Part shown: positions 1-64,000 of the stretch, piece by piece
How the letters are laid out: every line of letters begins with the position of its first letter
How positions within the stretch are numbered: position 1 is the first letter of the stretch
Origin: Aphelidium insulamus
Taxonomy: Eukaryota > Aphelidiomycota > Aphelidea > Aphelidiaceae
Direction: 5' to 3'
Assembly (NCBI GenBank): GCA_036784855.1
Contig: JAZDSV010000012.1
Coordinates: 1 to 64,000, forward strand
DNA: 64,000 nucleotides
Program-made: the position numbers and the translations under genes
The notes under the pieces: model-generated
Told to the model about the DNA's origin: nothing
What the model saw: only the letters and a program-made list of their open reading frames with translations
The model's database searches: none

Positions 1-665
1 AGAGTTTCTTTCCATCCGGCGCAAATTAGCGTAAAATTAGAGCTTATTTTTGGAGCGAGAAAACGGCAAAAAGGGGAGGCCGCGGGGTCAAGTCACTGAA
101 TCAACAGGCTGGCACACAAATGCTCTATGGTACGCGTGTGGACGGCTCTAATGAGGGCTACACCTTTCTCACTACTTCCCGCTACTAACGAGGCGCGTTT
201 CTTGGTGATGAGGTCTGAGAAGAACGGGCTAGTGCATGATATACATGCATTTTATTCATGCGCATATACCGAGCTTGCACTCAGTGCGCTGCGAGTAGTT
301 CTCACCTTCTATATCATCCCTATACGTGCCATAGCAGTCATCCTCAGTTAGCTGCGGAGTCGAGATACTGTTTAACGCTTTATCTCAATGTACAGAGTGG
401 CGGAGCTCCAGGAGCATGAGCACCAGGGGGCACACCCGGGGCGGCAGAGCACTGGGAATAACAGAAACAACCCTACAGGAGCACTAGGAACACTGCATAC
501 TAGCACTATAGACCAGCACGATGCCTCAAGGGCACTGGAGCGCAAGGAAAATTAGCAATTTTTGGGGCGGAATTAAGGCTTATTTTAGCGAATCCAATCG
601 GACATCGTGAATGAAATCGACAATATCACCCACATAATTGACACATTCATACAATAAAGTGCAGT
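1..665. other. Left-edge intergenic region
   Basis: I see no convincing gene here. A 74-codon plus-strand frame (127-351) has no recognisable motif and is probably chance. Two stretches, about 25-60 and 548-592, share an A/T-rich pattern with gcttattttt-like words, but too loosely to call a repeat. The VPS33 gene on the minus strand ends at 666, so its 3' UTR must lie here. Confidence 0.5.
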
Positions 666-3226
666 CTACTGGCCACCGGGATAGTCGGCAGTGGACATCA
701 TGCTGGCCACGAGTTTGCGGCCGTTGATCATGTGCGTGGTGGCCACAATGTACGTGGCATCCGTGGTGGAGGACAGGTGGCGCAGCGCCGACACCTCAGA
801 CGACGTGCACCCTCCCATGAACACAACTAGGACTATACGGCGTCCACCGTCAGAACCACCACCGCCAGCTCCTCCGCCGCTCCCGGAACCGCCCATTGGC
901 GGACGCTGAACTTCCTCGACCGTGGGCCCGGGCAGCGTGTTCAACAGATCCACAATGGCCGCGCGGGACCGGCCACTGCTGCTGCCGCCAGTGTTTTGCA
1001 GTGCACCAGATCCCGTCCCGCCCAGCATGCCGCCCCACAGACTCGACGTTGGCGCTTTGCCGACCGCTCCAACTCCACCACCGCCGGCAGCAGTCGCCGA
1101 GGTGCCGTGGATGCCGTATTCGCCGCCGAAAAACATGTGCGACACCGTGTGCTGCACCAGGCGGCATGTGAGCGGTGCGTACCCGCTGTACACGTATGCC
1201 ATGTCGCGCGGCGGCTGCTGCTGGTCGTCATCATCCACCAGCAGGTTGAACTGTTTCTGCAGGGTTGGTGTGAACTGCATGCGGTGCTGCACGGCGCTCG
1301 ATGGCGCCGCTGCTGGTCCGTATGGCTGCTGCTGTGCGGCTGCCGGGGCCGTACCGCTAGTGGGCACGTTGGACGCGGACGAGTAGAACAGTCCACACCG
1401 TGCCATCGCATCCAATGTCAGCAGGTGATGGTAGCCATAAGTCTGGCCACAATAAGATTAATACAGACGTACTAATGCGACATACCTGCAGAATCTCCTG
1501 GCGAAAAAAGTCAAACTGGCGCGGCTTGATACCGTTCTGCACAATGCATAGCAGGCATAGTAACCGCAGCACAACTTGCAAGCTGTGCTGACTGCCTATC
1601 AGATCCTCCACCAGCGCCGTAGCCTGCTGCACTTCCAGTCCGGCCAGCAGATCTGCCACACCAGTTAATTACAAATAGACGAAAATAAACTTGCTCTGCT
1701 GCGTGCGACGAATTTGATGAAATGTATCGTCCACCACATTCTTTGTGATATAGCTGGCGATATTAATATCTGCATGTCACATTAATACTGCAGCTCAAGA
1801 AACAACCACTAATATAAGCACATACGCAGACTGAGCCACTGTTTCTGCATCTTGAATGTGCCCAAGCGGCCGACAAACTCCTTCAGCTGGCTGACCGTCT
1901 TTGCATTGTGGCGCTCCTCGTAGCCCTCATTCAACTCGCGGGCAACCCGCCCCAGCTTGTCGCCGACCACCACGGAAAAGTGCAAGTCACGCAGACTGGC
2001 GTACAGCTGATCGGCGCTGTTCAGCTGCACCTTACGCCGCTCCTTGTGGCCAGATATTTCGGGATCCAGCTCGACGAATGCTGCAAGTTAATGTATAGAT
2101 AAGTTAGACAGCAGCGACACGCACTATTCTTGAGCTCAAACTCCTCGTCAATGAGCCCCTCGTAGGTCAGCTGGGTGAGCAGCGGTGTGACCAGGTCTAC
2201 GGTGCGATCCACCACGACCATGGCACCGATTTCAGGTATAATCAACGATTCGTCCGTGGCCATATCCTGCCGCATCTGCAACATCATCTCCACCAGCATC
2301 TATGATCATTAATAGCATAATGAGATACACGCATCTAGGTACCCGACTGTAGTGGCCCTTGCCATAAATTTTTGGAATGACACCAAATATACTCTGAAGC
2401 TTGACCAGAGCGCGGGTCATGTATGCCACGGTGGCATAGTCCCCGTCGTGGTACAGACAGCGGAACGAGTCGTCCATCTCCAGCGACAAGAGATCGCCTT
2501 CCAGCGGCACCAAGTCCAAATGATACTCGCCGATGCGCACGTCCCCATAGGCGCCCTCCTCTTCCAGCACACGTTCACACGCCGCCGTGCGCTTGGGTGT
2601 GAGGTACAGATGGAACTCTGTGGTCGGGCTGGCTGTGGTGGAAGCGCCGACGGCGTCACGTGACTGTACAGGGTCATTAGCACGCCGCTTCACTTGGTCT
2701 ATGTAAGCGGGGCGTTATCATCAAAGATATCGATATCCAATTAACACTACACGCACCGGCAATATACTTCATATGGACCAGCGATGGACGCGTCAGGTAG
2801 ACAATCTGCCGGCAGTCGGTATCCAGTCGGCCTGCATTATATGGGCGGTATAAGTTGGGCTGCTGTGAACCTATGCACATGCTCACACACCGGCAAGCAA
2901 GTGATAAATCTTTTCAACGCCGTGCTCCTGCACAGCACGTGAGCAGGCAGACACACTAGCTGGAGGACATGTGTACACACCTTGAGGAGAGAGAACTCGC
3001 AGACGAGACTGAGCGGCCCGCTGAGCCCCGGATCGATCACGAGCACTTTCCGGCCATGCACCTTGGCATGGAGTCAGCCACGGCCATACACACACATGTC
3101 CATCTACACATAGCACACACACACACACACCGAGTCCAAGATGTCCACCAGCTCTTTGCGGTTAAAGTCACGGATGGCGCCCACATTGACGGGAGCGTCG
3201 GCGTAGAGCAGCGATGATGCGCTCAT
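666..3226 (-). CDS. VPS33: VPS33, Sec1/Munc18 subunit of HOPS/CORVET
   Basis: This is an SM-family protein that binds SNAREs as part of the HOPS/CORVET tethering complexes, which drive fusion at late endosomes and lysosomes or vacuoles. I read about ten exons and roughly 690 residues. The chain runs from an N-terminal block with DFNRKELVDILD, through KVLVIDPGLSGPL and EHGVEKIYHLL, to the SM core at 2297-2132 with DRTVDLVTPLLTQLTYEG. Near the C-terminus come QTYGYHHLLTLDAMARCGL across an exon junction and a final exon with FMGGCTSSEVSALRHLS and IVATTHMINGR, both close to VPS33A. The ATG at 3226 starts the only open exon upstream and lies just 52 bp downstream of the CCS stop on the same strand. 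The intron at 1653-1694 is GC-AG, and the first intron holds a CA run. A glycine-rich, low-complexity insert lies in the last exon. The family is secure; a few borders are approximate. Confidence 0.9.
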
Positions 3227-3278
3227 TGCAACTTGGTCAATCTATTCATCCACTGTGCGCATGGCATATACACTTCAG

Positions 3279-3783
3279 CTAAAGCTGTGACAGCGCCGCT
3301 TCTTGCCACATTGTCCGCCCCGTGCACGCACAGACCGTCTTGTCGTTCTGAAAGACACCCGAACTGCGGGCGATTATGCCACAGGCGCGTTTGCCTTGCG
3401 CGTCTGCCATGGGTGCAATGCACAAGCTGCGGCCGATAATGTCACTCAAGTGCAGGCGGTCCGTCTCGGTCACCAGCGATATGCGCCCGCTTGGATCAGG
3501 CAGGATGTCGGTGGCAAGCACACCGCTCCTGGGCTCTGTCCCATTAATAGAGTATACTTGACCCACGCTGTCACAGCCGAGAGATATATCTCCAAACTGA
3601 AAGGACATTATTAGATATATATGTATATAAGAACAACACTTCAGCGAACCTCATGCACAGCAACTTGGTACGGTTGGCCACAAGTCATGCCATCGGCCAC
3701 ACAGTCCACAAGCAGCGAGTGGTTTCCGGCCTGCAGCAACCTCACGACACCTAATTGATAAATATTATCAGATATACATACAT

Positions 3784-3818
<35 letters not shown>

Positions 3819-4222
3819 CAAGCATTCTCGCGCACCCGAAGTCTGGCCCGCTTCCTGGCCGTCCAGTACGCAAACAGCCGCGCCGAGATTGCCGCCGTCT
3901 GCAGCGCAATCACTCCTACTGCAGTCCAAGCCATCTACATACGCACCTGCTGAACCACTTCCGCGCAGCACAACCGTCTTGCCAGTGGATTTCAGTGCCG
4001 CATATATCTGTGATGGACGCGCCTTGCCCTCCACCACCACGCGCTTATCCTCCACGTTGATATCGACGCTCTCCACTCCGGGCACGGCGTCCAGACTTTG
4101 GCGCACGCTGTCTCCACACCCGCCACACGTCATGTCCACCGCAAACTCTGTCTAAAGCAGTATGTGTAGTGGATGTGTGCAAGGAATGGCCAAGAAAGTA
4201 CCTTGAGCGGGGAGGCAAGCAT
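3279..4222 (-). CDS. CCS: Copper chaperone for superoxide dismutase (CCS)
   Basis: CCS delivers copper to Cu,Zn superoxide dismutase (SOD1) and forms its intrasubunit disulphide, in the cytosol and the mitochondrial intermembrane space. All three domains are visible: an N-terminal HMA domain with the MTCGGC copper site, a SOD1-like middle domain (NLGAAV, GVVRLLQ, HEFGD, DIIGRSL, ACGIIARSSGVFQN), and a short C-terminal tail with the CAC (CxC) motif typical of domain III. The first exon codes only about seven residues, with its ATG at 4222, and is followed by a GT-AG intron. A 48-nt intron after GSGSAG is a multiple of three and has no in-frame stop, so it can be misread as coding. The next intron contains a CA/TA microsatellite near 3784-3820. 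The length of about 270 residues fits the family. VPS33 starts 52 bp downstream on the same strand. Confidence 0.92.
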
Positions 4223-4306
4223 TTTGGCCGTGTGTGATACGTAATTCACTCCCTGTAAATACAGTGTGTGAAATACATCAGTATCAATGTCTGTGTGTAT
4301 TGGCGC

Positions 4307-5395
4307 TTAATAGTTGCGGTCAGAGCGGCTTTGGCTCCTTTCACCCCTGTCACGGCCGCGGTGTCGTCGGTGCCGTGAGTCGGACCTGGAGCGGTGAGAT
4401 CGTCTACTATTTTGCCTCGCCGGACTGTGGCCCGGAGAGCACTGTCGCCTTCTGCTATTGTCGCCTTCATCATTCTTGCCAGCAGCACTGGAACGCCGAC
4501 TACGTTTGTGACTTGCACTCCGTGCTGGACTACGACTTGTGCTATAGCTTCGGCTGCGGCTTCTACTTCTATCGTATCGACGACTAGATCGTCGATATCT
4601 ATGACTGGAATCATGGCGGCTCCGATGCCTTGAGCCGGTCACGGACCGCGACTCGCCGCGACTGTGACTTCTTGTGCGGCTACGGGACACGCTGCGACGA
4701 CTACGGCGATGATAGCTATCTCGACTGCGGCTTCGGCTACTAGAGCTGTCATGCCGCCGTCTTCGCCCGTTCACATTCCGACTTCGACGCCGACTTGTGG
4801 AGCGCCTGTCGCGCCGTCGACTCTTTTCACCACCAGAGCTATGCTTGTGACTTCGACGTGCAATAAAATCTCGGTAAAAGGTGCTGGTTTGGCGATAGTT
4901 GCACGCAGTGCCGAGCTTGTCCAGCAGTGCGTCCAGATAGTTTAATGCGTTCGGGTGCGTGGCGTCCAGCTTGAGGGCCTGTTCAAACTGCGCTATAGCC
5001 GCCGTGCCCATCCCCTTGTTGGCCAGTCTAATTATCAGTATGAGATTTGCAATAATTTGTGATAAACCTACGCTGCGCCCAATGCGACCATGGCATCAAC
5101 GCACTGGGGATTCACTTCCAGCGCGTGTTTGTATGCCTTGATGGCGCGGTCATAGTCGCGGCTGTCCAAGTACGAGTTGCCGGTCTGGACGCTGTACAAT
5201 GATGGTTAAGTAATGCTGTTGTTCAGATCTGATATATGATTATGCTACCTGGTCAGCGCCCAGGCTGTATTCTGCCGCTCTCTCAATGCCAAATACATTT
5301 TATCTGCTGGAGGAGAGGCTCTACACTCATATGGTTAAATGACGAAGTGAAGACACACGACATATATACATACATACATACATACATACATACAT

Positions 5396-5454
<59 letters not shown>

Positions 5455-6019
5455 TACACATACACATACATACATACATACACACATACACATACACACA
5501 TACATACATACATACATACATACATGCACACATACACATACATACATACACACATACATACATACATACATACATACATACAGTTAATTCTAGACATATA
5601 TATATATATATATATATAACACACCTGGACACCGCTAGTAGACTGGCACGCGTGTCCCATCGACACTTTTCCAGCGTGTGCAACCAGTAGGCGGAATTGA
5701 CACAGTCCGGATGGTCGCTGGCGGCAAATATTGCCCGCTCCGGACGCCACTGCTTGCGCCGATACTCGGCCGACAGAGTGGTGGCAAGTGGGGTGGCGCG
5801 CCGGAATGCGGCAAGAGATCGCGATGATGGCTGCATTACCGCCGCAGAGCCTTGATCATCATCACGATCGTCGCTATGGCCAACCAGCTCGGTCAAGTAG
5901 GGCGCGGTGAGTGTGTGCAGGTGGTGCCGCAGAGAGACCGTAGATGGCTGAGAAGTGGTATCGCCGACTACTAGATGCTTGTCAAGCAGCGCGGCAATGT
6001 CGGCGTCCACGCGCTGCAT
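4307..6019 (-). CDS. TTC14-like TPR protein with C-terminal RS domain
   Basis: The C-terminal half is an arginine/serine-dipeptide domain (about 4310-4830) like those of splicing-related proteins. It follows at least two TPR repeats (YDRAIKAYKHALEVNPQC, then TAAIAQFEQALKLDATHPNALNYL). The order of a long N-terminal region, TPRs and a basic/serine-rich tail, together with the wording around ALRERAAEY, resembles human TTC14. I do not see the S1 RNA-binding domain of human TTC14 in the first exon. Exons are joined by short GT-AG introns, except one intron of roughly 300 bp filled with a TACA/CA microsatellite (5362-5620). The start at 6019 is uncertain: the ATGCAG there could also be the end of an intron with a further 5' exon. 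A nuclear role in RNA processing is inferred from the RS domain only. Confidence 0.55.
5362..5620. repeat. TACA/CA/TA compound microsatellite in an intron
   Basis: This is a compound tract: a (TACA)n block, a pure (CA)n block of about 40 nt, further TACA/CACA blocks and a terminal (TA)n run. It makes up most of one intron of the TTC14-like gene. It yields long false reading frames of Met-Tyr-Val-Cys repeats on the minus strand. Similar but shorter CA/TA runs sit in introns at about 3118-3131, 3784-3820, 7554-7576, 8219-8250 and 14521-14556. Confidence 0.95.
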
Positions 6020-6173
6020 TAACGCCCAGTTCGGCAATATTCTGCTATGGACGGCAATATAACAACAATATAAACTGTCTATCTTATATAGACGGACCGT
6101 AGACGAGCGCCAAGCATAAACACATTGCATAAACACATTATTACGCTATTTAACACTTGCATATATCAACGAC

Positions 6174-6938
6174 ATGCTCCGCCACGCGATTACCAGGCAT
6201 GTGGAGCCATCGCGCTGCCACAACAGCCGCCCGCTGTTCACCGATGCATTGGCAGCGGTGCTGGACCGGCGGGTGAGGTACAGTGCGCGCCGACTACTGC
6301 CACACCGCCCGGAGCTGGTGTACGCGGTGGTGTCGGACGTGCAGCACTACGCCGACTTTTTGCCATGGTGTCGGCAGTCGCGTGTCCTGCGCACATATAG
6401 CAGCAGCGCCCAGGGCATGCAGCCACTGGAAGGCCACTGGAAGGAATATGGGAAGAGCAACAGCTCATTGCTTGCCGAAATGGATGCAGAGTTGCGCGTC
6501 GGGTTTGGCGGCTTTGATGAGCGGTACACCAGTCGCGTACGGTGTCGCAGTATTGAGCCTACACATGGCAACAAGGCAAAGCGGTGGATAGTCACGGCAA
6601 GTGCCGCGTAGATAGTTAGCATGTATATCATGTATTTAATATCAATGCAGGCCACGTCAGACGCCACCACATCGACACTGTTTGACCACTTGACCACTGA
6701 ATGGGTGATGGATGAGATGCCAGTGCCGCCAGCTAGGACTACCAGTACTACTACACACGTGCGAGGTGGCCAGTGTGCAGTAACATTCTCAGTGGACTTT
6801 CAGTTCCGGTCGGCCATTCATGCTGCGGCCTCACGTCATGTCTTTGACCGCGTCTGCTCGTCCATTCTGTCTGCGTTTGAGCAGAGGTTTACATCAGTGG
6901 CTTGTGGCGAACTGCACTTAAAGGGTATGAATAGATAG
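6174..6938 (+). CDS. COQ10: COQ10, coenzyme Q-binding START-domain protein
   Basis: COQ10 is a mitochondrial inner-membrane protein of the START/polyketide-cyclase fold that binds coenzyme Q and is needed for efficient respiration. Two exons give 236 residues. Family motifs are visible: LVYAVVSDVQHYADFLPWC, AELRVGFGGFDERYTSRV, then LFDHLTTEW and VDFQFRSAIHAAASRHVFD. The first 45 or so residues are Arg-rich without acidic clusters, which fits a mitochondrial presequence. The exons must join in phase 0 (ACG|GCC). This only works if the intron is 6597-6650 with a GC donor (gcaagt) and an AG acceptor; the nearby GT would break the frame. The gene is convergent with the CYTH gene, with stops about 65 bp apart. 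Confidence 0.9.
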
Positions 6939-7003
6939 AGGAGTATAAATACGTAGTCAGCGTAATACTAGTATTTAAGAGATACTTTCTACTATCTGCC
7001 TAC

Positions 7004-7936
7004 TCATAGGATAGCGCGATGTAGCAGGTTGGCAAACTTGCTCCGTTGGCTGTATGCATATACAATGCCGTACTTGCGTAACAGATCTCTCTCGCTACAT
7101 ATTATGTAGAAATGATGTTTTGAGTATTGAGAAAACAGAATATAATTTCACTTACACGAGTGCCTTGGCTTCCTCTGGTGCCGCAGTCTCCACCTCTACT
7201 TCCCACGCGGCGCCAAAGTCATACTACAGCCACAGATATGTAAAAAAGGTGTTTACATTATCACATAACATCACTTACCGCTGTCTCATCCACTTCAAGG
7301 ACAAGGTTGCGCCATGGAACCGCCAGCCGCTTGTTGACAAACTGTCCAACTTGTCGCCATTGGGTCACATTGAACTGCTGTTGAACTTTTGCCAGCAGCG
7401 GGCATCTACCGTATATATCATACATACATAGACAAGAACTGCTAGTCACCTACCCTTTCACGGCATTGACAATCGACGCGCCCTCTGACTGAATAATGTC
7501 TGTTGCCAGCTCGGCTTCCAGCTCCACTTCCTCCTTCACAGTTGTCAGTCTATATATATATATATATATATATATGATGTGTTAAAAAGGCAATCATCTG
7601 TGCACCTCGGGAACACGCGCTATTCCATTATCCATACGTGCCGCCCCCTTGTGCGTGAGGAGGAAACGTTTTTTGGCAGTGCCGTCCTCACTGCCGATCT
7701 GACGAACGCGCAGCATGGACTTTTGTGCCCGGCTGCGGTCAGGTAGCGTGATTATAGGCCCTATAATATATGTATATGTATAAGTGAACGTACAGCTCAT
7801 CGCCGAGACCATCATAGTAGTAGTTGTGCTGCACATTGACAGCGGGCAGTACAACGGCGGTCTCTTGCTCTAGTGCCGCCAGTAGCCTAGCGTATGCATC
7901 ACGGTCCGGCAAGCGGAATTTGACCTCCACTTCCAT
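7004..7936 (-). CDS. CYTH-domain triphosphatase-like protein (TTM family)
   Basis: This is a CYTH/triphosphate tunnel metalloenzyme-like protein; family members hydrolyse tripolyphosphate, thiamine triphosphate or related substrates using a tunnel of charged residues. The signature opens the protein (MEVEVKFRLP, the ExExK motif). It is followed by SMLRVRQI, KKRFLLTHKG, VRKR-like basic patches, NLVLEVDETA, YDFGAAWEVEVE and a last exon with YGIVYAYSQRSKFANLL. This order matches plant TTM3-like proteins closely. Six exons are joined by short GT-AG introns, and one intron holds a TA run at about 7554-7576. I chose the ATG at 7936 because the ExExK motif is normally at the very N-terminus. An in-frame upstream extension exists but looks non-coding. 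The substrate is not predictable from sequence. Confidence 0.82.
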
Positions 7937-8159
7937 GAGTGTGTAAATCAAATAGTTGGTTGTGGGTGATAAAGCCTGGAATAAAGTTGACACTCCATTA
8001 ATAGAGTCCAGAGCAGAGGGTAGACACGTTCCCGTCCTTTATATGTGGTACACATGTGCCTATAACGCCTCTCTACTTGCCGTGTTTAGCTGTTTAGACT
8101 TCTGCACAGACTCTGGCTTTATTAATATACGCTACATTAGACGGTGTCAATCAATCACC

Positions 8160-9647
8160 ATGCCGCAGCCAACTGCCAAGACCGCGCCGCCAAAGTACGC
8201 CGCCCGCGCTTGCACAGCCACACACATATACATATATATATATATATGCACATATATACATCTGTATATGCACCACCATCACAGCTCACACGGGTGTGGG
8301 TGTGCGCAGAAAGGGCGCCGAGTTCCTGTGCAAGGTGCGGTACAAGAACCCGCTGCCACCGCTGCCATTCGCGCCCAAGCTGCTCGCACTGCCCGTGGAT
8401 CTGGGCCGGCAGACCGCCTACACTGCGCGTGACTGGATGAGGCGTGTCCGTGGACCGGTGCTGGTGGAGCCTGATCTCGGCATGCCCATCAACCTCATTG
8501 ATCCGGATGCATATGCCCCTGGTGCGTGCCCACACATTGGTTTTGGGTTCTTATCGTGTAGAGAATGTGGCTGGGGATATTGATGCCGAGGATCTGGTGC
8601 TGTTGGAGGAGCCACAGAGTGCGGCTGATGCTGCGGCCGTAGCTGCTAGTGGCGCCCATAGTGGCGCTGGTAATGCACGGCACCGGCCACTCGTGTCCTG
8701 GCTCCGGCGCACCGAGTACATATCCACCGAGGGGTCCCGCGTGGCCGGTCGCAAGAAGGAGAACATGGAGTTGCGGCGGCTGCAGCAGCAGGTGCAGGAC
8801 GCCCCCGAACTGTTTGACAGGTCGCGCGAGGCGCAACTCCGTGCCATTGAGGAGACGTTTGTCGCGGCGCAGGCGGCCAGTGTGGACACACTGCGCCATC
8901 CCACCAAGGGAGATGTGCGTGCGGTGGAGGTGTTGCCTCTGCTGCCCGATGTGGGCTCGTGGCCGCAAAAGTTTACACACTGCTTCTTTGACGACGATCC
9001 CGCACTTCGTCCCCCGCAGGTCCTACGCTCAAAGGTATATTGGTTTACTTTTGCTCGCTAATTTACTTAATTTTAACTGTAGATGACGGCGGAGGAGCGA
9101 GAGCAGCGCGTGCCGGATGATGAGAAGCTGGCCAATGCGCTGTTCAAACCGTTCGCGAATCCAAACAATCCTGCCGACCAGTTTCTGGCATATTTTCTGC
9201 CCACAAGCGACGGCGTAGAGTGCATCAAGCGGCAAAGAACCCTGCCCGACGACGATGAAGTGATCGTCGAGGACTTTGTGCGTAACTACCGGTTCCATCC
9301 GGTAAAGGTGGAGGGTACGGAGAATATATTCGTTGTGATGCGCGATGGCCAGGCACTGTACAATGCACTCAGTGCGCGCATTGAACTGCGCAAGAAGAGG
9401 AAGCGGGTATGGCGAGTGATTGTTAGGTGCCTGATAGCTTAACTTCATTTCATAGTCCAAGCATACGATGCCCGCACCCGGAGCTTCGATGGACGAAGAG
9501 TCTGACTCGGAGGTGCCGACGCAGATCAGACTAACGTTGCGCGACCAGACCGCTGAGGAGGTGGCTGCAGAACGGGCAGAACTGCAAGAGGAACTAGGCA
9601 TGGTGATGGAGGCGGACTCAGCGGCTGCAATGGACACCGCAGCATAA
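8160..9647 (+). CDS. PAF1: PAF1, RNA polymerase II-associated factor 1
   Basis: PAF1 is the namesake subunit of the PAF1 complex, which travels with RNA polymerase II, promotes elongation and supports histone H2B ubiquitination. Five exons give about 410 residues. Conserved blocks include EFLCKVRYKNPLPPLPF, LVEPDLGMPINLIDPDAY, LRRTEYISTE, FAAYFLP-type QFLAYFLPTSDG, and RNYRFHPV with ENIFVVMRDG further on, then an acidic tail. The first exon is only 35 nt. Its donor at 8195 and acceptor before 8310 restore the frame (AA|A AAG GGC), and the intron carries a TA run. The second intron is 40 nt. The acidic C-terminal tail is much shorter than in human PAF1. The gene is convergent with the RasGEF gene. 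Confidence 0.9.
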
Positions 9648-9766
9648 CATGCACAAACTTCTATTGCCTGATGTGTTCCACTTGTATGTACGCCTCTACT
9701 TGATGTCTTTTAGTTCGGCGCCGCGCGGTTCACGTTCCTACACGTGTGAGGCTCCGTCACACGCGA

Positions 9767-12700
9767 TTAAAAATTATACAAATTACGTACCAGCGACAAG
9801 TTGTAGAGCTTTTCGTCACTGGTCATGGGCAGGTACTTTAAAAAGTTGGCAATGGGGCCTACCCACTGCAGCACGAATGCCGTTTCCTGGAAGCTGAGCA
9901 GCAGTTCCAGGACGCTTGATATTTGCGCGCGCTGAGAAAAGTTGACCAGCCCGGCAACCTTGTCCGAGTTGCCCAGTTCAATGAACGTCAGATCGGTCAA
10001 GTACAAGCCAATGTACGGCAGACACGGCCGGCCCTCCTGTCGACACTGTTTTATGGCATCGCGGTACACCTTGTAGTTGCTCTTGGCCTCGAAAAACTCT
10101 TCCAGCTGTGTCAGACTCTGCTGCCCGCTCTTGGACAGCTGGGACTTTGTGTGCTTCAGGCGTGATATCGACGCCGAGCTCAGTGCGGCCAGGATGGCCA
10201 TCATGCCCGAGTAGTTGCCCAGGTCGCGCAGCTGCTCGGCGATGCGGACAAACTTTTCAAAGTGCTTCACACGCGGTTTAAGCTGCCGGCAGTCCAGCAC
10301 AGTCAGACACACCCACGACGAGGTCATGTTGAAGCGAGTGATGAATGCGGCGACATTCAGCGCCTTCTTCTGCGTGGCGGCGCTGGACCAGTTGAGCAGT
10401 TCGCTGCGCTCAATCTTCAAGTAGAGCTGGAAGTCGAGCAGTGTCATTTGCCGTGCCACCTCCAGATCGTCCAGGTCAATGAACTCGGTGCCGTCCACCT
10501 GGCTCTTGGTCACCATGTCCCGCGCCTTGTGCGAGTACGTCCGTATCACGTCTGTAACATTCTTGGGCAGCCGCGGGGCGGGCGCCAGCACGTCACTGGA
10601 ATGAGCCTTCACCACACTCGGGTTCATGTTCCAGGTGATTATGGGGGCGCCACCGCGCGGCGAGTACGCCTTCTCTGGCTGCACACGCCGCCACTCGGGC
10701 AGGTTCGAGATGCGGGTGCCACCATTAGATATCAATGTCTCCCAGGCGGCGCTGCCGAGGAACGAGTACCAGTCGGCCTTCTTCTCCACCACGGACAGCA
10801 GGGACTGGTACAGATCGCGGAACAGTTCGTCCCCCATTGCCATTGAGAGTACATCGGCACAGGCATCGCGCACCACACTGGCCGTTATGTCCTTTAGTGC
10901 CGGGTGGACGACGGAGCGCTTGGAATCGGGTTCCAGGAAGTGGTCGTTGATGCGCTTTGCCTTGTCGTGGCGCACCGCTGGATCCTGGGCTTGGCGGGCC
11001 GCCGCAATTTCGTACAACAACTCCATCTGGTCGGCACATTTGGTGGCGCGACAGTGCTCAAGAAAACGTTCGACTGCGTACGAGCGCGGAGACTGCCAGT
11101 CTGGCCTGGGCGGCGAGAAGGCGGCAATGGCCTCGGGGGGAATAGTGAGCAGGTCCTCGATGGACGTGAGCCGGTTCGGGTTGACGATGGCCGAGTCGGG
11201 ATCATTGAAGAAGTAGTACTCGGTGGACGAGTGCCGGAATGTCGATGTGCCCTGCACCGAGCGAATAAGGTCGTGGTAGAGCAGACTCTGTCCCAGCTCT
11301 TGCACGGCCATGGCCGACAGCCCGGCAATCAGTTTGGATAGTGCCAGACACAGCTGCGACCCGCTGAAGCTATTCATAAACATGTGTATGCCGCTGGTGG
11401 TGTTTTCCAGCGGCACCGAGCGCATAAGAGCCACCAGCACGTCAAACTGCGGCGTTCAAGTAAGAACAGGAGAGTCTGAAGAACACAAAAAACGTACCGA
11501 CACAAGGAGAGGGACCGGCTGCGACTTGCCGGCGGTCTTCTTCTCTGACCATGGGATCCCGCTACTGTTGGCCACGAACTCGAGCGTGGTTTGCAACATC
11601 TCGGTAGTAAAATCGTACGGAAAAGTGCAGATCCAGTGCATCAGCACTTGCAACACGTGCACCTTGATCTTGCGTGCCAGCCGCGGCTCAATGTGGCTGG
11701 GCACCTCGTAGCGCTCCAGGATCTTTTTCAACAGCAATGATGCTGTGGTAAACGATGGGTAGGTGATCAGGAATGTCTTCTCGAACGAGTCGCTAGCCTC
11801 GTTGACGCTAAACACATTGCCCTTGGAGCCGTCCGGCGACCCTTGTGTCACGGTGATGTTGACTTCATGGGTGTGCTGAATGCCTCCACGCCTCCGTCCA
11901 ACGGTGCCGCCACCGATATTTGGTGCTGCCATGTTTACCGCGGGGTCACCGCCGCCGCCGACGCCACCGCCGAAACTCTGACCACGGCTGGCGCCCGGGC
12001 TGTTGGGTGCCGACACACTCGCTAATTGCTTGGAAGAATCCAGCAGCACGTCTTTACTGCCGGCCAACTTCAGGCGGATAGTGCTGGCCATTCTGCTCAG
12101 ACTGCTGCCGCTGCCCAGCTTGGGTGCGGCCGCCTCGCTCATCAGCGCGGCAATCTGTGGACGACTTGTTGATTGTAGTGTCTCGGCACGGACCCGACCG
12201 CTGCTGCCACGTGCTTTAAATGAGGGGATTGCCGGCACTGCAACCGATGCCGAGCGAACTGTCTTTGGCGATGATGCGGCCACCGAGCCCGCTTGCACAT
12301 TGGATCCACTGGCACTGTTCCCGCACCCGAACCTCAGTGCGCACTCCTTGGTGGGTGAGAGCGATGTAATGGCACCATTAGTGAGCCGTTCCACCAGCTG
12401 GTTCAGTGTGCCGGCACGCAATTCACCAGATCCGGTGTCGAACAGTGAATTCGTGGCCGTGGTGGTGTCCATCCATATGTGCACCGTCTGTTTAATTAGT
12501 CACTATTTATATAGAGTCACAATACGCATCAACACCGTGCCTTGGACACCTTGATCTTGTGCTGCTCCACCAACCGTATGTAGCCCATAATCTCTGGATG
12601 TTGTTCCAGCCAGGCGGTGAATGCTGGCAAGTCCATGTCTGTTTTGGACTGCTCGTAGACGGACGCAAACCAGCCGTGCACAGTGTTCATTATCTCTTGT

Positions 12701-13668
12701 TCATTCTGTCCAAACGGAGGCACAATGTTCTCAGCGCGGTATGCCTGTGCGTAGTGAGTCAGAAAATACTGTTCAGCATATATTATTTATACTTGCCATG
12801 CCCACGTGTTGTAAAAAGTGCGCAATGGCTGCGGGAGAGACGGAACCAAACGAATTCAAGTCAAACATATCAAACACTATATATGCTGGTCAACAGGGTC
12901 TGTGCAAAGGAGTATGTGTACTTACGCTTCTTGACAGCGTCTCCAGTGGGTGCTGCGTCTGTCACGGCGCCGACATGTGGCAGAAACTTGGCTGATGTCT
13001 CGGCGACATTGAAAGCCTTGACGCTCTTTAACGCTGCCGGCAACTTTGATTAGTATTTATGATTACAATACTTGTACATTATTGTAGTATAATATGTAAT
13101 ATACACAATAGTGACAATATATAGACGTTATATATACTTGCTTGAGTAGGTTAAGTGCAATACGAGTGCGCAATAATAAGAATATAAGAGGCAACTTGCC
13201 TTCGGAACGCGCTGCCATCAGCTGTGACAGTGGCTGGTCACTGTCCGTGGTCAGAGCGTCCACCGCTAGAGCGCGCAAGTTCATCAGGTGCTGCTGGATG
13301 TGGCTGTTCTCGCGGCTGGCCTCGCGTTCCTGCTCCATCTGCTCGTCCAGTGCCGCGTAGTAGTCTTGCGCCGTGTCACTGGTGGCGGACAGTGGCGATC
13401 CGATCGAGACGCGGCGCCCGTTGCCGTATCGCTGTCCACCGCCCCCACTCTCGGTCATACCGCGTTGTCGGCCAGGGAGTCGTCGCGGTTCCGTGGCGGA
13501 CCGAGTGTGTTCTTTACGCGCCATGATCACAAGTGTACTGGTGGTGGCGGGAGTTGTCTCCGAGTCCAGTGTCGGCATTGTGCTGTACACGGACGGCAGG
13601 TCCGCCGTGGAGGGCGCGGTGATGCCCAGCGAGGGCAATGGCACCTCTCCCATATCGTTGCCGCTCAT
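9767..13668 (-). CDS. EF-hand/REM/DEP/RGS/RasGEF multidomain exchange factor
   Basis: This is a predicted guanine-nucleotide exchange factor for Ras-family GTPases of about 1,200 residues in six exons. In order: a low-complexity N-terminus (about 1-175); an EF-hand-like segment (KLFDMFDLNSFGSVSPAAIA) with a second half-motif near MDLPAFTAWLEQHPEI; a Ser/Gly-rich linker; a RasGEF N-terminal (REM) domain with FEKTFLITYPSFT; a DEP domain (PLENTTSGIHMFMNSF, then LGQSLLYHDLI); an RGS domain (VERFLEHCRATKCADQMELL, then FRDLYQSL); and a C-terminal CDC25 catalytic domain (ARQMTLLDFQLYLKI, VAAFITRFN, PCLPYIGLYLTDLTFI). An RGS domain beside a RasGEF could link heterotrimeric G-alpha signalling to Ras, and the EF-hand could add calcium input; both are inference. 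The intron at 12745-12796 is GC-AG. Calmodulin lies just upstream on the same strand. Confidence 0.85.
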
Positions 13669-13848
13669 TATTATATTTATATATTATGTGCGTAGTATCC
13701 AATGTGGTGTGTACCAATATTGGTAACCTATAAACAACCACCACCACGGCTATAAATAGTCACAGTGTCTGACGCGCATTATATTATTGGATAAGGTAAG
13801 ATAGAAGACGGTGGTCCATTTGGCCGGCGGCTGGTCAAAATGTCGCCT

Positions 13849-14513
<665 letters not shown>

Positions 14514-14525
14514 TTGAGCGGATGT

Positions 14526-14556
<31 letters not shown>

Positions 14557-14705
14557 GACGGCGAAGAGAGCGGGAATGCAACGCTATGAAACCCAAACAA
14601 CAACAACAACAACGCCACCTGGAATTGCTCACCGCAACCCAAACCCTAATTGCGTTGAATTATTAGTAATTCCGCTTTCTACGCTCTCCGCTATATACTC
14701 ACGCA

Positions 14706-15028
14706 ATGATTGAGATAGTGTGCAACGATCGACTGGGCAAGAAGGTGAGTGCGGTGTGCAGCTGCAGTGGTATGCTCACTACTGCTGTCTAGGTGCGCGT
14801 AAAGTGCAACCCTGATGACACCGTGGGCGACTTGAAGAAGTTGATCGCGGCGCAAACCGGCACCAAGCCCGAGCGTATCGTGCTGAAAAAGTGGTACAAT
14901 ACATTCAAGGATCATATCACACTGGAGGACTACGAGATACACGACGGCATGAACCTGGAACTGTGCGTGCCGTGTCATCTTGGCGTGTTAATGCAATATA
15001 CTAATAGCTGTACAGATACTATCAATAG
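14706..15028 (+). CDS. UBL5: UBL5/HUB1 ubiquitin-like splicing modifier
   Basis: This is a 73-residue ubiquitin-like protein almost identical to UBL5/HUB1 ([60 protein letters not shown], ending YYQ). HUB1 binds spliceosomal proteins non-covalently and affects splicing of introns with weak 5' sites; it lacks the C-terminal Gly-Gly used for conjugation. There are two introns. The second (14963-15015) splits the Leu codon before the final YYQ and contains a perfect tactaat branch-point word about 12 nt before the acceptor. Its presence is consistent with a genome that uses many non-GT donors, but a causal link is speculation. Confidence 0.95.
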
Positions 15029-15185
15029 ACAAGCACAATTACGATGCGTTATTGATGGAGTGGTTCGTTAGTGTCGAGCAGCCAGGCGACCCAGTTCGGC
15101 AATTTTCGGCGGGCGTATGGCGCAGTAGGTGTCCCAGTAGCGTGGGAGTAATGCAGCAGGACATGGCTGCGAGTATCTATGTGCA

Positions 15186-16802
15186 TCAGTCATCTAGCGT
15201 GGAGCAATTCCAGTAACCATACCGCTTCACAACGGATTGCAAAATCTTTTGACACCCAACCAGCTGGATGATGCACAGATTGCCGCATACTAGTGCCAGA
15301 TGACAGATCGCCGTACCAGTTACTTCGTTGCAAAAGGAAAACTGGGCAATTTCCAGTACACTGTACAAGTTTTTTGCCGCTGCGTACACCGAGGCGTCCG
15401 TGATGCTGCATCCAGGTACACTCAATACTTTCAGCCGAGGGCATCGCTCCGTGAGCCTGCATACGGCTTCGTCTGTAACATTGCGTCCACCAGCAAGATA
15501 TATGCGCTCCAGATTTGGGCAGTGCCTGGCCACCGCAATCACGCCTTGGTTGGTGAGCTGGGTGCACTTGCCGAGAAAAAGTTCAGTCAGGCCGCCGCCA
15601 ATACTGCCACAAAATCGGTGCAAGTCTCCGTTGGTCATTCGGTGCAAAAATGTGAAATTGGCAGCGCTGAGTTGTCTACACTGGGCAGCGAGTGCCACAA
15701 GTATCGCGCCAGATAGCTGCTTGCATCCTTCCAAATTGATGCAGCGCAGTAGCGGGCTCGTAGCTAGTACAGGCAGCAACGCCGCGTTTTCCAGTGCGTA
15801 CATGCCACTTAAAGAAAGTTTAACCAGACTGCGGCAATCGATAAGTGAGCTCAGATCAACCAGCGACAGGTTGGTCAAGTCCAGCTCGCAAAGTCTCGGC
15901 AAGTCACTCAGAAAAATCATTCCCTGACCAGACAGCCTGTCGCAGTCGGCCACACTGATACTGCGCAACAGCTTGCAGCTACGAGTCAATGCTTGAATGC
16001 CGAAGTCATCAATTTCTCGGCATCCGTCCAGTACAACCTGTTCCAGGCGAGGACAGTGCAGGGCCAATTGTCGCACTCCAAAGTCGGACACGTTGATGCA
16101 ATGAGCGACATTAAGATACTTGAGTGTGCCGCCAGCACTCAACACCAACGCACGTATGGTGGAGTCATTCGTGGATGAGTTTGCAGAAAAATCAACTGTC
16201 GACAAGCGCGAGCAGCAGTGCAGCACACGATACAACTTTTCCTTCTCGGAATTGGAGTCGTGCGGCGCGCAAATCCAAGTTAGCGAACGCACATGGCAGC
16301 CGTACTCTGATCTTGCACCAGAAATCGGAGGAACCAGCACATTCATGGAAGCCATTTTAGGAATCGCCACGCGAGAATCGCGCGAGGTATCACTGACTGC
16401 ATCAGTGTCACAGCGCAATAGTTTAATCACCAGAGGCGCTTGTTCCGACTGAATGGCGTCCTGGTTGCCGACAATATCCGAGTTGCGGCGCTTCAGCACT
16501 CTTGACGGCGATGAAACATGGACAGGTCGAGGTGGGGCGCGTCGCTGTTCCAGCAGTGCCACCGCTCCGTCCGAACTGAGATGCAAGTATCGCCGCTCGT
16601 CGCCGATTTGAACAGCACTTGAAACTGGCGCCCACGAGGTCTGCTGGCCGGCACGAACACGTACATTGCGCCACAGTACCGGCGTGGCCACCGCGTTGAA
16701 CTGTCTACTGACCAGTGTGCATGCTAGCAGATCCCGTGCCGGCAACCACTCGAACAGCGGCAACAAAACATCGGCCGGCACCGGCACCCCGGCAAGCTGC
16801 AT
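15186..16802 (-). CDS. F-box and leucine-rich repeat (FBXL/AMN1-type) protein
   Basis: This is a single-exon protein of 538 residues. An F-box is at the N-terminus (VPADVLLPLFEWLPARDLLACTLVSRQ in the first 45 residues), followed by at least ten cysteine-containing LRRs of the AMN1/FBXL type (LNVAHCINVSDFGVRQLALH, VVLDGCREIDDFGIQALTR, CPNLERIYLAGGRNVTDEAV and so on). FBXL proteins are substrate receptors of SCF (SKP1-cullin-F-box) ubiquitin ligases. The target here cannot be told. I use the ATG at 16802; a few upstream codons are open but lack an ATG. It is one of very few intronless genes in the window. Confidence 0.85.
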   Translation of the reverse strand: MQLAGVPVPADVLLPLFEWLPARDLLACTLVSRQFNAVATPVLWRNVRVRAGQQTSWAPVSSAVQIGDERRYLHLSSDGAVALLEQRRAPPRPVHVSSPSRVLKRRNSDIVGNQDAIQSEQAPLVIKLLRCDTDAVSDTSRDSRVAIPKMASMNVLVPPISGARSEYGCHVRSLTWICAPHDSNSEKEKLYRVLHCCSRLSTVDFSANSSTNDSTIRALVLSAGGTLKYLNVAHCINVSDFGVRQLALHCPRLEQVVLDGCREIDDFGIQALTRSCKLLRSISVADCDRLSGQGMIFLSDLPRLCELDLTNLSLVDLSSLIDCRSLVKLSLSGMYALENAALLPVLATSPLLRCINLEGCKQLSGAILVALAAQCRQLSAANFTFLHRMTNGDLHRFCGSIGGGLTELFLGKCTQLTNQGVIAVARHCPNLERIYLAGGRNVTDEAVCRLTERCPRLKVLSVPGCSITDASVYAAAKNLYSVLEIAQFSFCNEVTGTAICHLALVCGNLCIIQLVGCQKILQSVVKRYGYWNCSTLDD

Positions 16803-17054
16803 ATCGATGCACTTCGACAATCTATATCAACAGATTTAAATCTGCTGATATGTGCACTACCAGAATGTCCCCGAGGAGGCGCAGCGCACAGCTTGAGCGA
16901 CGCGGTGGCGTTTTGCGTGTTGTCGGCGCGATTGTTCGGCGCGCCAAATTGCTTGACTCACCCAAGAAACAAAAATTTTGGTGTGCGCTAATACTGGGCG
17001 TGCATTATACACTGCGCCTGCTTGCTTTCGTGCTTGCCAGTGGCTGCTAGTTAA
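16803..17054. promoter_or_regulatory. Divergent promoter region, F-box gene and ADCK2
   Basis: These 252 bp separate the starts of the minus-strand F-box gene and the plus-strand ADCK2 gene, so both promoters must lie here. I see no clear TATA box. The stretch is GC-rich and carries a short imperfect inverted repeat around 16828-16850 (cagatttaaatctg). An open plus-strand frame through it has no recognisable protein features. Confidence 0.4.
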
Positions 17055-19061
17055 ATGCTTGCTAGATGTTGGTGGCGTGGTGCTACTGGTTCTCTGGCGC
17101 GACACAGATACTCATTTAGCTCGCGTTCAATGATGTCGTGCCGCCCTGGTAGCACTCCTCACGCCACTCGGATAGCCAGTGTGTCGCGCTCCACACCACT
17201 CACCCACCCACTCCACTGTGGTGTGCTTTTTGGTGGTGCAAGTCTCCTGAGCCGTGCCCTTGTGCTGCTGCAAGACGCGCCCGCTGCCATAACTGTGTCT
17301 GGGCAGCCGTTGAAACCGGCGCAGCAACTGCAAGCAGAGCGATACATGAAGACAGACACTATTGACATACATGACGCGCCACGGCCATTCATACTTCTGC
17401 GAGTCGTGTACGGCGTGGCGTGGACTGTCGCGTGCACGGCGCGTGCCATCTACATTGCCCTGGTTATCACCCCGCTACTGTTCTCGCTGCCCGTCTACTG
17501 GACATGCCGTCGATCGCATCCGTGGTTCCACCGACTGGCCCGCTGGACCCTGGAGGTGCTTGGTCCCACCTTTATCAAACTGGGTTGGTGTTTGATGCGT
17601 ATATGTACATATATAGCTGAAACGCTACAGGTCAGTGGGCAGCAACGCGGCCCGATATATTTCCGCTAGAGTTTAGCGCGGTGCTCAGTCGATTGCACGA
17701 CAATGTTCCCCGGCACTCTATCCAGGACACAATCAAGGTGCTTCGTCGATCGTGTGGCCCAGAGTTTCTCACCTACATCCAAGCCATTGACGAGGATGCC
17801 ATTGGCAGTGGTTGCATTGCTCAGGTGCATCAAGTGCGCTTGGCTGTGCCCACACCTGCCGCAGAAGGTTCTGCTAAGGATCCCGACAGCGACAAGAACA
17901 AGGATATCAAGGTGATTGACGTCGCGGTCAAGGTTCTGCATCCGGGCGTGCGACGCCTAGTCCAAATGGATCTGGCTATTATATACGCGGCGGCACTGGT
18001 GGTCAACTATCTGCCCACCATGCACTGGCTGTCGCTGCCGGATGAGGCGCTGCAGTTCCAGCAGATGATGGAGGCGCAGCTGGACATGCGCGTCGAGGCC
18101 AACAATCTGGTACTGTTTCGTACGGCCTTTGACGGCGACGACCACGTGCGGTTCCCGTACCCGTTCAAGCGGTGGTGCACAGCCGATGTACTGGTGGAAC
18201 AGCTCGTCGACGGTGTGCCCATCAACAAGTTTACCGACTGCGCCAACGTGAAAGCGAAACGACGTCTGGCCGAGATTGTCATGCAGGCCTTTCTGCAGAT
18301 GATCCTCCGTGACAATTACATACACGCCGATCTGCACCCGGGTAACATCTTGGTGCAGATGCGTAACGGGGACACTGGCGCCGTGTGGCCATCGACTGAT
18401 CTGCTCCGTGACGGCGCCGTAGATGAGACATGGCTGCAGGCCGCAGCGGAAGCCGGCTACCAGCCCCGTGTGATCTTTATCGACACTGGACTGGTGACGC
18501 AGCTGTCGCCGCGCAATCGGGAAAATTTTCTTGACCTGTTCACGGCGGTGGCAGGCGGCGATGGCAAGACCACCGCAAGGCTCATGGTGGAACGATCGCG
18601 AGTTCCGCGCTGCCGTGACTATGCCGGATTCGAGCAGCGAATGGGTCAGCTTATCGACCGTGTTCAGCGCGACACTTTTCGCCTGGCCACTGTGCGCATT
18701 GGAGACATTTTGACAGAGGTGTGCGATAACTCTAGTACTATCCACTCATAGACCTGTCCATTGATTGCCACAGGTACTATCGCTGGTGCGCAAGCATCAC
18801 GTGCTGATTGAAAGTGATTTCACCAACCTGGTAGTATCCATAATGGTATTGGAGGGGCTGGGCCGGTCGCTGGACCCTGATGTGGACTTGTTTGAGGCAG
18901 CCAGACCGCTGCTGCGGTACCGTGACAGTGGATTCTACATGGAACACGGCGGACTGTTCTTCAAGCTGTCGGCCTTCCTGGAGACGCGCTACTGGCTGCG
19001 GCAGCGCTGGTCGGAAGAAGAGTATCGCGTGGTGGATGTGCTGCTGTTCAACAACTTTTAA
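17055..19061 (+). CDS. ADCK2: ADCK2-type UbiB/ABC1 atypical kinase
   Basis: This is a mitochondrial member of the UbiB (ADCK/COQ8) protein-kinase-like family, which supports coenzyme Q and lipid metabolism. Three exons give about 635 residues. The Arg/Ser-rich N-terminus looks like a mitochondrial presequence and is followed by hydrophobic segments (VVYGVAWTVACTARAIYIAL). The UbiB KxGQ motif is formed across the first intron (KLGQWAATRPDIFPLEFSAV). Further motifs are DAIGSGCIAQVHQ (nucleotide loop), VAVKVLHPGV (VAVK lysine), YIHADLHPGNILV (catalytic loop) and IDTGLV in place of DFG. The GSGC loop, in place of the AAAS found in COQ8, points to the ADCK2 branch. The last intron runs from about 18721 to 18773. 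Confidence 0.88.
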
Positions 19062-19124
19062 GTAGATATAGTTGTACATGTTATAACAACTATTCAAGAT
19101 GAGTGTAGGTGTATTGTCTTCAGT

Positions 19125-20164
19125 CTACTTTAGTGGCGCATCGTCGCCGTCCAGATCGCGCCGCTTGGCATCGAGCGCTTCTAGAACGGCCTTGTCAGAT
19201 GTCTCTTCTCCCGCAGCAGCCGCCCTGGCCAGCATTGGCCCCAGTCTGTCCAGCACCGCGCGACCCTCGGCACTGAAAAAGTCCCGATCACCATCGCCAT
19301 CGCCAGCTGCAGCGCCATTTACATTTTCCTGTCCGGCCACAAGTGTGGTGTCATCTTGCTCGTCGTACTCGTCACCGGCCGCATTGGCATACTGTGCCGC
19401 CACAATATCGTCACCCAGCAGCAGTCCCTCACCAAAAGCACTTGCACTAGCAGCGGGTGGGTGAAGCTCCGTGCACTCGCACAACGCCTGAAACATCATG
19501 TCCACTGCACGCGTTACACGTGTTACAAAGGGCCATCACAATGAACAAATATATATATACGCATGGAGATATCATAATATACAGTGCACTAATATATAGG
19601 CGACTTGCCGTCAGCGGGGTTGGCCGGGCACAATCGCAGTTCGAGAACACGCTCAGTCTCCTCTTCATCATCACCACCTGCAGCAGCAGCACTGTCACCG
19701 CGCGGCTCCAGTTCCAGTGCACCATCGGCCGTGAGCAGCTCCGTGTCCTGCAGCTGTAGATAGACCCCGGTGTGTGGTTGCCGCATGATAGCATGCAGCA
19801 CAATATCGCCATACTCCACCATGAACCCGGCACCAGCGCCGACACCACTCCACACAAATATACCGTGCGCACAGATGGACACCTCGTATGGTGCACTCGG
19901 ATGCTGTGATGCCTCATCGGACGCGTCACCATCCCGTCCCGACGCGAGCAGCATTCGCGCAGACCACGCCGCGGGGAATCCATCCAGAGTAACGCGACAC
20001 TGCGAGACGTGCCGCACCTGGGCCGGCACCTGTTCATGCGCCGGCAGAGACAGATCTCGGGAGACCAGCGGGGCCGACGGGTCCAGCGGTGGCAGTGCGG
20101 GCGCCCCGGCAAGCAGATGCATCATCGTTGCGACAACAATCAGTTCCCTGCCCCTGTGTGCCAT
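19125..20164 (-). CDS. CLNS1A: ICln (pICln), methylosome and snRNP assembly chaperone
   Basis: ICln is a PH-fold chaperone that hands Sm proteins to the PRMT5 methylosome and the SMN complex during snRNP assembly. Two exons give about 311 residues. The core motifs are conserved (GIFVWSG, GFMVEYGDIVLHAIMR, VLELRLCPANPAD, then MMFQALCECTELHP), followed by an acidic tail with FFSAEGRAVLDRL. The exons join in phase 1 across a GC-AG intron at 19505-19608 (GAC G|TG GAC). The N-terminal 60 or so residues before the PH fold are longer than in human ICln. The second ATG pair, near MMHLLAGAP, is an alternative start. The gene is convergent with ADCK2, 63 bp apart. Confidence 0.85.
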
Positions 20165-20294
20165 TGGTCGCCATCAATCAACCGATCTTAATGCAATCGC
20201 GCCAATTGTAGTGCAGCGATGCAATCGATCTTCAAACGTAAAACACGATGAAGAATCCGCTTAGATTGTTTAAACATTGCGAGTTTTTTATGAT

Positions 20295-22498
20295 ATGCTA
20301 TTCTCCCAGGTTTTGGCTGCACTTTGTGCTTTCGCGTTTTTTGCAGTTGGCAAATCCAGCCAACTTTCCGTTGACCATATCTCGGAATTGATGCGCACGG
20401 AGCTGGGCGATACCAAAGTCAAAGCTTTGGTTATCGCTCAGGGAACAACTGGTGATGTGCTTCCAGTTCTGCATTTTGTCACGAAATTGAAGGCTGCGTA
20501 TAATTGGTTGGACATCTCTCGTTTTGCTGCTTACTCGGCGGTTGGTTTACAAGATCTAGTAAAAAGAGAAGGGATGGAATTTGTTCCCCTGATGGAAGAC
20601 TACGTGTCTGCGTCCATTTACAAAATGAATATGCATGAAGCGTTTAAAGCGGGTTCTCAGGTATGCACTGTGTAAAATAATTGACTGCTTTACGCTAAAA
20701 ACAAACTTACAATCTCTTTTAGAGTTACAAGGCCTCATCAGTGTCCGAGACTCAGCTGAAAATTCAGCAAAGCTGCCAGTGGTTGGTATCTTCAGTTAAT
20801 GAGATCCTAGAAGATGTACAGGTCGTCTTTCTATGGACAGTTACCAACCACTGCCCGGTCGAGAGTACGCGCTTTGAGGCTCTTGGTAATCGCATTGTCA
20901 TTCCAATTGAGCCAACTTCGAAGCTGGTATTAGAGAGTTATCAATGGAATCTACTACTTATTGCGCTTGGTAGCCATTACGGAATTTATTTTAACAAGGA
21001 CAACTTCCAGGATTATTCAAATCAGATATTCGAAAAAGTATTGGGTAGACCCGCTGAATCACCCTTGTCTAATGCCGACTACAAAGACTTTATGTTTAAG
21101 GCCGAGAATGTGGGGTTTAACTTGCAAACTTTGCCATATATAGACGCGCTTAAGGCTCCATTTTTACCGGAACGACGCATTGAGCCCGAGACACCAATGA
21201 CATATGGCATTGTCGATCAAAGTGTGCACGCTAATCAGGCCACACTGCCATCGGTGGTTGGATGGTCATCAGTTTTTTTGCCTCCTGGATACACGACCTC
21301 CTCCAAGTTAGTAGTTGACGGAACGTGGCAGGCTGGTTCATCCAATGAGCCTACCTCGTTAGGTCTTGTTCCTTTTTTACAACTGAATCAAGATAAGGTT
21401 ATTGTTTACATTGGCATGGGGTCCGTGCCAATAAGTGACAATTTGGCAATGGCCATCTGTTCCGCCATCACCGAACTTCTCGATGAGAAAAGATTTGCAT
21501 TTGTATGGCAACTTGGTCGTTCTGGCCAAGTACTGGGACGTTCCATAGATTTGTCAAGTAGCTGCGTAAAGAACTCATTTATGCTGAACGAGTACGTATC
21601 ACATACCTGGTTATTCAAACGAGTATCAGTTGCGGTTCACCATGGCGGCTCAGGAACAACTCACGCTGCTCTTTTGCATGGAGCTGCATCCGTTATAATT
21701 CCGCATGCTCTTTTGGGCGACCAGATTTACTTTGGAGCAATGGTCAATCTAAATCAAATTGGTGTTGGGCTTCCACTGCATTACTATGTAACGGCAGACA
21801 TGATTGTCAGCGCTGTTAAGGAAGCTGCAGGCAGACCCATCAAGCAAAACATTGAGCTGTTGCAAACAAGAATGGAATCGGAGATTAGCAACAATATTGG
21901 CGTCCAATTTGCAGGTGAGCACATTCTTAATAACCGCCAAAGGCTTAAAACGATTCCCAATAAGACAAAGCGCGAAACTACCACGGAATGCCTAAAGTAT
22001 GGTGAAGAGTTTTTCATCTTGCTCGGGGACTCGAGCTTTTGTGGTTTTGAAGGCGAAGACAAAACCGTAAAATGCAACAGCATGGTGAAACCTACCACAT
22101 TCCGTCTTGACGCAAAAAAGTTCGAACCCATATTTATGAGTGGCATATCTATTCCACCAAATGGCCAAGGATCATTGTACATAGCAAACCGTGGGTATGC
22201 AGTGACGGACGCAGCACCTTATATGACTTACGAACTTAATTTTACCGCTAATTCTGAACTAATTGAAACTTTGTCACATCTGCGAATTATTCCGCAGTTG
22301 AATGTGGATAGTGAGTATGACACCTGTGTGCGGTTTGGAGACGATGTTTGGCTAGCATTCCCCAATTATGATTTCAAAAGTGACAATGCAAGTGGACCTC
22401 GATTCATTGTGCTGGATCGAAGACGATCCACGTGGAGACTGAGGAATTCCTCGCTATCGAGAGCTAGCTTCAAACTTGTAAAACCCCACGGTGATTAA
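20295..22498 (+). CDS. Secreted GT1-family (sterol/UDP-glucosyltransferase-like) glycosyltransferase
   Basis: Two exons give 713 residues. The protein begins with a likely signal peptide (QVLAALCAFAFFAVGK). A GT1 N-lobe with IAQGTTGDVLPVLHFVTKL follows, then a C-lobe with the donor-binding signature HHGGSGTTHAALLHGA and LLGDQIYF, as in sterol 3-beta-glucosyltransferases and microbial UDP-glycosyltransferases. After about residue 480 comes a region of some 200 residues, rich in beta-strand-like stretches, that I do not recognise. The stop is followed by an A/T-rich 3' end. The gene is visibly more AT-rich, with A/T third positions, than the genes on either side. Together with its secretion signal this suggests transfer or a separate evolutionary history. 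I use the ATG at 20295; an upstream in-frame TTG is not used. Donor and acceptor sugars are unknown. Confidence 0.8.
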
Positions 22499-22595
22499 TT
22501 GCATAGACTAATGTATAAAATCGCGGGTTTTTCAATTATACAAAAAACATATACACCTAAACAAAATATGTACTCATTAGTTTTTTTGTGCGAGA

Positions 22596-24184
22596 TTACC
22601 CCCAAACAGAGGCAGAGCAGTCAGTGACCGCGGTGGATGGCCGTGGACTGTACAAGCCGGCATGAGCAGGGAGATCCGGCACATGCTCACAGTCAAGTTG
22701 GACCCGTTCCCGCTTGGTGCTGTAGTACTGGTCCTCGATGGGGTACAGCAGCAGATTCAGCTTGTCCGTGACCACAAGGCACGTGTTGGGTGGCACGGCA
22801 ATCCAGTCCGTGCGCTCATACGTCAGCGGCTCCGACGACACCACAATTATATCTTCTCGTTTATCGTACTTGCTCTATACACAATTATTTGTATATATTA
22901 TATACATACATATATATGCATATAATATATACAACACAAAGACAACTTGCCATCTTGTAGGTACCCGGAGTCGCCTCCTCAAACTTGCTGCCTGGATATA
23001 TAATCAGTTTAGCTTCAGTAGAAATACAACACATCCATCACACTTACCCGACGAGTAAAACAGCGACGCCGGCTCAAAGGTGGACGAGTTGACGTAGCGT
23101 GTGCATACGATTGCACTGCCATCGGACACGGCAAAGTTTAGCAGCGAGATCTCGGTGATGCCGGCCTGTTGCGACCACTCCACCAATAGCTGGATAGTTT
23201 GCAGGATGGCGCGCCGGATATCCATGTCGGTGAAGTGGTCATTAAGCGGATCGACAAACTGGTTGAGAAATAGCGCAAACGCCCACTCACTGTCCGTGTT
23301 GCCCTGCACAAACTGAAACAGATCGTCGCGCAGCGCAGCCTGCAACCGGCGCTTAATCTGCATTCAAACAGAGTTGGTGTGCACATCGCGGTCTACAAGT
23401 ATATACAAGGTAAGCACACCTTGTGGAACTGCGCAATGTAGCCATTGTGCATCCAGAGAAATTTGCCGTACGACCACGGATGGCAGTTGGTCTCGGAGAT
23501 GGGAAAGCCGGGAGAGGCGGCGCGCACATGCGCAAACACCAACTCGGATCGAATCTTTTCCGTCAGCCGTATCAAGTTCAAGTTGTTCCACCTGCAAATT
23601 GTATTATAGTACATAGCTACATTATATGAATGTACTTGCGCGGGTAATATGCTGGTGAAGACGCATGGACCGTCGGGGGCAGTGTACACCTTGATCAGAT
23701 CAAACTCTGGATCTCCATCTTGATGTATGCTATGCTTATTGGCGCCATCGGTAGAGTCTACTAGCGCATCAAGTGGCTTCAACAATGCGCAGTCGGCGTC
23801 ATCCACGCTCTGAATACTAGTTAGTACGTGAGTATTGTGAGAGTTAGTGTTAATTCCACTTGCCGCCTCGCTGACCACGATCGTAACGCTGCCGCCACCA
23901 CTCGCCGTCACAGCCGCATCACCTTCATCATTATCATCATCGTCATCGCGCTCATCTTGAGTGTGCCCGTGTGATGGACTCCCAGTGCCAGGGGGGCCAC
24001 CGGCACGCGCATCACCACGACTGCCATACCAACCGACACCGAACCCGTCACCGTTCAGCGGCCGTCGCTGGTCCACGCGCAACCGGCTGTCATAGCTCTG
24101 GTTGATGATGGAGTGCGCGGGCCGTGTGAGCAGGTCTGCTATCAGAATGGGCGAGCGGCCTTTGAATAGCAGGAATCGGCACAT
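22596..24184 (-). CDS. DUG3: DUG3-type class II glutamine amidotransferase
   Basis: This protein resembles DUG3, the class II (Ntn) glutamine amidotransferase-like subunit that with DUG2 cleaves glutathione in the gamma-glutamyl cycle-independent pathway. Five exons give about 450 residues. Cys2 (MCRFLLFKG) is the predicted N-terminal nucleophile. Other blocks are LLTRPAHSIINQSYDSR, NGDGFGVGWYG, FAHVRAASPG, NCHPWSYGKFLWMHNGYIA and NTDSEWAFALFL. A linker of about 110 residues, rich in Asp, Ser and Gly (roughly residues 55-165), interrupts the catalytic domain where homologues are shorter. Two introns are GC-AG: 22875-22950 and 23592-23639. Both are needed to keep frame, the second forming PAWNN. 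The gene ends about 100 bp from the convergent glycosyltransferase. Confidence 0.88.
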
Positions 24185-24751
24185 GCCAGTGTATACACAA
24201 TTAGCTGCGCGTAACGGTCTTGAACATTCCGTGTATTATGTCCATAATTACCTGCCTGTAGTTACACAGGTGTAATGCCAGACGTTCCAGAGATCAATAA
24301 TTGGCTGAGCGACAATTAGCTGCATTATAAGGAACTGCAGCTTTGCCCTGTGAACAGCGACGCATCCTTCACGCCAGAGTATTGTGGCAATTTCCACGTA
24401 AACTGTACGTGACACGTATGTGATTGTATATTTCAATGTTGCTGAGGTACCTTTCTGCATATGTAACTGACCACAGATGTTGACATCGATTGAATGCATA
24501 TATGATACGCCTTAATGCACGCCGCCGTGGGACTTGCCGATCAACGCAGCGCGATAATTGGTTGTTGAAGAGTCCACAATGGTTAGAATATTAAGGTGCG
24601 CAGATAGCATCAGAAGGGTATCTACAACTAAACCTTTGGCTGAATGTGTGAATGTGTTTACGATGTGCTTATCTCTTCACTCGACCTGTGCCGACTTGGC
24701 TGATGACGGCATATCGGACCTCTGTCTGCAAAACGTACAAAAATCGCGCGC
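24185..24751. other. Intergenic region upstream of DUG3
   Basis: This stretch must hold the DUG3 promoter. I see no gene with recognisable motifs. Short plus-strand frames (24558-24755) do not resemble anything. It leads into the first degraded copy of the cysteine-rich family. Confidence 0.5.
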
Positions 24752-25062
24752 ATGAAGGCACTTATCTACATCATGCTGGTAGTTGCCATGTCGTGCAAAC
24801 AGATGCCTCGCCCACCAGGTTGACACATCGAACCGCTGCAAGCGCTGTTGAGAATGTAGAACGGCGTGGCAAGGGCGATGCAGATGCAAGCCATATCCCT
24901 CTGATGATCAGCACGCAACCGACCGGCGATGGGAACGACGCGCCCCGATTGTTCTTTCCTCTTCCAACCGATGTTGTTGCCGAACATCTTTCACACCCCA
25001 ATTGCTGCGATGAAACACGCAGACAGTGTAGTGCGAAAACACGCTCGGCGGACAACAGACAA
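24752..25062 (+). pseudogene. Degraded copy of the secreted Cys-rich family (relic 1)
   Basis: A 20-codon start (MKALIYIMLVVAMS, then a CKQMPRPP cleavage-site region) mirrors the signal peptides of the copies at 25819 and 26617, including the Met-Pro that follows the signal. The frame stops at once with TGA. A shifted frame then continues through a Ser/Thr/Pro-rich stretch to a paired-Cys block (NCCDETRRQC) like those of the intact copy. No hydrophobic cysteine-rich core follows before the next relic begins. The identity rests on pattern similarity by eye. It may be a 5' fragment left by unequal recombination. Confidence 0.45.
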
Positions 25063-25605
25063 ATGAAATCGGCATTGATCGCGGGTTTCCTGCTGCAGGC
25101 ACGGGGAATGCCCATGGTGTCGCCAGAGCGCAAGAGTATGACCTTGATTCCGCGATGCCGCGTGATCAGGTCGGAGAACAGATAGGAGAGGTGCCCGCGA
25201 TGGCGCAAGTGTATGGCGCTACTGCCAACGGTGCAGCCGCGGAAACACAGCATGTCAATAATGTGGGCTATACGCTTCCGAGCAGCCTGTAGACACGTCT
25301 GGCACCGTGACAACGGTCTGCCGCTGCCGTGGAATCACCGCAGTGCAAATGGAAAACACTTTCTGCGGCAGTTGCGATCCAGGTATAGTTTCGGCTCACT
25401 CATGCGTGGCGATCTGCACTTTTCAACTGGTTACGTGGCTGGAGAGTTGATTGTGCCTGGGTGTGGTTGTTTGTGCGGTGTGTGCGCCCAAGAATCCCTG
25501 TACAATGCAAACCTTGTGTACAACACGGCACGCGAGAACAATGATCCCAACTACTGCTCCGTGATAAGGGAGACCCTGGTTGTACTCCGTTGGAGCGGTC
25601 CGTGA
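25063..25605 (+). pseudogene. Degraded copy of the secreted Cys-rich family (relic 2)
   Basis: The start MKSALIAGFLLQARGMPM matches the signal of the copy at 25819 (MKSAIHVMLALVC). The frame is then broken by TAG at 25183-25185 and by at least one frameshift: a different frame around 25155-25290 reads like the family's variable spacer. The original frame resumes with GSLMRGDLHFSTGYVAGELI and NNDPNYCS, matching the equivalent stretch of the next copy (the NNDQSLC region). Too many lesions are present for a functional gene. Confidence 0.6.
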
Positions 25606-25818
25606 ATTGGTTTGCGGCCGGTGGCGCGTACTCGTGTGTTCAAATCGTGGTTTGCACTTGGCCAACTCTGCTTGCCAACTACATGTTCATGCCTGCTGGC
25701 TGGTTTATGCTTGACCATTCCGTGCAATGTGACACATCTTGATGCTATGCAGCTAAATGCTATGTAGGATTCAGCTCGCTTTCGCTTACCGATTTTCACT
25801 GGATCCACGGCAGCCGCG

Positions 25819-26511
25819 ATGAAATCAGCCATTCACGTCATGTTGGCCCTGGTGTGCATTGGGATGCAAGCCTGTGCTATGCCCACCCCGCCTGCGTACG
25901 GAGCAATCGAAGAAGCCGGCAGCAAACGCAGTGACAGCGAAAGTAATGACGGCTACAGTACCGGCGATGATGTTGTCATTGTCCGCTAGCCAACCGACAC
26001 GTCCCATCAAGTACGGGAAACATGCTGCAGTGCAGCGTGGGTAGAATACACTTGCTGCTACGGTGATACGGACTGCATCAATGTTCTGACGCGGCTTGCA
26101 TTCATGTTTCCATTCTGTGGGTCTGCGTACTGGCTGGCCAACCATCTGGTGGCACCGGGTGTCGGCTCCCTGGCCGCAGGAGGCGTCATGGAGACAGTCG
26201 AGACTGCGCGCGCAATATACGTGCAGTCCCGTGCCAACAACGATCAGAGTTTGTGTCTGCGGCCGTTGGTGTTGGAGCCGGATTGTGGGCGGTGTGAGTG
26301 GGCGCTGCACGGGTGTGCCGTCGTGGCTGGCACGGGTGGCAGTGTGGCTGGCGGGCTGGCACTGGGTCACCTGTTGTGTCCCAGCTGTCCCTGCTTACTG
26401 GCAAGCACGTGTCTGGCTGCGTCGTGTAGTGTGACGCGCTCTCACCTCTCTACCGTGGCCGGCAGGTGGTACTCTGCCCGCCGGAACAGCGCTGACAGCA
26501 TTAATAATTGA
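25819..26511 (+). pseudogene. Secreted Cys-rich protein copy with one in-frame TAG
   Basis: One frame runs 230 codons from the ATG at 25819 to the TGA at 26509-26511, interrupted only by a TAG at 25987-25989 (codon 57). The first 22 residues are a signal peptide ending at ACAMP. After the TAG the frame shows paired Cys motifs (ETCCSAAWVEYTCC), hydrophobic Gly/Ala-rich segments and an end (GRWYSARRNS) that parallels the intact copy at 26617 (KWYSAHPAPRNS). With the stop ignored, length and layout match that copy. It could be a recent pseudogene, a read-through gene, a sequencing error, or a gene in which a small intron removes the stop; I find no good splice sites flanking the TAG. Confidence 0.7.
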
Positions 26512-26616
26512 GAATGGCAGTGGCACTATTGACAGTGGCAATAGACATGCATTAAATAACACACGAACACAATTATTAATAAGATAAGACGAGAGTATTT
26601 AGTTCAGAAGTGAAAA

Positions 26617-27300
26617 ATGCGCGCAACATACACCGTGATACTACTGCTGGCTGCGGCATCAGTGTGGCTGGTGTGCGCCATGCCCACGCGTACGCCGGCT
26701 GCTGCCGTAATCGCTGGTGCAGATAATGGTGGTGGCGATGTTGGCGCTGATATCATTGTTCAGCAGCCGCAAAGCATTGAGCCCGCCCTTGAGGACGCGT
26801 CGCCTCCCGTATCACTGACATCACGCTCGGCACAGCAAATGGACAGCATGAGAGTTCACTGTCGGAACAACGCGCACATGCGCAGATGTGGTGAGCATTC
26901 GTGCTGTTTTCTGGCTGCGATGTCGTTCATGGGCGGCTGCTATCTTGGGGAAGTGATCGCGCCCACGTTTGGCTGCGTAATGGGTCCGTGCGTTGGCTGC
27001 ACAGTCACCGCGGCCGCGCTGGTCTGCACGGTGTCCCAGCGACATCGCGACGACAGCTGCTGTTTGGACCCGTTGTGGTCCGACACCACTCGGTGTCAAG
27101 ATGCAGCTTGTTGTGGTGCCTTGGTGGCCGCCGCGTCCGCCATCACTACACTCACTTGTGTTGGCCCGGTCATATACCCTGCCATTCCGTACGCTCTGGC
27201 CGGCGAAGCCACTTGCATCTCATGCTCAGTACTGAATTGCGTGGCGTTGAGCCGGGCGCTGAAGTGGTACAGCGCGCACCCGGCGCCGCGGAACAGTTGA
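26617..27300 (+). CDS. Secreted cysteine-rich protein, intact family member
   Basis: This is a single-exon protein of 227 residues. It has a signal peptide (TYVILLLA-type stretch ending VCAMPT), an acidic/Pro-rich spacer of about 55 residues, then a core with some 20 cysteines including four CC pairs (HSCCFLAAM, DSCCLDPLW, DAACCGALVAA and others). The core is interleaved with long Gly/Ala/Val hydrophobic stretches, such as FGCVMGPCVGCTVTAAALVC. I do not recognise the family. The tandem arrangement with three broken relatives upstream suggests a fast-evolving secreted or surface protein. The hydrophobic, disulphide-rich core could be membrane-associated; that is inference. Confidence 0.75.
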   Translation: MRATYTVILLLAAASVWLVCAMPTRTPAAAVIAGADNGGGDVGADIIVQQPQSIEPALEDASPPVSLTSRSAQQMDSMRVHCRNNAHMRRCGEHSCCFLAAMSFMGGCYLGEVIAPTFGCVMGPCVGCTVTAAALVCTVSQRHRDDSCCLDPLWSDTTRCQDAACCGALVAAASAITTLTCVGPVIYPAIPYALAGEATCISCSVLNCVALSRALKWYSAHPAPRNS

Positions 27301-27411
27301 TTGACACGCGCACAATCAACTAATCATATTTACAGCTAATTCGACTCTATTTACACTACTACGACGCAATACATACATACGCAATATTTTGACGTTGGGA
27401 GAATTGCTGAT

Positions 27412-30400
27412 TTATTCAACACTGCCAATGTCATCACGCAGCAGCAAGTTGATGTCGCGCAACACTTGTTCGGCGCCCAGTCCTGCGCGCATAAAGTGTG
27501 GTCGAAGCCATCGATCGGTTGCGGCTCTGCCAGCGCGGTTATTTGATTACATCATATATACATAGATCATTTTAATGAGGATTTGCACTTACCGAAAGAG
27601 AGAATCGACAGCATTTTGCGCGTCCGTGTGTGAGGTGACAATAATCATGGCTGGACCGGCGGCCAGTTTATCCTGATTGTTGATTGACAATGGTGACGTA
27701 ATTGTTATATGGCGCCTACCTTGAAGTATCGATACAGCTTACTACCGCGACTCAGTCCCCGAGCGGAGAGGAAGGAGTCGATAGTCTCGTCGGAATAGCA
27801 TTTGACGGTCACGTAGCCGACGCGGAAGCCAGAGTTGTTCAGCGACGCGAGTGCACGGTCAATGATGTTGGGCATGGAGGCAATGTCGTGGTGTGGGACA
27901 GCGTCGGCGGGAAATGCGACCAGTACCGTGCAATTTGCAGGTCGTGCTCCATCCATGCATCGCTCTAGGAATCGGGCACTGCGCACATCGCTGTCACCTT
28001 GGTAGCCATGTCTGTTCTTCCAGCAATTGTGTCTGACTTCATAGTATTGCTACAACAGTTAGTGGAACAACTAAGGCGAGAATGCCCCGTGACACCTACA
28101 CAGGCAGGCAACGAACGCGAGGCTACCGTTGCGAATCCTCCGTTTGGAAAGAGCTGACTGACAAGCATTACAGAAGATTCATAGTTGCGTGCGCAGTGCA
28201 CACGGCCACCACTAGTTGCGACAATGGCGCCTGCAAAATGATGAGTTTGATAAGAGAGCAAAAACGGTTAAACGGTTCACGAACGGCATCGCGCGAGGGC
28301 ATCAACTCCAGTTAAGAGGACAGCAATCAAGCGGTCATGGGCATGCCATTTCACGGGCCCACTATCCACGTCCAGCATTAGTGTTCCAATGTCGGCCGTG
28401 CCCGTGATGACCGTTATAATGCCGTTCATGACCAAGTTTGAGCGCTGCAGAGATGACAGTAACAGCGTGGCGTCAACAAGCTGAAAAGAATTAGTTTAGC
28501 TAATACCGAGCCCTAATGCTTACAGATGCAATCATGACGGTCTCAAGAACGCCATTGCCATGCAGAGATTCCCGGCCGTGCACCCATTCATCGGGGTATA
28601 TTTGTACATTTGGCCACGACCGGCCGCTGTATGCCACCATATTGGGCGGAAAGTAGAGCGACATCCAGCAATCCGTTTGTCGAGCGGTTTTAGAGAGGAA
28701 TTGTGCCACTGCTGACAAGTTCTGACTGGCCCACTGGCGCGCAGCAACCATCCGCATAACAAGGAAAAATAAAATCGTATCGCCGTCCTTCACGGTACAA
28801 ATTGCTGGGATCTCGAAAGGGGTTCTTTCCTCCGACAGCACCGTCAAGAGCGAGGCCAGCGTAAACTCGGTGAACCCAACAACGATATCCTGCATTGACA
28901 ATTATCTGCCAGTAATTCCATTATGTGCGGGATGTAGGTACCTCTGGTAAAGCGGGGCATGATTCGCCAGCGCCACTATATTCAGCTCCGACATCGCGCG
29001 TAGTGTGACAAGGACTGGGTTCGACAGCTGACGAATGTGGCAGCCGCGAGTATCGTATTAGCCGGCCCATGAAACACTCGCTGACTGCAGACGCTAACGA
29101 AGGCTGTAATATTATAGCAGTGGTAGCGAGTTGCCAAGACTTGCCTTGACAAACGTGACACAAACAGTTTGCGAATACAGCGCCGAGCTAACTGTTGAAC
29201 CGCTACCCAAACGTTAAACAAGTTGAAATACAAGTAACATATATATAAAGTTACATATATAAGACGAACCTGGAGCCGCGCCCGTGAGAAGTAGAGATGG
29301 CCTTGATGCCAGCAAGCTTAAATATAGACAACAGTACGGAGAAAAATTCTTGTGACGTGCACGATTCGACATCGATTGACACGCCATTCCACGTCTCGCT
29401 GGATACCACGTCCGTTGACTTTTTTGGAGATGCCAGCAGGTCTTTCTGTGGCGATGCAATTGTCTTGCTGACTTTCTTTTTCTTTTTCTTGTGCGCCTTT
29501 GCTTTCTTTGGGGATTGTGGCGGTGCATCATCTGCATCGTTAACGGTCGGTACCGGCGCTGGCTCATTGTTGAGTGGGGTGTCCGCAGTCGCTTCGCCTA
29601 CTCGCAGACTATCGTCAACTAGGAGCTCTTCTTCTTGCTTGGCATTCAGCTTCAACTCCGGGACGAGATCAGTGATACTGGTTGTCTCACGAAGGTCAAT
29701 GAAGACAGTCGGCAACATATCGCCGCGCATTCCATACTCTTCTGCGCCTCCGAATATTGGCGCCGAAGTGCTAAATATGCCACGCGCAGATATGGCCGAG
29801 TGCGCTGCGTACTTGATGCCAGCACGCGCAGTCGTCATTGACCGAGACCGCATCAACGCGCCGGTAGTGTCTCGCTCAGTGAGAACGGCCGCAGTACTTG
29901 CCAAGATCGTGCGCTCCACATTGTCCGTAGATAGCGACCGCGTCAGCGCAAACCCCGAACTGATCACCTGGACCATGGAATTAATGTCGACGCTGCTCAG
30001 CGACACGGAGCGGGCAATGTCGCCCGGCATATACTTGGCGAACAGGTTCTCTGCGTCGGTCGCTGGCACTGCATCCGCAGGAGAGTCTGGTGGTGCGGTG
30101 TCGGCACGAGTTTCGAGACTGCTTGCAGTGCCGAACCTGTTGAGGAAGTTGTCGGCATCGCTCAGCAGCCGGTCCAGTTCAGTGTCCAAGTGTGTCGACA
30201 ATAAGCCATCGGATTCTCGATGAGAAGCGATGTCGGGCATGAAGCCATCCTGTGCAAAGAATGATGGGTCGCCCGGGTCCAGCGCTCCCGGTTTGCTCCG
30301 CGGTGTAAATCCAGTCGATTCAGGTATCAGCTTGGCCGCTCGAGTTCGCAGCAAAACACTGTTGTTGCTGTTGGCCACATGTCCGGTAGTGAGGTGGTGT

Positions 30401-30522
30401 ACATCTTCGTCGTCAGAGTCGCTGACAGTGACCGAGCTTGCGGCGGCGAGCGCGGCGCTGACCAGGTCATTGACGCTAGAGTGCAGGCTACCGGCGGGAC
30501 TCTGCCCGAGTGCGGGAAACAT
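27412..30522 (-). CDS. Multi-exon protein of unknown function with Lys-rich linker
   Basis: I do not recognise this gene. The first exon (29270-30522) codes about 417 residues. It is Ser/Asp-rich and probably disordered, with a Lys tract (KAHKKKKKKVSK) followed by a structured end (CTSQEFFSVLLSIFKLAGIKAI). Short exons follow: 29145-29202 (STVSSALYSQTVCVTF), then PSLASAVSECFMGRLIRY, and a long exon 28553-28885 (DIVVGFTEFTLASLLTVLSE). Later exons carry LVDATLLLSSLQRSNLVMNG, NCTVLVAFPADAVPHHDIAS and a last exon ending DINLLLRDDIGSVE. The intron at 29104-29144 is GC-AG and needed for frame. The exon near 28060-28230 is uncertain, so the model could be two genes. It could be a trafficking or signalling scaffold, but nothing specific supports that. 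Confidence 0.5.
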
Positions 30523-30969
30523 TTTGGCGTGGTGAAACGGTGTTCTGTAAACAGCGCTAATGCGGCTTGAACATTCCTATTCTTAACCGCTCTGAACAGC
30601 TTAATAATAAACCTGTTCTATGTAGTATTTGATTTCTATACAGTCCGTATAATAGTTCTTTTATAGCTTCATGACACTAGCTCATTCAGGTTATCAGGAG
30701 ATTATTGCTATGTAACGGTAAGACCACCAGTTAAACCGCAGTGCGTCAGCAGCTGAATCATAATACATGTCAATAGTATTTGTAAAGGAGTGAAGGTTCT
30801 ATCCCATGATTACGAAATACGGCAGATATGCAATTCACGGAATTGAGCAAGCACCGTTGCTCTGATTGGTCGATCTTATGAAGCCCCTGAGCATTGTGAT
30901 TGGCCGATTTTATCGAATGGAAAAGAAGCGCCACACAATTCAATTTGCATCCACGTGCATTCAGCAAAA
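30523..30969. other. Divergent intergenic region
   Basis: About 450 AT-rich bases separate two divergent gene starts. No open frame looks coding. A CCAAT-like attggtcgat/gattggccga pair sits about 70-105 bases upstream of the plus-strand ATG at 30970 and may belong to its promoter. Confidence 0.45.
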
Positions 30970-31863
30970 ATGCGCCATTTTGACGCGATTCTCGGCGCCG
31001 CGCTCGCGGTGGTGCTGTGCCAGTGCTGGTCTCCACTCGTCTCCGCTAGAGCTCCAGCGAATAATGAAAACCTCCTCACTCGTGTGGTGCACCACGACCC
31101 GATGAATGCCGAAAAATTGGGCGAACAGGTCGTGAACCTTTTCGCGGAAGGCCACCAGGGAGCGAACGGCTTGCCATGCTTTACGCGCGAACAACTCGCC
31201 AAGCACATGCAGGCGGCGAACGAGGCAAAGTACATTCCGGCCGTGGGTCCGGATAAGGCGAATTTTGACGCCATGGACGACGACAAGGACGGATGCGTGA
31301 CGAAAACCGAATTGGCAGAATACTATGTGGCGATGTCAAAGACGGACCAGAATCTGCTGGCCAAAATCGGAGAGGAAGCCAAGAAGCAATTTCCTGATTT
31401 CGACGCGAAAACAGCTTCAACAAACCTGGCCGAGCAAATTCGTAATCAAAATTGCGCCAACAGCACCGAGCCAAAGCCGAAAATAACGGCCGGCACAGTT
31501 GCTTCATGCGCCGCGCATTTTGGCGACTGCGCTCTGTTTAAAGGATGTGGCGGGTCCGCGGCACCGGCGACTGGAACCAGCGTTGACGTGCACAAGCGCG
31601 GTTTTGGAAATATGATCGTGAAGACCGTCAAAACCATCATGGTAAGCATGATGATGATATTGTACATTGTATGCACGGCTAACTGGCAGGCTATCGGTTT
31701 CTTTGCCGTTGCTTTCATTCTTGCTCTTATCTCGATAAGCGCCATTTTTGGCTTTTCGATGCTCGGAGGCGCGGCTGGAGGGACGCTTAGTGGCATTGTG
31801 GCGGCTCCCGTTTTAATCGTTGCCTTCATCCTTTTTTTTGTGGGGTTGGCCCTCGTAAAATGA
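30970..31863 (+). CDS. Secreted EF-hand protein with C-terminal membrane segments
   Basis: A single exon codes 297 residues. A signal peptide (AILGAALAVVLCQCWSPLVSA) is followed by a helical region with one canonical EF-hand loop (DDDKDGCVTKTE) near residue 100. Next come a KIGEEAKKQFPDFDAKTAST-type helix, a Cys-containing region (NQNCANS, SCAAHFGDCALFKGC), and a C-terminal third with at least two or three hydrophobic segments (FFAVAFILALISISAIFGF, VAAPVLIVAFILFFVGLAL). I do not know this family. A diverged paralogue, broken by LTR elements, lies at 39889-46704 and shares the DPM, NG.xC, FPxF and KC/NC landmarks and the hydrophobic end, but not the EF-hand loop. A calcium-binding surface protein is a reasonable guess. 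Confidence 0.7.
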   Translation: MRHFDAILGAALAVVLCQCWSPLVSARAPANNENLLTRVVHHDPMNAEKLGEQVVNLFAEGHQGANGLPCFTREQLAKHMQAANEAKYIPAVGPDKANFDAMDDDKDGCVTKTELAEYYVAMSKTDQNLLAKIGEEAKKQFPDFDAKTASTNLAEQIRNQNCANSTEPKPKITAGTVASCAAHFGDCALFKGCGGSAAPATGTSVDVHKRGFGNMIVKTVKTIMVSMMMILYIVCTANWQAIGFFAVAFILALISISAIFGFSMLGGAAGGTLSGIVAAPVLIVAFILFFVGLALVK

Positions 31864-31928
31864 GCCTCGCTCAGGGTCGCCTATCAAATATACATCGCTA
31901 TTAAATATTACATATACTACTTGATATT

Positions 31929-37262
<5,334 letters not shown>

Positions 37263-37783
37263 TGTGTATGTGTGGCAGTTGATTACTGCTCTGGTGCTGC
37301 ACACACAATGCAGATCTTGTTATCGTAATCTTTCGTGACACCCTGCAGCGCTGCTGTCATTTCGTGTCGTTTATGTCAGACGCGACCTTATTCGTTTTAA
37401 GGCTTGTTGGGCTGTAATAAGTAGAATGCCTTTGATTATGGATATATTACTGCCAGGTCAAGTATCGCCTGCCGCGCGGCTATGCCACCCTGCTCATGTG
37501 CCACAATAAATGATAGTCGCTGCCACACTCGCTGATTACTGACAGAAGTTGAGAGGTTGTCCACGTCAGACAACGGAAATGGTTCGAGTAATAAACGCCC
37601 CCAGAGATTCGATAATGAAAGGGAGAAAATCGACCCGACATTCAAAGCCATTCTCCCATCCGTGCCGACATTCAAAGCCATTCTCCCATCCGTGCCTCAT
37701 TGCTGCCAGGAATGATGTGCAGCGCAACATGGCAAAAAGTAGACAGTACATTGCAGCTGTAGCAAATTGAAGCAAAACAAAAA
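37263..37783. other. Intergenic region between AROM and tRNA-Ala
   Basis: This stretch holds the AROM promoter. It also holds a perfect 30-bp tandem duplication (37636-37665 and 37666-37695). Two overlapping minus-strand frames run through the duplication; one reads LSDVDNLSTSVSNQRVWQRL further on and could be a gene relic. Nothing in it is recognisable. Confidence 0.5.
37636..37695. repeat. Perfect 30-bp tandem duplication
   Basis: Two identical adjacent 30-bp units start with cgacattcaaagcc and end with tcccatccgtgc. On the minus strand, in one frame, this duplicates a ten-residue block. Confidence 0.95.
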
Positions 37784-37856
37784 TGGAGGTCCAGGGTATC
37801 GATCCCTGTACTTCTCGCATGCGAAGCGAGCGCTCTACCATTTGAGCTAGACCCCC
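37784..37856 (-). tRNA. tRNA-Ala (anticodon CGC)
   Basis: The minus strand folds into a 73-nt cloverleaf. The acceptor stem GGGGGTC pairs with GACCTCC with one G-U; the D arm is GCTC/GAGC; the anticodon stem CTCGC/GCGAG has loop TTCGCAT, giving anticodon CGC. The T arm CAGGG/CCCTG has loop ATCGATA, and the discriminator base is A. The GGGATCGATACCC T arm is the form found in animal tRNA-Ala. No intron is present. A TTTTT tract follows directly on the minus strand and would serve as the RNA polymerase III terminator. Confidence 0.96.
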
Positions 37857-37985
37857 ACTGAGTCGTTAGCTCGGTTTTCTCATTAATGTTTAACTTTACC
37901 TAGTATGAAGATGTTAAATACACGTCGTTGATATTAACGTAATATCGTAATGCATGCACACCATTAAACTCACGCAAGCAATTGA

Positions 37986-39384
37986 ATGGTGCACTTGAGC
38001 CACACCGAGTACAGCCACTCGAAGTCGGCAGCTAGTGGCACGGCTACATCTACAGCTACTAAAGCCATCACAACCAGCGATGACGCCGTGACCACCAATA
38101 CATTGCCGCCCATACCAGCCGTCCTGCTGTCTGGACCGTGCAGCATGGGCATCGACGAGGCTGGCCGTGGTCCCGTTCTGGGTAAGCATCTGATATGGAA
38201 TCTCTACAACTAACTCCACACAACTATAACTAACTAAATATGTCAGGTCCAATGACATATGCGGCCGCAATTTGTCCGCTGGGCCGACAGCAAGAGCTGC
38301 GACAGTTGGGCATTGACGGTGCGCACTGGCTACTATGATGTCTCATTGGATCACAATGCACTACACGCGCAGACTCGAAAAAGATTACTGAGGCCGCGCG
38401 GGAGCGCATGCTCACCCGGGACATGATGGTCACATGCGCAGACTGGCTCACGTGGACAGTGCGGGTGCTGATGCCGCGCGATATATCACGGGCAATGCTG
38501 CGGCGGTTGGTTGCGCTAAATCACTCTCGGATGACGTCTGATACTTACATCTATGTCGGGCAGAGACAAGTACAACCTGAACACGCTGTCACACGACACC
38601 GCCATCGAGTTGGTCAGGGATGCGCTGCGTCGGGGAATCCGTGTCACGGAGGTTGCATTGTGCGCAATGTGTGGTAGTTGCTGAATGATTCTACTGTAGC
38701 TTTACGTCGACACTGTCGGTTCGCCCGAAAAATATCAGGCAATGTTGTCGCGCCTGTTCCCCGGCATAAAGTGCGTCGTGTCCAAGGGCGCCGACCACTT
38801 GTTTCCCATTGTGTCAGCGGCTTCAATCGCCGCCAAGGTGAGCATAGTGTTTAGCGGTTTATTACGGCATGTGTGACTATGCGATTATGTAGGTCAAGAG
38901 AGATGCAGTGCTGCGCGACTGGAAGTTTCATGAGCCGGGAATGGAGAATATTAACCGCGAGTTTGGTTCTGGCTATCCTGGCGGTGCGCCCAGTTGTGTG
39001 ACATATGTGTAAGAGTGACGTATATAATCACAGACCCAACCACAAAACGCTGGCTACGGGACAATATTGATCCCGTGTTTGGGTTCCCAGAGATTATTCG
39101 TTTCAGTTGGTCCACGTGCTCCACTCTGCTAGAAGAAGAAGCAGTGCCGGTGCTGTGGTATGTTTGCGATAGTAATGAGAATAGTTGCTAATTGTATGTA
39201 TTGTAGGCCAGAGTACGATGATGATGCGGATGGTGGTGGCAAGTATGGCAAGCAGGCTCAGAAGTCGGGTAGCAGTAAGCGGCAGCGGTTGGACGGCGCA
39301 AGCCGTCAATCAGCATCCGCCTCACTGCCCAGGAAGCACGCCTTCTTCAAGCAACTGCAAATGCGGATTGTTGTCGACCTTTGA
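37986..39384 (+). CDS. RNASEH2A: Ribonuclease H2 catalytic subunit A
   Basis: RNASEH2A is the catalytic subunit of the heterotrimeric RNase H2, which removes ribonucleotides from DNA and degrades RNA-DNA hybrids in the nucleus. About eight exons give some 340 residues. Landmarks are [12 protein letters not shown] with the first catalytic Asp/Glu, [24 protein letters not shown], KADxLFP-type [27 protein letters not shown] and [14 protein letters not shown]. All junctions are GT-AG and keep frame. A variable Ser/Lys/Arg-rich insert (about residues 290-325) precedes the last helix. The N-terminus extends about 40 residues beyond the first motif and is Thr/Ser-rich. The gene is divergent from tRNA-Ala and the minus-strand AROM. 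Confidence 0.9.
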
Positions 39385-39888
39385 GTGGGCATATAATGCT
39401 AGTTTTTGCGTCAATTTCTGTTCATTATTGTATTGTGTTAATTCAACACTTGTTTTCTTGTATTTTGTATGCGATACATTGCGCATATGACATCATTGTG
39501 CAACATTGACTAGCGAATAGCGCATTGGCCGGCTACTTTATCAATTGATCATGGAATTTAATAATTGATGAATTGATTGTGCTGAAGACCGAAAGCGTGG
39601 TCGTTACGCTGCTCAATGTCGGCAAGCTGGCGTCGATTTTCTTCCTTTCATTTTGGACTCATTTGGTGGTTTTGGGGCTTTGACCAAGTTGATGACTCTA
39701 GCGTCATGCCACGCTGCTGCTCCCAGGTCCAACATAGCGGTCTGCAAAAGTTTCGCCGGTTACGGACACGCTGGTTCGTGGCCGCTATGAAGGCAACCGC
39801 CAGAAGCTTGCCTTGAGCGATGTGGAGGCAACAATTTCATTATCCATAATAAACCCCCACAATGATGATTGATTGTGCTGATCATAAA
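39385..39888. other. Intergenic region between RNASEH2A and a disrupted gene
   Basis: This AT-rich spacer lies between convergent ends. A plus-strand frame at 39616-39816 shows no recognisable features. No repeat or RNA gene is apparent. Confidence 0.5.
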
Positions 39889-40041
39889 TTATTGGCCCTC
39901 CAGCGCCAGGTAAAAGAGCGAGCTGCCAATCCAGGCAACACCGCCAAGTATCGCCAGGGGGGATGCGGCTGCCAAAATAAGGACAACTTTACCAAACTGA
40001 AAAAGTCTCACTACTACGAGGAGGAGAGCTTGTAGTACCAC

Positions 40042-40719
40042 TGTAACAAGGGCCAGGGGCTCCTTGTGCCGTTGGTACCCGGTACAGAGTAGAGGCGAGC
40101 AGAGTGAGATCACGAACCTTGTGCCGTTGGTACCCGGTACAGAGTAGAGGCGAGCAGAGTGAGATCACGAACCTTGTGCCGTTGGTACCCGGTACAGAGT
40201 AGAGGCGAGCAGAGTGAGATCACGAACCTGTGACGTGTCAGATGGACACAGTCTGACCGCCACGGGCGGACCTTGTGCCGTTGGTACCGGTACAGAGTAG
40301 AGGCTAGCAGAGTGAGATCACTGAACCTATAGGCTCAGCAGTTGATAATGAACGTATTTATTATATACCTGTGACCCGGTACAGAGTTGATGCGGGCAGA
40401 GTGAGATCACGAACCTTGTGCCGTTGGTACCCGGTACAGAGTAGAGGCGAGCAGAGTGAGATCACGAACCTATAGGCTCAGTAGTTGATAATGAACGTAG
40501 ATCAACTGCTGGTCTTTCTCGACTCAATGTCAGTATGTATGGCCAATACTGGCGTCCGACGCCTCCCAGGGTTGGTGTCCAACCGCCTCTGGCTGAGCGC
40601 TTTCCGGTTGCCAATCCGCGGTTACCGGCGCGACGAAAGATTCCCGAACTGTCGGTACCGGATGAGTCATAATGACGTCATCGGCGCTAAGCTGACACGG
40701 AGTACAGCTCCGTGTTACA
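40042..40719 (-). mobile_element. Solo LTR of a Ty3/gypsy-like element
   Basis: A 678-bp insert has short inverted ends (TGTAACA at 40042, TGTTACA at 40719) and is flanked on both sides by the 5-bp duplication ACCAC (40037-40041 and 40720-40724). It codes no protein. Inside are about six copies of a unit of about 55 bp (cttgtgccgttggtaccc to gagatcacgaac), alternating with an AT-rich segment (cagttgataatgaacg, tattatatac). The LTR of the nearby full-length element has the same plan. It interrupts the last coding exon of the host gene. Confidence 0.88.
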
Positions 40720-41426
40720 ACCACACTTACAACACTTGCTCCAATCTACTAGACGTAAGTACCAATTAACAACACCAATTTTAACTTTACCGCCACTGTT
40801 GTCCTTAAAACTCCTGTTAAGCTTCGCTTTCGCACACTTACTTTTGATTTACCTTTGGAACCTTTGTTGTTGGTGCAGTCCAGCACTTCTGTGACACAAT
40901 CTTTAACATGACAATCCTGTTGTAAAGTATCAACGTCCACAGTTTGCTGTGCAACCTGAGAACTTCCGCACTTGGCTTTGCGAAGAGATCGAACTAGATT
41001 AGTAAAAGCTCCCTTGAAGTTAAACTTTGGGAAGGCTTTCGTGATCTTTTCTGCTAAATCGCGCGTCTTGACGGACTTGAACTTCTTTGTCAGCTGCTCT
41101 CCCGTGAGGCATTGGTTGGCCAGCTTATCATTCACACCTTCTGGGGGAATCATTCCCTCCTGACGCGCCGCATCAATGTGGGGTTTGGTGGACAGACAAA
41201 GAACACCGTTTTGGTTGCGTTTGCCTCCTCCGGCACGTTCAATCAGGGCATGTTTGGCTTTTGACATGGGGTCCATTCCATCGGGAGATTTTAAACTGCG
41301 GGACGCGTCCGTGCTTCTGGAAGCACCGCGGCCCTTTGGTCGCCAAGTGAGTGAAAACGCTGCTTTAACATCCATAGGACAGCACATCAAAATCAAGCAA
41401 GCACATGCTAGGAACCCCACAATGGC

Positions 41427-41827
41427 TATAGCAAAGGCCGTAGGCACTTTGCGACGAAGTCAGCGGGTGAGCGGAGGGGTAGCACGTGCGAACCGACCTT
41501 TGCGACGAAGTCAGCGGGTGAGCGGAGGGGTAGCACGTGCGAACCGACCTGCAGACAACGTTGAATAATACTTTATTAATGTTGCAATGTTATACCTTTG
41601 CGACGAAGTCAGCGAGTTTGAGCGGAGGGGTAGCACGTGCGAACCGACCTGCAGACAACGTTGAATAATATAGGTTGACTGCAGGTTTGTCGTGGGAACC
41701 GTAGCTACTTATACCCGCCTGACACAGGTCGCTAACACGCCTCATACCAGAACGCCCCACGCCACACCAGGGTTGCAGTTGGCTGGCACTGTGTGGGAAT
41801 CGGCGACTGACAGTTGGAACTGTTACA
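41427..41827 (-). repeat. 3' LTR of the chromovirus
   Basis: This 401-bp LTR lies downstream of the integrase. The element-sense ends are TGTAACAG and, at the other end, GGCCTTTGCTATA, where the solo LTR has GGCCCTTGTTACA; the last bases have therefore probably mutated from the usual CA. It contains about three copies of a unit of about 50 bp (tttgcgacgaagtcagcgg to gcgaaccgacc) and two of an AT-rich segment. Confidence 0.88.
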
Positions 41828-44800
41828 CTCCCGGGCAAAATTGAGCGACTGTAGTTGAGTTCGTGAGATGCAAGATAGTCGTGCGAGGATTTGATTACAA
41901 TGCGTCAAATTGCGTTCTGGCTCATAGGTGTTGTGCTCATTGCCATACCCACGCCACTTGACCAAAATTGCCGCTGGCGTCGGTGCATCGCGGTGACCAA
42001 CAATGCCCTCAACTTCAAATTCTGCAACTCCATCAATCAGATCCGGCGGGAGTTCGGCATGTGGAGTATTGGCAGGCGGTATGTAGGGGGTAATCAAGCC
42101 AATGTGGAACGTCGGATGGATCGTCAGAGTTGGTGGGAGTGCAAGTGTCACATTGAGGCGATCAATAGCTGTTACAGAAAAGGGACCAAATCGACGAGGG
42201 CGCAATTTCCGGACAGGAGATGAGCGAAATATGGACCAGTTGCGTAACGCAGAAGCATCAAGCAGCACCTTGTCCCCAACTTGCAGGTTGGGGGCCGGGA
42301 GACGTTTGACATCGGCGTAGTATTTCTGGTCCTGTGCTACCAGTGTCAATTTATCTACAATCAAGGCCGAAGTAGCCGCCTGTGCACTGGCTAGCTCTTC
42401 AACTGCAGGTGCGGATGATGGTGAGGCATGCAGCTTTAGCATGTTGGGATGGCGACCCAAGTCAGCAAAGAAAGGCGTGAGGCCAGTAGAAGTATTGACT
42501 GAATCGTTGTAGGCCATGCAGACGTCTGGCAGCAGTGTTTCCCAGTTGCCATGGTTGAAATCGACATAATGGCGTAAGATTTCTTTAACTGAACGTACAC
42601 CGCGCTCAGCCTGGCCGTCAGTCTGCTGGTGATTTGCAGTTGACATGTTCAGCGTAACGCCCCATCGACGCATCAACTGTTGCCAATAATGCGACGTAAA
42701 ACGTGGGTCGCGGTCCGAGACACCAGACGTGGGAAGCCCTTGTGTTGGATGACGTGAACTTTCAGGAGCTGAGCGACGTCCTTCGCCGTTGCACTGCCAT
42801 TGCAAGGGATCAGTACAATAGATTTGGTATGGCGACAGACCACAATCATGATCATGTCATGGTCATTGCGTGTAGGTGGCAAATCGGGCATGAAGTCAAT
42901 AGCAATGTCCGACCAACGGTGAAGGGCAATGGGCAATGGCTGCAAGAAGCCGTGCGGCGGATGATTACTGTCCTTCACACGTTGACAGGAGTCACACGAT
43001 CGACAATAGTGACTGATGTAACGGTTCATATTGTTCCAAATGTACTTGCGACGGACAAGTTCCAAAGTTTTGTCGATGCCGAAATGGCCAGCGTGGTCAT
43101 GCTCATCGCGGAGGACAGCTTGGAGAACCGCCGGCGCTTTAGGTAGGAGAAGCCGCTCGTGCGTGCCGTCTGGCTGAAAATAGAGCAGGCCGTCACGCAA
43201 AACAAATGGCCGCTGAGGATTAGTTAGCAGTCGTAAACATCGGCCATCGGTCTGGTAGCCGGCCAGAACTAGGCGGAGGAAAAGCGGAATGTTCAGCGGA
43301 ATGTGTCCCAGTAGAATCAGACAAGCTCAACAGACGCCACCAGTGGTGCGGTGTCTCCGTGGAATGAGGAGTGAGGTCGACTGCATTGGAGGGAACGGTA
43401 ACAGGTGCGTGGTTGATTTTGGACAACGCGTCGGCCACAACATTCTGATCGCGCGGTATGTGCTTGATGTCAAATTGGAAGCTCTGGATTTCGGCAAGCC
43501 AGCGGATTTGGCACTTGCTGAGATTTTCATTCGAATGGAGGGTTTGCAGCGAGATGTTGTCCGTATACACATAGAAGCGAGCAACATCAAGGTAATGACG
43601 CCATTTCTTTAAGGCATGAACCAGAGCGGCGTTCTCTACTTCATGAACCGGATAGTTGCGTTCAGCCGAGTTCAGCTTTCGGGATTCAAAGCGACGGGGT
43701 GGAGATGGCCGAGGGCATCTTCTTGACACAACACGGCGCCAATAGCGACGACCAAAGATGCATCAAAAAAAATGATGAACGGCTTGTTCCGGTCGGGAGG
43801 CTGCAGCACTGGTGCACTGGTGAGCCGCGACTTCAGTTGTTCGAAAGCAACGTTAGCTTCGTCCGACCAATGCCACGGCACGTCTTTACCCGTAAGAGCA
43901 GTCAGTGGCGCAGCCAAATGGGAATACTGATCAATGAAACGGCGATAATAGTTGGCCAGACCCAAAAATGAACGTAGGTCCGTCTGGTCAGTTGGGTGTC
44001 GGCCAGTCACGGACAACATCGACTTTGGCATCATCAACCGCGATTCCTTGACCTGAAACCGTGTGACCGAGGAATTTCGTCTGACAGCGTCCAAATTCGC
44101 ACTTTTCGGTCTCAGCGTACAGCTTGTGCTGGCGTAGCAGCAAAAAAACTTTACGCAGCAATGTAAGGTGTTCTGCCGGCGTCTTCGAGTATATCAAAAT
44201 GTCGTCGAGATACACAACCACACCTTGGTCGAGGAGCGGCTGAAATACCTGATTCATGAGGCGCTGAAACGTAGCAGGACCGGACGTCAATCCAAACGGC
44301 ACAACCAGATATTCAAAATGGCCATACTTGGTTTGGAAGGCCGTCTTGTGTACGTCCTCCTCTTTGATACGTATCTGGTGAAAGCCAGACACCAGATCCA
44401 ACTTAGAAAAAATTTTCGCGCCTGCAAGCTGGTCCAAACAGTCATCGGCACGTGGCATCCCGTACCGATCCTTCATGGTGATATTGTTCAATGCGCGGTA
44501 ATCGACGCACAGACGTAAACCGCGGTTATTGGGCTTTTGCACAAACAGTACGGGCGCTCCGTAGCTGCTCGTAGACGGACGGATCCAACCGCGGTCAAGC
44601 AGTTTCTTCAACTGTGCCTTCAATTCGTCTGACTCGGCAAAACTGAGGCGATAGAGGCGTTGCGCCGGCGTTTTGGCATTTTCAATCAATGGAATGGCAT
44701 GATCGACGGAGCGGCGCGGGGGCAGACTGTCCGGCGGCCTGGCAAGTACATCCGAAAACTCGGTGAGTACCTGCTGGAGACCCGTCAACGGAACAGCATG

Positions 44801-45661
44801 CTCGCGGTCATCTCGGTATAATTCTTTCAGGTGAATGGCAAAGACGGGTGCGTCGGTCTTTGCCGCAGCTTTGACGAAAGCATTCAATTCCATCACTTGA
44901 CACTCAATCGCGCGGCCCACTCGCGGATTAATAGCCTTCAAACAAATCTGTCGGCCGTGACGATCGAAACGCAGCTCATTCTCACGCCAGTCAACGTCCG
45001 GATTGACCGTGGTGAACCACGCCTTGCTCAGTATACAATCGAGGCCGTCGTGCAAGTCGATCACTACAAATGGCAAAAAATCGTCGTACTCTCCCACCGT
45101 GATACTCAGCATGACGGCGCCGTGGCTCTCACACGTCGCCCCGTTTGGCAACCGTACGCCGCGTCCATTGCCTTCCGTGGGTGTGATGGCTAGCGCCATG
45201 CGCTGCACCAGCGACTTTGACACGAAGTTGTGTGTGGCGCCGGGGTCAAAGAGAAAGGCGGCGCGGTGGCCATTCACTTGGCCGACCTTGCGCAGTAGGT
45301 TGTGCTCATTTTGTAGTGCATTTGACAGGTATGCAGACGACGCTCTATTGGCACGGGCAATAGCAAACCGGCACGCGGAATCTCCGCTGCGGTGCCCAGG
45401 TTGGCGACAAGACAGGCACAAACCATTGCGAAGGCAACGGTCACGCTCGGCCTGTGTCAACCGTGGAGGGTATTCGGGCAAAATGGAGGCGGAGAACGTA
45501 GAAGCACTCAAATCCATGGGTACGGCCTCATCGCGAGGTCGAAGCGGCGGAGGCGGAAGCGGGCTGAAGCGTGAACGATTATAACCGGGCATTGAGCGAC
45601 GGGCACTAGTGTTGAACTGTGCTTGCTGCTTGTTAGCATCATAACGCGCCGCCTTGGCCAT
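41732..45661 (-). pseudogene. Degenerate chromovirus pol (PR-RT-RH-IN-chromodomain)
   Basis: The reading is split over several frames. 45661-43988 carries a zinc knuckle (CLSCRQPGHRSG), a retropepsin-like site with DPGATHNF where D(S/T)GA is usual, and reverse transcriptase with YLDD. A shifted frame continues with the RT thumb and the start of RNase H ([23 protein letters not shown]). 43729-43220 carries the rest of RNase H (YTDNISLQTL). 43200-42673 carries the integrase zinc-binding HHCC region and the start of the DDE core. A frameshift near 42730 leads to SDRDPRFTSHYWQQL, the integrase C-terminus and a chromodomain (EFEVEGIVGHRD, ILVKWRGYGNEHNTYEP). At least three frame breaks are needed to connect these domains, so it is not functional as read. 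Confidence 0.88.
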
Positions 45662-45697
45662 AGCTTGCTCATAATTTCAGGTTCGAGTCCGGTAACA

Positions 45698-46276
45698 TCA
45701 CATCTGCATATCAAATGGCAGGCCGCGAATGTAATGTTCCAGCTTGGCCTCCGGGTACATGCGTTCGATGCGCGATAGTAACCCACGGAATTCGGTGTTG
45801 TATGCACCAAGCGACCCGAGCTTGTCCAACTGAATAGAGGTAATCGCAGTACGTGCATTGGTTTCATCCTGTGCTGGGTAGAACTCCTGGCGGAATGAGT
45901 CTTCAAACAGCGTCCACGTGGTTGGTGGCTCCTCAAGGGCACACCACCAAGCATCTGCCGTTTCATGCAAACGGTGCGTAGCTACCGCGATCTTGTGCGC
46001 ATCTTCCGTGATGCCATATGTATCAAACGCGGTTTTGCAAGTGTTGATAAATTTGCGAATTTTGTCGACGCGTAACTCTCCGTGGTATTCGGGAACAACA
46101 TTACCACGAATCAATTGCTGCATGCCGCGGCGAGACAATTCATTGGCATTAGGTGGTTGCTGCATTGCCGCCTGCAGCGTAGCTTGCAGTGTGTTGTTGT
46201 GGATGGTGAGAGCCTTCACTGCAACCACCGTTTCATTCAGCACTTTTTCAAAGTGCTCCTTCTCAGCGGCATCCAT
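45698..46276 (-). CDS. Chromovirus gag (capsid) fragment
   Basis: The 192-codon frame starts at the ATG at 46276, about 18 nt inside the 5' LTR. It has a coiled-coil-like start and a Ty3-type capsid core (FEDSFRQEFYPAQDETNART, LGAYNTEFRGLLSRI, YIRGLPFDMQ). It ends in a TGA. The continuation of gag, through YEQAMAKAARYDANK to the zinc knuckle, is in another frame, so the capsid is cut from its nucleocapsid part by a lesion around 45660-45700. In intact relatives gag and pol are usually one frame or one frameshift apart. Confidence 0.8.
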   Translation of the reverse strand: MDAAEKEHFEKVLNETVVAVKALTIHNNTLQATLQAAMQQPPNANELSRRGMQQLIRGNVVPEYHGELRVDKIRKFINTCKTAFDTYGITEDAHKIAVATHRLHETADAWWCALEEPPTTWTLFEDSFRQEFYPAQDETNARTAITSIQLDKLGSLGAYNTEFRGLLSRIERMYPEAKLEHYIRGLPFDMQM

Positions 46277-46294
46277 GTCTAAAGAGTCAACCTA

Positions 46295-46684
46295 TATAGC
46301 AAAGGCCGTAGGCACTTTGCGACAAGGTTCAGCGGGTGAGCGGAGGTAGCACGTCACCGAACGTTGTGCGACGGTCAGCGGGTGATGGAGGGTAGCACGT
46401 GCGAACCGACCTGCAGACAACGTTGAATAATACTTTATTAATGTTGCAATGTTATACCTTTGCGACGAAGTCAGCGGGTGAGCGGAGGGGTAGCACGTGC
46501 GAACCGACCTGCAGACAACGTTGAATAATATAGGTTGACTGCAGGTTTGTCGTGGGAACCGTGCTACTTATACCCGCCTGACACAGTCACAATACGCCTC
46601 ATACCAGAACGCCCCACGCCACACCAGGGTTGCAGTTGGCTGGCACTGTGTGGGAATCGGCGACTGACAGTTGGAACTGTTACA
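46295..46684 (-). repeat. 5' LTR of the chromovirus
   Basis: This 390-bp LTR is the partner of 41427-41827. The two differ by scattered substitutions and several small indels, mostly in the tandem-unit region (46319-46410). The other half, from the AT-rich segment to the TGTTACA end, is nearly identical. The divergence shows the insertion is not brand new, unless the indels are assembly errors. Confidence 0.88.
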
Positions 46685-46704
46685 ATGGCGAAGCGAACAT
46701 TCAT

Positions 46705-47283
46705 CTTCTGTGCATATGTATGTTAATGTATTTACATCTTTACAGAATGCTCAAAACCATTTGCTTACCTCCAGCAACGAGTAAAGCAAAAAGAATAGCT
46801 TAAACGAACGTATTACGCTGAAACATGATGAAACACGCTGTGGAACAACATGCGTATATCCTGATTGGCCGTGGACTACGTTTCTTTTACTCCGCGGTAT
46901 GTCATGTGCTTCAATTTCTTACCCGCTAGGGACGCATCAATTATGAAGGATGTAACGCGTTAAGAAGGTCGCTAAAAAGTGAAACTCACGAAAAAGATGG
47001 TGAGGTCAAATACAGCACTGAAATTATGCGCCGATCCTAAAGTATATTGAAGACATCCTGAAGCGATAGTGCTATGTTGGAAATGCAGGATCAATGGCTA
47101 AGTCACAGCATCGTTCTGGCATACATTGCAACTATATGTATGGTATGCGGTTGTGTCTTAATCAATAGAGAAGAATCTACGTGTTCATATTTTTCTATTT
47201 ATCGGGTATCCACGAGATATCCAACAGTCATTCAAGTACGATAATGTAATGCGATAAATATGTAGTCAAATCTATAGTGCACT
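46705..47283. other. Upstream region of the disrupted gene
   Basis: About 580 AT-rich bases contain the presumed promoter and 5' UTR of the LTR-interrupted gene and the 3' end of the SQS1-like gene. No coding frame, RNA gene or repeat is evident. Confidence 0.5.
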
Positions 47284-48923
47284 TCAATTGTAGCCAAGAC
47301 CACGACCGGCACGCGGAATAACAGCCTCGATGGGAACCTTGATGGCCGAATCGCGGGATGTATCTCCAATGGCATCACCGGGCCGCCAACCCATTCGCAT
47401 CAGCAATTTATGGCCGACATTACTTTCGCCAATTGGAGCCGCTCCGTGACCCACCACACTGCCGGCCGCCATTGCGTTTGAGCGGCCACCAGCGTCGCGC
47501 AGTCCCGACCGTGCAGAGTTGCCGGCTCCGTTGCGACGGTTCTCTCGCGCAGCTTTCCGCCTCTCACGGCTGTTTGCATGTTTTTTCTTGTCTCCTTTCC
47601 CATCTCTGCCTTTCTTGCCGGCCTTGTCGGAAGGCTTTGTTGACAGCCGCACATTGGCCATCTTGGCTGACGGCCAGTATATGAATCCTATTCTCACGGC
47701 ATTGCCATATGATGACGACACTGATGATTGCTTCTGCTTCTGCTTGTATCGCTGCTTCTGTCTGCCGGAGGCGAGCGGAATCATGTCCGCGGAATCCGAT
47801 GCCCGCAGCAACTCGGCCTCTACCTGCTCGCACCACGCAAACGACTGGTCCATCTTTTCCGACAACCTCACCTGTGTACAATCAATATAAATTATGTCTT
47901 CATTAATTCATGTTATACCCTCTCTGGAGTGCCCAGTGCGGGAAAACAAGAGCCACGAGTCTTCTCCAACATTATGTACCGCCTAGTTCCACTGCCATGC
48001 GACACGGATTTCAGACGGTAGTCGGAGCAGAAAGCGTGGATACGGCGACGCAGGAAATTTGGGAGAGGCGGCAGTGCAAGTCTACATAGATAATGTTGGC
48101 AAACGAATAATAACAGGGCATAACATAATCAAACTAACTGGCTGACAGAAGGGTCTTCAAGAAAGCCGCACAGCTTCAAGTGCAGCTGTGCATAGTCCAC
48201 AAATGGCAGACGCGGCATTTCCTCAGCGCGAGACTTTGATTTGCCTGAAGTATAAGTGGTGGCGGCAATGCGAGGATTCTTGGCCAACTCGCGGTTCAAG
48301 ACCGCCATTATATCACCATGGTTATCGCCGTCAGTTCCACCGTCGGGAATGTCGATGCGGCTCAAGCGCCGTCCAATACTGCCCTCCACTTCGCTGTCGT
48401 CGTCGTCGTCATCATCAAAGTCGGCAAAAATCTCGTCGGGATAGTTGGCGTCCAGAGAGCTACCATCGCCGTCCGTCTCGTCACCGTCGGTACTATCGTC
48501 ACTGCCTGAAAAGTCATCGCTGACATCAAAGTCGTCGTCGTCGTCGTCATCCGAGGAGACGGTATCGTTCAGGCGCGGCACATCTGACGCCGCCAGACTC
48601 AGCACCTGGTCATTCATCCAGCCCACATCCTGCTCATCCCACGGCAGCTCTGGTTCAGCGTATACGGCACCACCACCGCCACCACCCCAGCCTGTGGTCG
48701 GCTGTGTTGGCGGCTGTTTAAATGTGCCGGCCACGTGCGTGAAGCGTCCATACGGCTTCCGCTTCTTGTTACGTCGCGATGAATTGCCACCGCCCGCACT
48801 CCGCCGTGCATCACCACCACTACCGTCACCGCCACCAGGCTTGGCGGCCAGTGTGCCCAAATAGCGTGCCAGAAACGGCGGCTCGCTCGTCTCGGTGCAG
48901 TCGGGCGGATCATTGCCGGGCAT
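47284..48923 (-). CDS. SQS1: SQS1-like R3H and G-patch protein
   Basis: Three exons give about 520 residues. The N-terminal half is Gly/Ser-rich and then strongly acidic (runs of Asp near residues 130-190). The middle exon carries an R3H domain (LPNFLRRRIHAFCSDYRLKS, then KTRGSCFP). After a basic KKG/KRDG region, the C-terminus ends in a G-patch (GESNVGHKLLMRMGWRPGDA to AGRGLGYN). Acidic region, R3H and C-terminal G-patch in this order match yeast SQS1/PFA1, an activator of the DEAH helicase PRP43 in ribosome biogenesis and splicing. Open sequence upstream of 48923 (IAVNYHTQIDTIPTLK, in frame, after an acceptor at about 48972) suggests that an extra 5' exon with an ATG near 49045 may exist. 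Confidence 0.8.
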
Positions 48924-49261
48924 TTTGAGTGTTGGTATGGTGTCAATCTGCGTGTGATAGTTGACAGCGATCTGAAATTGGTGTCCATCACGTGTATTTA
49001 GATCACACTAGTCGCACATAGTAAAGCAACTTCCATAAGCCACATCTACTAAAAAAAAATTCAATTACAATTAAATTGGCAGACCAGAACGTCCCAGCTG
49101 GCGAGTTCGATCAACAAGCATTGATCCGTTGGACTTTGATACAAGTGTATTATAGCGAACACAAAATGTAAATAATTGCAATTGCGCGGCAAATGTAATT
49201 GCCGCCATGACGTCTCACGTTGAACCAGCGACAGATCTCTCGCTCAAACAAAACAAAATAT

Positions 49262-50974
49262 ATGCTTGGACGATTCGCAGTGGCCAGCCGCCAGATGGTG
49301 CGTGTGCACCTGCGCACTCTACGCACTCACCCACTCACGCACTCACTTGCATGATGCAGGCGGCCGTGTGCCAGGTGCAGCCCGCACGCTACATCGCCAT
49401 GGGCGCCGGCAAGACCAAAGTAGCCGCGGCCACACAGATCGGTTTCAACATGACTGCCGAGCAGCAAGAGTACAAGGAGCTGGCGCGCAAGTTCACCCGT
49501 GATGAGATCATTCCCAAGGCGGCACACTACGATCTCACCATGGAGTATCCTCATGACATCCTGGCCAAAGTAGGTGTTCTCCCGCAGTCTCACTCTCTGT
49601 ATGTATGGTTACAAATAGGAAAAATTAACAGTATCTCTAGGCATGGGAGCTGGGACTGCTAAACACACACATCCCGGAGGCTTATGGGGGTCTGGGTCTG
49701 GGGTGCCTGGACTCGGCCATTATCACCGAAGAGCTGGCGTACGGATGTACCGGTATCCAGACGGCGGCCGAGGCCAACTCCCTCGCACAGGCCCCGCTCA
49801 TCATCGCCGCCAACGATGAGCAGAAGAAGAAATTTCTCGGTCGCATGACGGAAGAGCCGCTGATGTGCGGCTACTGTGTCACTGAACCGGGCGCCGGGTC
49901 TGATGTGGCTGGAATAAAGACCTCTGCGGTGAAGAAGGGCGATAGCTGGGTATGTGCAGTGTACATATATATATAATATATATTATTGTCAGCGATATTC
50001 CGTCTCACTTTTGGGCACACAGGTCGTCAATGGACAGAAAATGTGGATCACTAATGGCGGCAAGGCCAACTGGTACTTTTTGCTGGCCAAGACGGATGCC
50101 AGTGCGCCGGCGGGCAAGGCATTCACCGGATTCATCATTGATGCCAGCACACCCGGCATCACTGTCGGCAAGAAGGAGATTAATATGGGACAGCGGTGCT
50201 CCGATACTCGCGGCATCAGCTTTGAGGAGGTTGTGGTGCCGGACAGCTGTCGTCTCGGTGCGTAATTTGTGTGTAAATTGTATTCTGTTTTCTTTTTACC
50301 GTTATTTACTAATAATGTGCAGGCAATGTGGGGCAGGGATTTCGCATTGCAATGGGCGCTTTCGACATAACTCGGCCGGCAGTCGCAGCTGGCGCTGTGG
50401 GTCTTGCTCGCCGCGCGCTGGATGAAGCGACCAAGTACTCCATGGAACGCAAAACAATGGGCAAACCCATCTGTGAGCATCAGGCGGTGGCATTCATGCT
50501 TGCCGACATGGCAATTGGGTGCGTGTGTGCTGTCTTGTTCTTGTGTACGTGTATAATTTCACTACACTATTGTGCAGAGTGGAGTCATCTCGCCTGGTGG
50601 TGTGGCAGTCGGCGCGCATGATCGATGAGGGTACGCATATCTATGCTTATCCATTCATTGTATAATAATATGTAACTCAGGCAATCGCAACACCTACTAC
50701 GCATCAATTGCCAAGGCCATGGCGGGTGATGTGGCCAACAAGTGCGCCGCCGACGCCGTGCAAATATTCGGAGGCAACGGTTTCAACTCGGAGTACCCCG
50801 TGGAGAAGCTTATGCGGTGTGATTTCAGGTTACGTGTTCTGCTGGATACTAAATCTGTGTAGAGATGCCAAGATCTACCAGATCTACGAGGGAACGGCGC
50901 AGATTCAGCGTGTGATCATTAGCCGGTGGGTGCTGGACCAGTGCGCCAAGACTGGGTCTGTGCCGTCGCCATAG
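49262..50974 (+). CDS. ACADM: Medium-chain acyl-CoA dehydrogenase (mitochondrial)
   Basis: This is an FAD-dependent dehydrogenase that starts beta-oxidation of medium-chain acyl-CoAs and passes electrons to ETF. Eight exons give about 415 residues. The first exon codes a basic start ([12 protein letters not shown]) typical of a matrix presequence. Family motifs are [70 protein letters not shown] and [33 protein letters not shown] carries the catalytic Glu of MCAD. All seven introns are short and GT-AG. The wording is closer to ACADM than to short- or long-chain enzymes. The next gene starts 112 bp downstream on the same strand. Confidence 0.93.
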
Positions 50975-51085
50975 CCCCCCTACTGCACACAGCTAGGCGG
51001 CTGCTGATAAGCAGAAGAAGAAGCTTGGCAATAAAAATGAGTGTTCTGTGAATGTCTGTCTGAATATCACACCGACACAAAAGTC

Positions 51086-52176
51086 ATGACGATAAATCTG
51101 CCGGCAATGCTTGGGCCGCCGTTCGCCTCCGTCTCGCTGCTCGCTGCCGGCGGCTTTGGCGGATATGTGTGTCTGTCGCGTCCGCCGTGGATGTGGCTGC
51201 CGCTGTCTGCAGCTCCAATGCCGCTCCACTGGCTATCACTCGTAGGTGGCGGGCCGGTTAAATTCGTATCGTCATCGCCGTCTTCGTCACCGCAGCCGTC
51301 TTCGGCACTTGTCACGTCCGCAGACGATGGCACCACCGACGGAACACATCTACACGGTGGCGGCAAGCGTGGTGACAACTCTCTCTACCTGATGAACGTG
51401 GGACGCGCGGTGGATACGTTGCGCACCGAGGCAAGCACCCAAATGGCACTCGTTTGAAGTGCTCTGCGCACATTGTACTGACTCCAGAATCGGTGCAGTG
51501 GCCGCAGTACTTTCAGCGCGGTCTGCAGGATTTCAGCATCTACTCGGAGCACGTGCACGTGACAGACCCCACGCATTTTCGCTTCCAGCTTCCCCACTCA
51601 CTCACCTCGTACCGCTACTTTATGGCCGCTGCCCGCAAGGTTAGCATGTGTCTATATATTCATATACATACAATATACAAGTATGTATAATATATACCGA
51701 ATATGCAGGTGCTGCTTAATTGGTATTTTTCACGCGCACAATTCCACGTGCTGTCCATGGGACACTCGACTGCGGACAATTACCTGCTGATGCGGTGGTC
51801 CGTGCATGCCACACCGCGCCCATCCGTGGTCACTTGCATCATGCAGAGGCTGGGTGTGCTTGACGGGGAGTTGGCGCGCACTGCAGGTGCCGAGGATGGC
51901 GACGACATTGCCGTCTATCACGGACTGTTCAAGTTCCGCTTCGACTCGCAAGGCAAAATCGTCGAACACATCATTGACAATGTGATACCGCCGCCGCAGA
52001 CGCGCTTTTTGCCGCTCCACTTTTGGGCGTGGCTGCAGCGGGGACGCATGACGGTGGCAGAGGGTGGCCGTGCGCCCGAACTGAACTCCACCTCGCCTCG
52101 CAGTGTTAGCAGGCTGCATTCGACTACCATCGAGGCAGTCGAGACTTTTAACCACGTAAACAAGGAGCCGCATTAA
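51086..52176 (+). CDS. C6orf136/DUF2358-family mitochondrial protein
   Basis: Three exons give about 317 residues. A hydrophobic, Ser-rich N-terminus is followed by the DUF2358-like domain: VDTLRTEWPQYFQRGLQDFS across the first junction, IYSEHVHVTDPTHF, SYRYFMAAARKVLLNWYFSR, MRWSVHAT and GLFKFRFDSQGKIVEHIIDN. The domain is related to the NTF2-like fold and occurs in plastid and mitochondrial proteins such as human C6orf136; its function is unknown. The first intron (51431-51498) has a GC donor and joins the exons in phase 0 before WPQYF. I use the ATG at 51086. Confidence 0.72.
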
Positions 52177-52284
52177 CTGTACTAGACACATTGTACATTC
52201 ATAGTGTATCACTGTATGTAATAAGGATTATACCACATAAACAACTATTTATCTGCATGTGAGTGACAGGTTGAACGAGAGGCG

Positions 52285-52710
52285 ATGGCGGCAACAGGCG
52301 GCCCCCACCGCACGATGTTTAGCCGCACACCAGTTCAGCAGTTGCCCATAATGGCTAATGACGATTATAGGTACGGACAGGCCCGCGACGTGGAATGCCG
52401 TATGTTGGAGGCTCGTGGTGTCACGGCAGACATAATGAAGCGTTTCGCGAAGCCGAACAAGATCCGTCAGACACCCCTGCTGACGCCTGCAGTATGGAAC
52501 TGCAAAAACACTCGGCAAAGCTACGAAACGGTGTCACATACTGCGCCAGCAATTGCAGCGCGCATGACCACTAGGCCGGGCACGGTTCCACTTGAAGCAG
52601 ACGAGACAGTCTACCGGGACGTGCGACAACAGCTGGAAGAACCGGGGCGCGATTCAATGGCTGCATTACAATACCTCGCATATCCTACAATATTGCTGCA
52701 TACGGTGTAG
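52285..52710 (+). CDS. Hypothetical 141-residue protein
   Basis: This is an open frame without introns that I do not recognise. It is polar and basic at first (FSRTPVQQLPIMANDDYRYG, then RMLEARGVTADIMKRFAKPN), without a signal peptide or membrane segment. It sits 108 bp downstream of the C6orf136-like gene on the same strand. The end (LAYPTILLHTV) could be read past a donor at gtgtag, so a further exon is possible. It may be a lineage-specific protein or a small ciliary/cytoskeletal protein; neither is supported by a motif. Confidence 0.45.
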   Translation: MAATGGPHRTMFSRTPVQQLPIMANDDYRYGQARDVECRMLEARGVTADIMKRFAKPNKIRQTPLLTPAVWNCKNTRQSYETVSHTAPAIAARMTTRPGTVPLEADETVYRDVRQQLEEPGRDSMAALQYLAYPTILLHTV

Positions 52711-52932
52711 CGCACTGCCTCTTACTGCTGAAACAAGCCATGCAGGACGAAAGTCTAGAAACACTCTCAAATGACGTGGCTTAATTGAAGCATGCCTGGT
52801 GGAAAAGGCTCTTTCGCTACACCAACTATAACCAGCATGCACAAATAAATGCAGTTTTATTTATGTGAAGATTAACTAAATTTGAGGCAAACTGAACTCC
52901 AGCTCTCATCGCGGTGATCGTCGGCCGTTTTT

Positions 52933-52962
52933 GACTGAATAAGACGCTAGTCTTATTCAGTC
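52933..52962. other. Perfect 13-bp hairpin between convergent genes
   Basis: The stem gactgaataagac pairs without mismatch with gtcttattcagtc across a 4-base loop (gcta). It lies in the 335-bp gap between the end of the orphan gene (52710) and the stop of the BEACH-like gene (53045). A tttattt word nearby (about 52856-52864) offers a minus-strand AATAAA polyadenylation signal. It may be a transcript-end structure for either gene, or a relic of a small inverted-repeat element. Confidence 0.6.
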
Positions 52963-53044
52963 ATATGTCTAGTGAAGTCATCTGCTGTATGTTGTGTACA
53001 TATCTTGTCGGAAAGGCATTCTTCAACTATTTAATAATGCAATG

Positions 53045-56000
53045 CTATTCTGTATTGTTAAAGTACTTGCGTGCCAGCTCCACGGCCTCCTTGCGTCGCT
53101 CATACCGCGCGATCCGCACCTGATCCTGCAGGCTCTGGAAGGAGGCGGCCATGCGCGAGACCCGCACCTCGCTGCGCTTCTTGAACTCTAGTAGCGCGCG
53201 GTTCAACCGATCTTTGTCACGGAGCTCCCGGTCGCGGCGCGCCCGACTCCGCTTGTTCACCCGTGATGCAATCTTCTCCAGTGAGCGCTGGGTGCCGGCT
53301 TGTATGGGCTGGAACAGTGCCTCGATTCGCTGCTCGATCAAGTGGCGCTTCAGCACGATTTCTGGTGTGCTGGTGTAGTACCATTGCAGGAATTCCGACA
53401 TGTTCTGGTAGGCGGTGGCCGCGGCATTGCTGGTCAGTCCGGAGAGCGAGCGCAGTCGGGGCGCAGAACTGCCGTCATCATCTGGTACAGCCAGCAGACT
53501 GCTAGACGATTCCAGTGCGGAAACGGTGACGGGTGACGTGCCGCTATCAGTGCTGTCCCTGCCGACGTACAGCCGGTCCAGCACATCTACATCATCCAGG
53601 ATACGCCGTAATATCTTTCGATTCTCGGACACGGCGCCGAATATGCCAATGATGATCGCTCCGAGGGTTTGCTGGAAGTTTGACTGGCTGCAGCGGTGGA
53701 ATATGCGAAGCAAGCACAGCAGCCCATTCGCATCGCGGAATCGCGGCTGATCCACAATCGCCTCGAACGAGAAGCTGTAGATGATGTTGGCGTACTGTTC
53801 ATCCGTCAAGTCCGCCTGTAGCGTGTGCACCAGTATCTCGTCCCGTATTTCGAACAAGCCGCCGGCCTTAAGCATGGATCGTACTTGCACATTGTTGTGG
53901 CAGGCAACGTGGTTGATGCAATTCATAAATCGGCCATATAGTGGAGATGACGGTCCAGCGTGCTCCACCAGAAACCGGTAAAAGTAGCTCAAATTTCTCA
54001 GTACCTCGGGCACGGCATCGTTGGTCAGACAGCTGTTAACCTCAAACCAGTCAATGACTGACTGAATGATGTCGAACTGGTAGACGTCGTCGTCGGTGTA
54101 CACGCCCTTCACTTTTGACGCCACGGAGGACTTTCGCTGCACGTCATAGACGACGAGTTTCTGCGTGAACGCCAGCGCCACAGCAGATATTTTGACCTCA
54201 ATGCGTGATTCCAGTCCTTTCGCGCGCAGCTGTTCCAGGAACGACGACATCCAATCCACCCACGGGTATTCCCATAGCAATCGAATATTCTCCAGTGTGA
54301 GCAGACGCCGTAAACTTTGCAGAACTTGAACGATTGTTTCCATATCTGACGGCGCCTTTATCAGATCTAGAATAATCTTCAGTATTTCTGGGTACTGAAT
54401 GGCAGTCACTGGAACTGAATTGCCGGCGGCAACTTCAACCTGAGATCGATAGATTCTGCTGGCAACGGTAGTACGTGCTGGTGACGTCGATGCATCGGCG
54501 ACCGGTGAGAATAAAATGGCACCCATAGAAACGTTGATGAGCGCCTCGCATAGCGCAACGGAAACGCTGTACGTGCTCAGATAGAGCCACAGTGCTTCAA
54601 ATCCGTTGCATTTTTGCATGAGCGCACGACCAGCTTTTTGAGTGGCGTTACTCAGCAGCAAACCAACTAGTTTGACGAGAGTGACCCGACAGCTTTCTGA
54701 CTCACAATCCATCAGGCGGATAAGCAAAGGAACTCCGCCAGCCGCTTTTATACCCTCGAGCACATCGATTTTGCCGCATGCTGCTTGGAATAGTTGAGAA
54801 AATAAACTACACTTTGCGCCCAGTAGCTGCTTCCTGTCCAGCACTAGAAAGTCAAACAGTTTGCAAATCTCTTCGCTCGTCATGGTGGGTATTAGCTGCG
54901 CGAATATAGCAATAACAGGGTCGTGGCTGGAGTCCGGGAGAAGCATAAGCAGTTCAAACAATGTTTCAGGCCCAAACTGCGACTTCCAAACCGGGCCGTT
55001 CCCCGGGTGAATCGCAAGTGTATCGGCAAGTAAATGAAGGCTGGCTGCTTGGAGCGGAAGCTTGCATTCTTGAATAAGATCGACAAAGAGCGCAAGTGGT
55101 TCCGAGCGACGTAGCTGCGGATGGGGCAACTTTTCTCTCGATGGCGGGCATGAGATCCAAAGTAGCTGCTCAAAGACATCAAGCTGTAGATCATCGGCCA
55201 TCTTCAACAGTATTCCCTCCAACTCCAGCCAGTCCACCATTTCGTAGATGCGACAGTCTTTTAGGCATGATGCGAGGATATCAAGAACAGTGCTTCTGAC
55301 TTCAGGTTTGCCGCGCATCATTGGGTACCACACATGTGGACCGCCAAGTTGGTGAACAATTTCAAGGGTGCTGCACGTAGCATGAACTTGACAGTCACCT
55401 TCCGGGCTTAACTGCACGCGTGCCATGTCGACCTCAGATTGTTTGGCATCGCTGCTGCGCCAACTTCGTTCGCTATTGACGCTGCGCCAATTATTGCTGT
55501 TAATGCCAATTAACATACGACACAACACACTTACACTGTAGCGCTGCCAGCACTAGCGGCAGTTTGAGCCGACGCAAAAGATGAATCCGGATCATGGCAT
55601 AGAATCACAGAGTCGTCTGGCAGTTTCGTCTCATCAACGCTGAATTGCGGAGGAGTCAGAGCGTAGACGATTTTTGACGATGAAATTGGGCCCATAGCCT
55701 CTGAGGGTTCTGGGCCGCCACGAAACACAGTTTCCACAGCGGTACGATCCCAACAGCTCTCAGCGATGTACATCGGCGACAATGATCCGGAAAAATATCC
55801 ACTATGAGTGTCCTGAACTGCACCCAGTGCCACATCTGTGCGCAAAGTCTTCAGCCTTCTGCCTACAACTGCACAAAAAGCAGAGTCTTTGCTCATATTG
55901 AGCCGGCGTGGATAAATGAACGCGGAGCAAGTTTGGACAGATTTGCCGTTGACAAAGAGGGTCACACCGGTTCTGTTTTGCGTCAGAACTACATGACTCC

Positions 56001-59000
56001 ACCGGCGATAGCCGTCAGAATAAAAATCAAAACTGTCAAACACAAAGTCTTCCCGTGCCATAGGTGGATGTTCAGAACGAACGCACAAACAAACGCGCTT
56101 GTTAAAGGGAGTCTTGTCGGCAGAATTCCGGTGCTGCCTTGAGTTCCTTTTTGCATGTGCAGACGTTGCCATCAATTCACTCAAGTATATCTCGAATTTG
56201 TTGGTAGCATTGCCCGGTTCCTTTGACGGGTCCTCCAGGCAGAATATTCCAGCGTCACGATCGGGAAAGGCCACGGGGTTTATCCAAAAGCTGAGGGTAA
56301 AGCCGTTCTTGACAGTGGGAAACCTCTCCAGCGGCGCCGTTTTCAAGTAGGACGTCGCTCCGTTGAAGCTATAGTAAAGGCAAGGGTCGCACAACACAAC
56401 CAGACGCCGAACAATGTCGAGAACTTCAACTGTAACGCTGCGTGAACACTCATACGACGCTTCCATGGGCGAGCGAAGGTCAGTAGGTGATGCCGGAAAA
56501 GCTAAAGGTCATGTCAGAAATGGAATAAAAATGTGCGACAGTACAAACTTTGTAAAATGGCTTTCGGATTTTCGATTAGAGTAGTCAATGTTGAAAAATT
56601 CACTGGTGACATATGATAGCTCGTAAGGACAATCAATAGATCTCGGTAGGGTAGAAAATATTCTCGTGGCCACGGCTTTCCAGTTGCATCAACTGAAGTG
56701 AGGTATCGAAGCAGCAAGGCCAATATGACGTTAAAACCGTCAGCATTGTTGATGAGCTGCATATTCTTGGGATTTGCAATCAGTGCTGAGCGAATAACTT
56801 GCGCCATTTCTCGAGCTGCAAAGGTATCTAAGCTGTCTAAATCTGCTAGTTCGGCAAGAACAAGTTTCGCTGCGTCAATGGATAAAAAGGATATAGAAAT
56901 CAACCGAGAAATCTTGACCGACGAACGTTTTTCCGACTGCAAATGCAATGACGAGAGATTCTTGGTCAATATGGAGGTCGGTCGGGGAGGATCCGAAAGC
57001 AATCTGGAGCCAGCTATTGCTCGACGACCAAAAGATGGCGCGTATGTGACCTTCTCCGGTGAAAATGATCCGACTGGATCGGAAGTCACGGACGACAGAA
57101 CTAAACTGGCATAATTTGGCACCGAGGCACTCTGTTTGCGACTTTCTCGCGGCACATGTGCTCGCCTCCAATCTGGATTGATCGGAAAGCTATGACGTCC
57201 AGAACCAGCTCTACTGTGTGTTTGAATGGCATCATATTCCGTCCTGTGAAACTGACTGGCTGTGCCTGAATCTTCGGCCGAAACTCGAGTTTCAAATAGT
57301 GGCTGAGGCATGGACAGATCTTGGATGAGCCGAATCATTGTCTCGGAAAATAAGCCATTGGCGGCTGAGCCGGCTGGTATCAAATGGGCAGACTCGGTGT
57401 GCGTGGAACCCATCGGACTGTCCAAGTAATCAATTGCGACAGCGTCCTGCTCCAGGAGCTCACTAATGCTTTTCCTTGACCGCGCCGGATTGCTCATGGA
57501 GAGCTCGAGAATCAAATGCCACAATCGCTGTTCTCGCACAACCCGCTCATCCAATCGTTCGCGAAGTGCGTCTAAAAACTTGGTAGCCCCGATGCTTTGA
57601 AATATGTGGTGCTTCACGGACGAGTCGGAGCGCACAAATGAATAAATTAATTTGAGAACTAGTGCGGCCAAGTCTGTGGCGATTGATACGCTGTTCTCAT
57701 TCTGACATCTCGACAGAGAATGTAAAAGACCAAGTAAAGCCTCCAAAAACTGACATTGAATGAGCTGGGTGGCAACATCAGCCGGTGTAAGCTTATGTAA
57801 ACTAATTCGCGAAGTATCGCACAGTGTTCCAACGGCAGTAATAATCATTCGAAGTGACTGCCAAAAGATATACTCTCGTTGATGCGAATGTCCAAAGTCA
57901 ATCGCGAAGTAGTCCGATGCCGGACTGGTTGAAGTCTCGTTACTGTTAGCATCATCATGGGCCGTATAGACCGCACTATCTATCGCGAACGACATGCGCG
58001 GCGCAGATACTCCGTAAGAGGGCAAACTCAGAAGTCGTACGACCCATGACATCGGCAGTTGGTCACCAGTTGAAGGATCTGACTCGGATGACGACTGAGC
58101 GGTCACCCCGGCAGTAGCAGATAGGCTATACTCCATCAGCATCCAAACTGCAAATTCTGTCACCTCGGCTGGATTAGCATCGAAAGTGACAGAAACGCCA
58201 TTAAGACACGACATATTGATCGATTCGGTCACGCTTTCCAACAAAACCTCCCAGCCATGCGACTCGTCAAAAACCTTGGTGTCCCGAGATGTTAGCTCTA
58301 CCAAAAATGCCAGTATATGCATCAAATGTAGATACTGATCGCGGACATAGTGGTCGTATATCATTGAGTTCCTGCGGGTTACAGAGTGGAAAGCAAGGTA
58401 ACAAAGCTTACTGGTCGTTGGGAATCGCAGGTCCAAAGCCTCCAACTTTGCCGTTAATTCGAAGCAAGAGTTGCAAGTAGATGCTTATGAATTTCGTCAC
58501 ATCATCGCGGGCAACCTGCACCGCGTTGGGGCGCCGAATTGACCGTGCACGTAAATCTTCCAAAAGACGGCATATTGTTCGCATGACCAGTACCACAATT
58601 GGCCGATTGCCGCAAAATGTGGGCAGGCGAACCTCCATAAGTACTCTAGTGAACTCTTGTACAATGTAGTTGTCGCAGCTGGATTTGATGACAGAACATA
58701 ACGTCAGGAAATTGATTATTGTCACCACATAGCCATACGCGGGGCCGCATTCTTGAAGCTGCGAAGCGTTTGACACTGTAGTTGCTCTTCGTAGCTCATC
58801 GTCATCATGCGGTGCAACCAAATTCGTAATACCCAGCGCTGAGTGCAATGGCGTAACATCCACGTGACAACATGCGTGCGAAATGACCTCAATGCAAGCA
58901 TCGAAGCCACGAACCCGTTCAATTGCCACTACATTTAGCAAATTGAGTCGAACCAAGTCGCTTAAAACACCAAGCGCCAGCCGCCGCACGACCAACTGGT

Positions 59001-60414
59001 TCGATTGCGTAGCAAGGCGGACTAGAAGCTCTATCACGTCCAAGTTACCGATGAGCCCGTCACTATTTCCATCAGCGGCGAGTACCGAAAGTATTTTGAA
59101 CGAGTTGCAAAGCGTCGCATAGGCTGTACCCGACGCTTCCGTCACCGATACGGATTCAATGACATCACTGAACAGGGTATATCCGTCCAGCTTTTTAAAT
59201 TCGATCTGGCTCTTACGATCGCGGAGCAATAGTTTGCTTATCGTCTCCAGAATGTCGAATTGTCCCACTTGCGACTCGGCAACTTGCTTTAGTGCCGACG
59301 TCAGCGAAGAAAGCGCACCTTGAACACGCAGGATTTCTCGAAGTACTTCAAACGACTCAGTGGGAGCTTTGGCTCGCGAAAGGTTTAAAGTACTTTCGTC
59401 ATTATGCGAATTAAACCGCAAACATGCCGATTGGAGTTGCTCCCGCGAAGGAACAGAGAATGAGGAAGTGGAGGTATCAATGTTTGCAAGTGTTGCCGTA
59501 GCCGGAACCATGGACTGAACGATCGCGGGAAACACTTTCGCCACTTCCGCGACAACTATCTGTTGAAAGTCGGTCACTATTTCAGAGAGCTTTGCGCCAA
59601 CACCAGCGACTCCGGCATCATTCTCAGATGCATCGTTGCCTGAATCCAGCAGCTGCTTCACAACGTTGACAATCTCGCTCGTCAAGTCTTGCTCCGAGTC
59701 TGCAAGCATTTTCAACAAATTTTGAAATCCAGATTGCTGCCCAATTTCAATCTTCATGTCAGCAGTATTTGCCAGGCCGCTGAGAATGCGAAGTCCCAGC
59801 TTCTTGGTCTCTTTGCCGTCAATGGACGTGAGGAGGTCCAACAGACGATTGATCAAGTTGGGCGTCCGTGCGACCAACTTTCTATACTTTTCATCCTACA
59901 CCGATAGTTATCGAATATGTACAAGGAGAATATATGTGGCATACCGCAAGAATTACTTCGGCCACATTCAGAGCTTGCGCGACAAATTCTTCAAATATGA
60001 CCACATATTCACCTGGACGCTCTTTTCCCAGCTCACTGTACAAAAGAGTTAAGAGAAGGCATGTAAGTTGCATCTACTTGCCGCTCCAATACTTTGAATA
60101 ATTCGACTACAACCTCGGATATGTCGCCATATATTTTGTCCAACGACACGGCGGCACCTGCCGCGTCCGCGCTGTCCGCATAAGCAGACTGGAATGCACG
60201 CAGAAAGGCCGCCAGCTTCCCGTGCATCACGTCAATGTCACTATACGCACATCAAGCGTGAGTTTAATCAGAGAGAATGTTGGCAGACTGCTCCGCGGCG
60301 CGCACACGACAACGCAACGTACTCTTGCTCAGACACCTGCTTGTACTCTTCCCACAAGGCCTGCAGACGTCTGTACGTCTTGACCTGTCCCCATTTCTGC
60401 CGCATGGCGCGCAT
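53045..60414 (-). CDS. BEACH-family-like ARM/LamG scaffold lacking BEACH
   Basis: Seven exons give about 2,360 residues. From the N-terminus: a helical ARM-like solenoid (RAMRQKWGQVKTYRRLQALW, ETKKLGLRILSGLANTADMK); a ConA-like LamG domain at 56510-55550 (GFTLSFWINPVAFPD, WSHVVLTQNRTGVTLFVNGK); a DUF4704-like helical block (VFEQLLWISCPPSREK); and a charged coiled-coil tail (RELRDKDRLNRALLEFKKRS, ARYERRKEAVELARKYF). This order is the N-terminal two thirds of neurobeachin/WDFY3/LYST-type proteins, which act in vesicle trafficking and autophagy. The frame ends at TAG (53045) just where the PH-BEACH-WD40 part should begin, and nothing in the 330 bp beyond resembles it. The intron at 60036-60081 is GC-AG. 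A gcaagt word near the stop could be a donor to a distant exon, but the next gene blocks the way. Confidence 0.75.
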
Positions 60415-60869
60415 TGTGACAACGGTAAGCTGAGATGTAGCGCCAAGTCGCGATGTGTGCTGTGCGGTGAGGCGTTTTCGTGCAATGACGATCAGGGGGG
60501 AGACACATGACTGCGATTGTCCGCTGCAGCCAATCATATTGCTTCTCGCTGATTATGGGAATTTTTGTGCAATGCGGCCAGACAGCGAAGCCAAAGATAA
60601 TATTATGTGCCTATTGCGCCTACATATTTCGTGATGGTACACAGCGTAGAATTTTATTTCGATAGAATGCATCTAAACGGCGGAATTTCTGAAATGCAGT
60701 TGCATGCTCTTCAAATGCAATTTCAAAGGCGCTCAATATTAAGGTGATATGTTCATAGACACGCCCTTTAGGTGTTCAAGGTTATTTGAGAGTGTTATTT
60801 GAGTATACTGCTACGCAATGTATTCCTAAATCCTTGTCGGCTGATATAGCTGTATGCTCAAAAGCCCCG
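60415..60869. other. Intergenic region
   Basis: AT-rich spacer upstream of the BEACH-like gene and downstream of 6-phosphogluconolactonase. Short frames at 60277-60537 are shadows of the first exon. No motif is recognised. Confidence 0.5.
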
Positions 60870-61806
60870 TTAGTACTTCTTGTAATCAGCTGCATCCAAC
60901 ATTTGGGCAGCCTCCGCATCAAGGTACCACACAGTAACACCGTCACGGGCACTGGCCATGGACGATGGCACGCCCAAACGCGTTTTGGCATCAGACGACT
61001 CTGTTGCGGCCACAATTTTGGGCATGATATCTTTTTTGGATGAGCCAGTAACCACAAACACGATTGCATTGGCTGCGCAGAGTGACGGGAACAGCAGCGT
61101 GATACGCTCGGGCGGCGGCTTCGGCGAGTCTGTCAGACTGCCCACAGCCGCGCCCGTTTCACCCACCAACGGGTGGCCGGGGAACAGGGAGCAGGTGTGT
61201 CCATCTACAATGTAAGATGGATTGCTATGAATATCAAAAATCTCTGACATACCAGGACCAACTCCCAGCAGGACCATGTCAATCTTGTGGATGCCATTCG
61301 AGTCAGTATAATTTCCAATTACTCTGGCCAGCGTGTGTGCGTAGTCCACTGCGGCGTCTGCAGGCTTGCCAACCAGCGCAGGATTAATCGTGTGCACGTT
61401 GGCCGCGGGAATGTTGACATGGGGGAGCAAGTGCTGCTTGACGAGTGCATGGTTGCTATCGGCATGGTCGAGAGGCACGCAGCGCTCATCGGCGTAAAAC
61501 ACGTGCCACTTTGTATAATCAATATCTGCAAGCACGTGAGTGATACCTTATGGCCCGAGAGTTGGCGTGCCTACCAAGCTCTGAGGCCAGCTCAAGTAGC
61601 CCGGCTGCAACGGTCTTTGGTAGAGATCTGCATGGATGTCACACTCTCCGTACACGCACATGCACACGCACTACTCACACTCACCCGCCAGAGAAGGCTA
61701 TAGTGAATTGACCACGCTCTTTGATGGCGCGGCGGCTGGCTTCCGCGATCTGACGCGCAACTAGACGCGACACCGCGCTCAAGTCGGAGGCCACGCGAAT
61801 GTCCAT
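60870..61806 (-). CDS. PGLS: 6-phosphogluconolactonase
   Basis: This enzyme hydrolyses 6-phosphogluconolactone in the oxidative pentose phosphate pathway, in the cytosol. Four exons give about 250 residues. Motifs are [34 protein letters not shown] across the first intron, [37 protein letters not shown] across the third intron, and [12 protein letters not shown]. The third intron (about 61203-61250) is 48 nt, a multiple of three with no in-frame stop, so an unspliced read puts about 16 foreign residues into the active-site loop. The gene diverges from TyrRS; their ATGs are 285 bp apart. Confidence 0.93.
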
Positions 61807-62091
61807 GATAAGCCTTTTGCAGATAGAGGGTTGCTAGATTATTGCACACAGACACTTGATTGCATGCTGCGAGCAGCCCACGGCCTGCAAATCATACGGC
61901 ATCTGCGCGGATATATCGCCTCCAACACTCGCGCCACACACCGCGCACTGCATTCACGTCTGGCAGGAGCTGCTGACTGCACACGGTCTCTGCCAACCGT
62001 GCCATCTTCTTCTTCTTCTTGTCGTCTGCTTGCCTCTAGCCGTCGCCCAATCAGCTTGCTTGCCTGCAACGCGTCCCCGCCATCACGCAAA

Positions 62092-64000
62092 ATGTCTGCC
62101 TCTGCCGCCTCTGCAGCCGCCTCTACTCCCTCTGCCACCGTGACTGATGGCGCTCAGTTTGCTGCGGCCGTCAGTCTTGGCGCCAGTCAGCAGCAGTCTC
62201 AGGCCGACAAGCTGCACTTGATTACGCGTAATCTGCAAGAAGTGCTCGGCCAGGACACCATCAAGTCCGTGCTGGAGCAGCGTGACCTGGTGGTGTACTG
62301 GGGCACGGCCACCACGGGTAAGCTACGTGTCATCGTGTATAGCTGCTACATGCACAACTGTTTTACCTACATCTGCAGGCAAGCCCCATATTGGCTACTT
62401 TGTGCCCATGTGCAAGATTGCCGACTTTCTGCACGCTGGCTGCAAGGTCAAGATCCTGCTGGCGGACCTGCACGCCTACCTGGACAACCAGAAGGCGCCG
62501 TGGGATCTGCTGCGGCTGCGTGTCCAGTACTACAAGCACATCATCACGGCCATGCTGCAGTCGATTGGCGTGCAGACCGAGTCGCTCGAATTCGTGGTGG
62601 GCACCGACTATCAGCTGTCGCGTGAGTACAACTTGGACGCGTACCGTCTGGCGGCCCTGGTCACCGAGCACGACGCCAAGAAGGCCGGTGCCGAGGTGGT
62701 GAAGCAGGTTGATCACCCGCTGCTCAGCGGCCTGATCTACCCGGGACTGCAAGCGCTGGACGAGGAGTACCTCAAGGTCGATGCACAGTTTGGCGGCACT
62801 GACCAGCGCAAGATCTTCACCTACGCCGAGAAGTATATGCCGCAGCTGGGCTACAAGAAGCGCGCCCACCTCATGAACTTTATGGTATGCATGTGTGTAA
62901 CTGAAGGTTCTTTGTTATGCGCCCCCCCCCTGCAATGTGTGTATGCTGTGAGGTGTCTGGTCCCTCTCTCAAGCATTCACCTGTGGATGGCTGTCACTTC
63001 TTTCGTTTTTCTGCTGTTTTACTTTTCTTTATTCTTTCGTTGACTCTGTTTCACCTGCTGGACGTTTGCCCTTTCCCATACATTCACCTCGCTAATACTG
63101 TTTCACCTCATCGATTATTTTTTTGATTATTTATTTATTATTTGTTCCTTGTGGTGGAATCTTATAATTTAATCTCTGTATCAACACATTACTACTAGAT
63201 GTTCCCGATTAACTCACCTACTTTTGTATAGGTTCCCGGGCTGATGGGATCAAAGATGAGCTCGTCGGACCCAGACTCCAAGATTGACTTGCTGGACAGT
63301 GCCAAGGTGGTGGAGCGCAAGATCAAGAAGGCTTTTTGCGAGGAGGGCAACGTCAAGGACAACGGCCTGCTTTCGTTTGCCAAGCACGTACTGTACCCGC
63401 TGTATGAGCTGCAGCCCAGCACAGCCGCGGCCGACAACGGCGGCACCCCCGCGCGCTCACTCAAATTCACGCGCAAGCCCGAGTTTGGCGGCGATGTCGA
63501 GTACGCCACATATGTCGAACTGGAGTCGGCATTTGCCGCAAACAGCCTGCACCCGGGCGACCTCAAACGCGGCATCGCCGATGCCATCAACGGATTCCTG
63601 GAGCCCATTCGGCAGCACTGGCAGCGCAACCCGGAACTGCTGCAGCTCACCAGCCGCGCCTACCCGGAAATCCCACTGCCAGCCGCAATCGCCGCGGCAA
63701 AAGGCAACTCACCCACCGGCGGCGCCAAGAAGAACAAGTCCGGATCGGCCGCACAGCCAAAGGAGGTAGCGCCGGTGGCCAAGGAGGTGGCGCGGTTCGA
63801 CCTGAGGGTGGGCAAGATTGTGGCGGTGGACAAGCACCCGGACGCCGACGCCCTGTTCATTGAAAAGATCGACGTGGGCGAAGCGGAGCCGCGCACCATT
63901 GTCTCGGGACTGGTGGCGCACTACTCGGCCGCCGAGCTGCTCGGCCGCTCCGTCCTCGTGCTGTGCAACTTGAAACCGTCCAAGTTGCGCGGAATCACTT
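62092..64000 (+). CDS. YARS1: Cytosolic tyrosyl-tRNA synthetase with EMAP II-like domain (partial)
   Basis: This is a class I synthetase charging tRNA-Tyr. The catalytic domain shows [19 protein letters not shown] across intron 1, with the HIGH-type site as [36 protein letters not shown]; and MSSS in [17 protein letters not shown] as the KMSKS motif. The anticodon-binding part follows, then a Lys/Ala linker and an EMAP II-like OB-fold ([33 protein letters not shown]). The C-terminus is cut by the window edge. A fused EMAP II domain on TyrRS is known from animals and close relatives. The second intron, about 350 nt, is unusually long for this region. The ATG at 62092 gives a Ser/Ala-rich start; open sequence continues upstream. 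Confidence 0.93.

Follow-up and report, generated by a model that had tools for sequence, protein, structure and literature searches.

A probably single orphan gene of Aphelidium insulamus with insertions of two related self-priming chromovirus families

The analysed window, a 64,000-nucleotide stretch of DNA, represents positions 1-64000 of one contig in the Aphelidium insulamus assembly, which comprises 17.95 Mb in 169 contigs. An AROM-type shikimate gene and a gene for a Ras exchange factor lie nearby. Since an IFT46 domain is encoded in the genome, the host is probably a flagellum-building eukaryote. Within the window, a minus-strand host gene is interrupted next to its start codon by a nearly full-length LTR retrotransposon (family A) and, according to the gene model discussed below, again near its 3' end by a solo LTR of another family (family B). 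The components of the locus, listed in the direction of the gene, are as follows.

46690..46704, minus strand: 5' stub of the host gene, its first 15 bases, with the ATG at 46704, upstream of the element
46685..46689: right copy of the target duplication ATGGC, flanking the family A element
41427..46684, minus strand: family A chromovirus, 5258 bp, in the same orientation as the host gene, defined by LTR ends and Pfam
46295..46684, minus strand: 5' LTR of family A, 390 bp; in sense numbering, TATAAG at 113, predicted RNA start and self-primer at 145, AATAAA at 246
46285..46297, minus strand: primer binding site ATATAGGTTGACT, spanning the LTR edge and complementary to LTR sense 145-157
45698..46291, minus strand: Gag piece (Ty3_capsid, Retrotrans_gag)
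43988..45676, minus strand: protease and reverse transcriptase frame (open reading frame and Pfam)
43220..43762, minus strand: RNase H piece, in another frame
42673..43326, minus strand: integrase zinc-binding piece, in another frame
41732..42856, minus strand: integrase C-terminal piece with SH3_Tf2-1 and chromodomain (open reading frame and Pfam)
41427..41827, minus strand: 3' LTR of family A, 401 bp
41422..41426: left copy of ATGGC, flanking the family A element
40791..41426, minus strand: host exon, 636 bp, stop-free, with the remainder of a hydrophobic signal-like N-terminus and the protein body
40746..40790, minus strand: predicted 45-nt intron GTAAAG...TAG, read by eye; the exon upstream ends in phase 0
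40720..40745, minus strand: start of the predicted last exon, ending in the target duplication ACCAC
40720..40724: right copy of ACCAC, flanking the solo LTR
40042..40719, minus strand: solo LTR of family B, 678 bp, from a second, related chromovirus family
40037..40041: left copy of ACCAC, flanking the solo LTR
39889..40036, minus strand: remainder of the predicted last exon, with a hydrophobic tail and the stop at 39889

The original prediction described a minus-strand gene cut by a 5.26-kb chromovirus with the duplication ATGGC, and this description was borne out, the insertion point lying 20 bp past the ATG start with the five duplicated bases included. Having a Ty3/gypsy reverse transcriptase, RNase H, integrase and a C-terminal chromodomain, the family A element is a chromovirus, and its best solved relative is Ty3. 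Pfam models for the capsid, protease, reverse transcriptase, RNase H, integrase zinc-binding domain, SH3_Tf2-1 and Chromo matched the window copy; the integrase core domain went unmatched there and was matched in a second family A copy on contig C87 and in a family B relative on contig C2. The Pol frames of the window copy are interrupted in several places. Its C87 sister, 98.6% identical over the inner part, retains 1364 codons in one frame and the chromodomain in the next, and an unbroken frame through the chromodomain was found in neither of the two nearly full family A copies examined (window and C87). The protease-reverse transcriptase frame matched 1548 proteins at E 1e-10 among 7979 scored; the closest named protein among the 120 matches listed is a hypothetical one from the green alga Closterium, which aligns to 40% of the query at 55% identity and 721 bits. 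A search of plasmid records with the reverse transcriptase yielded only three weak or partial matches.

The 678-bp solo LTR proposed between ACCAC duplications was likewise recovered, with exact ends. Solo LTRs arise by LTR-LTR recombination, and known examples consist of a complete LTR within a target duplication and lack an inner region; the window copy agrees with them without notable difference, its sequence being that of the LTRs of a full element with the inner region absent. Family B LTRs flank an element on C2 that carries the same kinds of domains as family A and shares with it 70% identity over 1664 pol columns and 65% over another 1211. The coding frames of this C2 copy follow the LTR and set the sense of the solo LTR, which is that of the host gene, so that both elements are oriented as the gene, as had been predicted. 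Several further solo LTRs are present in the genome.

Spanning the edge of the family A 5' LTR, 13 bases are reverse-complementary to LTR sense 145-157. The self-primer at 145-157 starts 32 nt downstream of the first base of TATAAG, the motif from which the RNA start was predicted. In the predicted fold of the RNA 5' region, the self-primer pairs with the primer binding site in both the minimum free energy and the centroid structures (z -3.0, matched by one of 200 shuffled sequences). A primer binding site complementary to the RNA 5' end is a mark of the Tf1/sushi group, and family A has one with respect to its predicted RNA. For family B, a self-primer of 10 nt was found in three of four distinct copies (C143, C152 and C105; absent in C2), the sample comprising six loci, two of which are the C152 and C2 copies seen again in cut-off form. 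A 5-bp target duplication is typical of the Tf1/sushi group and was measured in the window as well, and Tf1 has a single Gag-Pol frame. In Tj1, according to passages of PMC4600332, a stop lies between gag and pol. A chromodomain integrase and self-priming from the RNA's own 5' end are described as common features of the Tf1/sushi group and Tj1 in passages of PMC10085805 and PMC4600332; family A is like the group (Tf1, Tf2, Tj1, Tosmo) in both respects, a likeness of features. Differences were also noted. According to a figure legend of PMC10085805, the 5' LTR of the elements treated there always ends in CA, whereas the family A LTR has the form TG...TA and that of family B TG...CA; the statement concerns the elements of that legend, and the CA ending may not define the group. 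The family A LTR also differs from the group by short tandem repeats. Finally, the insertion here lies inside a gene, whereas passages of PMC4600332 give pol II promoters as the sites of Tf1 and Tf2, and the DNA upstream of pol III genes as that of Tj1. Short tandem repeats occur in the LTRs of both families (window 41447-41650 and 40062-40471), and their number seems to vary between copies.

The 636-bp host exon is open within a listed reading frame at 40749-41459. Simulations with a Markov-1 model produced a stop-free frame of this length, in any of six frames, in 17 of 5000 cases. The codon score of the exon is the top one of its six frames but weak, at 0.063 bits per codon; for scale, the eight genes used for training reach 0.129-0.357 when scored on themselves, and in a downstream control (39200-39880) the best frame attains 0.056 despite 13 stops. 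Both the codon score and the simulation were run on 40786-41421, which is displaced by five bases from the final exon. The search of the genome for uninterrupted homologues, which had been recommended with the prediction, revealed an unbroken paralogue in the window.

30970-31863, plus strand: unbroken paralogue with a hydrophobic N-terminus, a sub-threshold EF-hand-like loop and a hydrophobic tail

This gene lies on the opposite strand, 9 kb from the host gene (E 3e-6; 25% BLASTP identity over 197 columns), has a codon score of 0.191, and holds the hydrophobic N-terminus, body and hydrophobic tail in one frame. It supports the body of the host gene as judged from sequence, but its tail lends no sequence support to the tail of the host gene. 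A third, weaker family member was found on contig C106 (1300-1850 of locus L065, E 0.002). By eye, the C106 member apparently needs a frame change ahead of its tail; together with the paralogue at 30970-31863 it points to a small family characterized by an EF-hand-like loop and by hydrophobicity at the N-terminus and in the tail. The product of the host gene is probably secreted or membrane-anchored and has a probable signal-like N-terminus. Searching the assembly with 40720-41425 returned a single match, the locus itself, and thus no empty allele. In the protein collection, no homologue at E 0.1 or better was obtained for the host exon (485 candidates) or for the paralogue (scored against the 8000 candidates with the most words in common); not even the paralogue came back from the search, which indicates that the host's proteins are probably absent from this collection. 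Pfam gave nothing for the host exon at E 10 and only below-cut-off matches for the paralogue, EF-hands first.

The continuous host frame claimed from the ATG at 46704 to the stop at 39889 agrees with the coordinate arithmetic, for which the separate pieces were left unjoined: the exon in phase 0, the 45-nt GT...AG intron (40790-40746) and the frame from 40745 are consistent through to 39889. A 53-nt intron at the AROM junction, also read by eye, provides a size comparison. The last exon is nevertheless the least secure part of the gene model, being predicted from the intron, the open frame and hydrophobicity. The exon's own frame reaches the stop at 40749 before the solo LTR, and in alignment the tail resembles that of the paralogue no more than composition gives (1207 of 2000 shuffles at least as good), both of which are in keeping with a gene broken only by the chromovirus, the solo LTR falling in 3' flanking DNA and the tail at 39889-40036 outside the gene. 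Against this, the phase-0 intron leads into a frame that, by arithmetic, stays open across the insertion, and the tail is strongly hydrophobic, like the paralogue tail, with a codon score of 0.253 that is the best of its six frames, albeit with an antisense frame reaching 0.227. We regard a gene broken by the chromovirus alone as rather unlikely. A single gene model spanning the solo LTR is probably correct, and the claim of one gene struck twice stands in a qualified form, with two LTR families and very probably one gene.

The preferred explanation, which we hold to be probable, is that the gene of an orphan, probably secreted or membrane-anchored protein was struck by two LTR retrotransposons, each from one of two related, self-priming families of chromoviruses. 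Our confidence in it is fairly high rather than high, because the codon score of the exon barely exceeds that of the downstream control. The family B element would later have recombined between its LTRs, leaving the solo LTR near the 3' end of the gene, while the family A element would remain nearly full length just past the ATG. A transcript from the gene's own promoter would enter the 5' LTR in sense, the host frame would end after 46 codons, and the AATAAA of the 5' LTR would terminate the RNA. The host gene is thus, on sequence grounds, probably a knock-out. The locus is a natural and clean disruption of a gene from an orphan family of membrane proteins, and two self-priming chromovirus families are hereby documented in a genome of small size with a gene for a flagellar protein.

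The two family A LTRs differ by 20 substitutions in 389 positions and 7 gap openings, strongly clustered and with many of the differences adjoining gaps; in the U3 part there are 5 differences in 165 positions, of which one is unclustered. Against the C87 sister, the window copy shows 40 mismatches and 16 gap openings in 4475 columns. Tight clusters of differences between the LTRs (41427-41827 versus 46295-46684) form a pattern expected of local sequence error or conversion. The clustered, often gapped LTR differences and the ratio of gap openings to mismatches against the sister could also be read as signs of assembly or consensus error, with the junctions or the broken Pol frames being partly repeat artefacts. 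Against this, each insertion is flanked by an exact duplication and, by arithmetic, the host frame runs on across the two; we consider such artefacts very improbable. The LTR pair and the 98.6% identical sister suggest that the element is young, in a relative sense rather than as a clocked date. The original prediction took the stop-free 636-bp exon to mean that the gene was intact until recently or that the insertion is polymorphic. The exon is indeed free of stops, but judged from the LTR divergence, with substitutions only and coordinates shifted by five bases from the final exon, it should have received 0.08-0.70 nonsense changes since the insertion; the probability of none is 0.92-0.50, which makes the argument for recency a weak one. 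Indels at half the C87 gap-opening rate would by arithmetic add about one more disabling change in 636 bp; for this reason the open exon offers some evidence of recency, though not a strong one, and we take it as mild evidence of youth at most.

The proposal of a permissive or targeted site was examined through further copies of both families in the genome. With insertions paired by eye and the window included, exact 5-bp target duplications flank five of six family A and seven of ten family B insertions; one of the seven (C105) has ends 1.8 kb apart, and one more family B duplication agrees at 4 of 5 letters. One family A and two family B paired insertions have no duplication. The twelve exact duplications, the window's two among them, are twelve different words without a common motif, which leaves targeting by sequence unsupported, whereas a regional preference is possible and unproven. 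A family B copy lies within 10 kb of family A at four of seven loci, compared with a uniform expectation of 0.024 per locus (P 1.1e-5); the figure is three of six without the window locus (P 2.7e-4) and two of five when C105 is also left out (P 0.0056). This sample consists of seven contigs with family A LTRs, where the two family A insertions of C87 count as one, and of 22 places with family B, with pol fragments lacking LTRs left out, close matches merged by eye and the underlying searches giving lower bounds. In addition, at C109:72608-73336 (609-1337 of locus L059) a family B LTR contains one of family A, which has a 5-bp duplication of its own.

Such proximity above uniform expectation, and the nested pair on C109, would fit a region or site that attracts chromoviruses, e.g., through silent chromatin read by the integrase chromodomain, the double insertion then being no coincidence. 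However, the sample is small and the loci and the 10-kb cut were chosen post hoc by the analyst; selection against genic insertions would cluster the survivors too; the duplications lack a common motif; and the window itself shows two insertions only (18 frames and the paralogue were scanned with Pfam, of 70 open reading frames of at least 150 amino acids). Attraction is therefore a possibility that we doubt, and the double insertion is a familiar kind of event with no clear special target. More speculatively still, the two self-priming families might seek the same neighbourhoods, perhaps via a chromodomain reading marks on earlier insertions, and the gene might represent an island of this kind in its early stage; if so, a gene struck once becomes likelier to be struck again. 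Should the co-location hold, the genome could be used to ask whether existing insertions draw in new ones.

A tRNA-Ala gene was predicted, using bacterial settings, at 37783-37857 of the window. Targeting of tRNA genes as in Tj1 was rejected, this sole predicted tRNA gene of the window lying more than 2 kb from the solo LTR. An Rfam scan of 38000-48500 at gathering scores returned nothing. Six frames flanking insertions were compared with Pfam (C12 twice, C109, C87, C160 and C113): four gave nothing, one next to the family B insertion of C12 has ankyrin repeats, and one next to the nested pair of C109 has a MULE transposase.
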